Shown here piece after piece: positions 1-64,000 of a DNA stretch of 64,000 nucleotides. The notes beneath the pieces are model-generated. The model saw nothing but the letters and a program-made list of their open reading frames with translations. It was not told the DNA's origin and searched no databases. The position numbers and the translations under genes are program-made. Source of the DNA: Rhizohabitans arisaemae (GTDB taxonomy: Bacteria > Actinomycetota > Actinomycetes > Streptosporangiales > Streptosporangiaceae); NCBI RefSeq assembly GCF_025996515.1, contig NZ_BLRH01000060.1, positions 1,364,001-1,428,000 of the forward strand, given 5' to 3'. Each line of letters opens with the position of its first letter. Positions within the stretch are counted from its first letter, which is position 1.

Positions 1-646
1 CGCGATACGGTGCGCCCGTGCCGAACACGAGCCTCCGCTCGCCGAAGCGCTCCACGAGCCATTCCAGGCCCCGGTGCGATGACAGGTCCGCGAGCCCGAT
101 GTGCACGTTGGCCGTCCTGTCGAGCACGCCGGCGATCTGCCGCAGCATCCTGTATCCGACGCCGCCGACGACGATGTGCAGACGCGGATGCGCCTTCGCG
201 ATCGCCTCCGTCGTCGGCCAGCCGACCTGGCCGGCGTCCAGGAGCAGCGGAAGCCGTACCGACTCGACCGCGGCCAGCAGGGGCGCCATGTCGCGGCCGG
301 CGAGATCGTATCCGTGGTCGCGCGGGTAGGCACGCACGGCCCGGACTCCGGCGGCGGCGGCGCCGTCGGCGAACGCGGCGGCGGGGCCCACCTCCCCGCA
401 GGTGTCGGGCAGCAGCACCCAGCAGGGGCTCAGCCTCGGATGGCGTTCGACGAGACCGAGCAGGTCGCGGTTGCCGCGGGCCGGATCGTGCAGCCAGGAC
501 GTCACGTTGCCGACGAGCGCCGCGGTGATTCCCACGCGGTCCATGGCGGCCAGCAGTTCCGCGGCTGAGCCGCCTCCCACGTCACGGCGCGGGTGGCGGC
601 CCAGCAGAGCGTCTGCGTCGATCAGGACCGGCCGGTCCTTGTTCAT
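1..646 (-). CDS. Amidohydrolase-family (TIM-barrel) hydrolase, 3' end beyond window
   Basis: The frame runs leftward from an ATG at 646 and is still open at base 1, so only about 215 N-terminal residues are visible. Seen: an N-terminal strand ending LIDADALLGRHP, a repeated beta/alpha pattern, and the segment RLHIVVGGVGYR followed by HIGLADLSSHRGLEWL and RLVFGTGAPYR. This order resembles amidohydrolase_2 (ACMSD-like) proteins, where a late strand reads (L/V)(L/V)FGTD. Here the Asp position reads G-A after T, so metal chemistry may differ. The start codon overlaps the upstream lyase stop as ATGA, indicating translational coupling. By context it is the last enzyme of the SBP-oxidoreductase-lyase operon and probably opens or hydrolyses a cyclic sugar-acid intermediate; that role is inference. 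Confidence 0.7.
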   Translation of the reverse strand, partial: MNKDRPVLIDADALLGRHPRRDVGGGSAAELLAAMDRVGITAALVGNVTSWLHDPARGNRDLLGLVERHPRLSPCWVLLPDTCGEVGPAAAFADGAAAAGVRAVRAYPRDHGYDLAGRDMAPLLAAVESVRLPLLLDAGQVGWPTTEAIAKAHPRLHIVVGGVGYRMLRQIAGVLDRTANVHIGLADLSSHRGLEWLVERFGERRLVFGTGAPYR

Positions 647-2355
647 GCGTCGTCCCAGGGTTCGAAGTGGCTCCCCCGGCTCCAACCGGAGGAGGTGAAG
701 GTGTCGGTGACGCCGTCGACGGTCACCGTGATCGTCGTCGAGTCGACGGTCACGGTGGCGTCGGGCGGATGTCGCCCTTCGGCGAACGGCAGGATCGCGA
801 CGGTGAATCGGCCGTCGCCTCGGCGCAGCCCCAGGGAGTGGATCTCCCCGTACTCCGCGGTACGGGTGCCGGGGTCGGGCACGCGTGCGGGGCCGCTGCC
901 CAGCACCACCTCGTCAGGGGGTGCGGAGGGCAGAACATGGAGCCGGCCGCTCACGTAGCCGGCGCCGTGCTCGCGCCAGGGTTCGAGGCCGTGGAGCTGC
1001 CAGACCGCCTCGGTGCCGATCGTGTCGGTGACGAGCCAGTAGGACGGCTCGGTCTTGACGAAGACGATCCTGCGGTCGTGCCTCTGCCGGTAGCCGTGAT
1101 GATGCCCGGCGAAGACGTCCACGTGATCGCCGGTGTGGAACAGGTCGAGTTCGGCCCGGCGGTCCTCGACGTAGTCCTGGCCGGGGACGAGGAGCGTGTT
1201 GTGCCCCCTGGTCGCCTGGTACCAGTCGTAGTAGGCGGGGTCGTCGTAGGAGGGCGGACCGCCCGCCTCCCAGGCCAGCGGTCTCCCCCACCCCGAGAGC
1301 ACGAAGTCGAGCGCGGCGTGGTGGCTGTGCGGCTCCAACTCGTGTCCGACGTAGGGCCCGTAGTTGACGACCGTGTGCAGTTCGCCCGAGCGCATGATCG
1401 CGTATCCGCTGGCGTCCAGCAGCCGCGAGTCGGCGGGGGGTGTGACGGGCGGTCCGCCGGGAGGCAGGTCGTCCGGCCAGACCACACCGCTGTCCTGCAG
1501 GTGCGGCACCCAGCCCCCGGGGGTCGTGAGCGCCGCCAGCCACTCGTGCATGGTGTCGAACGTGGGGTGCCCGGCGATCGCCGGGTCGAGGGCGGCCACC
1601 CGCCGCAACGCCGTGAGGCACATGACGTGGTATCCGGGTGAGCGCTCATGGTGGCCCCCGTCCGCACGCACGTCGCGCTCAAGGTGCTCGAAGACACGGG
1701 CGCGCGCCACGGCTGCCCACGTCCCGGCCTCGGCGAGTTCGGGATAGAGGGTGGCGGTGTGCAGCAGTTCGCAGGCACAGACGAACTGCCAGTTGCCGTG
1801 CCGGAACCGGTCGTGCTCCTCGGCGGCCCACCGGGCGCCGCCGACGACGGTCTTCAGCATCCGCGCCCAGCACCCGTCGCTCAGGGCGGGCTCCTCGGCG
1901 AAAACGGTCAGCGCCGCGTTGACGTGCATCGAGCGGGCCCACACCCCGAGGGAGTACCAGACCACGTCGAGCCCGGGCCAGTCGCCCACGACCAGGTCCC
2001 GGGTGTCGTACCACCGGGTGAACAGCCGGTCCCACTCGGCGGCGTACACCGGGTCGCCCGTCTGAGCGTAGGTCGAGACCAGGGGCATCATCCAGCGTAG
2101 GTAGTGGAAGCCGTACAGGCGCGATCTGCCTCGGCTCCTGTCGAGGAAGTCGACGTCCCGGCCGACGAGTTCACGGGCCTCCGCCGTACGGTCCTCGGTG
2201 AGGTCCCAGGCGGGTGCGGGGCGCGGGCGACGGCGGAGTTCGGCGAGGCCGGACGCCCCGAAGGCGGCCAGCAGGTCGTCGTCGGCGATGTGCCGCATGC
2301 GGGTCTCGTGGACGTGCGGCGGCTTCTCCACGGAGGCCGGCGTGCCCGTGGTCAT
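643..2355 (-). CDS. Heparinase II/III family polysaccharide lyase (probably oligosaccharide lyase)
   Basis: 570 aa from the ATG at 2355, which overlaps the oxidoreductase stop as ATGA. The N-terminal half is an alpha/alpha toroid. It contains GNWQFVCA (the Asn/Gln substrate-binding signature of PL12/PL15/PL17/PL21-type lyases) and DGGHHERSPGYH, a near-consensus heparinase II/III motif with catalytic-type His/Tyr. The C-terminal half is a beta sandwich with HSHHAALDFVLSGWGRP and TRGHNTLLVPGQ, matching the family's conserved His near a metal site. These families cleave uronic-acid-containing glycans by beta-elimination. No signal peptide is seen, so the enzyme is expected in the cytoplasm acting on imported oligosaccharides. 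The genomic setting (sugar ABC importer, oxidoreductase, exported toroid proteins) supports this. The exact glycan is unknown. Confidence 0.85.
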   Translation of the reverse strand: MTTGTPASVEKPPHVHETRMRHIADDDLLAAFGASGLAELRRRPRPAPAWDLTEDRTAEARELVGRDVDFLDRSRGRSRLYGFHYLRWMMPLVSTYAQTGDPVYAAEWDRLFTRWYDTRDLVVGDWPGLDVVWYSLGVWARSMHVNAALTVFAEEPALSDGCWARMLKTVVGGARWAAEEHDRFRHGNWQFVCACELLHTATLYPELAEAGTWAAVARARVFEHLERDVRADGGHHERSPGYHVMCLTALRRVAALDPAIAGHPTFDTMHEWLAALTTPGGWVPHLQDSGVVWPDDLPPGGPPVTPPADSRLLDASGYAIMRSGELHTVVNYGPYVGHELEPHSHHAALDFVLSGWGRPLAWEAGGPPSYDDPAYYDWYQATRGHNTLLVPGQDYVEDRRAELDLFHTGDHVDVFAGHHHGYRQRHDRRIVFVKTEPSYWLVTDTIGTEAVWQLHGLEPWREHGAGYVSGRLHVLPSAPPDEVVLGSGPARVPDPGTRTAEYGEIHSLGLRRGDGRFTVAILPFAEGRHPPDATVTVDSTTITVTVDGVTDTFTSSGWSRGSHFEPWDDA

Positions 2356-3344
2356 CGCACCCTCACCGGCAGCCCCGTCCTGGCGGACTCGTGCGCCGCG
2401 GCGAGCACCGCGGTCACATGGCGGGAGCTCTCCACGGAGATGAGCGGCTGCGTCCCGGTGCGCGCGCATTCCACGAAGTGGTGGATGGCGTCGCGGTACG
2501 CCCCGGCCGGGACCCCGTGGACGAGGCGCTGGAGCATGTTGCGGGGATAGGTGTAGGACTTGGCGGTGGCCAGCTGGATGTTCTCCTTCTGGCGGTCGAG
2601 TTGGATGACGCCGTCCTCACCGACGACCGTGACGTAGCTGTCGACCATGGTCGGGAAGGTGTTGGGATAGATCCAGGCCGACTCGAAGGTGGCGATCGCG
2701 CCGCGGCTGAAGCGGGCCTGGATCTGCATCGCGTCCGGGGTGTCGATGCCCAGGCCGCGCAGCTTGCCGTACCGCGCGCCGGCGTAGACCTCAACCACCT
2801 CGTCGTCGTACAACCACGCCATCAGGTCGATGTCGTGGCTCGACAGGAACCAGGCGCAGGTGGTGCGGTCGGCCCAGCGGATCATCTCGGTGGGGACGTG
2901 GATGGTGTCGTCCTTGCGGGCATAGCCGACGGCGGGCTCGCCGATGAGCGCCATCTGGTCCTTGGCCTGGGCGTAGGCGGGCACCCAGCGGTGGTTGAAC
3001 AGGCACATGGCGACCACGCCTGCGTCTCGGATGGCGGCGACGGACCGGTCGGCGTCCTCCACAGTCGTGGTGAACGGCTTCTCGACGAGGATGTGCACCC
3101 CGCGTTCGGCCGCCGCCACCATCATGTCGGCGTGCAGGTGGTCAGGCGTGGTGATCGAGACGGCGTCGACGGTGCCCGAGTCGAGCATGTCCAGATAATC
3201 GGTGTAGACGGCCGCGTCGCCGAGCGGCGCGCGGGAGACGGCGGTCAGCTCGACCTCGGGGTGGGCGTTGAGGACCTCCGCGTGGCCGCGGCCCATGATG
3301 CCGACGCCGATGATCCCCATTCTGAGCTTAGGCAAGTGCGTCAT
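2352..3344 (-). CDS. Gfo/Idh/MocA-family NAD(P)-dependent oxidoreductase
   Basis: 330 aa. An N-terminal Rossmann fold is evident from GVGIMGRGHAEVL (residues about 12-25), followed by the EKPFTT segment near residue 97 that supplies the conserved EKP lysine of the family. The C-terminal alpha/beta domain contains SSHDIDLMAW, where the His is typically catalytic. These enzymes oxidise or reduce hydroxyls of sugars, inositols or sugar acids in the cytoplasm. The start overlaps the end of the binding-protein gene by 17 nt and the stop overlaps the lyase start (ATGA), so it is the second gene of a tight operon. It probably processes the monosaccharide released by the lyase. The substrate cannot be read from sequence. 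Confidence 0.9.
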   Translation of the reverse strand: MTHLPKLRMGIIGVGIMGRGHAEVLNAHPEVELTAVSRAPLGDAAVYTDYLDMLDSGTVDAVSITTPDHLHADMMVAAAERGVHILVEKPFTTTVEDADRSVAAIRDAGVVAMCLFNHRWVPAYAQAKDQMALIGEPAVGYARKDDTIHVPTEMIRWADRTTCAWFLSSHDIDLMAWLYDDEVVEVYAGARYGKLRGLGIDTPDAMQIQARFSRGAIATFESAWIYPNTFPTMVDSYVTVVGEDGVIQLDRQKENIQLATAKSYTYPRNMLQRLVHGVPAGAYRDAIHHFVECARTGTQPLISVESSRHVTAVLAAAHESARTGLPVRVR

Positions 3345-4620
3345 TCCATTGCTTCTCTGCGGACTCCAGCGCCTCTTTGGCGCTCTTGCTGCCCTGGAGG
3401 AAGGCCCTCACCTCTTCCAGGAGGAGCTCGCCCAGTTCGGCGTCCTTGCCGGTGCCGAGCGGCTTGTACTCCAGTTTGGGCATGCCCTTCACGATCACCT
3501 TGCGGGCCGTGGCCATCGCGTCGTCGCCGCCGTCGGCGGTGAAGAACGGGTCCTTGGTGGAGGAGACGGTGGACGGGTAGATCGGCACTATCTTGCAGAA
3601 GGCGAGTTGATTGGCGCCGTTGGTGAAGAACTTGATGAACTCGGCCGCGGCCTTCTTCTGCTTCGACGCCTTGGGCACGACGAAGACCTGCTGGGCCAGG
3701 AGGAGATATCCGCCTGTGCTCATCCGCACCGGCTCGGTGACGGCGAGGTCCTTGTAGACGTCGGGGGCGTTCTTCTGCACGTTGAGCAGCTGGGAGGCGT
3801 TGGCCGTCGGCTGGAAGGCGAGCTGGCCGTTCTCCAGGGTCTGCGGCATGTTGCGGACGTCTTTGGAGATGGCACCCGGCGCGATGCCGCGGGCGTCGTA
3901 GCTCTTCTTGAACTTCGCCAGGACGGCTTCCGCCTCGGGAGTGTTGAAGGCGGCCTTCTTCTTGTCCGCGGACAGCAGTTCGACCCCGTGGTAGCGCAGC
4001 ACGTTGACGTCCGGGATGGAATTCATGCCGCTGACCTTGGTCTCGCTGTAGACCTTGTCGGCCAGGGCGAGCGCCTGGTCGTAGTCCGTCGGCGGGGCCT
4101 TCTCGTCGAAGCCGGCCTTGCCGACCAGCGACTTGCGGTACATCGCGACCGGGGCGCCGCCGTTGTACCACGGGATGGCGTAGAGCTTGCCGTCGGCGCG
4201 CAGGGGTTCGACCAGGTTGGCATGGTAGTCGGCGAGGTCGGCTTGGCCGAAGTGGGAGTCGAGCGGTTCGAGTGAGGGGACGAAGCGGCCGAGTTCGATC
4301 GAGGTGATGTTGACCGCGTCGGGGACGTCGCCGCTGGCGACGGCGGCGAGCAGCTTGGTCGAGCTCTCCTGGCCGGGGACGTCCACCCAGTTGATGGTGA
4401 CCTTGGGGTGCTTCTTCCGATACTCCGTGATCAACCCGGTGATGTAGTCGCTGTAGTTCTTCTTCAGGTTGATGGTCCAGAACTCGACCTCGCCCTCGAA
4501 GGGCTGGTCACCGGCCGGGGTCCCGGCGCTCTCCGTCGACGTACCGGCTACACAACCGGTGACCAGGAGAGACAGGGCGAGCGCGCCGGCTGCTAGAACG
4601 CTGCGGGGGGGAGCGGGCAT
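3328..4620 (-). CDS. Sugar ABC transporter substrate-binding lipoprotein (family 1)
   Basis: About 430 aa. The N-terminus is a lipoprotein signal: basic start, hydrophobic stretch, then LLVTGC with the lipidated Cys near residue 23, followed by a Thr/Ser/Gly linker. The mature part has the family-1 binding-protein layout (FWTINLKKNYSDYITGLI, then VDVPGQESSTKLLAAVASGDVPDAV, and a late VPKASKQKKAAAEFIKFFTN). An AGGAGG lies 8 nt before the ATG at 4620 but only 2 nt before a GTG at 4626, so I chose the ATG. It lies divergently from its two permeases, which is unusual because such operons normally run binding protein-permease-permease. It should capture oligosaccharide outside the membrane for the permeases at 4794-6496. 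Confidence 0.92.
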   Translation of the reverse strand: MPAPPRSVLAAGALALSLLVTGCVAGTSTESAGTPAGDQPFEGEVEFWTINLKKNYSDYITGLITEYRKKHPKVTINWVDVPGQESSTKLLAAVASGDVPDAVNITSIELGRFVPSLEPLDSHFGQADLADYHANLVEPLRADGKLYAIPWYNGGAPVAMYRKSLVGKAGFDEKAPPTDYDQALALADKVYSETKVSGMNSIPDVNVLRYHGVELLSADKKKAAFNTPEAEAVLAKFKKSYDARGIAPGAISKDVRNMPQTLENGQLAFQPTANASQLLNVQKNAPDVYKDLAVTEPVRMSTGGYLLLAQQVFVVPKASKQKKAAAEFIKFFTNGANQLAFCKIVPIYPSTVSSTKDPFFTADGGDDAMATARKVIVKGMPKLEYKPLGTGKDAELGELLLEEVRAFLQGSKSAKEALESAEKQWNDALA

Positions 4621-4793
4621 GGCCACAACCTCCTAGAGAATATGGCCGTCCTTTATGGGCACTTTCGGCACAATGGCATGCGAACCAGTCTGCGTCAAGA
4701 CTCCACGCCCATTGACCTCACCAGGCAGCGACTATACGCTTCGTCAAATTCCGGCCAGCCCTTATTTGTTCTTAGGACGGCTCTAAGGATGTG
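4621..4793. promoter_or_regulatory. Divergent intergenic control region of the sugar-uptake operons
   Basis: This 173-bp gap separates the leftward binding-protein operon from the rightward permease operon and must hold both promoters. It is noticeably more AT-rich than its surroundings. A short inverted repeat, CTTAG and CTAAG with a 7-nt gap at 4771-4787, overlaps the AAGGA ribosome site at 4785-4789 of the first permease. No LacI-type operator consensus was recognised. Confidence 0.5.
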
Positions 4794-5684
4794 ATGCCGA
4801 TGGCCACCACCGGACTGCCTGGACAACGGTGGTACACCCCCTATCTGTTCTCTCTCCCGGCACTCGTCCTGTTCGGGGTGTTCTTCGCCTGGCCGGCCGT
4901 CACAGCCATCCAGCTCTCCTTCCTCAAGTACGACGTCGTCTCCCCTCCCGTGTTCGTGGGAATGGGCAACTTCACGAGGATGCTGGGCGACGAACGCTTC
5001 TGGACGTCGATGCTGAACTCGGCACTCTTCCTGGTGGGGATGTTTCCCCTCCTCGTGGTGGTGCCGCTGCTGCTGGCGGTACTCGTCAACCAGAAGCTCC
5101 CCGGCATCAGGACTTTCCGGATGCTCTACTACCTGCCCGTCGTGACGTCGATGGTCGCGGTGGGAGTGGCCTGGGAGTACGTCTTCCACCAGCAAGGCGT
5201 GCTCAACTGGATGCTGACCACGGTCGGCCTGCTCGACCAGCCGATCCAGTACCTCCTCGACTCGTTCTGGGCGCTACCCGCGCTGGTGCTCGTCGAGGGC
5301 TGGAAGAGCATGGGCTTCTACATGATGATCTACCTCGCCGGCCTGCAGACGATCCCGGCCGGGTTGTACGAAGCGGCGAAGGTGGACGGCGCCGGCCCCT
5401 GGGTCAGACTGCGGCACATCACGGTGCCGCTGATGATGCCCTACATCGCGGTCGCGATCACCGTGGAGATGCTCGACGCGATGCAGTCCTTCACCTCCAT
5501 CTACGTCATGACGGGGGGCGGACCGCAGGACGCCACACTCACGCTGGGCTACTACATCTGGTCGTCCGCCTTCCAACGCTACGAGATGGGCTACGCCAGC
5601 GCCATGGGGCTCGTGCTGTGGGCGCTCATGATCGGCCTGGCCTTCCTCAACCACAGAATCAGCAAGGGGCGGGTGGTGGCGTAA
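4794..5684 (+). CDS. Sugar ABC transporter permease, MalF/UgpA-like
   Basis: About 296 aa with six predicted membrane spans, beginning LPALVLFGVFFAWPAVTAI. The cytoplasmic coupling loop shows the EAA signature as LYEAAKVDGAGPWVRLRHIT around residues 195-215, which docks on an ATPase. AAGGA at 4785-4789 fits the ATG at 4794, although the ATG at 4800 is also possible. The stop and the next permease start overlap as TAATG. The protein forms the import channel with the gene downstream and receives substrate from the lipoprotein at 3328-4620. No ATP-binding subunit is encoded in this locus, so the motor is probably supplied in trans. Confidence 0.93.
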   Translation: MPMATTGLPGQRWYTPYLFSLPALVLFGVFFAWPAVTAIQLSFLKYDVVSPPVFVGMGNFTRMLGDERFWTSMLNSALFLVGMFPLLVVVPLLLAVLVNQKLPGIRTFRMLYYLPVVTSMVAVGVAWEYVFHQQGVLNWMLTTVGLLDQPIQYLLDSFWALPALVLVEGWKSMGFYMMIYLAGLQTIPAGLYEAAKVDGAGPWVRLRHITVPLMMPYIAVAITVEMLDAMQSFTSIYVMTGGGPQDATLTLGYYIWSSAFQRYEMGYASAMGLVLWALMIGLAFLNHRISKGRVVA

Positions 5685-6496
5685 TGCTGCGCAGAGCCGG
5701 GATGTACATCCTGCTGACCGCCATCGCGCTGGCCTTCGTCGGCCCGTTCCTGATCTTGCTGTCGAGCGGGCTCAAACCTGCCGACCAGGCCGTGTTCTCC
5801 TTCCCTCCGGACATCATCCCCAGGCCACCGGTGCTGACCTGGGTCAAAGAGGCGTGGACGGCGATCCCGTTCCCGCGCTACCTGCTCAACTCGGTGATCT
5901 ACGTCGGCCTCATGGTGCCGGCCTACGTCGTCGTCTCCGCGCTCTGCGCCTACCCCCTCGCACAGATGCGCTTCCGCGGCAGGAACGTGCTCTTCTTCGC
6001 GATCCTGTCAACGATGTTCCTGCCCGCCGAGGTCATGCTGATCCCCCGCTTCCTGGTGGTCTCGCAGCTCGGCCTGGCCGACACCTTCGCCGGGGTGATC
6101 CTCCCGGGTCTGCTGTCGGCGTTCGGGATCTTCCTACTCCGTCAGACGTTCGCCGCCATACCGCGCGAGGTCGTGGACGCCGCCCGCACCGACGGCTGCC
6201 ACGAGCTGCGCATCTTCTGGCACGTCATGCTCCCCGCGGCCAGACCCACTCTGGCCATCCTCGGGATCTTCGGCTTCATCTCGGTGTGGAACAGCTTTCT
6301 GTGGCCGCTGGTGGTGCTGAAGGACTCAGCCAACTATCCGATCGCACTGGGCATCGCCTATCTCGCCGGCATCACCGGCACGGATGTCCGCTCCTTGGCG
6401 GCCGGCACGATCATCTCGATGATCCCGGTCGTCGTCGTCTTCATGCTCCTCCAACGACACGTTCTCGAAGGAATGCGCGGCGCGGTCAAGGGCTGA
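5684..6496 (+). CDS. Sugar ABC transporter permease, MalG/UgpE-like
   Basis: 270 aa, six membrane spans, beginning MYILLTAIALAFVGPFLILL, a typical first helix for carbohydrate-uptake family 1 inner permeases. The EAA-type loop reads EVVDAARTDGCHELRIFWHV near residues 155-175. Here the usual EAA is replaced by DAA, but the following DG is retained. It overlaps the upstream permease by one base (TAATG) and is followed 22 nt later by an exported protein gene, so the four rightward genes probably form one transcript. It heterodimerises with the upstream permease. Confidence 0.93.
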   Translation: MLRRAGMYILLTAIALAFVGPFLILLSSGLKPADQAVFSFPPDIIPRPPVLTWVKEAWTAIPFPRYLLNSVIYVGLMVPAYVVVSALCAYPLAQMRFRGRNVLFFAILSTMFLPAEVMLIPRFLVVSQLGLADTFAGVILPGLLSAFGIFLLRQTFAAIPREVVDAARTDGCHELRIFWHVMLPAARPTLAILGIFGFISVWNSFLWPLVVLKDSANYPIALGIAYLAGITGTDVRSLAAGTIISMIPVVVVFMLLQRHVLEGMRGAVKG

Positions 6497-6518
6497 CGCC
6501 GCCGGAGGTGATCGACCG

Positions 6519-8099
6519 ATGTTGACACGCAGACAGTTCGGATGGGGAGCGCTCATGACGGGCGCCCTCGCCGCCGCTTCGACGGGTACGGCATACGCCG
6601 GCTCGGACCGCCTCGCCACGCGTACGGCTCGCGCCGCCGCCATGCGAAGCGCCTACGACTACACAACCCGAGAGACCTTCGACCACTTCGACAGGACCTT
6701 TCACGCGAGCGGCACCGTGGGGCAGCCGACCGACACCAACGAGCACGGCGCACTGGCTTGGGGGCAGTCCTACGTCCTGGCCGGGTTCATCCGAATGTAT
6801 GAGGCGTACCAGGACACCCACTACCTCGACCGGCTCATCACCAACATCGACCTCGTGCTCGCCAACCGCGACTCGGTACGCGGCGTCACCGACTACCGGG
6901 GGCGGTCCTTACCCGGCTGGCGGGCCATGCACCCCTACACCGTGGGAATCGCCACGCTGAAGTCCGGCGACGGGCGGCCGGTGCTGGAGGTCCGCAGCGC
7001 GCAGACCTACGCCGACCTGGCCACGGCCACCGTGCGGGCGGGAAGCACCGAGGACCGGTTCACGCTGGAGGTCCGCAACAGCAGGAACGGCGCGACCGCC
7101 ACGTTCACCGACCTGTCGGCGGACCCGGCCTCGCCGGACTTCGCCGTACGCCGGATCAACGACGCCTATCCCACGCCGACACTGGTGACGGCCAAGGCGG
7201 TGGGCGAGGCCGGGGATACGGCACTTCCCGCTCACGGTGCGACGCCGCTCGTGTCGCAACCGGTGGTCTTCACCGTGCACACCGGGATGATCACCTACCC
7301 GATGGCGTCGTTCGCGCGGCTGGTGCTGCGGAGCCGGCGCCTGCTGAAGGTGGCGAAGTACCGCCAGAAGGCGGTCGAGTACCTGGCCGCGGCCAAGGCG
7401 GCGGCAGCCGTACACGACGACGAGTGGCGGCAGACCGATGACGGCGGCGGCTACTTCGTCTGGAACAAGGGCACACCGCTCGGCTACGACGGCACCGAGC
7501 AGCCGACCAACCAGTCGCTCGCACTGGGCCAGACCTACGCCGAGATCGCCGCCGCCACGGGTGAGCGCCACTATGCCGACCGGGTACGGCGGATGGCACG
7601 CACCTTCGCCCGCGAGCTCACGGTGGACGCCGACGACGCCTACACCTGGGCGTACTGGCCGACGTTCGGCCACACCCATCGGGGTTTCAGCGCGAGCGAC
7701 GGGATTTCCGAGTACACCCCGTCGGGTCGTGGCGCCAAGCAGATCGAGGATCTCAGCCACGGCGCGATCGACGTGGAGTTCGCCGCCCTCGCCCACCGGG
7801 GCGGACTCGGATTCCGCGGCCTGGACATGGGCAGGTTCGCGCGAAGCTACAGCAAGAACATGGCCACGACCGATCCAGCCGGTGTGCCGACGACATTCCT
7901 GCGCGTGGACGGAACAGGCGGGCTGGCCGCGGCGGGGCAGTACCTCCAGGCGCCGCGCTGGATGATGGCCGCGCCATGGGATCGCGACGTCTTCCAGCAC
8001 GCCAAATCCATCTACGAGGCGAGGGCCGTGGAACCGCAGTACGGCTCGTACCTGCTGTGCGTGGCCTACCTCAACTGGTACCCGCGGCGGGGGGCGTGA
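6519..8099 (+). CDS. Tat-exported alpha/alpha-toroid protein with beta-domain insert, function unknown
   Basis: 526 aa. The N-terminus LTRRQFGWGALMTG followed by a hydrophobic stretch and AYAG is a twin-arginine export signal. Residues about 75-115 and 255-520 look like alpha/alpha-toroid helical hairpins: LAWGQSYVLAGFIRMYEAYQ, then QPTNQSLALGQTYAEIAAAT and EDLSHGAIDVEFAALAHRGG. Between them, residues about 130-250 are predicted beta rich. The adjacent gene encodes a paralogue with the same scaffold, sharing LAW-(G/N)-x-SY(V/I)L, H-x-GMI-x-x-PMA-x-F and EDLSH-(G/A)-x-x-D. The His/Asp of EDLSH are candidate active-site residues. Folding in the cytoplasm before export suggests a cofactor or metal. 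It could be a lyase, hydrolase or C5-epimerase-like enzyme acting on the extracellular polysaccharide; I cannot assign the family with certainty. Confidence 0.75.
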   Translation: MLTRRQFGWGALMTGALAAASTGTAYAGSDRLATRTARAAAMRSAYDYTTRETFDHFDRTFHASGTVGQPTDTNEHGALAWGQSYVLAGFIRMYEAYQDTHYLDRLITNIDLVLANRDSVRGVTDYRGRSLPGWRAMHPYTVGIATLKSGDGRPVLEVRSAQTYADLATATVRAGSTEDRFTLEVRNSRNGATATFTDLSADPASPDFAVRRINDAYPTPTLVTAKAVGEAGDTALPAHGATPLVSQPVVFTVHTGMITYPMASFARLVLRSRRLLKVAKYRQKAVEYLAAAKAAAAVHDDEWRQTDDGGGYFVWNKGTPLGYDGTEQPTNQSLALGQTYAEIAAATGERHYADRVRRMARTFARELTVDADDAYTWAYWPTFGHTHRGFSASDGISEYTPSGRGAKQIEDLSHGAIDVEFAALAHRGGLGFRGLDMGRFARSYSKNMATTDPAGVPTTFLRVDGTGGLAAAGQYLQAPRWMMAAPWDRDVFQHAKSIYEARAVEPQYGSYLLCVAYLNWYPRRGA

Positions 8100-9661
8100 T
8101 GCTCGGAAGACTGATCGCCGCCGCGGCGCTGGTGCTGAGCGGCCTGCATGCGCCCGCCGCGGCGAACGCCGCCGTCAACGACACGCAGAGCGAGTGGCTC
8201 ACGAAGTACAGCGCACTGGAGTCGCAGATCGGGCACACCGCCTATCAGAACCCCGACAGCGCCAATCTGGCCTGGAACGAGAGCTACATCCTGCGCAGCT
8301 ACCTCGATGTGTACTCGGTCACGGGCAACACCGCGTGGCTGGACAAACTGGTCACACATACCGACCAGGTCATCGCGGATGCGGACGACCTAGACGGCGA
8401 CGGCTATCTCGGGTGGTCCACGGCGCGCTACTCCCCCGTCGAACTGCTCAATCCCGGTTTCGAGACGGCGACGACCGGCGATGCGACGCTGCCGGCCAAC
8501 TGGACCAGGTTCCAGGACACCGGAACCTACGTCTACCGGTCCACGGATGTGCCGCCCGATGTGACCGGCAGCAGATCGGTGCGCATCGTCGCCGGCGAGA
8601 ACAAGTGGAAGAAGCTCCACCAGACAGTCGCGAGCACCTATGAGGGCGGCACCCGGCACAAGCTGCGCGGATGGGGCAAGCGCACCGACCAGAGCGTCGG
8701 CAGGATCGTGCTGCGGAACGGGACGGCGACCGTCTGCATGCTGGAGTACACGACCTCCACGTGGACCTACAAGGAGACCGTGTGCGAGATGCCGGCCGGG
8801 CAGACCTACTCGGTCTGGCTGGAGCACGCGGACTACACGAAGCCGGGGTCGGCGTACTTCGACGACGTCAAGCTGAGCGGAATGTTTCCCTACATCGTCC
8901 ACGACGGCATGATCGGCCTCCCCATGGCGGAGTTCATCAGGCTGGTCCACCAGACGCCTGCTCTGGCGTCCTACGCGACCAAGGCGGCTTCGTACCGCAC
9001 CTTCCTCGAAACCGAGATTGTGCCGAGGTGGCAGCTGAGCTCCTACATCGGCAACACCTGGCATCCCATCGGGGCGACTGAGGGCCTCTATCGGCAGTCA
9101 CCCAACTTCGATGTGTTCAGCCACACCCGCCCCTCCGACGACCTGCCGTACAACATGCCGCTGGTGTTCGCCCACCTGCTCCGGGTGCTGCACTCCGTCA
9201 ACTCCGACCCGGCCTACCTCGACCGGGCCACCCGGATAGCCCACTGGGCCAGGAACGACCTCACCGTCTCCGGCACCGCCTACGTGTGGAACTACGCCAC
9301 CTACACCACCATGAAGGAAGACCTCTCCCACGCCAACATGGATCTGGAGGCGTTCCTGGAGTTCCACCGGCGGGGCAGCGTGTTCACCGCCGACGACATG
9401 ACCAAGCTGAAGAACACGTTCACGACCAAGATGTGGAGCGGTACGGTGACCGCCCCCGAGTTCTCCCGCTACGTCGACGGCACCCCTCACCCAAGCATCC
9501 CGCACAACCAGGACCACATGGACTACTACCTGCACTCCTGGGTCGAGCTCGCCGCGTTCGACCCGCAGGTACGCACCTTGGTGGTCAACAAGTACGCGAA
9601 CTTCACCCCGGAGAACTCCGGCCACCTCATCACCCTGTCCCGGCTCCTGAAGGGAGCCTGA
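8099..9661 (+). CDS. Sec-exported alpha/alpha-toroid protein with carbohydrate-binding-like insert
   Basis: 520 aa starting at the ATG that overlaps the preceding stop as TGATG. A Sec signal peptide (about residues 1-25, ending AAANA) precedes a split helical scaffold matching the upstream gene: LAWNESYILRSYLDVYSVTG near 57-76, HDGMIGLPMAEFIRLV near 268-283, and EDLSHANMDLEAFLEF near 407-422. Residues about 113-260 form an inserted beta domain beginning LLNPGFETATTGDATLPANW and ending GSAYFDDVKLSG. That framing is typical of CBM4/9/16/22-type jelly-roll carbohydrate-binding modules. So the scaffold is the same as its neighbour's, but the insert differs. It probably binds and processes the same polysaccharide outside the cell. 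The catalytic family is unresolved. Confidence 0.72.
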   Translation: MLGRLIAAAALVLSGLHAPAAANAAVNDTQSEWLTKYSALESQIGHTAYQNPDSANLAWNESYILRSYLDVYSVTGNTAWLDKLVTHTDQVIADADDLDGDGYLGWSTARYSPVELLNPGFETATTGDATLPANWTRFQDTGTYVYRSTDVPPDVTGSRSVRIVAGENKWKKLHQTVASTYEGGTRHKLRGWGKRTDQSVGRIVLRNGTATVCMLEYTTSTWTYKETVCEMPAGQTYSVWLEHADYTKPGSAYFDDVKLSGMFPYIVHDGMIGLPMAEFIRLVHQTPALASYATKAASYRTFLETEIVPRWQLSSYIGNTWHPIGATEGLYRQSPNFDVFSHTRPSDDLPYNMPLVFAHLLRVLHSVNSDPAYLDRATRIAHWARNDLTVSGTAYVWNYATYTTMKEDLSHANMDLEAFLEFHRRGSVFTADDMTKLKNTFTTKMWSGTVTAPEFSRYVDGTPHPSIPHNQDHMDYYLHSWVELAAFDPQVRTLVVNKYANFTPENSGHLITLSRLLKGA

Positions 9662-9984
9662 CCCGACCGGACGGCCGCCGGCCCGCGCGGGTCGGCGGCC
9701 GTTCCACGCCCCGATCACCTTGGCCGGAGCCTCGGCGATGTCGCGGGAGCGAGCGGGGTCGTCCATGGGCATCGACTGGCGCACCCAGACCACCGACCCG
9801 GCCGCCTCCTCGGGGGCGGGACACGGCTCGACCCGCGCACCCGCCTGGAGTGAGCGCGGACATCGTGCCCGGCGGCGGACAGCCTCCGTCGAGCGGCACG
9901 TCCTCGGCGGCCATGGCAGTGACAAGAACGGGGTGACACAGGGAGGGGTTCGTGTCGCTGATCAAGGACCTGACTGCTACGACT
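9662..9984. other. Convergent intergenic gap with terminator, otherwise no gene seen
   Basis: This 323-bp stretch lies between two convergent operons. Apart from the hairpin at its left end I see only short arginine/proline-rich frames with no family resemblance, no good ribosome site and no repeat. Confidence 0.5.
9671..9702. terminator. Strong GC hairpin after the exported-protein operon
   Basis: Two 15-nt arms (ACGGCCGCCGGCCCG and CGGGTCGGCGGCCGT) with a 2-nt centre pair with a single G-U wobble. There is no U-tract, as is common in actinomycetes. It begins 10 nt after the stop of the toroid gene. Confidence 0.65.
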
Positions 9985-10725
9985 TCACGCGTCGCCCAGC
10001 CGAACGCGGGAGCCGTAAGCGAGCATCAAGCGGTCATTGTGGTCGTCGCCGACCGGCGTGTTGGCCGAGATGAAGACCGGCGCGTCCTCACCCGCCCTCG
10101 CATAGTGGCCGACGACCTCCGTCACCAGCAGTTGCGCGATGAGTGCCCCCGTCACGCTGGAGATCGCGCCGACCGCCCCCACGCCCGACGGCAACTCGAC
10201 GACCGCGTCGCCGTACGGTGCTCCGTTGTCGATGACCACGTGCGCCAGGTCGATCAGCCGCTCACCGGGCACCCGGCTCGTGTGCGCCAGGGACGTGATC
10301 CCGACGACCTGATGCCCGCGGTCCACCGCCAGCCGCGCCATCTCCACGATCGCGGCGTTGCCCCCCGAATTCGAGATGACGACGAAAACGTCCTGGGGGC
10401 GGATGTCGGCCAGGTTCCAGATGCGCTCGGCCAGGCCTGGCACACGCTCGATCTTGGGGTCGAGGATGTCCTGCGGGGAGGCGTCACCGTAATACACAAG
10501 GTCTCGAATGCCGAGTTGGTTGGCCGGCACCAGGCCACCCGCGCGGCCCACCAGTTCCAGTGCGATCTCCCTGGAGTGTCCCGTGCCGAACGTCTGCAGC
10601 ACCCCTCCCCTCCGCAGCGCGTCGAAGATCATCTCACCGGCACGCGCTATCGTGTGACGCTCCTCGGTGAGCACCCGCTCGATCGCGGTCCGGACGATCT
10701 CCGCGTAGGCCGTCTGGTCGATCAT
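9985..10725 (-). CDS. SIS-domain sugar isomerase / phosphosugar-binding protein
   Basis: 246 aa, single SIS domain. The phosphosugar-binding signature is visible as TFGTGHSREIALELVGRAGG (residues about 40-60) and VISNSGGNAAIVEMAR near residue 115. The latter contains the Ser-rich loop that contacts the phosphate. This size and layout match the SIS_2 'sugar isomerase domain-containing' proteins often paired with a kinase in amino-sugar operons. Its ATG overlaps the stop of the ceramidase-like gene as ATGA. With the BadF/NagK-type kinase two genes upstream, it plausibly isomerises or binds a phosphorylated amino sugar in the cytoplasm. A role as a transcriptional regulator is unlikely because no HTH is present. 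Confidence 0.85.
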   Translation of the reverse strand: MIDQTAYAEIVRTAIERVLTEERHTIARAGEMIFDALRRGGVLQTFGTGHSREIALELVGRAGGLVPANQLGIRDLVYYGDASPQDILDPKIERVPGLAERIWNLADIRPQDVFVVISNSGGNAAIVEMARLAVDRGHQVVGITSLAHTSRVPGERLIDLAHVVIDNGAPYGDAVVELPSGVGAVGAISSVTGALIAQLLVTEVVGHYARAGEDAPVFISANTPVGDDHNDRLMLAYGSRVRLGDA

Positions 10726-12317
10726 GTTTCCTCCAGCAGTTCTCGTGCGGTTGTCGCGAGCAGTTCGGCGCTCCCGGCCGCCACCCGGGCCGCGAGCACC
10801 TCGTACTCTCCGCGCAGGTACGCCTCACGCGTCGGGAGGTAGCCCGGGTAGCCGTTGGCGTACCCGAGGACGATCGCGGACCCCGACGCGGCCACGGCGG
10901 CGGGCTCGGTCGCAGGACCGGACGCGGGAAGGGTTTCGTGAGCCCTCTCACCACCGGGGGTGGCCGCCTCCCCGATGAGCTCCCGGACGGCCAGGAACGG
11001 CTCGCCGGGCAGCGCCACGAGCGTGAGCCCGCCCAGCCTGGCGACACCCACTTCCGCTGCGATGCCGGAAAGGGCGCGCCCCCCTTCGGGCACGGCTCCC
11101 AAGCCGGGCCGCAGGTCGGCAGTCGGGCCGGAGGCCGGCGGAGCGTCCGCCGACGGCGGCGACCCGGGGGCCCGGGTCGTCGCGACCCGGGCTCCCTCCA
11201 GGCGGCTTCGCGCCATGCGGATCGCCACGGGGTCTCCCGCCGCCAGCGACTCCTCGTAGGCCGCGCGCAGGTCGGCCAGCAGCGCGGCCGGGTCGCCCGG
11301 CCCGGCCGCGCGGGGGAGCACGCATTCCCGAGCCGCCCACGCCACCCTCCCCAGCCCTGCCTCGGGGGCGGGCCGGGAGGCATCCCCGTGCTCACACCCC
11401 ACGGTGGGCCTGTCCACGTCTCCCGGCGAGCCCTCTCCGCATGCGCCCTCCGGAGCCGATGCCGACCCCGGCCCGCCGCTGTCCTCGGGAGTCTCCCGTA
11501 CCGTCGCCCGCCGGTCGGCTCCGCCGAGGAGTCCGACGCAGCGGTCGGCCACGAGTTCCCCCAGACGTTCCAGTTCGGCGGCGTCCTGGCCGCGCCGCGT
11601 GTGCCGGGTGCTGATGTCTCCCGCGGCGCCGGTCGCCACCACCACCCAGACACCGAGCCGTTCCCGAAGCGCACGCCGTACCGCGCCGGGAAGGTCGGCG
11701 CTCACCCTGCGGTTGGCGGCCGGGAGCACAGTCGGATGCACAGGAAGCACCACCAGCACTCCGGTGAGCCGGCCGAGGCCGTCGCGCACCGCGGCCACGT
11801 CCAGCGGCACCACCGCCTCGGCGCCCGGCAGGCTGCGGTCCGCGCCGACGTCCCGCAGCCCGCCGCTCACACCGGCACTCCACGCGCTCCGCTCGGCGGC
11901 GACCGAGGCGGCCACGGCGTGCCTCACGGCCCCGACGACGTGAGCCGACCACGGCTGCGGCGTCGCCGAACCACCGGGCACACACCCGGTCTCCGGCCCG
12001 GCGTGCGTGTGCGTGGCGGCCAGCCACAGCCGCCCGGCCTCCGGCACGGCGGCTCGGGCGGCTGCGACCAGGTCCGTGTTCACACAGATGACGTCCGCCA
12101 CCACGAGAGCGAACCGCCTGTGCCCGTCGAACCACGTGATCGCCGACACCTCCAGCGGATCCAGGGTGCCGGTCGACTTTCCCACCCGGTCGATGTAGCC
12201 GCCCATGGAGCTTCCGACCGGCACGTCCAACCGCGCCGCGCCATAGCCGATCCTCACCGTCGGTCCCCTGTCTCGATGCCCCGACGCCCACGCTGCCGTG
12301 CCGTACCCGTCTCTCAC
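10722..12317 (-). CDS. Neutral/alkaline ceramidase N-terminal-domain-like protein
   Basis: 531 aa if translation starts at the GTG at 12317, whose GTGA overlaps the kinase stop. A GTG at 12257 would begin directly with RIGYGAARLDVPVGSSMGGY, the usual N-terminus of this family, so the start is ambiguous. Seen: LDPLEVSAITWFDGHRRFAL, THTHAGPETG (zinc-binding His cluster of neutral ceramidases), VLPVHPTVL and TGAAGDIS. These motifs match the ceramidase_alk N-domain found in many bacterial sugar-related operons where no sphingolipid is expected. A low-complexity region rich in Gly/Ala/Pro occupies about residues 300-400. No signal peptide is seen. A hydrolase acting on an amide-linked amino sugar is plausible, but that is inference. 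Confidence 0.82.
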   Translation of the reverse strand: MRDGYGTAAWASGHRDRGPTVRIGYGAARLDVPVGSSMGGYIDRVGKSTGTLDPLEVSAITWFDGHRRFALVVADVICVNTDLVAAARAAVPEAGRLWLAATHTHAGPETGCVPGGSATPQPWSAHVVGAVRHAVAASVAAERSAWSAGVSGGLRDVGADRSLPGAEAVVPLDVAAVRDGLGRLTGVLVVLPVHPTVLPAANRRVSADLPGAVRRALRERLGVWVVVATGAAGDISTRHTRRGQDAAELERLGELVADRCVGLLGGADRRATVRETPEDSGGPGSASAPEGACGEGSPGDVDRPTVGCEHGDASRPAPEAGLGRVAWAARECVLPRAAGPGDPAALLADLRAAYEESLAAGDPVAIRMARSRLEGARVATTRAPGSPPSADAPPASGPTADLRPGLGAVPEGGRALSGIAAEVGVARLGGLTLVALPGEPFLAVRELIGEAATPGGERAHETLPASGPATEPAAVAASGSAIVLGYANGYPGYLPTREAYLRGEYEVLAARVAAGSAELLATTARELLEET

Positions 12318-13240
12318 CGCTCGAACTTCCTGACCAGCGTCTGGTAGCGCCCGAGTCCCGCGGTCGCGGCGATGACGGCCGCACCGGTCAGCCCGTCTCC
12401 CGCGGGTGGGGCGATCCGGGCTTGCGGCAGCCTTGTACCCAACCGTCCTTCGAACGCCGCGCGCAGGATCGGGTCGCGCAGCAGGCGGCCTGTCCACGAC
12501 ACGGGCACCTGCGCGGTCCCCGAGAAGCAGCAGGCCGCGGCGGCGACGCTGTCGGCGAGTTCGTGTCCCGCCGCCTCCACGATGGCGAGGGCGGTCTCGT
12601 CGACCGCGGCCAGTTCGAGAACGTGTACGGCGAAGCCCGCGACGCGCGCCACCGCGTCGTCGGCGAGGTAGAGCCGCTCCGGCAGGCGGCCGAGGTCGCC
12701 GAGCACCTCGTGCGCCCGCGCGGTGAGCGGCCCCGGCGCCAGGCGCCCGTCGTACCCGCGGTAGGCGGCCTCCAGGCCTCGGCTGCCGATCCACAGGCCG
12801 CTTCCGGCGTCGCCCAGCAGGAATCCCCAGCCGTCCACCTGCCTGGTCGCGCCGCAGGCGCCCACCCCCAGCGCCACGGCTCCCGTGCCCGCGGCCAGCA
12901 CCACACCAGGCCGCCCCTGGAATGCTCCCGCGTGCGCGGTCACGACGTCGCCCGTGACCAGGACGCGCCGCGCCGGGATGGCGTCGAGCAGCCGCCGGGC
13001 CAGTTCCTCGTGGGCGGCGACCGTCCCGAGCAGCGAGGTCAGCCCGAGACAGAGCGAGCCGAGCCGGGTTTTCGGCGGATCCAGACCCCGCCACGCCTCC
13101 AGAACGCGCGACGTGACCACGTCGACCGGCGATCCGGCCGCGTAGGACAGGCCGGCCACTTCATGGGTCCGAAGCAGCCGTCCCTCGCCGGCCAATCCGA
13201 TGCGAAGTCCGGTCTGTCCACCGTCGACAGCGATGTCCAC
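12314..13240 (-). CDS. BadF/BadG-type ATPase, N-acetylglucosamine kinase-like
   Basis: 308 aa with an ASKHA (actin-like) fold. The phosphate-1 loop is MDIAVDGGQTGLRIGL at the N-terminus, and a second glycine-rich loop appears as GVVLAAGTGAVALGVG near residue 115, followed by WGFLLGDAGSGLWIG near 140. That order (DGG-x-T, GTGA, GDEGS-like) is characteristic of eukaryotic-type GlcNAc kinases and their bacterial BadF/BadG relatives. Next to a SIS protein, it is probably the sugar kinase of the catabolic branch, phosphorylating an amino sugar released from the polymer. Its stop overlaps the GTG of the next gene. Substrate specificity is inferred only from context. Confidence 0.85.
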   Translation of the reverse strand: MDIAVDGGQTGLRIGLAGEGRLLRTHEVAGLSYAAGSPVDVVTSRVLEAWRGLDPPKTRLGSLCLGLTSLLGTVAAHEELARRLLDAIPARRVLVTGDVVTAHAGAFQGRPGVVLAAGTGAVALGVGACGATRQVDGWGFLLGDAGSGLWIGSRGLEAAYRGYDGRLAPGPLTARAHEVLGDLGRLPERLYLADDAVARVAGFAVHVLELAAVDETALAIVEAAGHELADSVAAAACCFSGTAQVPVSWTGRLLRDPILRAAFEGRLGTRLPQARIAPPAGDGLTGAAVIAATAGLGRYQTLVRKFER

Positions 13241-13269
13241 AGGAGGTCAACCCCGCTTTTCCCCGGAGC

Positions 13270-14328
13270 TTAGGGCTCCGGCCGATACGATTGCCGGTAC
13301 TCGCTCGGCGAGCATCCGACATGCCGCTTGAACACCCCGCGAAACGCCTTGGCGCTGTGATAGCCGGATCGCACGGCCACCGTGTCCACGGGCAGCGTGG
13401 ACGTGGTGAGCAGCGCCCGCGCGTGTCGCAGCCGCAGCGCCGTCAGTTGCCGCAGGAAGGTCGTCCGCCGCTCTTTCGCGAACAGGTGTGAGATGTAGTA
13501 GGGACTGGCCGACACCGCCTCGGCGACCGTCGACAGCCGCAGCCCCGGGTCGGCGTAATGCGCCGCCATGTAGCTTTCCGCCGTCGACAGGATGTTCCGA
13601 TCCGTGCGTGACGCGCGCGGCACGATGCCCACCAAGGTCTCCTCCAGCCAGATCCGCAGGTAGGAGCGCTCGTGGATCGTGCTCACCGCCATCAGCTCGG
13701 AGACCGGCAGCCGCTCGCACGCGTCCACCCAGTCGGTCGAGCCGTCGGCCAGTCGCCGCCGGTTCGCGACGTCCACGATGAACAGCAGTTCGCCCACGAG
13801 CCACCGGTGCAGCGCGCGGGGGTCGAGGTCGCGCTCCTGCGCGCACCGGTCCACCCAGCTCGCCAGCAGGCCTGCGGCCGCGCGCCGGTCGCCGGTCTGT
13901 ACGGCCCGCGCCAGTTCGGCCTCGATCCGCACCGGCGGACCGACCCGGTGGTCGTCCCACGCGGGCGCCGTGATCACGCGGTCGCCGCCCAGGAGAAGCT
14001 TGTAGGAGTTGGTGCGGCGGGCCTCGGCCTCGGACTCCGCCCTGGGTCCCGGCCGGCCGAGACTGACCGTGGCGGTGAGGTTCCCCGCTCGTCCGATACG
14101 CGCGCGCACCTCCTCGGCCAGTGCGGTCGCCCGGCGCGTGAGCCGGTCGGGGTCGGGTCCGGTGAGCACGACCAGCCACTCGTCGGCCGGCAGCCGGTCG
14201 CAGCCGGTCACCTCGCGGATCGCGTGCTCGGCCCGCTCCAGTTGCGCGGAGGCCCACTGCGGCCCGCGCGCCCTGGACTGGACCACGTAGTCGTCGATGT
14301 CGACAAGGGCACCCACGGCGTACTCCAT
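13270..14328 (-). CDS. AraC-family transcriptional regulator with cyclase-like N-terminal domain
   Basis: 352 aa. The C-terminal about 100 residues form the double HTH of AraC/XylS proteins: TVAEAVSASPYYISHLFAKE and, in the second helix pair, VAVRSGYHSAKAFRGVFKRH followed by GCSPSEYR. The N-terminal half contains DEWLVVLTGPDPDRL and ATVSLGRPGP, which resembles the degenerate GGDEF-like sensor region seen in YesN/AraC hybrids. Classical dimerisation or sugar-binding cupin motifs are absent. It sits 40 bp downstream of the FAH-family gene and 29 bp upstream of the kinase gene on the same strand. It is the only evident regulator of this locus and probably controls the uptake and degradation operons in response to a pathway intermediate. 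Confidence 0.88.
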   Translation of the reverse strand: MEYAVGALVDIDDYVVQSRARGPQWASAQLERAEHAIREVTGCDRLPADEWLVVLTGPDPDRLTRRATALAEEVRARIGRAGNLTATVSLGRPGPRAESEAEARRTNSYKLLLGGDRVITAPAWDDHRVGPPVRIEAELARAVQTGDRRAAAGLLASWVDRCAQERDLDPRALHRWLVGELLFIVDVANRRRLADGSTDWVDACERLPVSELMAVSTIHERSYLRIWLEETLVGIVPRASRTDRNILSTAESYMAAHYADPGLRLSTVAEAVSASPYYISHLFAKERRTTFLRQLTALRLRHARALLTTSTLPVDTVAVRSGYHSAKAFRGVFKRHVGCSPSEYRQSYRPEP

Positions 14329-14368
14329 GCGACCCAGGGTACGAACATATGCCGCCGATATCTATGGT

Positions 14369-15229
14369 TTAGGCGGTCCGAAATCTGACCTCATTGACGA
14401 GGGTTCCGACGCCGCCGACCGTGGCCCTCATGACATCGCCCTCGCGCAGCGGCGCGATCCCCGCGATCGTGCCGGTCGCGATCAGGTCACCGGGCATCAG
14501 TGTCATGCCGTCCGACAGGTCCGCGATCAACCGGGGGACGCCGAACACCATCTGCTTGGTGTTCGCGCGCTGCCGTACCTCCCCGTCGACCTCAAGCGTC
14601 AGGTCCAGCACCTGCGGATCGGGCACCTCGTCCACAGTCGCGAGGTACGGACCGACCGGAGCAAAGGTGTCGAACCCCTTGGACTGGTCCCATGGGACGT
14701 TCCTCGCGATGTTGGCCAGTTGCAAGTCCCTGGCCGTCATGTCGTTGAGCACCGTGTAGCCGGCCACCGCTTCGCGCCAGCGCTCGACCGGCAGGTCGCG
14801 GACGACCGAACCGATGACCACGGCCAGCTCCACCTCGTGCTCGAGGTGCGAGGTGCGGGCGGGGGCGAGGACCGGTCGGTTGTGCCCGACCAGCGCGGAC
14901 GGCGGTTTGAAGAACAGCACCGGCTCGGGCGGCACCTCAAGCCCGCTCTCCTCGGCGTGCTCCACGTAATTGAGCGCCAGGCAGCACACCTTCGTACAGG
15001 TCGCGACCGGCGGCTCGAACAGCACAGCGCCCTCGGCCAGCAGCTCGTCCGCCGACTCCCAGCGCCGCTCCACCTCCTCCGAGAGCCGATCGAGTCCGTA
15101 GTGGCCCAGCACGGCCACCGGGTCGTCGCCGCCCTCGAGCCCGCGGAGGGGGAGCAACCCGCCGCCCGACCGCCAGGCCACCACTTCCACCGGCTCGGCG
15201 GCAGCCCGCCGTATACGCCCAAGAAACAT
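14369..15229 (-). CDS. Fumarylacetoacetate hydrolase (FAH) family protein
   Basis: 286 aa. The FAH fold is clear from PVLFFKPPSALVGHNRPVL (about residues 93-112), LEHEVELAVVIGSVVRD (metal-binding Glu pair) and DMTARDLQLANI (metal-binding Asp), ending with LIATGTIAGIAPLREGD, the glycine motif before the C-terminus. The family covers acylpyruvases, 2-keto-3-deoxy-sugar-acid dehydratases and related Mg2+ enzymes in the cytoplasm. A lyase-released unsaturated uronate is converted to a 2-keto-3-deoxy acid, so a 2,4-diketo-3-deoxy acid hydrolase in this locus would make sense. That link is inference. It is transcribed away from the aminotransferase at 15336. Confidence 0.9.
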   Translation of the reverse strand: MFLGRIRRAAAEPVEVVAWRSGGGLLPLRGLEGGDDPVAVLGHYGLDRLSEEVERRWESADELLAEGAVLFEPPVATCTKVCCLALNYVEHAEESGLEVPPEPVLFFKPPSALVGHNRPVLAPARTSHLEHEVELAVVIGSVVRDLPVERWREAVAGYTVLNDMTARDLQLANIARNVPWDQSKGFDTFAPVGPYLATVDEVPDPQVLDLTLEVDGEVRQRANTKQMVFGVPRLIADLSDGMTLMPGDLIATGTIAGIAPLREGDVMRATVGGVGTLVNEVRFRTA

Positions 15230-15335
15230 GTGTCTCAGCTCACCAGCACGGCCGCGCCCTCACAAGGACCCATCCTTGCGATGGCGTCCGCCTCCTTGCG
15301 CAGTTGCTTGTCGGCCGGCCGCGAGCGGGACTTTG

Positions 15336-16646
15336 ATGGGCCCCATGACCCGGACCTTGCACAAAAGCGGCCAGATGTACGCCGAGGCGCAGCGCTACCT
15401 GGCAGGCGGCGTCTCCAGCGATGCCCGTCGGATGCCCGGCGTGCCCCTGTATGTGGACCACGCCGAAGGTTCACGCCTCTGGGACGTCGACGGCAACGTC
15501 TACATCGACTACGTCCTCGGCCAAGGGCCCGCGCTCCTCGGCCACTGCCCGCGCGAGGTGGCCGAGGCGGTCGCGGCCCAGGCGGTGCGCGGCATGGCCT
15601 ACTCGGCGCAGCACGCCGCCGAGGTCCGGGTCGCCGAACGGCTGTGCGCGATGGTGCCCTCCGCCGAACGGGTCAGGTTCAACACGGTGGGCTCCGAGGC
15701 TGTCCACGCCGCCCTGCGCCTGGCCCGCGGCTACACCGGGCGGAGCCGCGTTCTGAAGTTCGAAGGCCACTACCACGGCTGGCTCGACCCCGTCCTCTAC
15801 AGCGTCCACCCGGCGCTCGACGCGGCGGGCCCGGCGCAGGCCCCCCGCCCGGTCCCGGGCACGGCGGGGCAGCAGCCGGGCCACGCCGACGACCTGATCG
15901 TCTGCCCGTGGAACGACCTCGCGGCACTGCGCCGGACGATGGAGGCGCACGCCGGACAGCTCGCAGCGGTGATCGCCGAACCCATCCTCTGCAACACCGG
16001 CGCCATCGCCCCGGAACCCGGCTATCTGGAAGAGGTTCAGCGCCTCTGCCGCGAACACGGCACACTGCTCGTCTTCGACGAGATCATCACCGGCTTCCGC
16101 CTGGCACCCGGCGGCGCTCAGGAGTTTCTCGGCATCACCCCCGACCTGTCGGTCTTCGGCAAGGCGATGGCGGGCGGGATGCAGGTCTCCGCCCTCGTGG
16201 GCAGGGCCGAGGTCATGGACCACATCTCCACGGGCCAGGTCGCCCACGCCGGCACCTTCAACTCCCACCCCGTCGGCATCGCGGCGGCCGAGGCGACCCT
16301 GCGCATCCTTGACCGGCGGCGCGAGGCGGTCTACGGCACCCTGTTCTCGACCGGGGCCGAACTCATGGAGGGGTTGCGCGCCGCAGCCGCCAAAGCCGGC
16401 GTTCCCCTGCTGGTGGACGGTCCCGGCCCGGTGTTCCAGACGTACTTCACGGATGCTTCCGCCGTACGAAATTATCGCGATTTCGCCGCGACGGACCGGG
16501 CCATGATGTCCCGCCTGCACGCGGCGCTGCTCGACCGGGGCGTCAACATGGTGCCCCGCGGGCTGTGGTTCATGTCGACCGAGCACTCCTCAGCCGACAT
16601 CGACGCCACCGTCGACGCCTTCAGCTCCGCACTCAAGGTGATGTGA
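15336..16646 (+). CDS. Class III PLP aminotransferase, glutamate-1-semialdehyde-aminomutase-like
   Basis: About 436 aa. Early motif YLAGGVSSDARRM and GNVYIDYVLGQGPALLGHCP match the GSA-aminomutase-like group, in which the N-terminus binds the substrate carboxylate. FDEIITGFRLAPGGAQEFLG carries the PLP-ring Asp, and VFGKAMAGGMQVSALVG carries the Schiff-base lysine. The protein differs from HemL in having longer inserts (PRPVPGTAGQQPGHADDLIV), so it is more likely an aspartate/amino-sugar-type aminotransferase than the tetrapyrrole enzyme. The start is chosen at ATG 15336 with GGGA 5 nt before it; ATG 15345 is also possible. The gene is divergent from the FAH-family gene and may share its regulation. 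Confidence 0.85.
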   Translation: MGPMTRTLHKSGQMYAEAQRYLAGGVSSDARRMPGVPLYVDHAEGSRLWDVDGNVYIDYVLGQGPALLGHCPREVAEAVAAQAVRGMAYSAQHAAEVRVAERLCAMVPSAERVRFNTVGSEAVHAALRLARGYTGRSRVLKFEGHYHGWLDPVLYSVHPALDAAGPAQAPRPVPGTAGQQPGHADDLIVCPWNDLAALRRTMEAHAGQLAAVIAEPILCNTGAIAPEPGYLEEVQRLCREHGTLLVFDEIITGFRLAPGGAQEFLGITPDLSVFGKAMAGGMQVSALVGRAEVMDHISTGQVAHAGTFNSHPVGIAAAEATLRILDRRREAVYGTLFSTGAELMEGLRAAAAKAGVPLLVDGPGPVFQTYFTDASAVRNYRDFAATDRAMMSRLHAALLDRGVNMVPRGLWFMSTEHSSADIDATVDAFSSALKVM

Positions 16647-16929
16647 GCGCCCTTCCGGTCGTACGTCGCCCCGGCGGGCGCCGCCGATGGGTCCTGCGCG
16701 TCGCCCGAACCTCCCCTGGGCGCATCGTCGCGGTCACTCCTGCGTACAGGCGGTGTCCCCGGCCAGGTCGCCTTCGCCACCCCTCGTAGCGGACCTCGCA
16801 CGCGTCGATCACGATAAATGTCGGGAAATCGCGCATAAAGCTCCTTCCCTTCGGAAGGTGGGCTCCACCGCCACCGGGTCTTCCGCCGTCCCCGCTGGCG
16901 CCCCAATCGACGCCCCAAAATCCTGAAAC
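16647..16929. other. Gene-poor gap before the tRNA; no feature supported
   Basis: A 283-bp gap between a rightward aminotransferase and a leftward tRNA. A leftward frame beginning MRDFPTFIVIDACEVRYEGW at about 16836 has AAGGAG just before it, but the rest is arginine rich and resembles nothing I know, so I do not call it. Confidence 0.4.
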
Positions 16930-16972
16930 AAAAAATGCCGCCGACCTGTACACGCAGGTCAGCGGCATTTTT
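16930..16972. terminator. Bidirectional intrinsic terminator next to tRNA-Ser
   Basis: An A-run, a 14-15 bp GC-rich stem (AATGCCGC-CGACCTG pairing with CAGGTC-AGCGGCATT, one bulge) with loop TACACG, and a T-run on the other side. Each strand reads as stem plus U-tract. It lies 7 nt beyond the 3' end of the tRNA and can also stop rightward transcription. Confidence 0.85.
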
Positions 16973-16978
16973 CAGCGG

Positions 16979-17065
16979 CGGTGAAGGTGGGATTTGAACC
17001 CACGGATGGCTTGCACCATCACACGCTTTCGAGGCGTGCGCCCTCGGCCACTAGGCGACTTCACC
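16979..17065 (-). tRNA. tRNA-Ser (anticodon CGA)
   Basis: An 87-nt class II tRNA on the minus strand. The acceptor GGTGAAG pairs perfectly with CTTCACC, leaving discriminator G, as expected for serine. The anticodon loop is CTCGAAA with anticodon CGA at 17029-17031 (plus strand tcg), reading UCG. The long variable arm follows (TGTGATGGTGCAAGCCATCC) and the T-loop region reads GGGTTCAAATCCC. CCA is not encoded. Confidence 0.95.
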
Positions 17066-17100
17066 GTCCAGCAGCTTACCGGACGATGACCACTCCTCGC

Positions 17101-17553
17101 TCATCCGCGACGTTCTGCGAAGAAGATCCGTAATTGTTCGGCGCATTCTTCGGCCAGCACCCCGGAGACGACCTCCGGCCGGTGGTTGAGGCGCCGATCG
17201 CGGACCACGTCCCAGAGGGAACCGACGGCGCCGGCTTTCTCGTCGACGGCGCCGTACACGATACGTTCGACCCTGGCGAGCACCGCCGCCCCGGCGCACA
17301 TGGTGCAGGGCTCCAGGGTCACCACCAGGGTGCACCCGGCGAGCCGCCAGGTCCCGAGGTGCTTGGCCGCGGCCCGCAGCGCTATCACCTCGGCGTGCGC
17401 GGTCGGGTCGCCGAGGAGCTCACGCTCGTTCGCGCCCACCCCGATCACGAAGCCGTCGGCGTCCAGGACGACCGCCCCCACGGGTACGTCACCGTGGTCG
17501 CCGGCTTTCGCCGCATGGGTGAGCGCAAGGCCCATCGCCCCAGTGAAGCTCAT
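17101..17553 (-). CDS. tadA: tRNA-specific adenosine-34 deaminase TadA
   Basis: 150 aa, the normal TadA length. The zinc site is complete: H53-A-E55 with the proton-shuttle Glu in DPTAHAEVIALR, and EPCTMCAG with Cys83 and Cys86. The protein also has PVGAVVLD near residue 24 and GAVGSLWDVV near 107, typical of TadA rather than of cytidine deaminases. It converts A34 to inosine in tRNA-Arg(ACG). The start overlaps the stop of the upstream associated-protein gene as TGATG, so the two are coupled. Gene order associated protein-associated protein-tadA on one strand suggests one transcript. Confidence 0.95.
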   Translation of the reverse strand: MSFTGAMGLALTHAAKAGDHGDVPVGAVVLDADGFVIGVGANERELLGDPTAHAEVIALRAAAKHLGTWRLAGCTLVVTLEPCTMCAGAAVLARVERIVYGAVDEKAGAVGSLWDVVRDRRLNHRPEVVSGVLAEECAEQLRIFFAERRG

Positions 17554-18041
17554 CAGCGCAGCCGATCGAGCTCTTCGGCGAACCCAAGGCGATCGGCGAT
17601 CACCGAGAGGGTGTCGGCGGGGAGAATCCCCTCCTCCATGCTCAGCTCCACCAGCTCCTCCGCGGCCACGCCGTGATCACTGAGCAGGTCGACGTCCCCG
17701 GCCGGCTTCACGCCGAGATCGGGATCATCCGAGGGTACGGCTCCCGCGAGATCCATGATGAGTTCGTAGACCTCGTCGTGGAGTCCGGTCTGAACATCGG
17801 AGACGAACACGCGGGCCTGTTCCCCGTTTTCAAGCCTGATTATGGCGAACCATTCCTCCTCCACCTCCGCGCAGAGAAAGATCAGGCCACCCAGTCCCAA
17901 CGCGTCCCGGACAGCCTCGTCGACGTCTTCCTCGGTTTCGGCGTCAGAAAGATCGACTTCTGCGCCGACCCATCCTCTGGGTGTTCGGGCAAAGGCGGCG
18001 GTAAAGGGTTTCTGTCGTGCTTCGCTGAAGTTTGACGGCAT
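17553..18041 (-). CDS. tRNA adenosine deaminase-associated protein (copy 2, adjacent to tadA)
   Basis: 162 aa, small and acidic. It belongs to the actinobacterial family named for its position next to tadA; its biochemical role is not established. Visible: an N-terminal beta-rich half with WVGAEVDLSDAETEEDVDEA and WFAIIRLENGEQARVFVSDV, then a helical half with GVAAEELVELSMEEGILPAD and VIADRLGFAEELDRL. The same pattern occurs in the gene immediately upstream (VFLSDL, then [20 protein letters not shown]), so the two arose by tandem duplication. The stop overlaps tadA's start by one base. A physical association with TadA is plausible but untested from sequence. Confidence 0.8.
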   Translation of the reverse strand: MPSNFSEARQKPFTAAFARTPRGWVGAEVDLSDAETEEDVDEAVRDALGLGGLIFLCAEVEEEWFAIIRLENGEQARVFVSDVQTGLHDEVYELIMDLAGAVPSDDPDLGVKPAGDVDLLSDHGVAAEELVELSMEEGILPADTLSVIADRLGFAEELDRLR

Positions 18042-18056
18042 GGCCGGCTCCCGCGG

Positions 18057-18548
18057 TCACCCTATGACGGCATCCACAGCACGCTCGAACGGCTGAGCGA
18101 ATCCCAGCCGAGTCGCGATACTGGCCAACACCTCGTCAGGGTAGAGGTCGAGATCTCCGGAGAGGGCCCCGAGCTCCATCTCGTCGAGCCCGAGGTCCGC
18201 GAAGATCGACAGATCCCCGACGGGGAGAACCTGATCCAGATCATCATCGTCGGGAACAGGGATATCAAGGTATTCCAAGACCTGGTGGGCGAGCGGCCAG
18301 TCATCGAGGACGGCGGTGAGATCGGAGAGGAAGACACTGGTCTTCTCCCCGAGCACCCGCAGTGCCACGAAGAAGTCGTCGCCGATCGCCACGAGTCCGA
18401 TCGTCCCGCCGTCTCCCGGCATCTGCCTGAGGGCGTGGATCAGACCACGAAGATCGGTAGTGAGCGCCACCGGCAGCATTTCGGCTTCCCAGCGCTCGTC
18501 TTCCCGGTAGACCACCACAGCGAAGTCGTTCGCATCTAGATCCGTCAT
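18057..18548 (-). CDS. tRNA adenosine deaminase-associated protein (copy 1, tandem paralogue)
   Basis: 163 aa, acidic. Beta-rich N-terminal half [18 protein letters not shown] and [20 protein letters not shown], then [20 protein letters not shown] and [20 protein letters not shown]. It aligns from end to end with the downstream gene, including the internal (V/L)F(V/L)SD(V/L) and the closing (I)A(D/T)RLGFA-x-x-(L/F). It is 15 bp upstream of its paralogue. It is the likely first gene of the tadA transcript, with its promoter in the 184-bp gap shared with upp. Function unknown. Confidence 0.78.
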
Positions 18549-18732
18549 CGATTACCCGCCCGACCTATCTGCCTCAGTGGTCCTGCTCAAAGCTATCGTC
18601 CCAGAATCCGCCTCCCCTCGTAGGGCCGACCGGCCAAATTGTGATCAAATTCGGTCGGTTCACATCCTCACTTCGTTCCCAGACCTGATCGGCTTAATCT
18701 CAGGCCGCCGCCACCCGATAGCCTTAGTCTTC
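18549..18732. promoter_or_regulatory. Divergent promoter gap between the tadA operon and upp
   Basis: A 184-bp interval that must contain the promoters for both directions. An AT-rich patch with TTGTGATCAAATTC lies near 18640-18653. No known operator consensus is recognised. Confidence 0.4.
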
Positions 18733-19371
18733 ATGGAGACGTTGGTCGTCGATCACCCGCTCGTCGCTCACAAGCTGACCGCTCTTCGAGACGTACGTAC
18801 GGACTCGCCGACGTTTAGACGTCTCGCCGATGAATTGGTGACCCTGCTCGCCTACGAGGCCACCCGCGACGTGCGGACCGTCCCGGTATCGGTGGAAACA
18901 CCGCTGATGACGGCGCACGGGGTACGGCTGGCGCGGCCCGCCCCCCTCGTCGTGCCGATTCTCCGGGCCGGCCTCGGCATGCTGGACGGAATGACCAGGA
19001 TCCTGCCCACGGCCGAGGTGGGCTTCCTCGGCATGATCCGCGACGAGGGCACGCTCAAGGCGCAGACCTACGCCACCCGCCTTCCCGAGGACCTGTCCGG
19101 CCGGCAGTGCTACGTCCTCGATCCGATGCTCGCCACCGGCGGGACCCTCGCGGCCGCGGTCGAGGTCCTTCTCGCCCGGGGCGCCGTGGACGTCACCGCC
19201 ATCTGCCTCCTGGCCGCACCCGAGGGTGTCGACCGGATGCGCAGGACCTTCGACGGCACCGGAAAGCCGGTCCGGGTGGTCACGGCCGCGCTCGACGAAA
19301 GGCTCAACGAGCAGGGCTTCATCCTGCCCGGTCTCGGTGACGCGGGCGATCGGCTGTACGGCGTGGTTTGA
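18733..19371 (+). CDS. upp: Uracil phosphoribosyltransferase
   Basis: 212 aa, type I PRTase length. The N-terminus [20 protein letters not shown] is highly typical of Upp. [13 protein letters not shown] supplies the pyrophosphate loop, and [18 protein letters not shown] is the 13-residue PRPP-binding motif. [12 protein letters not shown] at the C-terminus is the uracil-binding hood. It converts uracil plus PRPP to UMP in pyrimidine salvage. Start at ATG 18733; no strong ribosome site is visible, so it may be leaderless. A hairpin (GATCGC/GCGATC at 19387-19410) follows the stop. Confidence 0.96.
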
Positions 19372-19485
19372 GCCGCCAAAATACTTGATCGCATTTCTTC
19401 GAAGGCGATCGCTTGAAGCATCCGTCGTTACATACTGTGCTCGCACGGGTACGAGAAGTAACGATGACCCGTTTCAGGGAGCGAG

Positions 19486-19710
19486 ATGAACCACACCTCA
19501 GATCACGATCAGGCGGAATACGCCCAGATAGTTGCCACACTGTGTGAAGAGTTCTCCGAGGTGCACCAGGCTGCAACGGTCTCGCGTTGTGTGGACGCGG
19601 CACATTACGGAGCTCTTGAAGTGACCGGAGAAGCACCGCCAGGACTGGTTGAGCGGATTGCCCGCAAGCACCTTCAAGTACTGGCGCTGGTAGCAGCGGA
19701 GCAGAAGTGA
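19486..19710 (+). CDS. Small conserved helical protein (three-helix-bundle dimerisation-like)
   Basis: 74 aa: an N-terminal acidic start, then IVATLCEEFSEVHQAATVSR and a C-terminal helix VERIARKHLQVLALVAAEQK. The spacing of hydrophobic residues suggests three short helices, like small actinobacterial proteins annotated as three-helix-bundle dimerisation domain proteins. GGGAGCGA lies 6-12 nt before the ATG. Codon use is less GC biased than in neighbours. No catalytic motif is seen and the role is unknown. Confidence 0.6.
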   Translation: MNHTSDHDQAEYAQIVATLCEEFSEVHQAATVSRCVDAAHYGALEVTGEAPPGLVERIARKHLQVLALVAAEQK

Positions 19711-19746
19711 CTCAGTTCACACTGCGTTCTCGCAGGTACGCAAAAA

Positions 19747-19759
19747 GCCCGACACGGGC
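19747..19759 (-). terminator. Orphan minus-strand intrinsic-terminator-like hairpin
   Basis: On the minus strand, GCCCG-TGT-CGGGC is followed immediately by TTTTTG (19746-19741), a compact stem plus U-tract. No annotated minus-strand gene lies upstream of it, which makes its role unclear. Confidence 0.35.
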
Positions 19760-19842
19760 GAGTTCGTAGATGCTTTACCCAGCGGGCCTCATGGGTACTC
19801 TAAGCAGTGGGTGCAGTGGGTGAATGTGTAGGGGAGACCGAC

Positions 19843-20004
19843 ATGCCGGTTAAGAAGATTCTTACCTATCTAGCCATCGCGTTTGTGGCTTTCTACTTGC
19901 TGAACAACCCTACAGGTGCAGCGGGTCTGGTAGAGAGCGCGGCAAGCGGGGTGGTCTCGGCCGCTGAGTCATTGTCGCGCTTCGTCACAGAACTAACGCC
20001 ATGA
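19843..20004 (+). CDS. Small single-pass membrane protein
   Basis: 53 aa starting MPVKKILTYLAIAFVAFYLL, a basic start followed by one transmembrane helix, then a small Ala/Ser-rich helix (ESAASGVVSAAESLSRF). GGGGAGA lies 6 nt upstream of the ATG at 19843, which supports this start over an earlier in-frame one. The stop overlaps the next start as ATGA, so it is translationally coupled to the PH-domain membrane protein and they may act together. I know no function for it. Confidence 0.7.
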   Translation: MPVKKILTYLAIAFVAFYLLNNPTGAAGLVESAASGVVSAAESLSRFVTELTP

Positions 20005-20528
20005 GGTTGGTGACGCCCGGCGACTCGGCGCCGACGTCGGTAAACCGCTACCTGCTCCCCCACGAGCACCAGGTCATCACCGTCCGGCGCCATCCGGCGG
20101 TGCTCATGCGACCCGTCGCCGAGGTCTTCGGTGGGCTTATCCTCGCCGGCATCCTGAGCAACCGACTCGGCTCCGACAACAACACCGCGCTGGTCATCAT
20201 CTGGTGGGCGTGGCTGGTGCTCCTCATCAGATTTGTCTGGAAGGTCGCCGAGTGGTCGGTGGACTACTTCGTGGTCACCTCCCAGCGGATGCTTCTCACG
20301 ACAGGTCTGATCACCCGCAAGGTGGCCATGATGCCGCTCGGCAAGGTCACCGACATGAGCTTCCAGCGGTCGGTCCTCGGTCGAATGCTGGGCTACGGCG
20401 AGTTCGTCATGGAGTCCGCAGGCCAGGATCAGGCGCTGCGGACCGTGCCCTTCATTCCCTACCCGGAACAGCTATACCTCGAAGTCTGCGGCATGATCTT
20501 CCCAAGCAAGGACGATGGGGACGATTGA
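20001..20528 (+). CDS. PH-domain (YdbT/bPH2-type) membrane protein
   Basis: 175 aa. Two adjacent membrane helices lie at about residues 37-75 (VAEVFGGLILAGIL, then LVIIWWAWLVLLIRFVW). They are followed by a bacterial PH-like domain recognisable from DYFVVTSQRMLLTTGLITRKVAMMPL and KVTDMSFQRSVLGRMLGYGE. This is the conserved core of YdbS/YdbT-type proteins, where the strand 'R(I/M)...GL(I/L)' packs against the membrane. Such proteins are membrane associated; their ligands are mostly unknown. Coupled to the 53-aa membrane protein by ATGA. A hairpin (AGAATC-CTGAA-GATTCT) follows at about 20546. Confidence 0.88.
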   Translation: MRLVTPGDSAPTSVNRYLLPHEHQVITVRRHPAVLMRPVAEVFGGLILAGILSNRLGSDNNTALVIIWWAWLVLLIRFVWKVAEWSVDYFVVTSQRMLLTTGLITRKVAMMPLGKVTDMSFQRSVLGRMLGYGEFVMESAGQDQALRTVPFIPYPEQLYLEVCGMIFPSKDDGDD

Positions 20529-20644
20529 CCGACATATCCACCTAAGAGAATCCTGAAGATTCTTCACGGTGGGTTACCTGTTGAGTTCACTTCATGTCAT
20601 GATTGATACAACCATCAACCATTCCCCCTGCACTGAGAGATCAT

Positions 20645-21988
20645 ATGCCCAGTCTGGGTTCACTCGGCGACCGCGTTCGCAGTCTTCGCCTGAGTCGGCG
20701 GCTGTCTCAGGCTCAGCTCGCTGGGCCCGGCCTGTCCGACAGCTACATCTCTCTCATCGAGTCCGGCAAGCGCACCCCCACCACGGTGGTGGCCCGCTTA
20801 CTCGCTGAGCGGCTCGGCTGCACCACGGAGTACCTTCTCCACGGTGTGGAGCCCCGGCAGCGGATCGATGCTGAGCTTGGCCTCCGACATGCCGAACTGG
20901 AACTCTTCAACGGCAATCCGGCCACCGCGGAAGAGCGCTTCGCCGAGATCGTCAAGACCTCGGCCGACGACAGCGCGGCCATCACCGCACTCGCCAAGCT
21001 TGGTCACGCGCGAGCCCTGGAACGCCGGGGGCGCATCGGCGAAGCCGTACAGGAGTACGAGCAGCTGCGGCGTGAGGCCGTCGACCATCCCGAGCGACTG
21101 GCCGAGCTTCCGATCGTCATCGCGCTGTGCAGATGCTACCGGCGCGCCGGGGATCTCATGCGGGCCAGGGAGCTGGGCACAGCCGCCCTCGCTCAGATGG
21201 AACGTCTGGAGCTCGTGTACGGGCAGGACGCCGTGGATCTCGGTGTCGCGCTGATCGCCGTCGCCTCCGATCTCGGTGAGCACTCGGTTCCGTTCGCCGA
21301 GCGGGTCCTGGCCGCCACACCGAACGTGCACGGGGTAGCGGTCGACGTAAAGATCGGCAGGCTGTGGAACGCGAGCCTGCAGGCCGCCGAGTCCGAGGAT
21401 CCGGCGCTCGCCGTCCGCCTCGCGGACGAAGCCCTCTCCGCCGGCGCCTACAGCCGGGTGACCGAGGGACTGGCGCAGATCGCCCTCGGGCTGGGGGAAC
21501 TCGCCCTGCGGGCGGAACCGGCGGTGGTCGACCGGGTTCCGGCGTTCATCAGAACCGCCCAGCGCGCGTTCACCAGGCCCGCCGACAAGGCTCGCTGCCT
21601 CATCGTCCTGGCCAGGGTCGAGGTCGCCCGAAGTGAATCCGCCCAGGCGGTTTCCCTCGCGAACGAGGCCATCGCGCTCCTCAACGGCTCGGAGCGGGTC
21701 GAGACCGTGTCCGCGCACATCGTTCTCGGGCTCGCCCACCTCGTGGGCGCCGGACCGGACAAGGCGGCGGCGCGGTCGGAGCTCACCTCAGCCGCCCAGC
21801 TGCTCAATCAGGTGCCCCCGAGCCGGGAAGCCGCCAAAGCCTGGCGCGAGCTCGGTGACCTGTTCGGCCAGACCGGGAACCACGAGGCGATGGTCGCCGC
21901 CTACCGCAGTGCGCTGCGTTCGATCGGCCTCCGCCCGTCCTCGCCTGAGATCAGTACCGCACCGACGCAAGCCGTGCCGACTGGTTGA
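20645..21988 (+). CDS. XRE-family regulator with TPR domain
   Basis: 447 aa. An N-terminal HTH_XRE (LGDRVRSLRLSRRLSQAQLA and LSDSYISLIESGKRTPTTVV, residues about 6-45) is followed by some 350 residues of helical hairpins consistent with tetratricopeptide repeats (AELELFNGNPATAEERFAEI, ALAKLGHARALERRGRIGEA, AKAWRELGDLFGQTGNHEAM). This layout is like actinobacterial regulators that sense a peptide or protein through the TPR solenoid. The start is ATG 20645 with GAGAGA upstream; an in-frame ATG at 20603 would add 14 residues without family resemblance. The short inverted repeat TTGAT/ATCAA at 20602-20617 upstream could be an operator. The target genes are unknown. Confidence 0.85.
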   Translation: MPSLGSLGDRVRSLRLSRRLSQAQLAGPGLSDSYISLIESGKRTPTTVVARLLAERLGCTTEYLLHGVEPRQRIDAELGLRHAELELFNGNPATAEERFAEIVKTSADDSAAITALAKLGHARALERRGRIGEAVQEYEQLRREAVDHPERLAELPIVIALCRCYRRAGDLMRARELGTAALAQMERLELVYGQDAVDLGVALIAVASDLGEHSVPFAERVLAATPNVHGVAVDVKIGRLWNASLQAAESEDPALAVRLADEALSAGAYSRVTEGLAQIALGLGELALRAEPAVVDRVPAFIRTAQRAFTRPADKARCLIVLARVEVARSESAQAVSLANEAIALLNGSERVETVSAHIVLGLAHLVGAGPDKAAARSELTSAAQLLNQVPPSREAAKAWRELGDLFGQTGNHEAMVAAYRSALRSIGLRPSSPEISTAPTQAVPTG

Positions 21989-22066
21989 TCCATATCCGTC
22001 AGCTGCCGATCCCTGCCTCGATTTGTTTTCGGGGCAGGGGAATAATTACTCTCTACCTTTCATTGA

Positions 22067-22079
22067 ATCATCCGATGAT
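22067..22079. promoter_or_regulatory. Palindrome upstream of GntR regulator
   Basis: Perfect 6-bp arms ATCATC and GATGAT flank a central C, ending 23 nt before the GTG start at 22103. The position suits an autoregulatory operator. The sequence does not match the TnGTnnnACnA FadR consensus. Confidence 0.35.
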
Positions 22080-22102
22080 CGGTTTTCGGCAGGAGCATTG
22101 CA

Positions 22103-22795
22103 GTGACTCTGCGCACGGCACAGCGCGCCTCACTCGTTGACCAGGTGATCGACCAGCTGAAAGGCCAGATCACCGATGGCACGTGGCAGGTCGACCAACG
22201 GATTCCCACTGAGACGGCGCTGGCCGAACAGCTAAGCGTCGGGCGCAACACCGTCCGCGAAGCCGTACGCGCACTCACCCACGCCGGTTTACTTGAGTGC
22301 CGCCAAGGCGACGGAACCTACGTCCGCGCGACCAGCGAACTCTCCAGCGCGATGCTGCGCCGTCTGCGCAGCGCCGAGCTGCTGGAGATCATCGAGGTGC
22401 GGCGGGCGCTGGAGGTGGAGGCGGCCAAGCTCGCCGCGGCACGCCGTACCCCCTCCGACGTCATCGCCATCGAGGAGGCGTTGGCGCTCCGGGAGGAGAC
22501 CTGGAGCCAAGGCGACTACCCGGCCTTCGTCGAAGCCGATCTGGATTTCCACATCGCCGTCGTCGAGGCCACCCACAACCGGGTGCTGATCGAGTTGTAC
22601 ACGGACTTCTCCGAGGCGCTCCGGATCAGCATCGCGGCGGCGGGGACGGGCACGGAGCAGCCCTACATCCCCCACGACGCCATCTTCACCGCGATCCGGG
22701 CCGGGGACGCGGCCGCCGCCGAGCGTGCCACGCACACCTGCATGGAACACATCCTCATCGCCACCACGTCAGGGGAGCCGCTGGGCGCCCGCTGA
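22103..22795 (+). CDS. GntR-family (FadR subfamily) transcriptional regulator
   Basis: 230 aa. The N-terminal winged HTH is typical of GntR: LKGQITDGTWQVDQRIPTET and AEQLSVGRNTVREAVRALTH followed by LECRQGDGTYV. The C-terminal all-helical FCD domain contains the metal-binding set D-x3-H in DLDFHIAVVEATHN (about residues 150-163) and later His (DAIFTAIRAGD, ERATHTCMEHI). It is therefore predicted to bind a carboxylate effector with a bound metal. It converges on the dnaN-like gene, with 12 bp between stops. No obvious target operon adjoins it. Confidence 0.9.
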   Translation: MTLRTAQRASLVDQVIDQLKGQITDGTWQVDQRIPTETALAEQLSVGRNTVREAVRALTHAGLLECRQGDGTYVRATSELSSAMLRRLRSAELLEIIEVRRALEVEAAKLAAARRTPSDVIAIEEALALREETWSQGDYPAFVEADLDFHIAVVEATHNRVLIELYTDFSEALRISIAAAGTGTEQPYIPHDAIFTAIRAGDAAAAERATHTCMEHILIATTSGEPLGAR

Positions 22796-22807
22796 ACCGG
22801 CACCCGA

Positions 22808-23893
22808 TCAACCCTGCCGCAGCGGCATCACCAGATAGCGGTAGTCCAAGGTCTCGCCGGTGATGAGAACCGGCCGCGTCGGGGTCGTGCACTCCAGGCG
22901 AACAAGCTCCGACTGCACCCCGGCGAGACCGTCGAGGAACCACTGAGGCTGGAAGGCGAGGGTGATGTCGTCGCCCTCCAGACCGCATTTGAGAACCTCG
23001 ACCCCCCGAGAGGCGTCCGCGGAGCCACCTCGCACCACGACCTCGCCGCCCGTGAACGAGAGCGTGATCGGGCTGTTGCGCTCGGCGACGATGGCGATTC
23101 TCTTCACCGCGTCGATCAGCGGAGCCACCTCGATCTCGGCCCGGGAGTTCCACTTCACCACCAGGCGTGACCGGTACTCGATGAACTGTTCGTCCATGAG
23201 CCGGGTCGTCATGCTGCGGCCGTCCGCCGAGAACCCGATCAGCGTCTCACTCAATCCCACCGAGACCTCTCCGGTCCGCAGGGACTTGGTCGCGTCCACC
23301 AGCACCTTCGCCGGGATCATCACCTCCGCGGTGAGCTCCGGCCGAGCCGGGGTCCACACCAGGTCTCGCCCGGCGATCCGGAACCGGTCCGTGCACGCCA
23401 GACTGACCAGCTCGTCCGCCACGTCCATCCGGACCGCGGTGAGCATCGGCAGGGTGTCGTCCTTGCTTGAGGCCACGGCGACCTGACTCACCGCGGTGGC
23501 CAGCGTCTCCCCCGAGACCGTGCCCACCGTGGGCGGCATCTCCGGGAGCGTCGGATAGTCCTCGACCGGCATCGTCACCAGCCCGAACTCCGAACCGCCG
23601 CAGGTGAGAATCGTCTCCGAACCGACGGTGGCGATCTCGATCCGCCCCGCGGGGAGACTCCGCACGATGTCGGCGAGGAGCCGCCCCGGCACGAGCACCC
23701 GGCCTGGCTCCAGCACCGTCACCTCGGCGGCGGCCTTGGCCGAGACCTCGTAGTCGAAGCAGGAGAGTTCCAGCCGCTCCCCGACGTCGATGAGCATTCC
23801 CGCGAGGACCGGCATGGCGGGACGGGCCGGCAGCGCGCGAACGGTCCAGGCGACGGCCTCCGCCATCGCGTCTCGGTCGATCAGGAATCTCAT
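22808..23893 (-). CDS. dnaN: DNA polymerase III beta sliding clamp, stand-alone copy
   Basis: 361 aa, near the length of bacterial beta clamps (about 365-380). All three clamp domains are recognisable: start MRFLIDRDAMAEAVAWTVRA, internal LPMLTAVRMDVADELVSLACTDRFRIA, and the C-terminus LDYRYLVMPLRQG, the family's usual YLVMP-(M/L)R end. It encircles DNA as a dimer and tethers replication and repair proteins. Here it has no dnaA, recF or gyrB nearby. It is flanked by a GntR gene and a MocR gene, so it is probably a second clamp beside the oriC one, which I cannot see in this window. It starts with ATG at 23893. Convergent with the GntR gene. Confidence 0.9.
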   Translation of the reverse strand: MRFLIDRDAMAEAVAWTVRALPARPAMPVLAGMLIDVGERLELSCFDYEVSAKAAAEVTVLEPGRVLVPGRLLADIVRSLPAGRIEIATVGSETILTCGGSEFGLVTMPVEDYPTLPEMPPTVGTVSGETLATAVSQVAVASSKDDTLPMLTAVRMDVADELVSLACTDRFRIAGRDLVWTPARPELTAEVMIPAKVLVDATKSLRTGEVSVGLSETLIGFSADGRSMTTRLMDEQFIEYRSRLVVKWNSRAEIEVAPLIDAVKRIAIVAERNSPITLSFTGGEVVVRGGSADASRGVEVLKCGLEGDDITLAFQPQWFLDGLAGVQSELVRLECTTPTRPVLITGETLDYRYLVMPLRQG

Positions 23894-23928
23894 CGTGCCC
23901 CTCCCGCAGCTCTGTCGGCACGAACACG

Positions 23929-25446
23929 TTAGCGCGAGCGACGGACAGTTCGACGGCCACCGGCTGAACCCGGCCCGATGGACATGACGGCCGGGCGGGC
24001 CGTACCGGTTCGGAGTCCGGATGACGCCGCGCCGGCCGTACGGACGGGATCGTCTGGGTGCCCTCGGAGCTCCGCGTGCGCGGTCCGCAGGACGGCCACC
24101 GCCTTGTCCAGGAGCTCCGGGGAGGCGGTGAAGGGGAGGCGGAGGTGGCGGGAGAGCCCCCGGTCGGCGGAGAAGTACGGCCCGGTGGCGAGCGTGAGCC
24201 CGTGGGTTCCGGCCCGCCGGGCGAGGTTCTCGGCGAAGACGTGCCGCAGGCGTAGCCAGAGGGTGAGACCGCCCGGTGGAACCGTGTAGGTCCATGCGTC
24301 CGTTCCGGCGAGCAGGTCGGCGAGGCGGTCGCGCTGGGCGCGTAGCCGGGCTCGACGTTCATCGAGAATCCGCTCCAGATCGAGCAGGAGCTCATGGGCG
24401 ATCAGCTGTTCGAGCGGCGGCGGGGAGAACTGCGCCTGGAGCGGGTTGAGCAGGAGTTCGCGGACCCACCCCGCGGACCCGGCCCGAATCCAGCCGACCC
24501 GGAGCCCGCTCCAGAGCACCTTGGCGGTCGAGCCGATGATCAGGGTCCCGGGACCGCCGAGGTGCGACGGGGGTGTGGGCGAAGGTCTCAGGTCCAGGTC
24601 ACGCATGGTCTCGTCCGTCACGAGCATCACCGCTCCGGCCCGGGTGAGCGAGAGTAGCCGGGCACGGTCGCGTTCGCCCATGAGCGCCCCGGTCGGATTG
24701 TGAAAATCCGGGGTGAGATAGGCGAGACCGGTGTCCGGCGCGCGCATCGCCGCCGTCAGCCGGTCGACGTCCCAGCCGTCTCCCGTGACGGGGACTCCGA
24801 CGAGCCGCGCTCTGCGCCGCCGGACAAGGGCGAGCGCCCCGTGGAACGTGGGGTTCTCCACGACGACCGACCGCCGCCGATCGTGGAACCGCTCCAGCAC
24901 CAGGGCGAGGGCGCTCCGCGCCCCGGAAGTGATCAGAATCTGCTCCGGACGGGTGGGGAGACCTCGTGCCGTGTACCGCTCGGCGAGGAGTTCCCGCAGG
25001 ACCGGCAGGCCCGACGTCGGCAGGCCGGAGTCGACGAGCAGCGGCGGCAGGCGTTCCGCGGCCCGCTCCAGTGCCCTGCGATAGGCGTGGTGCGGCGCCG
25101 AGCTCACCGACACGGTCATGTCCAGGAACCGCCCGTCACCCCACCGGTCCAGGGAGAGCGGAGTCGTGCGTTCGACGATGTGCTCCGGGAGCAGCACCAC
25201 GCTCCCGCCCCCGTGCCGGGTCCGTAGCCACCCGTCCTCCCGCAGGAGGGCAAGGCCGGCGACGACCGTGCCCCGGCTCAGTTCGAGGGCGGCGGCGAGC
25301 GTCCGTTCCGCGGGCAGCGTGGTGCCGACCGGCAACCGGCCGTCCACCACCGCGTCGCGGATCGCCGCCGCCAGGGACCTGGCCAGACCACGATCGGCGT
25401 TGCGCCAGTCACCCAGGCTCGCCACGAAGGCTCGGAGGTCCGCCAT
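23929..25446 (-). CDS. MocR/PdxR-type regulator (GntR HTH fused to aminotransferase fold)
   Basis: 505 aa. Residues about 18-85 form a GntR winged HTH (SLAAAIRDAVVDGRLPVGTT, then ALELSRGTVVAGLALLREDG). The remainder is a fold-type I aminotransferase domain: DFHNPTGALMGERDRARLL carries the Asn/Pro of the PLP site, DETMRDLDLRP the PLP-ring Asp, and IIGSTAKVLWSGLRVGWIRA the lysine that binds PLP. MocR proteins sense PLP or an amino acid and usually control a nearby gene. Here the divergently placed LysE-type exporter is the obvious candidate target. Start ATG 25446 is chosen by the usual MocR N-terminus. Confidence 0.92.
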   Translation of the reverse strand: MADLRAFVASLGDWRNADRGLARSLAAAIRDAVVDGRLPVGTTLPAERTLAAALELSRGTVVAGLALLREDGWLRTRHGGGSVVLLPEHIVERTTPLSLDRWGDGRFLDMTVSVSSAPHHAYRRALERAAERLPPLLVDSGLPTSGLPVLRELLAERYTARGLPTRPEQILITSGARSALALVLERFHDRRRSVVVENPTFHGALALVRRRRARLVGVPVTGDGWDVDRLTAAMRAPDTGLAYLTPDFHNPTGALMGERDRARLLSLTRAGAVMLVTDETMRDLDLRPSPTPPSHLGGPGTLIIGSTAKVLWSGLRVGWIRAGSAGWVRELLLNPLQAQFSPPPLEQLIAHELLLDLERILDERRARLRAQRDRLADLLAGTDAWTYTVPPGGLTLWLRLRHVFAENLARRAGTHGLTLATGPYFSADRGLSRHLRLPFTASPELLDKAVAVLRTAHAELRGHPDDPVRTAGAASSGLRTGTARPAVMSIGPGSAGGRRTVRRSR

Positions 25447-25565
25447 TGGTCCAGTATCTCGAAATTGGATCAAGCACTTGGGCGGATCCCGTCCCTAAGG
25501 TGGCGACTGATCATGTGAGGAGGATCCATGTCGACATCCGTTCCCCGGTACCGGCCGGGCAAGTC
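25447..25565. promoter_or_regulatory. MocR-LysE divergent control region
   Basis: A 119-bp gap between the divergent regulator and exporter. It contains TTGGTCC near 25445-25451, matching the core of typical MocR operators (ATTGGTCC-like), followed by TTGGATCAA near 25465. It also contains the leader reading frame described separately. Both promoters must lie here. Confidence 0.45.
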
Positions 25566-25569
25566 GTGA
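25528..25569 (+). other. 13-codon leader reading frame coupled to LysE start
   Basis: A perfect AGGAGG (25518-25523) precedes ATG 25528 by 4 nt. The frame encodes only 13 residues, MSTSVPRYRPGKS, and its TGA overlaps the exporter's GTG as GTGA. Either it is a translated leader that couples or controls exporter synthesis, or a single base was lost or gained in a longer native N-terminus. Confidence 0.4.
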
Positions 25570-26192
25570 TCGGCCTCACGGCCGCCTCGGGCATCGCGGC
25601 GGTGGCACTGGGAATGGTGCTCACCCCGGGACCGAACATGATCTACCTCGTGTCGAGGTCGATCGCGCAGGGATCCCGGGCCGGACTGATCTCGCTCGCG
25701 GGGGTCGGGGCCGGGTTCCTGGTGTACATGACGGCTGCGGCGGCGGGGGTCTCCACCGTCCTCGCCCTGGTCCCCACCGCCTACGACGCGATGCGGATCG
25801 CGGGGTGCCTCTACCTGCTCTGGCTGGCCTGGCGTGCCGTCCGCCCCGGCGGCGAATCGGTCTTCTCCCCCAAGCCGCTCCCTCCCGACCCGCCACGCAG
25901 ACTCTTCACGATGGGCCTGGTCACCAACCTCCTCAACCCCAAAAGCGCCATCCTCTACCTGTCGCTGCTTCCGCAGTTCATCGAGCCCGAACGGGGCCAG
26001 GTGGCTCTGCAGAGCCTCCTGCTGGGACTGATCCAAATCGTCGTCGCGCTCACCGGGAACGCCTTGTTCATCCTCACCGCGGGATCCCTCGCCTCCTTGC
26101 TGAACCGGCGACCGCGGTGGCTGCGAATCCAGCGCTACGCGATGGGTACCGTGCTGGCCGGCCTCGCCGTCCACCTCGCCGTCGTCCGCTGA
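25566..26192 (+). CDS. LysE/RhtB-family amino acid exporter
   Basis: 208 aa, close to the usual 200-210. It has six predicted membrane helices. The family signature is LTPGPNMIYLVSRSIAQGSR near residues 19-38. A second conserved segment is MGLVTNLLNPKSAILYLSLL near residue 118. It exports an amino acid or homoserine-type compound across the membrane. The GTG at 25566 is the first in-frame start consistent with family length. The better Shine-Dalgarno feeds the leader frame upstream instead. The MocR gene opposite is the presumed regulator. Confidence 0.88.
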   Translation: MIGLTAASGIAAVALGMVLTPGPNMIYLVSRSIAQGSRAGLISLAGVGAGFLVYMTAAAAGVSTVLALVPTAYDAMRIAGCLYLLWLAWRAVRPGGESVFSPKPLPPDPPRRLFTMGLVTNLLNPKSAILYLSLLPQFIEPERGQVALQSLLLGLIQIVVALTGNALFILTAGSLASLLNRRPRWLRIQRYAMGTVLAGLAVHLAVVR

Positions 26193-26578
26193 CCGCCGCG
26201 CCGCACACCGCAGGTCCCGCCCGCGATCGGGTACGGCGCAGGCGCCCGATCGGAGCCGGTACGGGCTCCCTCATCGCGGAGCGCGGCCAAGCCCGGGTCA
26301 CCGGCGGGAACACGCCGTGCCGGCCGTACCGAATCCACGACCTGAGCCGGTACGGGATCCCGTACCGGCCGCGCGGATTCGCCACCGCCGAATCCGGGAC
26401 CCGCCCGGTTTCGGCCGACGGGTGAACTCGGTCGGCCGGGGCATCCTGTCGGACCGCGGCGGTATCTTTCCGGCCGTACTCCACAAGGCTTCGAAGGAGC
26501 TTCATGCGGGAACCCTCCGTCCGGCTGACACCCGACGATCGTCCCTCCCCTCCCCGGACTTCGGCGGGAGCTCCCGGC
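26193..26578. other. 386-bp convergent gap rich in palindromes
   Basis: No gene is supported here. Several related palindromic motifs built on GCCGGTACGG occur, including GGAGCC-ggtacg-GGCTCC near 26245-26262 and the large palindrome at 26346-26369. They probably terminate both flanking operons. Confidence 0.5.
26346..26369. repeat. Perfect 24-bp palindrome in convergent gap
   Basis: Arms GCCGGTACGGGA and TCCCGTACCGGC abut directly with no spacer. Flanking GAATCC (26331) and GGATTC (26375) extend the symmetry further out. It may be a bidirectional terminator or a protein-binding site. Confidence 0.7.
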
Positions 26579-27007
26579 TCAGCGGTAGTAGACCTCCACG
26601 GGGACGCGCGCCTCGTCGAACAGCGCCGGGCCCTCCTGCCGTACGGCGACTGCGGCCGGGGCCGGCTTGAGTCCGCCGAGCTGCTCGGCGGAGAGCGCGA
26701 ACACGACACGGCCGAGACCGGACCGTTCGATCGCCCCCGCGCACATGCCGCAAGGCTGACAGCTCGTGTACATGGTCGTGCCCGCCGCCGTGGCCGGGTC
26801 GAGTTCCCGTGCCGCCCAGCGGGCCAGCTTCAGCTCGGGATGAGCGGTGATGTCGGCCTCGGTGACGGTGGTGTTCCGATCTTCGGCGATCACCGTGCCG
26901 TCCGGTCCCGCCAGCAGCGATCCGAACGGCGGATTCCCCGTCTCCAGGGCCTCGTGGGCGAGGTCGACAGCCCTGCGGAGCAGTCGCTCGTCATCCTGCG
27001 TCAACAC
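26579..27007 (-). CDS. Nucleoside/nucleobase deaminase (CDA-fold, guanine-deaminase-like)
   Basis: 142 aa. The zinc site is TAHPELKLARWAAR (His56 and catalytic Glu58, with Pro between instead of Ala) and TSCQPCGMCAGAI (Cys86, Cys89). PPFGSLLAGPDGTVIAEDRN near residue 26 supports the nucleoside/guanine deaminase branch of the cytidine-deaminase-like superfamily rather than TadA. It acts in the cytoplasm on a free base or nucleoside in purine or pyrimidine salvage. It lies 61 bp downstream of dnaB on the same strand. Substrate cannot be fixed from sequence. Confidence 0.85.
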   Translation of the reverse strand: MLTQDDERLLRRAVDLAHEALETGNPPFGSLLAGPDGTVIAEDRNTTVTEADITAHPELKLARWAARELDPATAAGTTMYTSCQPCGMCAGAIERSGLGRVVFALSAEQLGGLKPAPAAVAVRQEGPALFDEARVPVEVYYR

Positions 27008-27068
27008 TCATTCCCCTTGTCTCGAAACCGCGCTGGGACCGACCGGCGCCTTGATGGACCGGCGGCGC

Positions 27069-29453
27069 TCAGTGGGCCATGTCGACGAAGCGGCTGTAAT
27101 GACCTTGGAAGGCGACCGTCACGGTCTGGGTGGGTCCGTTACGGTGCTTCGCCACGATGAGGTCGGCCTCACCGGCTCGGGGGGATTCACGCTCGTAGGC
27201 GTCCTCCCGATGCAGGAGGATGACCACGTCGGCGTCCTGCTCGATCGACCCGGACTCCCGCAGGTCCGACACCTGCGGACGTTTGTCCTGCCTCATCTCC
27301 GGGCCACGGTTGAGCTGGGAGATGGCGATGACGGGGACCTCAAGCTCCTTGGCGAGCAGCTTGAGCGCCCGGGAGATCTCGGAGACCTCCTGCTGACGGC
27401 TCTCCGTGCGCTTCGGCGAGCTCATGAGTTGCAGGTAGTCGACGATGACGAAGCGAAGATCGTGACGCTGTTTCAACCGCCGGCACTTGGCCCGGATCTC
27501 CATCATCGACATGTTCGGCGAGTCGTCGATGAACAGCGGTGCCTCCGCCACCTCGCTCATCCGGCGGGCCAGCCGGGTCCAATCCTCGTCGCTCATCGTG
27601 CCCGACCGCATCGAGTGCAGCGCCACCTGGGCCTCGGCCGAGAGCAACCGCATGGTGATCTCGTTCCGGCTCATCTCCAGGCTGAACACGACGGTGGTCA
27701 TGTGGTGCTTGATCGCCGCCGATCTCGCGAAGTCCAGCCCGAGGGTCGAGTTGTGCGTGGGAATCCAGGCGCGGCTCGCCAGGTAGAGGTGGTCGGCGTT
27801 GTCCACCTCGACGCACCGCACCGGAACCGACTCGATCGGCCGGACGTCGGTGATGTAGCGCCGGAGCGTCGTGGGATGTTCGCGGGTGCACTGCCGGGCG
27901 ATCTTTCCGGTGAGCCGGAAGACCTTGTCACCCGGCGTGAAGGTGACCGTGTGGCGGGTCCCGCCTCGCCGGACCGGTCGCGTCGTCATCGTCGCCCGGT
28001 ATCCGAGGCTGAGAATCAGCTCCCGGGTCTCCTCGGCCAGCCGCCGGTGGGCGACGATGAAGTGGACGGTCCCGCCCGCGTTCACCCGCCCCCGGGTGTC
28101 CAGCAGTCCGGCCAGCAGGGCACGCCGCTGGGCGGCCGACCCCCGGAGGTAGCCGGCGGGGATGTGCCGCTCCGCCAGGACGTCCAGCGCCGCCAGCGTC
28201 GTCCGCAGGCCGGCGTCCTCGTGGCGGCACTCCTCCACACCGCAGTCGGGGCAGATGCGGTAACCGGTGGGGGTGCGCCCGACATGGCGGCCTTCGGCCG
28301 TGAGGTGGACGCCGAGCTCCGGATCCGAGGCGACGATCTCACCGTCGTCCCGGCCCGCTCCGAGCCATGCGCCGAGCAGGTAGGGCGGCAGCGGGAGGGT
28401 CCGCTCCGGAAGGTCGAGGGGGTTCGCCAAGGCGACGGAGTGGTTCGGCCGGCGATCGGCGGTGGCGCACCGCAGGGTGTCGGCGATCTCGGCGGTGGTC
28501 TTCACGGCCGGGAACGGGCTCTGCCGGCGACGTTCCATCGGCTTCCCGGCCGCCCGGCGTGCGGATCGGGTGTCGGTGAGCCACTGGTGCTCGGCGTCCG
28601 CGACCACCACGGTCCCGTCGCTGAACTCGACCTCGAAGCAGGGCCGCCCGGTCATGACCTCGGTTGCGGCGACCACGCGGGTCGGTCTTCCGTCCGCGCC
28701 GATCAGCTGGTCCCCGGTCCTGACCTCGCCCATGGTGGTCCAGCCGGTGGGGGTGGGGAGCGGGGTGTCCAGCGCGAGGGCCTTGCCGATCGCGGGGCGT
28801 GCGGCGACCACGATCATCTGTCCCGGATGGAGCCCGTTCATCAGGTTGTCGAGTTCCCTGAAGCCGGTGGGCACGCCGACCATCTGGCCGCTCCGGCTCC
28901 CGATCGCCTCGATCTCGTCGAGCGCGCCCGGCATGATCTCCGAAAGCGGCCGGTAGTCCTCGCTGGTCCGCCGCTCGGTCACCGCGTAGATCTCGGCTTG
29001 GGCCCGGTCGACGAGCTCGTCGACCTCTTCACCGCTCCCGCCGTATCCGAACCCGACGATCCTCGTGCCGGCCTCGATCAGGCGCCGCATGACCGCCTGC
29101 TCCCGAACGATCTTGGCGTAGTACCCGGCGTTGGCGGCGGTCGGCACCGCGGACAGGAGGGTGTGGAGGTACGGCGCGCCGCCGACTCTGGCGAGTTCGC
29201 CTCGTTTGCCCAGCTCATTGGCGACGGTGACGGGATCGGCCGGCTCCCCGCGGCCGTACAGGTCCAAGATCATGTCGAAGACCATCTGATGTGCGGGGCG
29301 GTAGAAGTCCTCGGACCTGATCACTTCGACCACGTCCGCGATGGCGTCCTTGGAGAGCAGCATGCCACCGAGGACGCACTGCTCGGCTTCCATGTTGTTG
29401 GGAGGCGTTCGCTCGAAGGCCGCCTCGAAGACGGGTGGTTCGGCGATACTCAC
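27069..29453 (-). CDS. dnaB: Replicative DNA helicase DnaB, interrupted by an intein
   Basis: 794 codons from GTG 29453. Residues 1-224 and 569-794 join to a normal 450-aa DnaB: N-terminal helical domain (PPNNMEAEQCVLGGMLLSKD), linker, then RecA-like motor. The Walker A loop is cut by the intein: ARPAIGK on one side and STLGLDFARS on the other. Walker B is RFVIVDYLQLMSS, followed by EISRALKLLAKELEVPVIAI, SQLNRGPEMRQDKRPQVSDL and arginine-finger region LIVAKHRNGPT. The hexamer unwinds DNA ahead of the replisome. Activity requires protein splicing because the intein separates Lys from Ser of the P-loop. Its upstream region has a cluster of DnaA boxes. Confidence 0.97.
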   Translation of the reverse strand: MSIAEPPVFEAAFERTPPNNMEAEQCVLGGMLLSKDAIADVVEVIRSEDFYRPAHQMVFDMILDLYGRGEPADPVTVANELGKRGELARVGGAPYLHTLLSAVPTAANAGYYAKIVREQAVMRRLIEAGTRIVGFGYGGSGEEVDELVDRAQAEIYAVTERRTSEDYRPLSEIMPGALDEIEAIGSRSGQMVGVPTGFRELDNLMNGLHPGQMIVVAARPAIGKALALDTPLPTPTGWTTMGEVRTGDQLIGADGRPTRVVAATEVMTGRPCFEVEFSDGTVVVADAEHQWLTDTRSARRAAGKPMERRRQSPFPAVKTTAEIADTLRCATADRRPNHSVALANPLDLPERTLPLPPYLLGAWLGAGRDDGEIVASDPELGVHLTAEGRHVGRTPTGYRICPDCGVEECRHEDAGLRTTLAALDVLAERHIPAGYLRGSAAQRRALLAGLLDTRGRVNAGGTVHFIVAHRRLAEETRELILSLGYRATMTTRPVRRGGTRHTVTFTPGDKVFRLTGKIARQCTREHPTTLRRYITDVRPIESVPVRCVEVDNADHLYLASRAWIPTHNSTLGLDFARSAAIKHHMTTVVFSLEMSRNEITMRLLSAEAQVALHSMRSGTMSDEDWTRLARRMSEVAEAPLFIDDSPNMSMMEIRAKCRRLKQRHDLRFVIVDYLQLMSSPKRTESRQQEVSEISRALKLLAKELEVPVIAISQLNRGPEMRQDKRPQVSDLRESGSIEQDADVVILLHREDAYERESPRAGEADLIVAKHRNGPTQTVTVAFQGHYSRFVDMAH
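27750..28781 (-). mobile_element. DnaB intein (344 aa, class 3) with degenerate LAGLIDADG endonuclease
   Basis: Residues 225-568 of the precursor. It begins ALALDTPLPTPTGWTTMGEV, so position 1 is Ala rather than Cys/Ser. It ends AWIPTHN, with Ser as the first C-extein residue. The class 3 'WCT' set is present: Trp67 in block B (AEHQWLTD), Cys323 in block F (VPVRCVEVDNADHLYL) and Thr342 before the terminal His-Asn. The endonuclease blocks are PYLLGAWLGAGRDDG and RALLAGLLDTRGRVN. Aligned to LAGLIDADG, the catalytic Asp of each block appears replaced (Ala and Arg). A Cys-rich CPDCGVEECRHED lies between them. At 344 aa it is shorter than the roughly 416-aa mycobacterial DnaB intein. Splicing should proceed; homing probably does not. 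Confidence 0.93.
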
Positions 29454-29749
29454 GGTGCACCCCCCTCACTCGTGAACCCTGCGACCCCACGACACCCACA
29501 TCTAGTCACCAGGACCGACAGTTTTCCGCCTTCACCCGCCATCGGCAACGCAGCCTGTTGATGAGCCTGTGGACAACCTGTGCAAAGCACCGATTCACAT
29601 GTGGGCGACCCTGTGGACAACCTTGTGGATATCTTCCAGCTGCATCCTTGAAAACGCTCTGACCTGCGAAAATTTCATCCACTGTCTGTGGAGGAAAGAA
29701 AGTTGTAACGACACGCCGTCCACAGGATGAGAGCCGCTGACGCAGCTGA
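29454..29749. promoter_or_regulatory. dnaB: dnaB upstream region with a cluster of DnaA-box-like sites
   Basis: A 296-bp non-coding gap. TGTGGACAA (reverse of the actinomycete box TTGTCCACA) occurs at 29568-29576 and 29612-29620. TGTGGATAT occurs at 29624-29632, and CCGTCCACA, forward orientation and fitting YYRTCCACA, at 29717-29725. Three sites share one orientation. It is too short and lacks dnaA/dnaN flanks, so I do not call it oriC; DnaA control of dnaB transcription is more likely. Confidence 0.6.
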
Positions 29750-30520
29750 TCAACAAGGGTCGACAGAGTCGAGAGGACCGATCGCCGGACCGTGATCGAA
29801 CGGGGCGATCGGCCCGTACATCCTCGGTCCCCGCATCAATCTACGCGCGTCCTGACGTTGCGGAAGGCCCAGCTGCACCGCCACCCGCCGGCGCAGCTCG
29901 GGGAGCATCGCGTAGAGCTGCTCCCCCGGGCAGGAGGTGGGGTTGACGTCCCGGTGACCGATGATCGCGATGTAGGGGTCGAGCCGGTACTCATCGCAGA
30001 GCCAGGCCAGGAGGTCCACCAGAGACTTCACCATGCGAGCCGGCGGTTTGATCTTGGTGTAGATACCTTCGTTCTCGATACCTATCGCGCGCTTGTTCAG
30101 ATCGGCGGCATGTGCCCCGAGGACATGGGCGCCTCTGCCGATCGCACGGAGCGTCTTATTCCGGCCCTCCATAATGTGGCCGCCCCGACTTATCGTGAAG
30201 TGCTCGCCAATGTCTTCCCATCGATGTTTAGACATATGATAATGCTGGATCGATCTAGACAGGCGAAACGCGGCTTCAACACTGAAATCTTCAACATTTT
30301 GCGTTGCGGTGTGATGAACGACGATCCGCTCCGGCCGCCGGTTCAGTACGATCGTCTGCCCCTTGGGGTGCCGGGCCCGCCACTCCTCACGTGAGTAAAT
30401 CCGGGGTCGCACCCCCCGCCGAACCCGCCACCCATCCACCGTCGGCAGGAAAAACGCCGGTCCCAGCCCTCCGGCGAGGGCCACCCCGTTCAGCAATAGC
30501 ATTCGGCGCTCGATGGACAC
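29750..30520 (-). CDS. PGRP/amidase-2-domain protein, N-acetylmuramoyl-L-alanine amidase-like
   Basis: 256 aa. The N-terminus MLLLNGVALAGGLGPAFFLP is a short hydrophobic segment, either a signal anchor or uncleaved export signal. The amidase fold has zinc ligands His69 (VVHHTAT), His189 (IIGHRDV) and Cys197 (TSCPGEQLY), with GENEG-type core GIENEGIYT near residue 148. The full ligand set suggests it cleaves the lactyl-amide bond of peptidoglycan outside the membrane. The C-terminus has a 50-residue extension with no motif. It starts at GTG 30520 and lies upstream of dnaB on the same strand. Confidence 0.88.
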   Translation of the reverse strand: MSIERRMLLLNGVALAGGLGPAFFLPTVDGWRVRRGVRPRIYSREEWRARHPKGQTIVLNRRPERIVVHHTATQNVEDFSVEAAFRLSRSIQHYHMSKHRWEDIGEHFTISRGGHIMEGRNKTLRAIGRGAHVLGAHAADLNKRAIGIENEGIYTKIKPPARMVKSLVDLLAWLCDEYRLDPYIAIIGHRDVNPTSCPGEQLYAMLPELRRRVAVQLGLPQRQDARRLMRGPRMYGPIAPFDHGPAIGPLDSVDPC

Positions 30521-30763
30521 GCGCAGTCTCCCGGTGTACGGGGATCCTCGGGGATCCCGGAACGTTCGGGAGGTTCGCTAGCTGGTCGGAGAGCCACATC
30601 CCCCGATTACGGAGTGCTCATACCTGTTCGCCCGGAACAAGAAAGAAATCAAGGTCATATAGCACTGTGTCCGAAGGAGGCTTGAAGAGATCTTTGCGTT
30701 AAGGCAGGCTGAGCGCCGAACATCTCCGCCGCATTTGCACGCATAAGCACGATTGGTTGTTCC

Positions 30764-32278
30764 GTGTCCACACAGCCCCAGCCACGCACTTTATCGGTGC
30801 TCCGGCGCCTGCCTCCCGATGAAGCGATGGGGCTGCGAACCGGCGCACGCCATCGGCTGAGCCAGATCTATCTCCGCAGCGATCTGATCATTCTGGGGCT
30901 CGGTGTCATGATCGGCGCAGGAATCTTCAACGTGGCGGGGAGACAGGCCCACGCCACGGCCGGGCCCGGGGTGATCCTGTCCTTCATGATCGCAGGCATC
31001 GCCGCGCTGCTCGCCGCGCTCTGCTTCGCCGAGCTCTCCTCGACCCTGCCGACCTCGGGAAGCGCCTACACGTTCACCTACGTCATCTTCGGCGAGGTCT
31101 GGGCCTGGATCATCGGGTGGGCGCTGGTCCTGGAGATGGAACTCGCCGCCGCGGTGGTCGCACGGGCCTGGTCGCTTTACGCCGCCGGGACCCTGAAGGG
31201 GCTGGGGATAACAATCCCCGAGCCCTTCGCCGGTATGGTCGGGCAGCCGGAGGGATTCGACCTTTTCGCCCTGTTCATCCTGGTCGTGCTCACCGCGACG
31301 GTGGCGCTGGGCGCTCGGATCGGACTCCGGGCCCTCTGGTTCATGGTGATCGCCAAACTGGTGGCGATCGGCCTGGTCATCGTGGTCGGCTTCAAACACT
31401 TCAACCCTGCGAACATCGCGGACCTGGTCGTACCCTCCCAGACCGGCACGGTGACACCCGACACCGTTCTCGGCGCGCTCACCGGTACCACGAGTTCCTT
31501 CGGCTGGTTCGGTATCTTCGCCGCGGCCCCCGCGATCACCTTCGCCTACCTCGGCTTCGACATCGTGGCCACCGCGTCGGAGGAGGCCGAGGACGCGCCG
31601 CGGAGCGTCCCCCAGGGCATGATCCGCAGCCTCGCCATCGCCACGGTCCTGTACATCGCCGTTGCGGTCGTCATGGTGGGCATGGTCCGATACGACAAGA
31701 TCGACCCAAAGACACCGCTGCCCAGCGCGTTCCAGACCGCGGGAGAGGGCTTCATGCCCCATGTGATCGGGCTCGGCGCCGTCCTCGGGTTGACCACCGT
31801 CATCCTGGTGCTCCTCGTGGGCCAGACCCGCGTGATCTTCTCAATGGCCCGGGACGGACTGCTGCCCGGAGGCCTGGCCGAAATCAGCAAGGGATTCCGG
31901 ACCCCCACCAAGGCGACCCTGTTCATCGGCGCCGTCGCCATCGTGATCTCTCAGGTGGTCCCGGTCCTCACCCTCGAACAGATGGTCGTCATCGGGACCC
32001 TCTTCGCGTTCCTCTTCGTCGCTGCGGGAACGATCGCCATGCGGTACACGATGCCTGATCTGCCGCGTGGTTTCCGCGTCCCCATGATGCCCGTCCTGCC
32101 GGTGCTCTCCATCGCCGCGACCCTCTGGCTCATGGTGAACCTCTCCATCCAGACCTGGATCTACTTCCTGATCTGGATGGCGGTCGGCCTCGCCATCTAC
32201 CTGCTGTACGGCCGGAAGCACAGCATCCTCGCCCCGGAGGTGTACACCGGAAAACGCCGCGGCCGACACGCCCGGTGA
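30764..32278 (+). CDS. APC-superfamily amino acid permease
   Basis: 504 aa with about 12 membrane helices. The first unwound helix shows GLGVMIGAGIFNVAG, the glycine-rich substrate site of LeuT-fold APC transporters. EEAEDAPRSVPQGMIRSLAI near residue 275 is the conserved TM7-8 loop of cationic or branched-chain amino acid permeases. It takes up amino acids with protons. The GTG at 30764 and ATG at 30827 are both possible starts; the first includes a hydrophilic N-terminus typical of the family. It converges with rplI and a strong terminator separates them. Confidence 0.92.
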   Translation: MSTQPQPRTLSVLRRLPPDEAMGLRTGARHRLSQIYLRSDLIILGLGVMIGAGIFNVAGRQAHATAGPGVILSFMIAGIAALLAALCFAELSSTLPTSGSAYTFTYVIFGEVWAWIIGWALVLEMELAAAVVARAWSLYAAGTLKGLGITIPEPFAGMVGQPEGFDLFALFILVVLTATVALGARIGLRALWFMVIAKLVAIGLVIVVGFKHFNPANIADLVVPSQTGTVTPDTVLGALTGTTSSFGWFGIFAAAPAITFAYLGFDIVATASEEAEDAPRSVPQGMIRSLAIATVLYIAVAVVMVGMVRYDKIDPKTPLPSAFQTAGEGFMPHVIGLGAVLGLTTVILVLLVGQTRVIFSMARDGLLPGGLAEISKGFRTPTKATLFIGAVAIVISQVVPVLTLEQMVVIGTLFAFLFVAAGTIAMRYTMPDLPRGFRVPMMPVLPVLSIAATLWLMVNLSIQTWIYFLIWMAVGLAIYLLYGRKHSILAPEVYTGKRRGRHAR

Positions 32279-32286
32279 GACGACGA

Positions 32287-32317
32287 AAGGTCCTCCCCGG
32301 CGAACGGGGAGGACCTT
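32287..32317. terminator. Bidirectional hairpin terminator between APC permease and rplI
   Basis: Perfect 12-bp arms AAGGTCCTCCCC and GGGGAGGACCTT flank a 7-nt loop GGCGAAC. It begins 9 nt after the permease stop and lies 31 nt after the rplI stop. Confidence 0.9.
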
Positions 32318-32347
32318 CAATCGCCATGGTCCCGGATCGGACGCAGG

Positions 32348-32794
32348 TCAGACGCCGATGACCTCGACGTCAACCTTCGCCCGCACCTCGGGGTGGAGCC
32401 GTACGGCGACCGCGTGCGAGCCGACACTCTTGATCGGGTTACCGATCTCGATCCGACGCCGGTCCAGCATGGGACCGCCCGCGGCCTTGACCGCCTCGAC
32501 GATGTCGCCCGTGGTGATCGAACCGAACAGGCGGCCGCTCTCACCGGCGCGCGTCCGGAGCTTCACCTTGAGCGAGCCGAGGCGCCCGGCGACCTCCTTG
32601 GCGGTGCCGAGGTCGCGGATCTCCCGGGCGTCGCGCGCCTTCTTGATCGTGGAGATCTGGGTCTCGGCGCCCCGGGTCCACCGGATCGCGTATCCCCGGG
32701 GGATGAGGTAGTTGCGGCCGTAGCCGTCCTTCACCTCGACGACGTCGCCAGGAGCACCGAGACCGGTGACCTCATGCGTGAGAATGAGTTTCAT
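32348..32794 (-). CDS. rplI: Large ribosomal subunit protein bL9
   Basis: 148 aa, standard length. MKLILTHEVTGLGAPGDVVE and VKDGYGRNYLIPRGYA are the N-terminal rRNA-binding domain; the long connecting helix and a C-terminal domain ending ALRLHPEV-like VRLHPEVRAKVDVEVIG follow. It is last in the rpsF-ssb-rpsR-rplI cluster, 14 bp from rpsR. Confidence 0.98.
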   Translation of the reverse strand: MKLILTHEVTGLGAPGDVVEVKDGYGRNYLIPRGYAIRWTRGAETQISTIKKARDAREIRDLGTAKEVAGRLGSLKVKLRTRAGESGRLFGSITTGDIVEAVKAAGGPMLDRRRIEIGNPIKSVGSHAVAVRLHPEVRAKVDVEVIGV

Positions 32795-32808
32795 ATCTGT
32801 CGACCTCC

Positions 32809-33048
32809 TTACCGCGTCGTGCTCGTGTACGGCAGCAGGGCCATCTCACGGGCGTTCTTGATTGCGGTGGCCACGTCGCGCTGGTGCTGGGTGCAGTTAC
32901 CGGTGACCCGGCGGGCACGGATCTTGCCGCGGTCGGAGATGAACTTCCGCAGCAGCCCCGTGTCCTTGTAGTCGACGTAGGAGATCTTGTCATGGCAGAA
33001 CAGGCAAACCTTCTTCTTCGGTTTGCGTAGTGCCGGCTTGGCCATCAT
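32809..33048 (-). CDS. rpsR: Small ribosomal subunit protein bS18
   Basis: 79 aa. [20 protein letters not shown] and [20 protein letters not shown] identify bS18. Two Cys in CLFC and a later Cys/His pair suggest the Cys-containing (zinc-binding) form; many actinomycetes carry a Cys-lacking second copy used under zinc limitation. GGAGG precedes the double ATG start. Confidence 0.98.
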
Positions 33049-33108
33049 GGTGCTCCTCCAAGAGAGCCCCGCGTCAAGCGGGAATGGTCATTCGGTTGCT
33101 GATTGGGA

Positions 33109-33627
33109 TTAGAAAGGCGGTTCGTCGCTGTCGAACCCACCGCCGGGGTTTCCGCCCCCACTGAAGTTGCCTCCACCTCCGCCGCCGGGCGGAGAAGGGG
33201 AGGCAGTCGCCCACGGGTCGTCAGCCGGACCAGCGCCGAAGCCACCGCCGCCGCCCTGACGGGCGGTGCGGTTGACCTTTGCGGTGGCGTTTCGGAGAGA
33301 CGGGCCGACCTCGTCGACCTCGACCTCATAGGACGTGCGCTTCTCGCCTTCCTTGGACTCCCAGGTCCGCTGCCGGAGCCGGCCCTGGACGATGACCCGC
33401 ATTCCGCGCTGGAGGCTCTCGGCGACGTTCTCCGCCGCCTGCCGCCAGACGTTGCAGGTCAGGAAGAGGCTTTCGCCGTCCTTCCACTCGTTCGTCTGTC
33501 GATCCATGAAACGAGGAGTGGAGGCGATGCGGAACTTGGCCACTGCCTGACCACTCGGGGTGAAGCGCAGCTCCGGATCCTCGACGAGGTTGCCGACGAG
33601 GGTGATTTGAGTGTCGCCTGCTGCCAT
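33109..33627 (-). CDS. ssb: Single-stranded DNA-binding protein
   Basis: 172 aa. The OB fold shows [20 protein letters not shown] and [21 protein letters not shown] glycine-rich tail follows, ending in the acidic tip SDEPPF that recruits partner proteins. As in other actinobacteria the gene lies between rpsF and rpsR, here 61 bp before rpsR. This is the essential replication SSB. Confidence 0.97.
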
Positions 33628-33818
33628 CGTTCGTTGTCGCCTTCCTGTGCCGTCGGCACAGCCTCTTGCGGATGTGACGGGGCCAGACTACGGTCCGGCA
33701 CCGACGTTTCGGGCCTGGTTACGGCCGCAGGGTCCGAAGACAAAGAACGACCTCTGAACCGGAGGCGATGCGCTCCCCGCCGTCGGCCGTACACCGGCCG
33801 CGGACCGCGGTGAAACGG

Positions 33819-34109
33819 TCAGTGGAGCTCGGGACGGAGGACCTTGGTCCGCATGATGCCCTCGTTCAGGTTGAGCTGACGGTCCAGCTCCTTGACGGTG
33901 GCGGGGGTTGCGGTGAGGTCGACGACGGCGTAGATCCCCTCGGACTTCTTCTCGATGTCGTAGGAGAGCCGACGACGGCCCCAGACATCCACCTTCTCCA
34001 CCGTGCCGCCGTCATTGCGGACGACGGCGAGGAACTGCTCGAGCGACGGCTGAACGGCGCGCTCATCCATGCTTGGGTCGAGAATGACCATCATTTCGTA
34101 ACGGCGCAT
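33819..34109 (-). CDS. rpsF: Small ribosomal subunit protein bS6
   Basis: 96 aa starting [40 protein letters not shown] and the C-terminal [10 protein letters not shown] are typical. I reject an upstream in-frame start at 34295 because the family starts at this Met. First gene of rpsF-ssb-rpsR-rplI and divergent from the small membrane protein. Confidence 0.98.
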
Positions 34110-34288
34110 GCGAGCTTCCAACCTCCTCTGGACTCTTGCGGTCACGACGCCTTGTCGTGACAGGAGGACGCTGCGTGTCCGCGGTGGATTCCGCAGGACC
34201 CTGCGCAGCCGAATCAGATTACCAGGCTCCGGCGACGGTTCCCGACCGAGCTGTGCGGGAATCCACATCGCGAGAGGAGGTGGCTGCC

Positions 34289-34600
34289 TTGCCACATCTG
34301 CTTCGCCCCGTCGAAGACCAGCCCTTCCAGTGGACCCTCAACACCGACGGGCGGCGACACCCGGTCGAGAACACCCTCGCGGTCAGCACGCTTCTGTGCG
34401 GAATCGTGGGATTCATCACCGGAATCATCTCCAGCGCCCACGTCATCGCGTCCTGGGTGGGGTTGATCGGCATGCTCGTCGGATTCTGGTCCCAGTATGT
34501 CTCGATCACCACCCCGCAGCGTTCCCTCAACATCATCGGCATCGTCGGCTCCTTCGTCGGGCTCGCCCTCGGCATCGCGGCCGGCGGCTTCATGCCCTGA
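34289..34600 (+). CDS. Small membrane protein, three predicted TM segments
   Basis: 103 aa from TTG 34289, placed 8 nt after a perfect AGGAGG (34275-34280); other starts are too close to the ribosome site. A hydrophilic N-terminus ([20 protein letters not shown]) is followed by three hydrophobic stretches: [40 protein letters not shown] and [20 protein letters not shown]. It is a conserved-looking actinobacterial type upstream of rpsF, but I know no function. Confidence 0.7.
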
Positions 34601-34648
34601 CCGAGCCGGAGGGCGCAAACCTCCGGCCGACGCCTTAAGCTCGCTCTC

Positions 34649-35410
34649 ATGGTGCGGATCGGAGCTCACGTCGACCAGGACGACCCGCTGGCCCACGCGG
34701 CGGCCCGCGGAGCGGACGTCGTCCAGTTCTTCCTCGGCGACCCCCAAGGCTGGAAGGGTCCGGTGCTTCCGGAGGACGCCGAGGCCCTCAAGTCGGCCGA
34801 CGTGGACGTCTACATCCACGCGCCGTACGTGCTCAACGTGGCCACGGCCAACAACCGGATCCGGATCCCCAGCCGCAAACTCCTGGCGAGTCAGCTGGAG
34901 GCCGCGGCGGGCCTGGGCGCCAAGGGTCTCGTCGTGCACGGAGGCCACCTGAACTCCGGGGACGACCCGCAGGTCGGCTTCGACAACTGGCGCAAGGTCT
35001 TCGAGCGCATGGAGTGCCCCATCCCCGTGCTCATCGAGAACACGGCGGGCGGCGGCAACGCGATGGCGCGCAGGCTCGACCGCATCGCCCGGCTCTGGGA
35101 GGCCCTCGACGGTTTCGACGTCGGCTTCTGCCTGGACACCTGCCATGCGCACGCGGGCGGTGAGGACCTCGTCGACATCGTGGACCGGATCAAGGCGATC
35201 ACCGGGCGGATCGACCTCGTCCACTGCAACGACTCGCGGGACGCGTTCGACTCGGGAGCCGACCGGCACGCCAACCTCGGGGCCGGGCAGATCGACCCCG
35301 AACTGATCGTCGCCGTCTGCCGGTCCGCCGGGGCGCCGATCGTGCTGGAGACCCCGAGTGCGGGTCAGGCCGACGACATCGCCTTCCTCAGGGAGCAGCT
35401 GGGCGGCTGA
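34649..35410 (+). CDS. nfo: Endonuclease IV-type AP endonuclease (deoxyribonuclease IV)
   Basis: 253 aa TIM-barrel. The three-metal site is spread over [65 protein letters not shown] and IVLETPS, all in the order of Nfo/AP endonuclease family 2. It cleaves 5' to abasic sites in base-excision repair. Its last 46 bp overlap the opposite-strand FG-GAP gene. Length is slightly shorter than E. coli Nfo (285), as is common in actinobacteria. Confidence 0.93.
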
Positions 35411-36849
35411 GCCGGACCCACGTCGGTGGGCAGGTACGCCGACGAACCGCCCAGCAGCGGAGCGCTCAGATCGTAGGCGGAGACATCCCCGAGATCCGAG
35501 CGGGTGATCTTCGTCGACCGTACGACCTGCAGCCCTTCGAAGGCCAGGATGTGCAAGGTCCCCTCACCCGGGGCGCTCACGACCACCTCCGTACCCGGCA
35601 CACCGTCGAAATCGGCGGTCGTCACCGCCATCCCGAAGAGGGAGCCGTACCCCGTCGGGGAGTGGTGGGCGAGCGCCCGCCGGGGATCCCCACCGGGGAG
35701 GATCCAGATCCTGCCGCGACCGTCGTCCTTGGCGAACGCCCCGGTCACGAGATCCTGCAGCCCGTCGCCGTCCAGGTCGGCCAGGGCGATCGCGCTCCCG
35801 AAGGCGTCCTTCACCTCGCCGACCCCGCCGACGTCGCCCTGTCCGATCACGGTGGCCCGGTCGGCGCTCAACCCGTCCCGGCCGCCGTTCAGCCGTACCA
35901 GGGCCCCCGCACCGTCCGGACCGCTCGCCGGGGTCTCCGCGTAGACCACCACATCGGCGTAGGCGTCCTCATCGAGGCGGCCCACCGCCACCGCGTCGCC
36001 CAAGGTGCCCTTGACCGCCAGCCGCCCGACGCCGACGACGGTCGTTCCCGCTCCGCTGAGGCCGGTCCGGCTTCCGGGAACGAGATAGACCGTCCCCGAC
36101 GCCGCACGGGTGCCCTTCACCTTCTCGTGGTCCGCGGTGACGACGAGGTCGTCGATCCCGTCCCCGGTGACGTCCCCGGCCGCCAGGGCCGTACCGAAGA
36201 AGTCCGAGGCCTCGGGTTTCCCGGGAATCCCCGGGGTCGCTTCGCTGAGGACCCGGGCGGGTACGGGCCCGGCCTTGCCGCCGTGGAAGACCGTGACGGT
36301 GCCGGCTCCGGGATTGCCGTCGACGCCGTCGCCCGGTGCCCCCACCGCCAGGTCGTCGACGCCGTCGCCGTTGAAGTCGCCGACGGCGAGGTCGGCGCCG
36401 AACCAGTTGAACTCGCCGACCACCCCGGGGACCCGTTTCGTCACCTGGCTCAGCAGCCGGGCGGGCCCTTGAATCGGCAGGATCGTCACCACTCCGGCGT
36501 CGGCGTGCTTGTGCAGGTCCTCGCCGGGCGACCCGACGGCGACCTCGGTCCGCCCGTCGCCGTCGAAGTCTCCCGCCGCGACGGCCGTACCGAATCCGTC
36601 GCCGGACTCGCCTTTGCCGGGGACGCCCTGTGGGGCGTCCTGGCTGAAGAGCCGGAGTCGCCGGGTGTCGCCACCGGGGATCAACAGGACCGAGCCCCCC
36701 TGCTCGGGTGCCACCCGTGGACCCTGGCAGGCGCCCAGCCCGGCCACGAGGTCGTCCACGCCGTCTCCGGTGAGGTCGTAGGCCGAGGCCGTACCCGGGA
36801 TGAGGGCGACACAGACCCCGGCCATCACAATACGCATCCAGATCATCAT
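35365..36849 (-). CDS. Exported FG-GAP repeat (integrin-alpha-like) protein
   Basis: About 494 aa. A signal peptide ([19 protein letters not shown]) leads into some seven FG-GAP repeats, each with a calcium-binding D-x-D/N-x-D loop: [71 protein letters not shown] and a shorter last one. The expected fold is a beta propeller on the outside of the cell. The start is uncertain because ATGs at 36849, 36846 and 36837 all precede the signal peptide. No enzymatic domain is seen. The 3' end overlaps the endonuclease IV gene antisense. Confidence 0.85.
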
Positions 36850-36901
36850 CAAGAGTGATGCTAGGCAGGGGTTTCCCGCCTCCCGCGCAGACACGCCGCC
36901 G

Positions 36902-38020
36902 CTATCCGGCCCAGGACCCGTTGAGGTAGGCGATCGCGTTGACCACCATCAGGGGCGCCGCCAGCACGCAATAGATCACGAAAAGTCGGGGTCTGCGCAC
37001 TGCCAATCGTCCCAGCGCCAGCCAGAGCGGCCACCACAGCAACGTCGAACGCGGGATCGAGAGATAGTACGAGGAGAGGACGAGCGCCGCCACCTGCAGG
37101 CCGACGTAGACGAACTCGCTCCAGCGGCGGGCGATCAGCAGCCAGAGGGTGAACCCGACGCCGATCACCGCCGCCGCGATCTCCAGCCGGAACGGCCAGG
37201 AGAACTGGTTCCCGGCGAAGGCGGAGTCCCAGGTCGTCGCGAAGGACTCCCACGGCCAGACCAGGTTCCGCCCCCAGCCGGCCTCCTGGGCCCGTTTCCA
37301 CTCCAGCCAGTCACCGGTACGGCCGAACTGGTACGCGGAGTATGCGACCAACGGGAGAAACGGCACGATGAGCAGCCCGCCGTGCCACCACCGCCGGACA
37401 CCGGTCCCCCGTTTCCGCCACAAGCCGGTGAAGTACTCCACGATCAGGGCGATCGCCAGAAACAGCCCAGTGATCCGGACACAGGACGCGCCCGCCGCCA
37501 GCAGCGACGCCGCCCACCAGTTCCCCTTGCGCGCGGCCAGCCACGCCGGAATGGCGAAACCCAGGAAGAGCGCCTCGCTGTAACCGGCGAAAAGAAAGAC
37601 CGCGGGCGGGGCGAGCAGCAGCCCGAGTACGGCGCGCCGCCCGGTCCCGGCGGGGCCTTCGTACTCGCCGAGCCGGGCGAGGGCGACCACGGCCACCGCG
37701 CCCGCGACCAGCGAGATCAGCAGTCCGGCCAGCACCCAGTTCGGCAGGGCCAGATGGACCAGCCGCAGCAGGAGCGGCATGCCGGGAAAGAACGCGGGAA
37801 GCCCGGGGTCGGGCTCCTGGGCGGGATCCCCGTCGTAGCCGTGGACCGCGATCTCGATGAGGAGCCTGGTGTCCCAGTGCTCCAGCCGCTGCAGCAACGC
37901 GACCGGCGGGCGACCGGCCGAGAGCACTCCGTACCCGACCGTGGCGATGACCACGATGCCGAGCCGGGTGGCCACCCACAGGAAAAGCGCGTCCCTGTCG
38001 GCCTTGCTCCCCAACCTCAC
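36902..38020 (-). CDS. Polytopic mannosyltransferase-like membrane protein
   Basis: 372 aa, about nine membrane helices. LQRLEHWDTRLLIEIAVHGY near residue 45, with W-D in the first outer loop, and LPAFFPGMPLLLRLVHLALP resemble PIG-V/GT-C type mannosyltransferases that use polyprenyl-phosphate mannose. It starts with a GTG that overlaps the upstream glycosyltransferase stop as GTGA. Together with that gene and the PBP it forms a leftward operon, so it probably builds an envelope glycan or lipoglycan. The substrate is not determined. Confidence 0.82.
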   Translation of the reverse strand: MRLGSKADRDALFLWVATRLGIVVIATVGYGVLSAGRPPVALLQRLEHWDTRLLIEIAVHGYDGDPAQEPDPGLPAFFPGMPLLLRLVHLALPNWVLAGLLISLVAGAVAVVALARLGEYEGPAGTGRRAVLGLLLAPPAVFLFAGYSEALFLGFAIPAWLAARKGNWWAASLLAAGASCVRITGLFLAIALIVEYFTGLWRKRGTGVRRWWHGGLLIVPFLPLVAYSAYQFGRTGDWLEWKRAQEAGWGRNLVWPWESFATTWDSAFAGNQFSWPFRLEIAAAVIGVGFTLWLLIARRWSEFVYVGLQVAALVLSSYYLSIPRSTLLWWPLWLALGRLAVRRPRLFVIYCVLAAPLMVVNAIAYLNGSWAG

Positions 38021-39357
38021 GTGTTCTTTGGTACCAGGTCCGGCGTCTGAGACCTCGGTCTGACACGGAGCAGGAAGCGGTCCGGCGCCCCGGCGAAGAC
38101 CCCACCCGAGGGATCGTCGACACCGTCTCTGCGGACGATGTCGGACGCGGGCCGGAGAATGTCCCACACCACCAGGGCCATGAGCAGCACGACCGCCAGC
38201 GCGCGCCCGCCCACCGCGGTGAAGTACAGGTCCTCGGAGATTCCCTGGACGGCGAGCGGACTGTCGGTCTGCTGAGCCAGCAGGTAACGCCAGATGGCGA
38301 CGAAGTACCAGATCTCGGTCGCCATCCAGACGGCCAGCGCAGGCCAGCGAGGCCGGGCCAGCACGGCGAAGGGCACCAGCCAGAGCACATACTGCGGCGA
38401 CCAGACCTTGTTGGTCAGCATGAACGCCGCGACCACCAGGAAGCACACCTGCATGAACCGGGGGCGCCGCGGAGCGGTAAGGACGAGTACGGCTATCGCC
38501 AGGCAGAGTACGGCAAGCGAGACGATCCCTATGGTGTCCAGCGATTCCGGGTCACCGAGCACCGGCCAGGCCTTGCGGGTGAAATAGAACCAGATCGAAC
38601 CCCAGTCAACCCCACGCTCGGCGCTGAACTCGTAGAAGCGGGCCCAGCCCTTGAAGTCGGTAAGCATGATCGGCAGGTTGACAGCCAGCCAGGCCGCCGC
38701 CGCGGCCCCGGCGGTGACCCCGAGCGCGCGCCACTTCCCGGTCCGGATCGTCAAGACCAGAAGCGGTCCCAGCAGGACCACCGGGTAGAACTTGGTCGCG
38801 ATCGCCAAGCCGAGAAGCACGCCGGCCACCACCTGCTGTCCCCGCGCCCAAGCCACCAGGCCCACCAGGACGATCGCGCCCACCAGCAGGTCCCAGTTGA
38901 TGTAGGCGGTCAGCACCACGGCGGGCGAGATCGCGTACCAGACGGCGTCCCAGCGCCGGGCCGGCCCTGCGAGGAACGACATCGCCAATGTGCCGATGAT
39001 CAGGCACACGGCCATGACGATCACGGTGACGTCGAAGAACAGGACGGCTCGGCCGGCCGGGTGGTCGGCCAGCGGACGGACGAGTTCGGCGACGAAATGC
39101 ATGAACATGCCGATGCCGACGGGGTACTCCATCTCGTGTTCGAGATAGGGCACCTTTCCGTCGACCATGCCGCGCCCGAAGTACAGGGGATAAATGTCGG
39201 TGTAGCAGAGCCGGGCGAACTGCTGGTCACCATAGTTCCAGGCGCCGCCGAACCGACAGGGGACCTTCTGCCAGAAGGCCAGGATCCCGCCGATCGTCGC
39301 GAAGAGCACCAGCCCGAGCGAGGCGACGGGAATCCGGGACTTCAATGACTCAAGCAT
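38017..39357 (-). CDS. Glycosyltransferase 87 (DUF2029) family membrane protein
   Basis: 446 aa with 10-12 membrane helices. It begins MLESLKSRIPVASLGLVLFA. VGIGMFMHFVAELVRPL, a long loop after FGGAWNYGDQQFARLCYTDI, and LAIATKFYPVVLLGPLLVLT are like the GT87 family (polyprenyl-phosphate-mannose-dependent alpha-mannosyltransferases of mycobacteria). The ATG at 39357 sits 4 bp after the PBP stop. A longer in-frame extension to 39768 lies antisense within PBP coding and is rejected. Probably adds sugars to phosphatidylinositol mannosides or related glycolipids. Confidence 0.85.
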   Translation of the reverse strand: MLESLKSRIPVASLGLVLFATIGGILAFWQKVPCRFGGAWNYGDQQFARLCYTDIYPLYFGRGMVDGKVPYLEHEMEYPVGIGMFMHFVAELVRPLADHPAGRAVLFFDVTVIVMAVCLIIGTLAMSFLAGPARRWDAVWYAISPAVVLTAYINWDLLVGAIVLVGLVAWARGQQVVAGVLLGLAIATKFYPVVLLGPLLVLTIRTGKWRALGVTAGAAAAAWLAVNLPIMLTDFKGWARFYEFSAERGVDWGSIWFYFTRKAWPVLGDPESLDTIGIVSLAVLCLAIAVLVLTAPRRPRFMQVCFLVVAAFMLTNKVWSPQYVLWLVPFAVLARPRWPALAVWMATEIWYFVAIWRYLLAQQTDSPLAVQGISEDLYFTAVGGRALAVVLLMALVVWDILRPASDIVRRDGVDDPSGGVFAGAPDRFLLRVRPRSQTPDLVPKNT

Positions 39358-39361
39358 GGTC

Positions 39362-42028
39362 TCAGCCGGCCCGCCGGGCCTCCTGGCCCGACGGACGAGG
39401 TGTGGGGACCGGGATGACACGCTTGCCGCGCACCTCGTCGGCCGGGTTCTCCGGGTTCCCCGGGTTCCCGGGGTCACCTGGATTGCCCGGTTCGGGAAGG
39501 TCCGGGTTGGGGTTGCCGGGCTCGCCGGGGTTGTTCTGCCCGTCGCAGTCGTCCGGCCAGCTGCATTCGGTCGGCGGCGCCGTGGGGCCCCCGTCCGACG
39601 GCCAGGGCTGGTCAGGGGCGGGAACGGACGGCGTGGGGGTGGGCGGCGGCGGGGTCTCAAGGTCAAGCGGTTCGCCGGCGTTGGCGGGGGGCGGGAACTC
39701 CCCCGGCTCCTTGCCTTCCATCGCCACCGCCATGAAGTCATGCCAGACTCGGGTCGGTACCGTGCCACCCCCGATGTTGCCGGGGAGCAACACCTCCTTG
39801 ACGGTGGTCTTGCCGTCTTTCCCCTTGACCTTTTGCTCCTTGTACATGCCGACCGCAGCAGAGAACTGTGGCGTGTATCCCACGAACCACGCCTCCTTGG
39901 ACCCGTTGTTCGTTCCGGTCTTTCCCGCGGCCGGGTGATTGGGCAGGCGGGCCGCTGTGCCCGTACCGGTCTTCACCACCGTCTCTAGGGCGGCGGTGAC
40001 GTCGGCGGCGGTCTCCGGCGAGATCACCTGCTGCGGTGTGGTGGATTCGGTGAGCTTGTTCCTGCCGAACTTGTCGACGACCCTGATGACCGCGTGCGGC
40101 TTGAAATACTTGCCTCCGTTGGCGAACACCGAGTACCCGGCCGCCTGCCGCACCGGGGTCACCAGCGCGGTGCCGATCATCATCGCGAAGCTGTGCCTCC
40201 TCTGGGCGTACTCCAACCGCATGTCGTTCAATCCTGCTGCGGCCGCCAAGGCACGAACCTTCTCGGTACCGAGCTTCTCCCCCATCTGGACGAAGGCGCT
40301 GTTCACCGACTGCTCCATCGCCTTGATCGCGTTGATGACCCCCCAGCTCTTCCCGCCGGCGTTGTTGATCGTCTCAGTGCCTGGGGCTTTGTAGGGAGAG
40401 TTCCCCTGCAGATTGCTTTTGAGGCTGTACCCCTCCTGAAGCCACGCGGCGAGGACGTACGGCTTGAACGCCGAGGCGGCCTGCTTCTCCGCGTCAAAGG
40501 CCCGGTTGTTGAAGTCCTTGAGGTAGTCCTTGCCGCTGTAGAAGGCGACGACTCTGCCGTTGGCGTGGTTTATCGCGGCGAGCCCGGCGTACACGCCCTT
40601 GCCGTACGGGGCGATGTTCTTCTCCACCGCCTCCTTGGCCGCATGCATTAGCTTCTTGTCGAAGCTGGTGTAGATCTTGTAGCCCTGGCTCTTGACCTCT
40701 TCCTCGCTGATACCCCGCGCCTTAAGCTCCTCCAGCACATGCTGGATCATGTAGCCGTTGTAGCCGCCGAGCAGGTCCTTGGTCTTCTTGGGCACCCGGA
40801 CCTTGGGAAAGGCGACCTTGCCTTCCAGGTCCGCGTACTTGGGGTCGACCTCTTTCATTCGTCCGAGGGCGTACTCGAACCGGGCCTTGGTGGGTCCGAA
40901 GTCGCCCCTGCTCTCCGCCGCGTCGAACCCCGTGGGGTTCTGGATGCGCCCGGCGAGGTAGGCGCCCTGCGCCACCGTGAGTTTGGAGACGTCCGGCTGG
41001 TTGAAGAACTCCCTGGCGGCGGCGGCGATGCCGTAGGTGTTGCGCCCGAATGAGATCGTGTTCAGGTAGAGCTCAAGGATCTTGTCCTTGCTCTTCTCCT
41101 GGTCGAGTTTGATGGAGATGAAGATCTCTTTGATCTTGCGCTGGATGGTCTGTTGCTGGCTCAACCCGTCGTAGTAGTTCCGGGCGAGCTGCTGGGTGAT
41201 CGTCGATCCGCCCTGGACCTGACCGCCGGTGGCCATGTTGTAGACCGCCCGGGACAGACCGCGGATGGAGATCCCCACGTCCTGGCGGAAGGTCGTGTTC
41301 TCAGCTCCGATCACCGCGTCCCTGACGTGTTCGGGGACCTGGCTGAGCTTGACCGGTTGCCGCTTCGTCCCCAATCGGGCGAGAACGGTCTTGTCCGCGT
41401 AGTAGATCACGCTCTCCTGCGCGACGGCCTGATCCTGGACCTGCTGGTCAGTGGGGAGATCGGTGTTTGAGTAAGCGATCCCGATCATCACCGTGACCGA
41501 GACGATCCCCAGGGTCCCGGTCGCGACCACGATCTTCCAGGAGGGGACGAACCTCCGCCATCCGACGCGTTTGGTCCGCTTGCCCTCGGGTTCCTCCCCG
41601 TCACCCCCGCCCGGCCCGACCGGACCCCGCGGCCCACCCGGTCGCGACGGCCCACCCGGACCGCCTCTGCCGCGTCGCCGCCCCCCCTGCCGTCCGCGCC
41701 CCGGCGGAGTTTCGTCGGCGGGGTAACCGACCTGAGTCGGGTGCTCCCCGGCACCCGGTCCCATCGGGCCCGGTACGGGCTGCGCCGGCGGGCCGTACGG
41801 GTCCGCGGGTCTGCTCCGCGGGCCGGTGGGACCGTCGTGGCCGGACCGGCTGGCTTGAGCGCGGGGTCGCCCCCCTCCGTCATCCCAGCCCGGGCCCGCG
41901 TTCGGCAGCCGATCGCGCCCGGCGTCGCCCGGGGGAGGTCCTGCGTCGTGTCGACGGCGCCGACCCGGCTGACTCGCACCGGGTCTGGAGTTGTCCTGAC
42001 TGTAACTCACGCGTCCTCGTTCGGTCAT
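39362..42028 (-). CDS. Class A penicillin-binding protein (transglycosylase/transpeptidase)
   Basis: 888 aa. A Gly/Arg/Pro-rich cytoplasmic region (residues 1-160) leads to one transmembrane helix (about 164-186). The GT51 transglycosylase domain spans about 210-390 with IGAENTTFRQDVG and GGSTITQQLARNYYD. The transpeptidase has the full penicillin-binding triad: S519-x-x-K522 (ASAFKPY), S574-V-N576 and K703-T-G705. A Pro/Asp/Asn-rich C-terminal tail with GNPGNPENP repeats follows. It polymerises and cross-links peptidoglycan at the outer face. In the same direction come two glycosyltransferase genes. Confidence 0.95.
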   Translation of the reverse strand: MTERGRVSYSQDNSRPGASQPGRRRRHDAGPPPGDAGRDRLPNAGPGWDDGGGRPRAQASRSGHDGPTGPRSRPADPYGPPAQPVPGPMGPGAGEHPTQVGYPADETPPGRGRQGGRRRGRGGPGGPSRPGGPRGPVGPGGGDGEEPEGKRTKRVGWRRFVPSWKIVVATGTLGIVSVTVMIGIAYSNTDLPTDQQVQDQAVAQESVIYYADKTVLARLGTKRQPVKLSQVPEHVRDAVIGAENTTFRQDVGISIRGLSRAVYNMATGGQVQGGSTITQQLARNYYDGLSQQQTIQRKIKEIFISIKLDQEKSKDKILELYLNTISFGRNTYGIAAAAREFFNQPDVSKLTVAQGAYLAGRIQNPTGFDAAESRGDFGPTKARFEYALGRMKEVDPKYADLEGKVAFPKVRVPKKTKDLLGGYNGYMIQHVLEELKARGISEEEVKSQGYKIYTSFDKKLMHAAKEAVEKNIAPYGKGVYAGLAAINHANGRVVAFYSGKDYLKDFNNRAFDAEKQAASAFKPYVLAAWLQEGYSLKSNLQGNSPYKAPGTETINNAGGKSWGVINAIKAMEQSVNSAFVQMGEKLGTEKVRALAAAAGLNDMRLEYAQRRHSFAMMIGTALVTPVRQAAGYSVFANGGKYFKPHAVIRVVDKFGRNKLTESTTPQQVISPETAADVTAALETVVKTGTGTAARLPNHPAAGKTGTNNGSKEAWFVGYTPQFSAAVGMYKEQKVKGKDGKTTVKEVLLPGNIGGGTVPTRVWHDFMAVAMEGKEPGEFPPPANAGEPLDLETPPPPTPTPSVPAPDQPWPSDGGPTAPPTECSWPDDCDGQNNPGEPGNPNPDLPEPGNPGDPGNPGNPENPADEVRGKRVIPVPTPRPSGQEARRAG

Positions 42029-42046
42029 AGGGCGTTCGGAGCAGGT

Positions 42047-42238
42047 CTACGACTGCCGGCAGGCGGGTGAGAGGAACCTCCCGCGGCCGAACGCGGGTGT
42101 CCCGCGACGATCACGCGGCTCGCCAGTCCCAGGGACGAACGAGACCGTAAGGAAGTTCCATCCACAACCATGGCAGACCTCGATGACGTAGACCCGGAAT
42201 TCTCCATATTCCTGGGCTGTCACGGGGGACTCTGCCAC
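42047..42238 (-). pseudogene. DUF5318-like C-terminal fragment, probably decayed or reannotated
   Basis: The open frame encodes TAQEYGEFRVYVIEVCHGCG followed by WNFLTVSFVPGTG, matching the C-terminal hallmark of DUF5318 (EFRVYVVEVCxxCGWNHL). That family normally has about 130 aa, beginning VVDYALxRRALL with a second Cys pair, just between PadR and the PBP gene. No such N-terminal sequence is readable in any minus frame up to 42520. The GTG at 42238 would give 63 aa but lacks a ribosome site. So it is either a truncated short gene or a relic. Its position matches the ancestral one. Confidence 0.5.
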
Positions 42239-42576
42239 GGGTTTTACGTGGCCTTCGCCACAACCTGACCCGCTGTACCGACGACAGGCGACCCTGGTCG
42301 CGTCACGCCGGAGGCCGGTCTCGGCCGGTTGACGGGGGTGCCCGGCCGTCTCGGGGCGGCACGACCGGGTGCGGGATGCGGCCGCGTCCGCGACACACCC
42401 CGCCGACCTGGCAAGGCGCCGTCCCACGCCCAGACACTTCGACCGCATGCGAGCAAGATTACGACGCTTTCCAAAGCCTCCCCAACTCCACACGCTTCTC
42501 ACGACTTGCTCCATATGCCGAGTCGACGTATCTTGGCGATGTATCGAGTCGATACATCGAGAGGAGGGGTCAGCCG
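42239..42576. promoter_or_regulatory. PadR upstream region
   Basis: 338 bp with no supported gene. Its right end holds the PadR operator palindrome and GAGGAGGGG ribosome site. The rest may contain remnants of the DUF5318-like gene's 5' part, which I could not recognise in any frame. Confidence 0.4.
42537..42559. promoter_or_regulatory. Perfect 23-bp PadR-type operator palindrome
   Basis: Perfect 11-bp arms CGATGTATCGA and TCGATACATCG flank one central G. It ends 17 nt before the PadR ATG and adjoins its ribosome site. This is the position expected for PadR autorepression. Confidence 0.8.
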
Positions 42577-43251
42577 ATGGGAAGCAGAGGCGGCGTGCTT
42601 GAGCTCGCCGTTTTGGGGTTGCTCCGGGAAACCCCTCTGCACGGCTATGAGCTACGCAAGCAACTGAACGCGTTGCTCGGCATGTTCCGCGCCTTCTCCT
42701 ACGGCTCCCTCTATCCCTGTCTGCGTGAGCTGCTGAGCGCGGGGCTGATCATGGAGGAGGAGCCTTCGGCCGATGCGAACCCTCCGCTGACCGGCCGGCG
42801 GTCAAAGATCGTTTACAAGCTGACCGCGGACGGCAAGGAGCGCCTCCAGGAACTCCTCACCCAGTCGGGGCCCGCGTCCTGGGAGGACGAGAGCTTCGGC
42901 GTACGTTTCGCATTCTTCAGACATACCGAAGCCGAAGTCAGAATGCGCATCCTCGAGGGTCGTCGCAGCCGCCTCGAAGAGCGATTGGACAACGTGCGCA
43001 CGGCACTCGCCCGTACCCGCGAACGCCTCGACAGTTACACCCTGGAGTTGCAAAGACACGGCTTGGAATCGGTGGAGCGTGAGGTCCGCTGGCTCAACGA
43101 GCTGATCGCGACGGAGCGAAGGGCGGACGTGGCGGGCGATCCGCGGCATCCCGCCCGCGGCGCGAACGACCGCCCCGCCACCACCACGAACACGGGGAGA
43201 AATGCCGATCGGGACACCGTCCGGCGCGAACCATATGAGAAGGATGAGTAA
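42577..43251 (+). CDS. PadR-family transcriptional regulator
   Basis: 224 aa from ATG 42577 (GAGGAGGGG upstream). A winged helix is visible as LELAVLGLLRETPLHGYELR, then FRAFSYGSLYPCLRELLSAG and KIVYKLTADGKERLQELL. A coiled-coil dimerisation region follows (TEAEVRMRILEGRRSRLEER and later), characteristic of subfamily-1 PadR proteins. The Ala/Asp/Arg-rich C-terminus of about 40 residues is probably disordered. It is 12 bp upstream of ino1 and is likely cotranscribed, so PadR may control inositol synthesis. It carries a perfect palindrome in its promoter. Confidence 0.92.
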   Translation: MGSRGGVLELAVLGLLRETPLHGYELRKQLNALLGMFRAFSYGSLYPCLRELLSAGLIMEEEPSADANPPLTGRRSKIVYKLTADGKERLQELLTQSGPASWEDESFGVRFAFFRHTEAEVRMRILEGRRSRLEERLDNVRTALARTRERLDSYTLELQRHGLESVEREVRWLNELIATERRADVAGDPRHPARGANDRPATTTNTGRNADRDTVRREPYEKDE

Positions 43252-43263
43252 GGAGAAAATGCG

Positions 43264-44343
43264 ATGGGTTCGGTGCGTGTAGCCATCGTCGGCGTCGGCA
43301 ACTGCGCCGCATCGCTGGTTCAAGGCGTCCACTTCTACCGGGATGCCGACCCTGGCACCCGCGTACCCGGCCTGATGCACGTCAAGTTCGGCGACTACCA
43401 CGTCGGGGACGTCGAGTTCGTCGCGGCGTTCGACGTCGACGCGAAGAAGGTCGGCCGCGATCTCTCCGAAGCGATCGTCGCCTCGGAGAACAACACCATC
43501 AAGATCTGCGACGTGCCCCCGCTCGGGGTCACCGTACGCCGGGGGCCGACATTCGACGGTCTCGGCGAGTACTACCGCGAGATCATCCACGAATCCGACG
43601 AGGAACCCGAGGATGTCGTGCGGATTCTCCGGGAATCCAAGGCCGACGTGCTGGTTTCCTACCTGCCGGTGGGTTCGGAGGAGGCGGACCGCTTCTACGC
43701 GCAGTGCGCGCTGGACGCCAAGGTCGCCTTCGTCAACGCCCTCCCGGTCTTCATCGCCTCCGACCCCGAGTGGGCCGCCAAGTTCGAGGCGGCGGGCGTG
43801 CCGATCGTGGGCGACGACATCAAGTCCCAGGTCGGAGCCACCATCACCCACCGGGTGATGGCCAAGCTGTTCGAGGACCGCGGGGTTGAGCTGCTCCGCA
43901 CGTACCAGCTCAACTTCGGCGGGAACATGGACTTCATGAACATGCTGGAGCGTAAGCGCCTCCAGTCCAAGAAGATTTCCAAGACCCAGTCCGTCACCTC
44001 CCAGATCCCGCACGAGATGGGCAAGTCCGACGTCCACATCGGCCCGTCGGACCACGTGCCGTGGCTGGACGACCGCAAGTGGGCCTACGTCCGCCTGGAG
44101 GGGAAGTCGTTCGGCGACACCCCGCTCAACCTCGAGTACAAGCTTGAGGTCTGGGACTCGCCGAACTCCGCGGGCGTGATCATCGATGCCGTCCGCGCCG
44201 CGAAGATCGCCAAAGACCGGGGGATCGGCGGCCCGATCCTGTCCGCCTCGTCGTACTTCATGAAGTCGCCGCCGGTGCAGTACGCCGACGACGACGCGCA
44301 CGAGGCGGTGGAGCGGTTCATCCGCGGCGAGGTCGATCGCTGA
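43264..44343 (+). CDS. ino1: Inositol-3-phosphate synthase
   Basis: 359 aa. [20 protein letters not shown] is the NAD-binding start of bacterial Ino1, followed by [40 protein letters not shown] (catalytic region) and the C-terminal [14 protein letters not shown]. It converts glucose-6-phosphate to inositol-3-phosphate for phosphatidylinositol and mycothiol, which is characteristic of actinobacteria. AAGGAG lies about 9 nt before the ATG. It follows PadR by 12 bp and its 3' side holds the DnaA-box palindrome. Confidence 0.97.
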
Positions 44344-44397
44344 TCGGCATCGGTCCCGACCGGAAAGAATCAAGAATCTTCTTCAAGATTCAATGTT

Positions 44398-44438
44398 TGA
44401 TCACAGCTTATCCACAGCCTGTGGATAAGCTGTGATCA
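44398..44438. repeat. 41-bp perfect palindrome with two inverted perfect DnaA boxes
   Basis: Two 20-nt arms are perfect reverse complements around C44418. Within them TTATCCACA (44408-44416) and TGTGGATAA (44420-44428) are perfect consensus DnaA boxes facing each other, separated by 3 nt. It lies between convergent ino1 and idi, ending 1 nt before the idi stop codon, so it may act as a terminator, a DnaA-titration/reactivation site, or both. Confidence 0.85.
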
Positions 44439-44439
44439 T

Positions 44440-45036
44440 TCAATCCGGGATCGCGGCGGGCGGCAGCAGCGCGACATCGGCCGACGGCCATCGCAGCGGG
44501 TCGTCACCGATCGCGACGAGCTCCGGCACCTGCTCCCGGCACCAAGGGGAGATCTCGAGGTCGCCGCTGAGCACCCCTTCGGCGAACCCGGCCCACGACA
44601 TCCAGCGCACGGCGCCGACCTCTTCGGGGTTGGCCTGCGGATCCGTCTCCACGATCGCCCGATAGACCGGGCAGACCTCGTACTCGACGATCCCGCTCGC
44701 CATCACCGCCCGATAGCGGAAGCGCGGCAACATCAAATCGATGCGCGACGCCGCCAAGCCCAGTTCGTGCCGGAGCCGGCGGGCCACCGCCCGGGCGATC
44801 GGCTCCGACGGCTGTGGATGGCCACAGCAGCTGTTGGTCCACACCCCGGGCCAGGTGAGCTTGTCGTCGGCCCGCCGTGTCAGCAGGACCCTGCCTTCGG
44901 CGTCGAAGACATAACACGAGAACGCCAGATGCAGAGGGGTGTCGCGACCGTGGACCTCGTCCTTCGGCGCGACTCCGATCGCCTGTCCGGCGTCGCCGAC
45001 CAGGACAACGTGCTCGGAATCCAGTTGAGCGATCAC
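44440..45036 (-). CDS. idi: Isopentenyl-diphosphate delta-isomerase, type I
   Basis: 198 aa from GTG 45036. The Nudix-like fold has SCCGHPQPSEPIARAVARRL with the catalytic Cys (NSCCGHP) and the later YEVCPVYRAI region. A Glu pair for the metal site is in NPEEVGAVRWM. It interconverts IPP and DMAPP for polyprenols. The stop lies directly against the 41-bp palindrome. The gene upstream on the other strand is an MFS transporter with which it shares a 123-bp promoter gap. Confidence 0.95.
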   Translation of the reverse strand: MIAQLDSEHVVLVGDAGQAIGVAPKDEVHGRDTPLHLAFSCYVFDAEGRVLLTRRADDKLTWPGVWTNSCCGHPQPSEPIARAVARRLRHELGLAASRIDLMLPRFRYRAVMASGIVEYEVCPVYRAIVETDPQANPEEVGAVRWMSWAGFAEGVLSGDLEISPWCREQVPELVAIGDDPLRWPSADVALLPPAAIPD

Positions 45037-45159
45037 ACTTCGACTTTATGGGAGAAGGGGAGCCGGGGTAACCACCCACCCGCCCGGACGAGGGGAAAGG
45101 TCGTACACCGGGGCTAAAAGGCTTACAACAGAATGGTGCGCGGCACGTAGGCTGATCGG

Positions 45160-46476
45160 GTGTCATTCGCCGCCGACCTCCGCACCGTCCTGGCCGGGCG
45201 GGATTTCCGGCGTCTGTTCGCCACCCGGCTCGTCTCCCAGTTCGCGGACGGCGTCTTCCAGTTCGCCGTGGCGGGTTACGCGTTCTTCACCCCGGAAAAG
45301 CAGACCTCCGCGGCCGAGGCGGCCACGGCCTTCGCGGTCCTGCTCCTGCCGTACTCCCTGGTCGGCCCGTTCGCGGGTGTCTTCATCGACCGCTGGTCAC
45401 GCCGGCAGATCCTGGTGGTCGCCCCGGTCATCCGCGGTGTGCTCCTGCTTCTCGCGGCGGGCCTGGTCTACTTCGACGCCCCGGAAGCCCTCTTCTACAC
45501 GACCGCGCTCGGCGTGCTCGGGGTCAACCGCTTCTTCCTCGCCGCGCTCGGCGCCTCGCTCCCCCATGTCGTCCCGCGGGAACAGCTGGTGATGGCGAAC
45601 GCGGTGGCGCCCACCTCGGGCACGGTCCTAACCTTCCTGGGGGCCGGTGCGGGATACCTGCTCCGCAGCGCCTTCGGCCCCGGTGACCTGGGCACCACAA
45701 CCCTGCTGGCTTGCTCCGGAGTCCTCGTCGGCCTGAGTTCCCTGGTCGCGGTCCGGATGCGTCGCGATCTGCTCGGCCCCGATGTGGACCAGGGCCGGCC
45801 GCAGATGGCCGAGGCGCTGAAGACCGTCGTCACGGGCCTGATGGCCGGGGCCCGCCACGTCCTGCACCGGAGGCAGGCCGCCGCCGCGCTCGGCGCGTTC
45901 GCCGTCCACCGGTTCTTCTACGGCATGGCGTTCCTCATGACCGTCCTGCTGTTCCGCTTCTACTTCACCAACGACGCCGAAGCGGGCCTCGACAAGTTCA
46001 CCCTGGTCATCGCCGTCTCCGGGCTCGGCTACTTCGCCGCCGCCCCGATCACCCCCTGGGTCGTCGACCGGATCCGGCCCCGTACCTTCATCGCCCTCCT
46101 GCTCGCCCTGGCCGGGGTGGTGACGGGTACGGCGGGCGTCTCCTTCAACGAGTACGCCGTCCTGGGACTGGCGTTCGTCCTGGGGGTGGCGGCACAGGGC
46201 ATCAAGATCTGCGTGGACTCGATCGTGCAGCGCGAGGTGGACGACGTCTACCTCGGCCGGGTGTTCTCCATCTACGACATGATCTTCAACGCGACCTTCG
46301 TGGTCGCCGCGGTGGTCGCGGTGCCCCTGCTCCCCGCCGACGGGAAGTCCTACCTCGTCCTGGGGATCGTCGCCACGGGCTACCTGCTGGGCGCGGTGGG
46401 GTACTGGTTCGGGTCCTCAGACCGTACGCGCGGCGGCGACCACAGCCTCCGCGATACGGACGACGTCGTCCGTTGA
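45160..46476 (+). CDS. MFS transporter
   Basis: 438 aa, about 12 membrane helices. The first loop after helix 2 shows [20 protein letters not shown], the conserved MFS G-x-x-x-D-R-x-x-R-R motif. Helix 10-11 loop [20 protein letters not shown] resembles drug/enterobactin-type exporters of the DHA3 group (MFS_3). It starts with GTG 45160 and ends 60 bp inside the antisense bioA coding end. No clear substrate indication. Confidence 0.9.
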
Positions 46477-47685
46477 GGTGATGAACGGCGGCATGGTGTA
46501 GATGAGGCGATTGAACGGCCTCAGCCAGACCCCGTGATCCACGGCCGCCTTCTGCGCCAGGCCCACATCCACCGGTGCCTGAGTCTCGACGACCCCGATG
46601 GCGCCGAGGACGCGGACGTCCGCGACGCCGGGCAGCTCCGCGGCCGGGGCGAGCCCGGAGCGCAGCGCGGCCTCGATCCCGGCCACCTCCCGGCGCCACG
46701 GGCGCTCCAGCAGCAGCCGGATCGAGGCCGAGGACACCGCGGCGGCGAGCGGGTTGGCCATGAAGGTCGGCCCGTGCATGAGACCGCCGCCGGCCGAGAC
46801 GACCTCGGCCACCCGTTCGGTGCACAGGGCGGCGGCCATCGTGAGATATCCGCCCGTCATCGCCTTGCCGAGGCACATGATGTCCGGCTTGACCCGGGCG
46901 TGCTCACAGCCGAAGAGCTCACCGGTCCGCCCGAAACCGGTGGCGATCTCATCGGCGATCAGCAGGAGACCGTGCGCGTCCGCCAGTTCCCGGAGTGCGC
47001 TCAGATAGGCGGGCGAGTAGAAGTACATTCCGCCGGCCCCCTGGACCACGGGCTCGACGATGATCGCGGCAAGCTCGTCGGTGTGGGATTCGACGGTACG
47101 GGCGAGCTCGGCGAGATATCCGGGGTCGGGCTCCGCCCCGTACCCGGCCGGAGGTCTGGACGCGAAGACGTGCCGGGGAAGGGCTTCGGCGAAGAGGTGG
47201 TGCATGCCGTTCACCGGATCGCACACGGCCATGGCGCCGAAGGTGTCGCCGTGGTAGCCGCCCCGGACGGTGAGCAGACGCCGTCGCCGCGTCCGGCCCA
47301 GGGCCTGCTGGTACTGGAGGGCCATTTTGATCGCGACCTCGACGGAGACCGAGCCGGAGTCGCAGAGGAAGACCTTCGGCAGGCCGGTCAGCTCGGTCAG
47401 GAGCCCGGCGAGCTCCACCGCGGGGGCGTGGGTCAGCCCGCCGAACATCACATGGGACATCCGGCCGAGCTGGTCGTGGATCGCGGCGTCGAGCCGGGGG
47501 TGCCGGTAGCCGTGGATCGCGGCCCACCAGGACGACATCCCGTCGATCAGCTCCCGCCCGTCCGCGAGCGTCAGCCGTACCCCGGAGGCGGAGACCACCG
47601 GATAGGGCGGTACGGCCGACGGCGTGGTGGCGTAGGGATGCCAGAGGTGCTCCTGATCGAACGCGACAAGCTCGTCAGGCGTCAC
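46417..47685 (-). CDS. bioA: Adenosylmethionine-8-amino-7-oxononanoate aminotransferase
   Basis: 422 aa. [20 protein letters not shown] near the N-terminus is diagnostic of BioA (DxxHxWHPY). [15 protein letters not shown] (family hallmark SSWW), [19 protein letters not shown] and PLP lysine segment [19 protein letters not shown] support it. It transfers the amino group of S-adenosylmethionine to KAPA in biotin synthesis. The GTG start at 47685 lies 11 bp inside the upstream cca gene. No other biotin gene is nearby in this window. Confidence 0.95.
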
Positions 47686-49120
47686 CGGCGACCCCTGTTT
47701 CGGCGGCCCATCGCAGCAGCTCCTCGGCCGCGGCTTCCTTACCTATCACGCCCTTGTCCATCCGGACCTCCAGCAGGTGCTTGTAGGCCTGGCCCACCGC
47801 GGGGCCGGGTGAGATGCCCAGAATCTGCTGGATCTCGTTTCCGTCGAGCTCCGGACGGATTTTGGCGATCTCCTCCGCCTCCGCGAGCCGCGCTATGCGC
47901 CGTTCCAGATCGTCATAGGTACGGGCTAGCGCGAGCGCCTTGCGCCTGTTCCGCGTCGTGCAGTCGGCCCGAGTGAGTTTGTGCAACCGTTCCAGCAAAT
48001 GTCCGGCGTCACGGACATATCGCCGTACGGCGGAGTCCGTCCACTCCCCGGTGCCGTATCCGTGGAAACGCAGGTGCAGCTCGACCAGCTTGGCCACATC
48101 CGACACGACGTCCTTGGGGAACCGCAGCTCCATCAGCCGCTTCTTGGTCATCTGCGCGCCGACCACCTCGTGGTGGTGGAACGAGACCCTGCCCCCCGGC
48201 TCATGCCGACGGGTCTTGGGCTTGCCGATGTCGTGGAGGAGCGCCGCCCAGCGCAGAACCGGATCCGGCCCCGCGTCCCCCTCCAGATCGATCGCCTGAT
48301 CGAGGACGGTCAGCGTGTGCTCGTAGACGTCCTTGTGCCGATGGTGCTCGTCGATCTCCAGCCGCAGCTTGGGCAGTTCCGGCAGCACATGGGCGGCGAG
48401 CCCGGTGTCGACCAGCAGCGCCAGCCCGAGGCGCGGATGCGGGCTGCGCAGAAGCTTGTCCAGTTCATCCCGGATCCGCTCCGCGGAGACGATCTCGATG
48501 CGGCCCGCCATCGCCGTCATCGCGGCGACGACCTCCCCGGCCACGGTGAAATCGAGCTGCGCGGCGAAACGCGCCGCGCGCAACATGCGCAGCGGATCGT
48601 CCCCGAAGGACTGCTCGGGCGTGCCGGGGGTCCGCAGGATCCGGCCGGTGAGATCGGGCAGCCCACCGTGCGGGTCGACGAACTCGTGCCCCGGCAGCCG
48701 GATCGCCATCGCGTTGACCGCGAAGTCCCGCCGGGCCAGATCCCCCGCGAGCGTGTCGCCGTACGACACCTCCGGTTTGCGGGAGGCGGGGTCGTACGTC
48801 TCGCTGCGGTAGGTGGTGATCTCCAGCTGCCAGTTCGACTTGCGGACGCCGATCGTGCCGAAGTTGATGCCGATCGTCCAGACCGCGTCGGCCCACTCCT
48901 TGACGATCTCCAGAACCCTCTCGGGCTTGGCGTCCGTGGTCAGGTCGAGATCGTTGCCTATCCGCCCCAGCAGCACGTCACGGACCGAACCCCCGACCAG
49001 GGCGAGCTCGTGGCCGTGCGCGACGAACAGGTCGCCAAGCTCGCCGATGACCGGAGCGATCCGCCGGAACAGCTCCGTCACCGCCGTGCGCTGGCTTTCG
49101 GTGAGATTTAAAGAGGCCAA
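47675..49120 (-). CDS. cca: CCA-adding tRNA nucleotidyltransferase with HD domain
   Basis: 481 aa from TTG 49120. The head has [20 protein letters not shown] (nucleotidyltransferase GG-motif and catalytic D-x-D). [15 protein letters not shown] and [17 protein letters not shown] are the neck motifs. An HD phosphohydrolase segment ([20 protein letters not shown]) is fused, as in actinobacterial Cca/PcnA proteins near murJ. It adds CCA to tRNAs. Upstream of bioA by overlap; divergent from the YbaK-like gene. Confidence 0.95.
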
Positions 49121-49252
49121 GCTGGGTAGGTCCTTTGGTTACGGAAACAGATTATCCCGCTCCGCCGTGGGTGTGACCCTCAAGGCATACACCATCGGGT
49201 TACGGTCCAGGGTTCCACTTCGGGGGCGCCGCTTGAGCAGGGAGCAGGTCAG

Positions 49253-49786
49253 ATGAAAGACGCCCTCGCGATCCACCGCTGGCTCCTCGCCCACCAGATT
49301 CACCATGAGATCGTACGGCTTCCGCGACCGTTGACATGCGCGGACGACCTCCCGGAGATCCTCGGTCTGCTGCCGAGACGCTGCGTCTCGGTCACCGTGT
49401 TCGACGACGGGAGGATTCTTACCGCAGTCCTGACCTTTGCGAAAGAGACCCCGAACACCGACGCCGTGGCGGCGGTGCTCGGCAGCCGCCATCTCCGTCC
49501 CGCCTCCCCTTTGCGGATCAACCTGGGCACGGAGTACGCGGCCGATCTGGTGAGCCCGGTCCTGCTGCCGCAGGCGATGAACCTCCTGGTGGATCAACGG
49601 CTGTTCGCGGCCGCCGCCGGAGCGGAGCACCCGGTCTACGCGGCGACGGGCGAACGCCGTACCGCACTCAAAATCATGGCGGCCGACCTGTTCGGTCTCA
49701 TCGGCGCGAGGCCGGTGGATCTAGGGGGACGAGTCCGGATACCGGTACCGCGAACCCATGGCTCGATCACCCGGAGCAAGGTTTAG
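49253..49786 (+). CDS. YbaK/EbsC-like aminoacyl-tRNA deacylase-domain protein
   Basis: 177 aa. MKDALAIHRWLLAHQIHHEI followed by VRLPRPLTCADDLPEILGLL resembles the N-terminal half of YbaK/EbsC domains. RHLRPASPLRINLGTEYAAD sits where the conserved K/R and G residues lie. YbaK-type proteins hydrolyse mischarged tRNAs, but the active-site Lys is not clearly identifiable here, so its activity is unsure. Immediately upstream of the DUF6049-murJ genes and divergent from cca. Confidence 0.7.
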   Translation: MKDALAIHRWLLAHQIHHEIVRLPRPLTCADDLPEILGLLPRRCVSVTVFDDGRILTAVLTFAKETPNTDAVAAVLGSRHLRPASPLRINLGTEYAADLVSPVLLPQAMNLLVDQRLFAAAAGAEHPVYAATGERRTALKIMAADLFGLIGARPVDLGGRVRIPVPRTHGSITRSKV

Positions 49787-49854
49787 CGGCCACGCAGGCC
49801 CAAGGGGTCGCCTACGATTTGGGGCGTGCGCCCCCGACCGACGACAGGCACCAA

Positions 49855-51990
49855 GTGATCCGAAGGCTCGCGCCCATGCTCGCCGCGGCCGTCATCGGGC
49901 TCTCGCCGAGCGTCTCACCCGCGCTCGCGAGTCCGGTGACGGTGACGGCTGCCCGCCAGCAGGCCGAGGTGGTGATCGACAAGATCACTCCCTACTCCGT
50001 GCGGACCCGGGTCGCCCCGATCACCCTGTCCGGGACGGTCAAGACGGATCACACCTCGCTGCGGGTCCGGCTGAGGTGGTCGAATCAGCGCCTGGGCAAC
50101 CGCGCCGAACTGGACATGTACGCCAAGGGGCTGCCCGGCGCACCCGTCGATAAGGCACACATCTCCTCCACGCTGCAGCTGCCCGTCCCCACCCCCGGTC
50201 AGGCGACCCCCTGGTCGATCTCGGTGACCCCGGTCCAGCTGGAGCTCACCTCGTTCGGCGTGTACCCGCTCAGCGTCGAGGTGCTCGACCCGGCCGGCAC
50301 CACGCTCGCGGTTCAGCGGACCTTCCTGCCGTACTTCCCGTCCGGGCAGAGTGTGCAGAAGACCCGGATCTCCTGGCTGCTCCCGATCGTGGACCAGCCC
50401 CACCAGTCCACCGACGGCAAGTTCGTCGGGAACACCCTGCACAAGAGCATCGCCAAGGGCGGACGCCTGTCCAACCTTCTCCAGGCCGTTGAGAACGCGC
50501 GGAACCCCACGCCCCTCACCTGGCTGATCGATCCCGCGGTCCTGGACGACGTGTCCGCACTCGGCCGGGATCACGAGATCAAGTCGGAGCGGCGTGGCGC
50601 CGACCCCGCGGGTGCGACGTGGCTCGACCGGTTGCGTGGACTCGCCGCCGAGTCCACGGTCGCCGGAACCCCGTACGCGGACGCCGACGTCGCCGCGCTC
50701 GCCCGGCACGGGCTCGACGCCCAGACCAAGTCCGCGTTCGAAATCGGGGCGGAGACCGTGCGGAGGGTCCTCGGCAAGCCGGCCGCCAAGGAGATCGCCT
50801 GGCCGGTAGGCGGGTACGCCGACCACGACACCCTCGACAGCCTCGCCGCGCACGGCGTGCGGACCGTCGTCCTGAACGAGAACAGCCTTCCGGCCGCGCC
50901 CCGGCCCGCCTACACCCCCGAGGCCGCCACCACGGTCCCCACCGTCTACGGTCCGATGAAGGCGCTTCTCGCCGACTCCGCCCTCAGCCAGCTCGTCGCC
51001 GGCGACGTCCGGGCCCCCGGTGCCGCGGCGCTCACCCTGCAGCGCTTCCTCGCCGAGACCGCGATGATCACAGCGGAGATGCCCAATCTGGCCCGCGGGG
51101 TGGTCATCACCCCGCCTCGCCGCTGGAACCCCAACCCCCAGTTCCTCACCGCGCTGCTCGACGCCTCGGGGAGCGTCCCCTGGCTCCGGCAGGTGCCGCT
51201 GACCGCGCAGCGCCCGCTCCCCAAGGGCACGGCGACCCCTCGCGGGAGCCTCACCTACACGGCGCAGAACCAGGCGACCGAACTGAACCGCCCCTACATG
51301 CGGCAGGTGGCGCGGATGGCGCGCTCAGCCGACCTCACCGTGGCGGTCAACCCCGAGCAGCCACCGAGGTTCAAGGTCGCCGTGCTGCGGATGGCCTCGT
51401 CCGCGTGGCGGGGCCGCACCTCGGGCTCCGTCGGGAAGAACGCCGTCTGCCCGACGCGGACGGGAAGGGTCGTCGCGATCTGCAAGACCGTGGATCAGGC
51501 GATACAGGAACAGATCAAGAAGATCCGCATCACGAGTGACCGTCCGCCCACGCTGGCCGGCGCCAACGGCACCCTCCCGATCAGCATCTCCAACCTCCTG
51601 GACTACAAGGTCGTGCTCCGGCTGAAGGTCACCTCGTCCGACCCCGAACGGCTGAGGATCACGACGCCTCCGGCGGAGGCCGCGGGGACCGGTCCGCACG
51701 CGGTCTCGCCCTCGGGGGGTCCCGTCGACCTCACCGACGACGTCCAGATCGAGAAGCGGAACAGCCAGACCGTCCCGATTCAGCTGAACGCCCTCGCCGA
51801 CGGCGACACCGACATCGTCCTCCAGCTGACCACCCTGGACGGGACGCCCTACGGCGAACCGGTCCGGGTGACGGTGAAGGCCACCGGCTACACCGCGATC
51901 GCCTTGGTCATCGCGAGCGGGGCGGTCGCGGTCATGCTCCTCTCGGTGGGGGCGCGCATTCTCCGACGCAGGCAGAAGGACGCTGAATGA
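49855..51990 (+). CDS. DUF6049-family exported membrane-anchored protein
   Basis: About 711 aa from GTG 49855. A signal peptide (MLAAAVIGLSPSVSPALA) precedes a large extracellular region with ITLSGTVKTDHTSLRVRLRW, PLTWLIDPAVLDDV, AWPVGGYADHDTLDSLAAHG and a C-terminal beta domain (LLDYKVVLRLKVTSSDPERL). It ends with one TM helix (TAIALVIASGAVAVMLLSVG) and a basic tail. The gene's place directly before murJ, with ATGA overlap, matches actinobacteria generally. A role beside the MurJ-pseudokinase complex at the cell wall is plausible, but nothing is established from sequence. Confidence 0.88.
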   Translation: MIRRLAPMLAAAVIGLSPSVSPALASPVTVTAARQQAEVVIDKITPYSVRTRVAPITLSGTVKTDHTSLRVRLRWSNQRLGNRAELDMYAKGLPGAPVDKAHISSTLQLPVPTPGQATPWSISVTPVQLELTSFGVYPLSVEVLDPAGTTLAVQRTFLPYFPSGQSVQKTRISWLLPIVDQPHQSTDGKFVGNTLHKSIAKGGRLSNLLQAVENARNPTPLTWLIDPAVLDDVSALGRDHEIKSERRGADPAGATWLDRLRGLAAESTVAGTPYADADVAALARHGLDAQTKSAFEIGAETVRRVLGKPAAKEIAWPVGGYADHDTLDSLAAHGVRTVVLNENSLPAAPRPAYTPEAATTVPTVYGPMKALLADSALSQLVAGDVRAPGAAALTLQRFLAETAMITAEMPNLARGVVITPPRRWNPNPQFLTALLDASGSVPWLRQVPLTAQRPLPKGTATPRGSLTYTAQNQATELNRPYMRQVARMARSADLTVAVNPEQPPRFKVAVLRMASSAWRGRTSGSVGKNAVCPTRTGRVVAICKTVDQAIQEQIKKIRITSDRPPTLAGANGTLPISISNLLDYKVVLRLKVTSSDPERLRITTPPAEAAGTGPHAVSPSGGPVDLTDDVQIEKRNSQTVPIQLNALADGDTDIVLQLTTLDGTPYGEPVRVTVKATGYTAIALVIASGAVAVMLLSVGARILRRRQKDAE

Positions 51991-53612
51991 GCACGCTGCT
52001 GCGGGCCGGCGCGATCATGGCCGTCGGCACGATGGCCTCCCGCGTCAGCGGTTTCGTCCGGACGATCGTGCTCGCGGCGGCGATCGGGGTGGGCGCGCTC
52101 AGCGACGCCTACACCACGGCCTACATAATCCCGTTCATCCTGTTCGACCTGCTGCTCAACGGGATCCTCAGCAGCGTCGTCGTGCCCATGGTCGTCCGGG
52201 CGCAAAAACGCGACCCGGACGGGGGACGCGCCTACGAACAGCGTCTGCTCACCCTCGTCACGCTGATCCTCATCACGGTCAGCGTCCTGGGGGTGCTCGC
52301 CGCTGGTCCTCTGATCGACCTGTACGGCCAGGCCTGGACGTCGCTGGAGCGTGACGTCGCCACGACGCTCGCCCGGTTCATCCTTCCTCAGATCGCCTTC
52401 TTCGGCGTCGGGGCACTCGCCGGGGCCTTCCTCAACACCCGTGAGCGGTTCGGCGCGCCGGTCTGGGCCCCGGTGCTCAACAACGTCGTCGTCATCGGTG
52501 TGGCGGTCACGTACCTGCTGGTGAGCGAGGGGGGCACCGACATCGCCGCCGTCACCCCGGGCGACCTGCGCCTGCTCGGCATCGGCACCACCGCCGGGAT
52601 CGTCCTGCAGGCCGTCGCCCTGGTGATCTCCCTGCACCGGGTGGGCTTCCGGTTCCGGCCGCGCTTCGACTTCCACAACGCCCGTCTGGGGGAGATGGGG
52701 CGGACCGCCGTCTGGACCTTCGCCTACGTCGTCATCGTCCAAGCCGGTTTCATGGTCGTCGCGAACGTCGGCAACGCGGCCGGGGCCGCCGCGCGCAAGA
52801 GCGCCGTCGGCCACGAGGCCGGATTCTCCATCTACAACTATTCGTACCAGCTCTTCCAGTTCCCCTACGCCCTCATCGCCGTCTCTGTGATCACCGCGCT
52901 GCTCCCCCGGATGAGCGCCTTGGCCGCGGACGGCAGGCTCGACTCGGTCCGGGAGGAATTCTCCTCGGGGCTGCGCCTGGTCTGCGCGGCGATCGTGCCC
53001 GCCGGCATGCTGCTGCTCGTCCTCGGTGCCGCGATCACCGTCCCGCTGTACCACCGAGGCGGCACCTCGCTCAACGACGCGATCTACATGGGGAACGTGC
53101 TGCAGGTTTTCGGGCTCGCCCTGGTGCCGTTCTCGATCTTCCAGATGCTCCTGAGGATCTTCTACGCCCTCGGGGACACCCGTACCCCGGCACTGATCGC
53201 CGTCGCCAACGTCGCCGTCCTCGGCGGGCTCGGGTTGATCGCCTACGAGGTGCTCCCCCCGGGGATGGTCGTCATGGGCATCGCCCTGGCCTTCGCCCTC
53301 TCCTACGTCTGCGGTACGGGCTGCGCCTGGTTCCTCCTCTCCCGCAGGCTCGGCGGCCTCGACGGATGGCGGTTCACCTCGGTGCTGGCCAAGCAGCACG
53401 TGGCCGCGGTGCCGGCCGTCCTGATCGCGTTCATCGCCCTGTGGATCGCCGACGCGACGGTGGGACTCAACCTCGTCAGCTCGATCCTGGTGCTCGTAGT
53501 CGGCGGCGGGCTCGGCGGGCTGGCCTATCTTGGTACCGCCCATCGAATGCGCATCCCCGAGGTCAGTTCGATCGTTGGAATGGTGGCTGCGCGGCTGCGT
53601 CCTGGGGCATAG
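51987..53612 (+). CDS. murJ: Lipid II flippase MurJ (MviN)
   Basis: 541 aa, 14 membrane helices expected. It opens RAGAIMAVGTMASRVSGFVR, the MurJ consensus with conserved Arg. AYIIPFILFDLLLNGILSSV and NYSYQLFQFPYALIAVSVIT are conserved central segments. It moves lipid II across the membrane for peptidoglycan synthesis. In mycobacteria MurJ is fused to a pseudokinase and extracellular domain; here those occupy a separate gene 261 bp downstream. Start overlaps the DUF6049 stop as ATGA. Confidence 0.96.
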   Translation: MSTLLRAGAIMAVGTMASRVSGFVRTIVLAAAIGVGALSDAYTTAYIIPFILFDLLLNGILSSVVVPMVVRAQKRDPDGGRAYEQRLLTLVTLILITVSVLGVLAAGPLIDLYGQAWTSLERDVATTLARFILPQIAFFGVGALAGAFLNTRERFGAPVWAPVLNNVVVIGVAVTYLLVSEGGTDIAAVTPGDLRLLGIGTTAGIVLQAVALVISLHRVGFRFRPRFDFHNARLGEMGRTAVWTFAYVVIVQAGFMVVANVGNAAGAAARKSAVGHEAGFSIYNYSYQLFQFPYALIAVSVITALLPRMSALAADGRLDSVREEFSSGLRLVCAAIVPAGMLLLVLGAAITVPLYHRGGTSLNDAIYMGNVLQVFGLALVPFSIFQMLLRIFYALGDTRTPALIAVANVAVLGGLGLIAYEVLPPGMVVMGIALAFALSYVCGTGCAWFLLSRRLGGLDGWRFTSVLAKQHVAAVPAVLIAFIALWIADATVGLNLVSSILVLVVGGGLGGLAYLGTAHRMRIPEVSSIVGMVAARLRPGA

Positions 53613-53873
53613 TCCAGGAGTGGGGCCACACGTCCCTCATAAGAGGGCGGCTACCCCGGCAGCGCACTACGATGGTGCACGGCACGCCAGTGAAACAGGG
53701 CAGGAGGGTCGTGGGCGGACCCAACCAGCATTGGGCGACACGAGCGGACCCCTGCGATAGACATGGGCCGGTGATCGTCGCATGACTCATCCTGGCGGGC
53801 GCGCGCTTGAGCGCGGCGAAGCGCCGTACCCCCGAATTCACGAGACAACCGAGCAGCAAGCCGAAGGGCGCGC
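53613..53873. other. Gap between murJ and the pseudokinase gene
   Basis: 261 bp in which I see no gene or palindrome. It probably contains the pseudokinase promoter, since there is no overlap coupling here. Confidence 0.4.
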
Positions 53874-55373
53874 ATGAGTACGTCCACGGTGGAGCCGGGT
53901 GCCCGGCTGGCCGATCGGTTCCGGTTGGAGGACCGGGTCAGCGAGTCCGGTGGCTCGACCCTGTGGAAGGCCATCGACGAGGTACTGGCCCGCCCTGTCG
54001 CCGTCCGCACCTTCGCGGCCGGTTTTCCGAGAATCACCGAGGTGGTGACCGCCGCACGCGCCGCCAGCCGGCTCAGCGACCCCAGGCTCACCCAGGTCTT
54101 CGACGCCGCCGACGAAGACGACCACTCCTATGTGGTGAGCGAGTGGGTGACGGGTGAAACGCTCGTCGACCTGCTCGAAGGGGGTCCGCTCGAACCGGAC
54201 CGCGCCGTGAATCTCATCGCCGAGGCCGCGGAGGCGCTGGGCGTCGCGCACGCGGCGGGGCTCACCCACCTCTGCATCACCCCGGCGTGCCTGGTCTGGA
54301 GCAGCGGAGGCTCGGTGAAACTCCTGGGCCTGGGGGTGGACGCCGCGCTTGGCGACGTGACCAGCGAGGACCCGGCCCGGGAAGACACCGAAGGGCTCGC
54401 GCGGCTGCTTTACGCGGCGCTGACCGGGCACTGGCCGGGTCACGACGAGACGGACCTTCCCCCGGCGCCCCTGGACGACGGAAAACCGTGTACCCCGCGC
54501 CAGGTCCTCGCCGGCGTGCCCAGCACCATCGACGCGATCACCTGCCGAGCCCTGCTTCAGGAGCCCCGCCGGGGCCAGCCTCCGCTGAGCACTCCCGGGG
54601 ACCTGGCTCAGGCGCTGGGTGAACTGCCTCGGCGTCCGGCCATCCCGCAGACCGCGATGCTCCACCCACCGGCCGTCGACCCCTCGCTCAGCGGGCCGAT
54701 GGACACCGTGGACGCGCTGCGACCGACACACCTGCCGCTCGCCCCACCGCCGCTGAGGCGCTCCCCGAACGGCGGGAGCTTCGTCGCACGCGCCCTGGTG
54801 ACGCTGCTCGTGGTGCTCGTCATGATCGCGATCGGGGTGGGTGCCTGGACCCTCGGGCGCACGATCGGCGGAAAGCCCCCCGCCATCGTGCAGCCGACTC
54901 CGTCGGTGTCCACCACCGACAAGACGAGCAGCGCGACGACGATCAAGCTGGCGAGCGTCAAGGACTTCGACCCCCTCGGCGACAACGAAGAGAATCCCGA
55001 GTACCTCAAGAACGCCACCGACGGCAAGCCATCCACGGAGTGGCATACCGATACGTATGTCTCAGCCGAGCTGGGCCGTCTCAAGTCGGGTGTCGGGTTG
55101 TTGGTCGATCTCGGCCGGCAGGTCTCCCTCAGCAGCGTGACCGCCACGCTGGGCAAGGCGCCCGGCTCGTCGGTCGAACTGAAGGTGGGCAACTCCCCGG
55201 ACCTGGACTCCATGTCCACCGTGGCCAAGGTGAGCGGGGCCTCCGGTGAGACGACGCTCACCCCGGAGAAGGCCACGACCGGCCGCTATCTCGTGCTGTG
55301 GTTCACCAAGGTCCCCTTTGAGAACCACAAGTACCGCGGCACCGTCTACGAGATCACCGTCAAGGGGGTCTAG
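53874..55373 (+). CDS. Pseudokinase membrane protein (MurJ-partner type) with extracellular domain
   Basis: 499 aa. Residues about 12-250 are kinase-like, but the catalytic residues are missing. The VAIK lysine is Arg45 (RPVAVRTF), the HRD motif is HLC (132-134), and no DFG is present (LLGLGVDAALG). So it cannot be a normal kinase. TM at about 303-327, then an extracellular domain (about 350-499) with DGKPSTEWHT, the discoidin/F5/8-type fingerprint, and VTATLGKAPGSSVELKVG. The layout equals the C-terminal half of mycobacterial MurJ (Rv3910), where a phosphorylated pseudokinase recruits FhaA and blocks peptidoglycan synthesis. Here it is a separate protein. Confidence 0.88.
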   Translation: MSTSTVEPGARLADRFRLEDRVSESGGSTLWKAIDEVLARPVAVRTFAAGFPRITEVVTAARAASRLSDPRLTQVFDAADEDDHSYVVSEWVTGETLVDLLEGGPLEPDRAVNLIAEAAEALGVAHAAGLTHLCITPACLVWSSGGSVKLLGLGVDAALGDVTSEDPAREDTEGLARLLYAALTGHWPGHDETDLPPAPLDDGKPCTPRQVLAGVPSTIDAITCRALLQEPRRGQPPLSTPGDLAQALGELPRRPAIPQTAMLHPPAVDPSLSGPMDTVDALRPTHLPLAPPPLRRSPNGGSFVARALVTLLVVLVMIAIGVGAWTLGRTIGGKPPAIVQPTPSVSTTDKTSSATTIKLASVKDFDPLGDNEENPEYLKNATDGKPSTEWHTDTYVSAELGRLKSGVGLLVDLGRQVSLSSVTATLGKAPGSSVELKVGNSPDLDSMSTVAKVSGASGETTLTPEKATTGRYLVLWFTKVPFENHKYRGTVYEITVKGV

Positions 55374-55502
55374 CGAGATCGGGATTCTCCGGTTAACTGC
55401 TTCTCTTTGCCTCTTCATCCGGGTTGGGACACTGTTGGCCCCTGTTTCGTGGCACCATCTATCCCGTAGTAGTGATATTGCCCCCGGACTATAGAGAAGC
55501 TG

Positions 55503-56156
55503 GTGAACCCTCCAACGCACCCCCACCGCGGACCCCACGGGGACGGTCCGACGATTGGCGCGGCATCGGAGCCATCCGACGCCGAACTGCTGACGCGGCA
55601 CATCGAGGGGGATCCCGCGGCGTTCAGCGAAATAGTACGTAGGCATCGAGACCGGATGTGGGCTGTCGCCCTCCGCACGCTCGGCGATGCGGATGAGGCT
55701 GCGGACGCCGTACAAGACGCGTTCGTATCGGCGTTTCGAAAAGCCGCGAGCTTCCGAGGGGAAGCGGCCGTCACCACATGGCTGCATCGCATCGTGGTCA
55801 ACGCATGCCTTGACCGACTACGACGCAAGGCGCTCAGGCCCGTGGCCGACGACGAGCTGATCGAAGCGGCCGAGCGCAGTGCTCCCACACCGGATCAGAC
55901 CGGGGAGCGTGAGATCGCCATGGAGGTCTCCACGGCTCTCAAACACCTCCCTCCCGACCAGCGAGCGGCACTCGTCCTGGTGGACATGATGGGGTACGCC
56001 GTCGAGGAGGCCGCCAGGGTTCTCCAGGTACCCGCCGGCACGGTGAAGAGCCGCTGCGCCCGAGGTCGCGCCAGGCTTGCTCCATTTCTCCAACATCTAC
56101 GGAACCGACCGGAAGGAACTCGCGTCTCATCGGTGAAGGGAGCAGAATCTTCGTGA
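55503..56156 (+). CDS. sigM: RNA polymerase ECF sigma factor SigM
   Basis: 217 aa from GTG 55503. Region 2 reads IVRRHRDRMWAVALRTLGDA followed by DEAADAVQDAFVSAFRKAAS. Region 4 reads ALKHLPPDQRAALVLVDMMG followed by YAVEEAARVLQVPAGTVKSR. No fused anti-sigma. In actinobacteria this place (murJ-sigM-trxB-trxA) is the sigM locus, tied to oxidative and envelope stress. The stop overlaps the next start as GTGA, so the anti-sigma factor is made with it. Confidence 0.94.
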   Translation: MNPPTHPHRGPHGDGPTIGAASEPSDAELLTRHIEGDPAAFSEIVRRHRDRMWAVALRTLGDADEAADAVQDAFVSAFRKAASFRGEAAVTTWLHRIVVNACLDRLRRKALRPVADDELIEAAERSAPTPDQTGEREIAMEVSTALKHLPPDQRAALVLVDMMGYAVEEAARVLQVPAGTVKSRCARGRARLAPFLQHLRNRPEGTRVSSVKGAESS

Positions 56157-57028
56157 CGCGTGACACGCACTTCGACTTGGACACCTTGGCCGATTTGGCC
56201 GAAGGTCTCCTCGACGATGCAACCGCGATGAGCGTACGAGACCACCTGGCGGTCTGTACGCCCTGCGGTGACTATATGGCCGACCTTGCCGCGATACGTG
56301 AGCTCCTCGCGGCCACTCCCGTCCCCGTGATGCCTTCATCGGTAGCCCTTCAGCTTGACTTCGCCATCGAGGCGGAGGTTCAGGCCAGAGCGGCGACACC
56401 GATCCTTACTGCGGTGGCGTCGGCGGGGGGAGAATTGGAGGACAACCACCCAGGACCAATCGGCGTGGTCGGAGACGACGGTTCGATCAAGCCTGCGCGT
56501 CGTACGGCGCGACGGCGGTGGAAGCGTTGGGCTCCGCTCGTGGCCGCAAGCGCGGCAGCCGTGGTTGTGGGTTCGGCGGTCGTCTCGAGTGGCCTGCTGG
56601 CCCCCGCGACCGTCGGCCAGGGACCCTCCACTCCGGCTCCGATAGCCGCCCCACCCGCTCCGGGCAAGTCCACGTACTCCTTGATCACGGGGATTGAGAA
56701 CTTCACCCGCAAGGATCTGGCGAAGACTCCGCTGAGCGGTTGGTTCGGTGTCGATTCGGCAGCCAACCAGAAGGGGAACGCCGGGAAGCTTTTGGGCTCC
56801 TCGGAAGGGAACCGGCTGGATGGATGCGTGAAGCGCATCATCGACGGAACATCCCACGGTCGGGATCCGCATATCGTTTATCGTGCCAAGTACCAGGGCA
56901 GGCCGGCCACCGTCCTCGTCTTCCTCGGCGGACAAGCCGGTGAGGTCGCGGAGACGTGGGTCGTCGGCCTGAAGTGCTCGGCGACCGAGGGAGACATCAT
57001 CGCCAAGGCGATCCCCGGTCGCTGGTAA
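56153..57028 (+). CDS. Membrane-anchored anti-sigma factor for SigM, zinc-binding type
   Basis: 291 aa. The N-terminus carries the ZAS signature H31-x3-C35-x2-C38 (RDHLAVCTPCGDYM), which in this family binds zinc and clamps the sigma factor. One transmembrane helix lies at about 127-150 (WAPLVAASAAAVVVGSAVVS), placing about 140 residues outside. The extracellular part (TYSLITGIENFTRKDLAKTP and GRWV-like end) could sense envelope or oxidative stress. It is coupled to sigM by GTGA, typical of sigma/anti-sigma pairs; the mycobacterial partner is RsmA. Confidence 0.9.
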   Translation: MTRDTHFDLDTLADLAEGLLDDATAMSVRDHLAVCTPCGDYMADLAAIRELLAATPVPVMPSSVALQLDFAIEAEVQARAATPILTAVASAGGELEDNHPGPIGVVGDDGSIKPARRTARRRWKRWAPLVAASAAAVVVGSAVVSSGLLAPATVGQGPSTPAPIAAPPAPGKSTYSLITGIENFTRKDLAKTPLSGWFGVDSAANQKGNAGKLLGSSEGNRLDGCVKRIIDGTSHGRDPHIVYRAKYQGRPATVLVFLGGQAGEVAETWVVGLKCSATEGDIIAKAIPGRW

Positions 57029-57044
57029 CGACCACTGACAACAG

Positions 57045-57078
57045 TCGACGGCCCGGACGGAAATTCCGTCCGGGTCGT
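57045..57078. terminator. Hairpin terminator after the sigM operon
   Basis: Arms CCCGGACGG and CCGTCCGGG, with five-nt loop AAATT, form a 9-bp perfect stem. Outer bases (CGAC and GTCG) extend the pairing, 24 nt after the anti-sigma stop. It is upstream of trxB. Confidence 0.75.
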
Positions 57079-57169
57079 TGCATGTACCGGGAATCTGCGC
57101 GGCCTAGGATCTGTTGTCGCCACTGGCACGCCCGGGAGGCGGCCCTCAGCCCCGACGAAAGGCAACCTC

Positions 57170-58099
57170 GTGAGTGACGTCCGGAATGTGATCATTATCG
57201 GGTCGGGCCCGGCCGGCTACACGGCAGCGATCTACGCGGCCCGGGCCGAACTCAGGCCGCTCGTCTTCGAGGGCTCCATCACGGCAGGTGGCGCCCTCAT
57301 GAACACCACCGATGTGGAGAACTTCCCGGGCTTCCCCGACGGCATCATGGGTCCGGATCTCATGGACAACCTGCGCAAGCAGGCTGAGCGCTTTGGGGCG
57401 GAGCTCGTCGCCGACGACGTCACCGAGGTCGACCTGGAGGCCGACCCCAAGGTCGTCAAGACCGGTGATCAGGTGCATCTGGCCAAGTCCGTGATCATCG
57501 CCACCGGCTCCCGGTACCGCGAGCTGGGCCTGCCGAATGAGAAGCGGCTGTCCGGCCACGGCGTCTCCTGGTGCGCCACCTGTGACGGCTTCTTCTTCCG
57601 CGAGCAGGACATCGTCGTCGTCGGGGGCGGCGACACCGCGATGGAGGAGGCCATCTTCCTCACCCGCTTCGGCCGCTCGGTGACCGTGGTCCACCGCCGC
57701 AAGGAGCTCCGCGCCAGCAAGATCATGCAGGACCGGGCCTTCGCCAACGAGAAGATCCGCTTCATCTGGGACAGCGAGGTCGTGGACGTCCACGGCGAAG
57801 ACCGGGTGACCGGGGTACGGCTGCGCAACGTCGTCACCGGCGAGGAGAGCGACCTCCCCGCCTCGGGCCTGTTCATCGCGATCGGGCACGACCCGCGGAC
57901 CGAGCTCTTCACGAGGCAGCTGGATCTCGACTCGGAGGGGTACCTCCTCGTGGAGTCGCCCAGCACCCGGACCAAGCTGCCTGGCGTGTTCGCCTGTGGT
58001 GACGTCGTGGACCACACCTACCGCCAGGCGATCACCGCGGCGGGTACCGGCTGTGCGGCCTCGCTCGACGCCGAGCGCTGGCTGTCGGAGAACTCCTGA
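57170..58099 (+). CDS. trxB: Thioredoxin reductase
   Basis: 309 aa. FAD-binding [16 protein letters not shown] (N-terminus) and NADPH-binding [14 protein letters not shown] flank the redox-active C135-A-T-C138 ([11 protein letters not shown]). It reduces thioredoxin with NADPH in the cytoplasm. Start is GTG 57170 after AAAGG-like leader. The gene lies 32 bp before trxA. Confidence 0.97.
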
Positions 58100-58131
58100 A
58101 TCACCAAACACTCACGCAGGGGAGTCAACAC

Positions 58132-58458
58132 GTGGGCGCTACCAAGACCGTGACCGACGCGACCTTCAGCAGCGAGGTCCTCAAGAGCGACAAGCCGGTG
58201 CTCGTCGACTTCTGGGCGGAGTGGTGCGGGCCGTGCCGGCAGATCGCGCCGATCCTTGAGGAGATCGCGAAGGAGCACGCGGACAAGCTGACCGTCGCCA
58301 AGATCAATATAGATGAGAACCCGGAGGTCCAGCGGGACTACGGAATCCTCAAGCTTCCCACCATGAACGTCTTCAAGGGCGGGGAGGTCGTCAAGCAGAT
58401 CATCGGCGCCCACCCCAAGGCGAGGCTCCTCCGCGAGCTCGAGGACTACATCTCCTAG
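58132..58458 (+). CDS. trxA: Thioredoxin
   Basis: 108 aa. Active site W31-C32-G-P-C35 in FWAEWCGPCRQIAP, and the cis-Pro loop LPTMNVFKGG. It delivers electrons from TrxB to target proteins. GTG start at 58132. The operon is closed by a strong hairpin after the stop. Confidence 0.97.
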   Translation: MGATKTVTDATFSSEVLKSDKPVLVDFWAEWCGPCRQIAPILEEIAKEHADKLTVAKINIDENPEVQRDYGILKLPTMNVFKGGEVVKQIIGAHPKARLLRELEDYIS

Positions 58459-58464
58459 TCGATC

Positions 58465-58496
58465 AAAGCCCCTGGTGAGCATCTCCCAGGGGCTTT
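58465..58496 (+). terminator. trxA: Hairpin terminator after trxA
   Basis: Perfect 11-bp arms AAAGCCCCTGG and CCAGGGGCTTT with loop TGAGCATCTC. It starts 7 nt after the trxA stop. Confidence 0.9.
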
Positions 58497-58526
58497 GACA
58501 TGCCGCCAGATGCCCCGGAAAGGCCC

Positions 58527-59144
58527 TTAAACGGGGCGTAGAGCGCGTTCAGGACTCATTGAGCCCAGGAGCCGCTCCAAGGCCACCTCGACGTCCTCAC
58601 GCCAGGAGATGGCGTTCTTCAGCTCCAGCCGGAGCCGTGGAAACCGCATGTGCGGCCGTACCGTCTTAAACCCCACCGCGAGGAGATACTCAGCAGGCAT
58701 CACGCAAGACGGCTGCTCCCACTTCAGATCGCCGAACGCCTCGATCGCCCGGACGCCCCGTCGGGTCAGATCCTTCGCCACCGCCTGGACGAGCATGCGC
58801 CCCAGCCCTCCGCCCGAGAACTCCGGGATGATGTGGGCGGTCATCAGCAGCACCGCGTCGGCGCTCACCGGCGAGGTGGGGAACGCAACGGAACGCGGCA
58901 CGTACATCGGCGGCGCGTACATCATGAAGCCGGCGGACACACCGTCCACATATGCGATCTTGCCGCAGCTTCCCCACTCGAGGAGGGTGGTGGAGACCCA
59001 GGCCTCCTTCTCCAGACCGGGATCGCCCGCCTTCACCGCCCGCTCCCCGCTCATGGGATCGAGCTCCCAGAACACGCAGTGACGACACCGGCGAGGGAGA
59101 TCGTCCACATTGTCCAACGTGATGTTGGCGAGCCGACGAGACAC
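58527..59144 (-). CDS. GNAT-family N-acetyltransferase
   Basis: 205 aa. GNAT core: YVDGVSAGFMMYAPPMYVPR, then LLMTAHIIPEFSGGGLGRML, where the G-x-G-x-(G/A) acetyl-CoA loop is G-G-G-L-G-R, and the end RAIEAFGDLKWEQPSCVMPA. A CRHCVFWEL near residue 22 has an unusual Cys pair. In actinobacteria this type is regularly found next to trxA/parB. The substrate is unknown. It opposes the trxA transcript. Confidence 0.85.
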   Translation of the reverse strand: MSRRLANITLDNVDDLPRRCRHCVFWELDPMSGERAVKAGDPGLEKEAWVSTTLLEWGSCGKIAYVDGVSAGFMMYAPPMYVPRSVAFPTSPVSADAVLLMTAHIIPEFSGGGLGRMLVQAVAKDLTRRGVRAIEAFGDLKWEQPSCVMPAEYLLAVGFKTVRPHMRFPRLRLELKNAISWREDVEVALERLLGSMSPERALRPV

Positions 59145-59311
59145 TCTCCACCCCTACTCTGCCGAATTGATCAGCGGGTTTGAGAGCCGTGCGAAAGAAA
59201 ACCACGCGAATGCGGCGTCTCCAGGTGGCATCGTAACCCAGCTAGGGCAGTGTGAGTTCGATGTGATGCTCTGCCGTACCCTGGTTTCTTGGCGACAACG
59301 GGAGGTGGGCC

Positions 59312-60667
59312 ATGTCACATGGTCACACGGAGGCTCACGGGGAACACGTCCCCGGAGTCCCCGAAGAGTCTCGTCCGCCCCACGGATCGCGCATCGACGC
59401 CTACGTCGACCGCTATGCGATGCGCGCCCGCGGGATGATCGCTTCTGAAGTCCGAGCTCTTTTCGCCGTCGCGTCGCGACCCGAGGTGGTCTCGCTCGCC
59501 GGCGGCATGCCCTACGTCACAGCCCTCCCCCTCGACGTCGTCGGCGAACTTGTCGCCGATCTCGTCGCCAGACGCGGCCCGGTCGCCCTGCAGTACGGAT
59601 CCGGCCAAGGTGACGCGCATCTGCGCGAGCAGATCTGCGAGGTGATGCGCCTGGAGGGGATCGACGCCCACGCCGACGACGTCGTGGTCACCGTCGGATC
59701 CCAGCAAGCGCTCGATCTCATCACCCGGATCTTCATCGACCCGGGTGACGTGGTCCTGGCCGAGGGGCCTTCCTACGTGGGCGCGCTCGGCACCTTCTCC
59801 GCCTATCAGGCCACCGTGGTTCACGTACCGATGGACGAGTATGGGCTGATCCCCGAGGCGCTCGCAGAGACGATCACCGGTCTCGCCGCGACCGGGAGAC
59901 GGATCAAGTTCCTGTACACCATCCCCAACTACCAGAACCCCGCGGGCGTCACCCTGACCGCGGCGAGACGGGCCGAGATACTCCGCATCTGCCAGCGCGC
60001 GAACCTGCTGATCATCGAGGACAATCCGTACGGCCTGCTCGGCTTCGACGGGGATCCGCTGCCGGCGATCCGCGCCTCCGACGCCGACGGAGTCGTCTAC
60101 CTCGGGTCGTTCTCCAAGACCCTCGCGCCCGGATTCCGGGTCGGCTGGGCACTGGCCCCGCACGCCGTACGGGAAAAACTCGTGCTCGCGATGGAATCGG
60201 CCGTACTCAGCCACTCGTCCTTCGCCCAGCTCGCCGTCGGACAGTACCTCGCCACCCAGCCGTGGCGCGAACAGATCAAAACCTTCCGCGAGCTGTACCG
60301 CGAGCGCCGAGACGCCCTGCTCACCTCACTTGAGGCACTCATGCCACCCGGGTGCACCTGGACGAGGCCCGGCGGCGGCTTCTTCGTCTGGATGACCCTG
60401 CCCGAAGGGCTGGACTCCAAGGCGATCCTGCCCCGTGCCGTCAACGCCCGGGTCGCCTTCGTGCCCGGGACGGGTTTCTACGCCGGCGACGAGGGCTCCC
60501 AGCACATGCGGCTCTCCTACTGCTATCCCGAGCCGAGTCGCATCCGGGAAGGGGTACGGCGACTCGCGGGGGTAATCAGGGAAGAACTGGAACTTCGCGA
60601 TACCTTCGGCTCTGTCACCAACCGCGGCCGATCCGGCGTGGACACCCCAGGCCCCAACCTGGCGTGA
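59312..60667 (+). CDS. PLP-dependent aminotransferase, 2-aminoadipate-type (fold type I)
   Basis: 451 aa. GSQQALDLITRIFIDPGDVV, NYQNPAGVTLTAARRAEILR with the Asn/Pro of the PLP pocket, IIEDNPYGLLGFDG with the ring Asp, and GSFSKTLAPGFRVGWALAPH with the Schiff-base Lys are all present. It is like the aminotransferase domain of MocR proteins but lacks the HTH, so it is probably a 2-aminoadipate/LysN-type or aromatic aminotransferase. It lies beside the ddl-like gene, 55 bp upstream. Confidence 0.9.
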   Translation: MSHGHTEAHGEHVPGVPEESRPPHGSRIDAYVDRYAMRARGMIASEVRALFAVASRPEVVSLAGGMPYVTALPLDVVGELVADLVARRGPVALQYGSGQGDAHLREQICEVMRLEGIDAHADDVVVTVGSQQALDLITRIFIDPGDVVLAEGPSYVGALGTFSAYQATVVHVPMDEYGLIPEALAETITGLAATGRRIKFLYTIPNYQNPAGVTLTAARRAEILRICQRANLLIIEDNPYGLLGFDGDPLPAIRASDADGVVYLGSFSKTLAPGFRVGWALAPHAVREKLVLAMESAVLSHSSFAQLAVGQYLATQPWREQIKTFRELYRERRDALLTSLEALMPPGCTWTRPGGGFFVWMTLPEGLDSKAILPRAVNARVAFVPGTGFYAGDEGSQHMRLSYCYPEPSRIREGVRRLAGVIREELELRDTFGSVTNRGRSGVDTPGPNLA

Positions 60668-60722
60668 GACCCGGCAGGTATCGTCCCACCCTGATATGGC
60701 GGAAGAAGGAAGGCCCGACTCG

Positions 60723-61670
60723 ATGAGCGATCTCGGCCGTGTTCTCGTGCTGGCCGGTGGACTGTCCTACGAGCGGGAAGTGTCACTCCGGTCGGGGCGA
60801 AGGGTCAGCGAGGCACTGCGAAGCATCGACGTCGACGTCGAAACCCGCGACGCCGATGCGAGCCTGGTGCCGACGGTGCTCGCCGACCCACCCGACGCCG
60901 TCTTCGTCACCCTGCACGGAGGCAACGGAGAAGACGGGGCGATCCGCGAGATCCTCGAACTCCTGAACGTCCCCTATGTGGGTGCGGGACCCGACGCCTG
61001 CCGGATCGCCTACGACAAACCCACGGCCAAGGCGGCGATCCGCTCGGTCGGCCTGCCCACGCCCGACTCCGTCGCGCTCCCCAAGGAGACGTTCCACGAT
61101 CTGGGTGCGGCGGCCGTACTCTCCCGGATCGTCGCGCGCCTCGGGCTGCCCCTCTTCGTCAAACCGTCACGCGGCGGCTCCGCCCTCGGCGCCTCGGTCG
61201 TCCACGCGGCGGAAGAGCTTCCCGCCGCCATGGTCGGCTGTTTCGCGTACGGCGACACCGCGCTGATCGAGCGGTACATCTCCGGGATCGAGATCGCGGT
61301 CTCCGTCATCGATCTCGGCGAGGGGCCGCGGGCCCTCCCGCCGGTCGAGATCACGCCCGACGGCGGCGTCTACGACTACGCGGCCAGGTACACCGCAGGC
61401 CGTACCGAATTCTTCGCCCCCGCCCGCCTGTCGGCGGAGGTGTCGGCCGCGTGCGCCGAGATGGCGGTCACCGCGCATCGCGCACTCGGACTGCGTGACC
61501 TGTCGCGCACCGACCTCATCGTCGACGCCTTCGGACAGCCGCACTTCCTGGAGGTGAACGTCGCTCCCGGCATGACCGAGGTCAGCACCTTCCCCATGGC
61601 CGTCGAAGCCGCGGGACACGACTTCGGAGCCGTGTGCCGCGGGCTGCTCGAAGTGGCACGAGCCCGCTAG
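60723..61670 (+). CDS. D-alanine--D-alanine ligase family ATP-grasp enzyme
   Basis: 315 aa from ATG 60723. It has the Ddl motif order: GGLSYEREVSLRSGRRV (G-G-x-S-x-E-x-E-V-S), TLHGGNGEDGAIREIL, VKPSRGGSALGASVV (ATP-grasp Lys) and LEVNVAPGMTEVSTFP (metal ligands, then Ser). All signature residues are intact. It should ligate D-Ala or a similar D-amino acid. A conserved neighbour of parB in related actinomycetes; whether it is the main Ddl or a second copy cannot be told here. Confidence 0.87.
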   Translation: MSDLGRVLVLAGGLSYEREVSLRSGRRVSEALRSIDVDVETRDADASLVPTVLADPPDAVFVTLHGGNGEDGAIREILELLNVPYVGAGPDACRIAYDKPTAKAAIRSVGLPTPDSVALPKETFHDLGAAAVLSRIVARLGLPLFVKPSRGGSALGASVVHAAEELPAAMVGCFAYGDTALIERYISGIEIAVSVIDLGEGPRALPPVEITPDGGVYDYAARYTAGRTEFFAPARLSAEVSAACAEMAVTAHRALGLRDLSRTDLIVDAFGQPHFLEVNVAPGMTEVSTFPMAVEAAGHDFGAVCRGLLEVARAR

Positions 61671-61701
61671 CCACCCGATTCCGCCGGACTACTCTGTCCG
61701 C

Positions 61702-62748
61702 ATGCCCAACGCCACAACCCCCGCGAACTTCGCCAGCGACAATCACGCCGGTGTCCACCCGGCCGTGATGGCCGCCATCGCCGAAGCCAACATCGGAGAC
61801 GCGCCGGCCTACGGCGCCGACCGGTGGACCCGGCGGATGAACGACCTCTTCCGGCATGAATTCGGTGCCGAGAGCACCGCGTATGTGATGTTCAACGGAA
61901 CAGGGGCCAACGTCGTCGGTCTCAGCCTGATGCTCCGACCCTACGAAGCCGTGCTCTGCCCGGCCACCGCCCATATCAACACCCATGAATGCGGAGCCGC
62001 CGAGCGCTTCCTCGGCGTGAAGCTGATCCCCATCCCCACCGAGGACGGCAAACTCACCGCGGACGACATCCTGCCCAGACTCTCCGTTCTCGGCTTCACC
62101 CAGGCCGCCCAGCCACACGTGGTCTCCATCTCCCAAGTCGCCGAGACCGGCACCTGCTACACACCCGCCGAGATCGCCGCCCTCGCGGACGCGGTCCACT
62201 CCCGAGGTCTCCTTCTCCACATGGACGGCGCCCGGCTCGCGAACGCCGCCGCCCACCTCGGTTGCTCCCTCCGGGAGATCACCACGGATTCCGGTGTCGA
62301 CGTGCTGACCTTCGGCGCCACCAAGAACGGGGCACTGGGTGCGGAGGCTCTGGTGGTACTCAACCCCTCCCTCGACGGCTCGGCGCTGTTCCTCCGCAAG
62401 CAGGGCATGCAGCTCGCCTCGAAGATGAGGTTCGTCGCCGCGCAGTGGGTGGCGCTGCTGACCGAAGGTCTGTGGCACGCCAACGCCGCGCATGCCAACG
62501 CCATGGCTCGGAGGATCGTCGAGGGCGTCGCCGGACTCCCCGAGGTTTCGCTCCACTATCCCGTCGAATCGAACGCGGTCTTCCCCAGGCTCCCCGGCCA
62601 CGCCATCGCAGAGCTCCAGCGGCGGCATCGGTTCCACGTCTGGGATGAGGCCAACGGGGTGGTCCGCTGGGTGACGTCGTTCGAGACCACCAAAGAGGAG
62701 GTCGACGCGCTCATCGCCGATACCCGGGAGGTCCTCAGTCTGGGGTAG
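61702..62748 (+). CDS. Low-specificity threonine aldolase-like PLP lyase
   Basis: 348 aa. The fold-type I beta-eliminating lyase/threonine aldolase set is: FASDNHAGVHPAVMAAIAEA (N-term), GTGANVVGLSLMLRPYEAVL, ISQVAETGTCYTPAEIAALA, LLHMDGARLANAAAHLG (PLP-ring Asp), and LTFGATKNGALGAEALVVL (Schiff-base Lys). It breaks L-threonine to glycine and acetaldehyde, and possibly other beta-hydroxy amino acids. Ends before the parS array. Confidence 0.9.
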   Translation: MPNATTPANFASDNHAGVHPAVMAAIAEANIGDAPAYGADRWTRRMNDLFRHEFGAESTAYVMFNGTGANVVGLSLMLRPYEAVLCPATAHINTHECGAAERFLGVKLIPIPTEDGKLTADDILPRLSVLGFTQAAQPHVVSISQVAETGTCYTPAEIAALADAVHSRGLLLHMDGARLANAAAHLGCSLREITTDSGVDVLTFGATKNGALGAEALVVLNPSLDGSALFLRKQGMQLASKMRFVAAQWVALLTEGLWHANAAHANAMARRIVEGVAGLPEVSLHYPVESNAVFPRLPGHAIAELQRRHRFHVWDEANGVVRWVTSFETTKEEVDALIADTREVLSLG

Positions 62749-62762
62749 GCGACCTCTCCCCT

Positions 62763-62776
62763 GTTTCACGTGAAAC
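62763..62776. promoter_or_regulatory. parS site 1 (perfect)
   Basis: GTTTCACGTGAAAC, the canonical ParB-binding palindrome, extended to TGTTTCACGTGAAACA. Located just after the threonine aldolase stop. Confidence 0.97.
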
Positions 62777-62843
62777 ACCGGCACCGCACTTCAGACTTCG
62801 CGGAGGCCGGCGCCGACCGATCGGCCAATGGCGACCGGCCTCA

Positions 62844-63007
62844 CTGGGGGCTGAACATTTCGGCCTTACCTGGATCGCTTCGACCGATGTCCGGGAGGAG
62901 GCCGCTCCGGGAACCACAGGCCACAGCTCCACAGCGGCCAGGTTTCACGTGAAACACCGCACGACTCACCAGGGCTCCTCCAAATCCGGACTTCCGGAGG
63001 AGAGGTC
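62844..63007 (+). repeat. parS-carrying direct repeat, copy 1
   Basis: 164 bp, almost identical to 63109-63270. It contains GGGGGCTGAACATTTCGGCC near the start, then parS site 2, then a GGACTTCCGGAGGAGAGGTC end. Only two substitutions and a short indel tell the copies apart. Confidence 0.9.
62942..62955. promoter_or_regulatory. parS site 2 (perfect core)
   Basis: Perfect GTTTCACGTGAAAC within direct repeat copy 1; flanking left base is G instead of T. Confidence 0.96.
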
Positions 63008-63081
63008 GACTGACCGCCTGCCTACCGGTGGGGGTCTGCCGATACCTGAGCAGCCACTCCAGGCCGGGGCAGCCAGACCGG

Positions 63082-63095
63082 GTTTCACGTGAAAC
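63082..63095. promoter_or_regulatory. parS site 3 (perfect core)
   Basis: Perfect GTTTCACGTGAAAC between the repeat copies, preceded by CAGCCAGACCGG. Confidence 0.96.
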
Positions 63096-63108
63096 ACCGC
63101 ATGATTCT

Positions 63109-63270
63109 CTGGGGGCTGAGCATTTCGGCCTTACCTGGATCGCTTCGACCGATGTCCGGGAGGAAGCCGCTCCGGGAACCACAGGCCACAGCTCCACAGC
63201 GGCCAGGTTTCACGTGAAACACCGCACGACTCACCGGGCCCTCCAAATCCGGACTTCCGGAGGAGAGGTC
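63109..63270 (+). repeat. parS-carrying direct repeat, copy 2
   Basis: 162 bp; offset 265 bp from copy 1. High identity covers about 160 bp including parS site 4, which suggests recent tandem duplication. Confidence 0.9.
63207..63220. promoter_or_regulatory. parS site 4 (perfect core)
   Basis: Perfect GTTTCACGTGAAAC in direct repeat copy 2. Confidence 0.96.
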
Positions 63271-63344
63271 CCATCGATGAAGGGTCCAGCGCGCCAAGGG
63301 GCCGACACATTCGCCGCCGATACCGGGCAGGGCAGCCCGATCGG

Positions 63345-63358
63345 GTTTCACGTTCAGG
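63345..63358. promoter_or_regulatory. Degenerate parS half-site
   Basis: GTTTCACGTTCAGG: the left half and centre are intact, the right half is lost. The preceding bases CAGCCCGATCGG resemble the sequence before site 3, suggesting a decayed repeat unit. Confidence 0.6.
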
Positions 63359-63382
63359 CCTGCACCGTGAGGCGGATGCGGT

Positions 63383-64000
63383 CTACTCGGCGTGCATGCT
63401 CTCCACGGCGTCGGGCGCCATCGCCCCGATGATGCGCTCCAGATCGTCCATCGTCGCGAACTCAACCACGATCCGGCCCTTCTTCTTACCCAGGTCGACT
63501 CGCACCTTCGTCTCGAAGCGATCGGAAAGCTGATCGGCCAGACTCACCAGACCGGGGGATGCGGGCTGCCGGATCGGACGCGCCCGCACCTGTGGAGCCG
63601 CGGAGGCATCCCCCATCGCCACAATCTCTTCGACCGCGCGGACGGACAGCTGTTCCTCGACAATCCGCTGGGCGAGTCTGTCCTGCGCTGCGGGATCCTC
63701 CAGAGCGAGCAGGGCGCGGGCGTGGCCGGCGCTCAACACGCCCGCCGCCACCCGGAGTTGAACCTTGGGGGGGAGGTTGAGGAGCCGGAGGGTGTTGGTG
63801 ATGTGAGAGCGCGACCGTCCGATCCGGCTACCGAGCTGTTCATGCGTCGCACCGAAGTCGTTGAGCAGCTGCTGGTAGGCGGCGGCCTCATCGAGGGGGT
63901 TGAGCTGCTGACGCTGGATGTTCTCGATGAGGGCGTCTCTCAGCAGATCGTTGTCATGGGTGATCCGCACGATCGCCGGAATCCGCTCCAGACCAGCGAT
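63383..64000 (-). CDS. parB: Chromosome partition protein ParB (C-terminal part; 5' end beyond window)
   Basis: About 206 C-terminal residues are visible and the frame is open at 64000. [20 protein letters not shown] is the nuclease/CTPase-fold region. [40 protein letters not shown] and [20 protein letters not shown] form the HTH that binds parS. The end [20 protein letters not shown] is the dimerisation domain. Binding to the adjacent parS array nucleates partition complexes. Its soj/parA partner is expected just outside the right edge. Confidence 0.96.

Follow-up and report, generated by a model that had tools for sequence, protein, structure and literature searches.

The DnaA-box cluster D78 of Streptomyces coelicolor, reportedly described by Smulczyk-Krawczyszyn in 2006, is said to lie near oriC. 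The available parts of PMC5742627 cite D78 as a datA-like element that represses untimely initiation and describe the clusters of Bacillus and Streptomyces as analogues of datA, a non-oriC DnaA site of Escherichia coli that lowers initiation and acts together with IHF. In excerpts of PMC10950094, IHF loss from datA is associated with transcriptional read-through. The DnaA box consensus of Streptomyces is given as TTGTCCACA in the accessible text of PMC4285127.

For Bacillus subtilis, excerpts of PMC5295017 state that removal of all six DnaA-box clusters leads to early initiation. DnaA-bound regions have also been ranked in vitro, and in the accessible sections of that study (PMC4447404), the six strongest regions outside oriC contain 4–11 predicted boxes per 300 bp, the ywlC upstream region ranks sixth of the top 20 (9 predicted boxes, apparent Kd of 0.25 µM for ATP-DnaA) and the three top-20 regions that have only two boxes bind more weakly, with Kd values of 1.4–4.9 µM. 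Apparent repression by DnaA of several genes in B. subtilis, including ywlC, is noted in the same sections. In a further class of DnaA site, DARS of E. coli, box I is oriented opposite to box II, and ADP release accompanies head-to-head contact between the DnaA molecules bound there (PMC5742627, PMC8682772, both in the parts available); DARS boxes are described in the former as equally spaced with box I reversed, and DARS2 as containing IHF and Fis sites. In the open-licence literature searched, we found no paper on a set of facing DnaA-box pairs with a 3-bp gap in Streptosporangiaceae.

The palindrome between ino1 and idi

The window analysed here is the whole 64-kb stretch of the Rhizohabitans arisaemae genome, and all coordinates refer to it. 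A perfect 41-bp palindrome is located at 44398–44438, is not assigned to a strand and consists of two 20-nt arms around a central nucleotide (20+1+20). It contains two copies of TTATCCACA, DnaA box 1 on the forward strand (44408–44416) and DnaA box 2 on the reverse strand (44420–44428), whose 3′ ends point at each other over a gap of 3 bp; the palindrome, boxes and gap are exactly those given in the original prediction. No third DnaA box with at most one mismatch was found beside the pair. Speculatively, a weak flanking box can be read on either side, namely TTGATCACA (44397–44405, forward strand), which matches TTRTCCACA at 7 of 9 letters and is separated from box 1 by 2 bp, and ATGATCACA (44431–44439, reverse strand), which matches at 6 of 9 and is separated from box 2 by the same distance.

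The window contains three perfect inverted repeats with an arm of at least 12 and a loop of up to 8, of which the palindrome is the longest; five block shuffles returned none under these limits. Based on composition alone, about 4e-6 perfect 20-bp arms (loop 0–8) are expected in 64 kb. For exact inverted pairs at the 3-bp spacing, the expectation in 8.33 Mb is approximately 6e-6 (composition) to 1e-4 (uniform letters), and two exact facing pairs were observed genome-wide. The palindrome with its paired boxes is far above chance. A mobile or repeated element was considered and rejected, as the exact core occurs at only two places in the genome with flanks that are unlike each other.

The palindrome lies between the ends of two convergent genes, ino1 (inositol-3-phosphate synthase, 43264–44343, forward strand) and idi (isopentenyl-diphosphate isomerase, 44440–45036, reverse strand), with 54 nt to the ino1 stop codon and 1 nt to that of idi. 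This arrangement had been predicted from the letters and their translations and is borne out by matches above cut-off to TIGR03450 (ino1) and NF002995 (idi). As RNA, the palindrome folds into a 19-bp stem closed by 3 loop nucleotides (−31 kcal/mol, z −9.5), and a small second hairpin (44374–44391, forward strand; 7-bp stem, 4-nt loop) is positioned just upstream. A stable stem is present directly behind a gene on both the ino1 and the idi side, and it probably ends both transcripts. Terminators of a long-stem type without a T-run are known in actinomycetes, and no T-run follows the palindrome stem on either strand. The palindrome is not among the sites listed by the terminator scan of the window.

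Facing pairs in the host genome

The host genome is an 8.33-Mb draft of 63 contigs; dnaA is located on the palindrome's own 1.78-Mb contig, with 25 kb between the palindrome and the dnaA start. Genome-wide, TTATCCACA occurs 21 times versus 15 for the reversed word. Four of the 21 copies adjoin dnaA or lie in the dnaA–dnaN interval, one lies within dnaA and another four make up both exact facing pairs. TTATCCACA is thus the normal DnaA box of the host lineage and is not notable by itself, contrary to the original prediction, which had singled out its AT-type consensus.

Genome searches were made in the facing orientation with one control pattern, the reversed one. Using TTRTCCACANNNTGTGGAYAA with A or G as third letter, a 3-bp gap and up to two mismatches, we detected eight facing pairs in the host genome versus none for the reversed control. 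The gap reads GCC or GGC in 7/8. Five of the eight pairs lie within 130 kb of dnaA: one at oriC, beginning 176 bp before dnaA and carrying two mismatches, and the others at −125 kb (acetyltransferase-like gene/catalase), −25 kb (the palindrome, ino1/idi), +62 kb (rhomboid/crgA) and +120 kb (yceI). For the non-oriC pairs, this amounts to 4/7 at no more than 130 kb from dnaA (binomial, about 3e-5). The remaining three are far from dnaA or unplaceable; two are on contig C28, which is not the dnaA contig, and one is approximately 1 Mb from dnaA inside a methyltransferase gene.

According to script gene calls, three of the eight host pairs lie between convergent genes (ino1/idi, rhomboid/crgA and yceI with its neighbour), and promoter regulation is therefore unlikely at these sites. 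We considered whether DnaA bound at the palindrome might instead be a roadblock to convergent ino1 and idi transcription, which would make its role transcriptional and not replicative. The position between convergent gene ends, shared by the yceI and crgA/rhomboid sites, agrees with such a function, as does the apparent repression by DnaA of B. subtilis genes including ywlC (PMC4447404, in the sections available); however, a roadblock leaves both the gathering of sites near dnaA and the pair upstream of a purF-like gene unexplained, and we regard it as very doubtful. An operator for an unrelated dimeric regulator, whose half-site happens to resemble a DnaA box, would fit the strict dyad symmetry and the near-constant GCC/GGC gap of the host sites. 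However, the box letters vary as those of DnaA boxes do (TTA/TTG), one pair lies just before dnaA and several sites are at gene ends, which makes an operator of this kind extremely improbable.

The pair upstream of the purF-like gene is host locus L226. A facing pair within a long palindrome was also seen near a purD-like gene, judged by eye, at L130 (Streptosporangium amethystogenes), L198 and L199 (including G336).

Facing pairs in relatives and their distance from dnaA

In Streptosporangiaceae, the strict pair was found at 27 places in 24/341 genomes (the host's own included), with no hit for the reversed control; the other 317 genomes are without it. In the class sample, it is present in 7/394 genomes and, outside the family, in 3/346. 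A looser pair (one mismatch or less) returned 62 places in 21/24 genomes and no control hit; these genomes were hand-picked for having few contigs, an earlier match or close kinship, and 21/24 is not a prevalence. Among the matches listed for a named genome collection, many Firmicutes and others carry the strict pair. In Peribacillus, Priestia and a record labelled Paenibacillus, it is positioned upstream of a ywlC-like gene (identified by eye from sequence and neighbours), with 6, 12 and 9 further paired bases, respectively.

Distances from dnaA were taken in eight near-complete chromosomes, i.e. those of the hand-picked genomes in which the dnaA contig is approximately the whole chromosome and at least one site is present; G023 and G158, with large dnaA contigs, and G056 have no site and stand outside this set. 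With sites less than 2 kb apart merged, the eight chromosomes contain 15 separate sites, three of them at oriC. None of the 12 non-oriC sites is farther from dnaA than 24 % of the half-chromosome (0.239^12 = 3.5e-8) using circular distances, and a linear treatment of 10 sites agrees. In several draft genomes, the distance is not assignable because sites are on contigs without dnaA (for instance, 5/5 in G266, 2/2 in G035 and 2/2 in G135).

The flanks were read for 25 of the 27 strict family sites. Twelve have at least eight further paired bases and 13 have fewer, so that the long hairpin is a frequent, yet dispensable companion of the pair.

Conservation at ino1, yceI and crgA

For ino1, 31 genomes were searched, 30 of which matched, and 27 loci with long matches were read (L037–L063, with the host locus among them); L064, in which a contig end interrupts the gene, and L065–L066, whose matches are weak and distant, were dropped. 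An exact TTRTCCACA is present in the ino1 locus of 0/26 relatives. Conservation of the boxes at ino1 was accordingly rejected; they are private to the host genome as far as sampled, in samples that hold no congeneric species. A perfect hairpin with an arm of at least 9, situated within 200 bp behind ino1, was detected in 7/26 relatives, with arms of up to 26 bp and unrelated sequence. In some relatives, the slot behind ino1 is thus occupied by a terminator-like hairpin, and in the host lineage it would also be a DnaA site.

One of the loci read, L042 (G122), has a 23-bp perfect hairpin behind ino1 with loop-proximal arms GCTTATCC/GGATAAGC. These resemble the palindrome stem minus the ACA half of the DnaA box, and the hairpin is possibly a relative of the palindrome element.

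One alternative is that the palindrome is a terminator of ino1 and idi only and that the boxes are in its stem by coincidence. This would account for the convergent genes and the very stable hairpin, for the unrelated hairpins behind ino1 in 7/26 relatives and for the boxes there being unconserved. It does not account for the strict pairs at 27 places among 341 genomes against none for the reversed pattern, or for the way in which sites gather round dnaA, and 13/25 of the family sites read have the pair without a long hairpin (fewer than eight further paired bases). The missing T-run and the silence of the terminator scan also speak against it. Taken together, we consider a terminator with chance boxes unlikely.

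At yceI, matches were obtained in 44/46 genomes, and 30 loci were read. Among the 11 close in-family orthologues (at least 59 % identity), a facing pair lies 5–323 bp downstream of the gene in seven (the host and 6/10 relatives) and is lacking in four; the pairs vary in box letters and gap among orthologues. The remaining 19 loci, which are paralogues or come from outside the family, contain no facing pair, and the reversed control returned no hit in 105 kb. In genera g15, g24 and g35, a site next to a yceI-like gene takes the form of a long palindrome that closely resembles the one at ino1. A counterpart of the rhomboid/crgA pair was seen in G152 (L189), where the genes were identified by eye. 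Conservation of the palindrome downstream of ino1, which the original prediction had proposed to look for, is thus absent at that gene and present for the type of pair and for the sister site behind yceI.

Compensatory changes were assessed as proof of selection on the yceI stem and set aside as weak: a single pair shows changes in both of its partners, the two genomes concerned belong to the same genus and 50/500 shuffles reach the covariation score.

Other DnaA boxes near dnaB and dnaN

The window also contains three DnaA boxes (TTGTCCACA twice and ATATCCACA) at 29568–29632, 115–180 bp upstream of dnaB (27069–29453, minus strand, start at 29453). The dnaB product has 794 aa versus 435 for the DnaB profile and shows a weak mid-protein match to an intein-containing family; an intein within dnaB is likely. 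Among the matches listed, boxes that face each other over 14 bp were seen upstream of a dnaB-like gene in three genomes of genus g3 (L020, L022, L025). In the same genus, and again among the matches listed, a second dnaN-like gene, the product of which has 51–53 % identity to the host DnaN, adjoins facing boxes with gaps of 15–16 bp (L019, L028, L030, L031, L033, L034 and L035; two with an outer box at 27).

Comparison with DARS of E. coli

We take the E. coli DARS sites to lie near mutH and between bioD and uvrB. In E. coli K-12, both regions contain a box, 5 bp, an inverted box, 3 bp and a third box with one mismatch from the consensus. We infer that these are the DARS cores and treat them as candidates, since a loose scan also listed other triples, one more near uvrB and three more near mutH.

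The palindrome resembles the DARS1 and DARS2 cores in having two DnaA boxes in opposing orientation, and its weak outer boxes, which match at 7 and 6 of 9 letters and are set off from the pair by 2 bp on either side, are candidates for a DARS third box. It differs in that its gap is 3 bp and not 5 bp, and in that the third tandem box of the E. coli cores is stronger and 3 bp off, whereas the outer boxes of the palindrome are weaker and 2 bp off. We rejected membership of DARS on the gap, which is 3 bp against 5 bp in both candidate cores, and do not file the palindrome there. Pair spacing more widely points the same way: among the 17 exact pairs listed outside genus g3, the 5-bp gap occurs in 0 and the 3-bp gap in 9, counts that hold for the matches listed, where one of the two host pairs is missing.

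The original prediction had raised a DnaA-reactivating site, which we take as DARS-like, with head-to-head DnaA dimers on the facing boxes that expel ADP. The facing orientation, as in DARS boxes I and II (PMC5742627, PMC8682772, in the parts available), and a weak tandem box outside each strong box lend it some appeal. However, with the E. coli candidate cores built on a 5-bp gap and a third box that has a single mismatch and begins 3 bp on, and with no 5-bp gap among the pairs counted, we judge such a site to be distinctly unlikely, and as regards membership of DARS, this part of the prediction is unsupported.

Among the matches listed, 12 loci have a 3-bp facing pair followed 2 bp on by a tandem TGTGGAT, which is near the DARS box order (L067, L068, L070, L077, L080, L082, L085, L092, L099, L108, L135 and L174). 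They are mostly labelled Lachnospiraceae or Blautia.

Proposed function

Our best reading, which we hold with slightly better than even confidence, is that the palindrome is an oriC-proximal DnaA-titration site inside the hairpin terminator of ino1 and idi. The identity of the boxes, the enrichment of facing pairs, their gathering near dnaA and the Bacillus parallel lead us to predict that the palindrome binds DnaA. Titration would be its simplest role since the site is copied soon after oriC, is hardly placed to act on a promoter and resembles known clusters. The original prediction had likewise suggested a titrating or replication-coordinating site that is also a transcription stop, and this putative double role is the best-supported part of it, given the pair enrichment over the reversed control, the occurrence across the family, the clustering around dnaA and the hairpins in the ino1 slot of some relatives.

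According to this titration model, the palindrome would be one DnaA-binding site of a set around oriC, with two DnaA molecules bound face to face on consensus boxes 3 bp apart. At approximately 25 kb from oriC, the site would be duplicated early in each round and would therefore take up DnaA, helping to hold back re-initiation in a manner reminiscent of the Bacillus clusters and of Streptomyces D78. The boxes would sit within a long stem that serves as a shared terminator for the convergent ino1 and idi. We speculate that termination at the site may keep transcription from sweeping DnaA off, an idea that comes from the association of read-through with IHF loss from datA (PMC10950094, excerpts).

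The object of interest would, in our view, be the set of facing pairs round oriC rather than the palindrome alone. A bolder proposal builds on this set and is, at present, rather improbable: that boxes facing each other over 3 bp form a distinct platform for a head-to-head DnaA dimer, with symmetric weak outer boxes, at loci that recur to either side of oriC (the dnaA promoter, ino1/idi, crgA/rhomboid and yceI). Such a platform might be an actinomycete counterpart of datA or DARS that changes the nucleotide state of DnaA, with the stem as a shielding terminator.

If true, this would yield a short motif that can be searched for and that recurs at certain loci of one actinomycete family. Initiation control exerted from outside oriC, whether by titration or through the DnaA nucleotide state, would then be open to tests in which few sites are deleted, and a terminator slot could be said to be recruitable as a DnaA site.

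Comparison with known systems

Set beside the long-stem terminators of actinomycetes, the palindrome has the same long perfect stem behind a gene and the same lack of a T-run, and it differs in that two DnaA boxes are built into its stem, one on each side of the loop. With the B. subtilis DnaA-box clusters, it shares the grouping of DnaA boxes outside oriC. With 4–11 predicted boxes per 300 bp, the six strongest non-oriC regions of B. subtilis exceed the palindrome, which has two consensus boxes, and as two-box regions bind more weakly in B. subtilis, a site of this size may be a poor sink for DnaA. Unlike in the B. subtilis clusters, the pair in the palindrome occupies the centre of a long hairpin that has convergent genes on either side. 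Measured against what is expected of a titration site, the locus has the minimum of two close consensus boxes outside oriC, and it is close to oriC (25 kb). It is comparable with datA as a predicted DnaA site outside oriC, although datA works with IHF. With D78, finally, the palindrome shares an actinomycete host and a position near oriC, and the two are set apart by their box consensus, which is TTGTCCACA in Streptomyces and TTATCCACA here.
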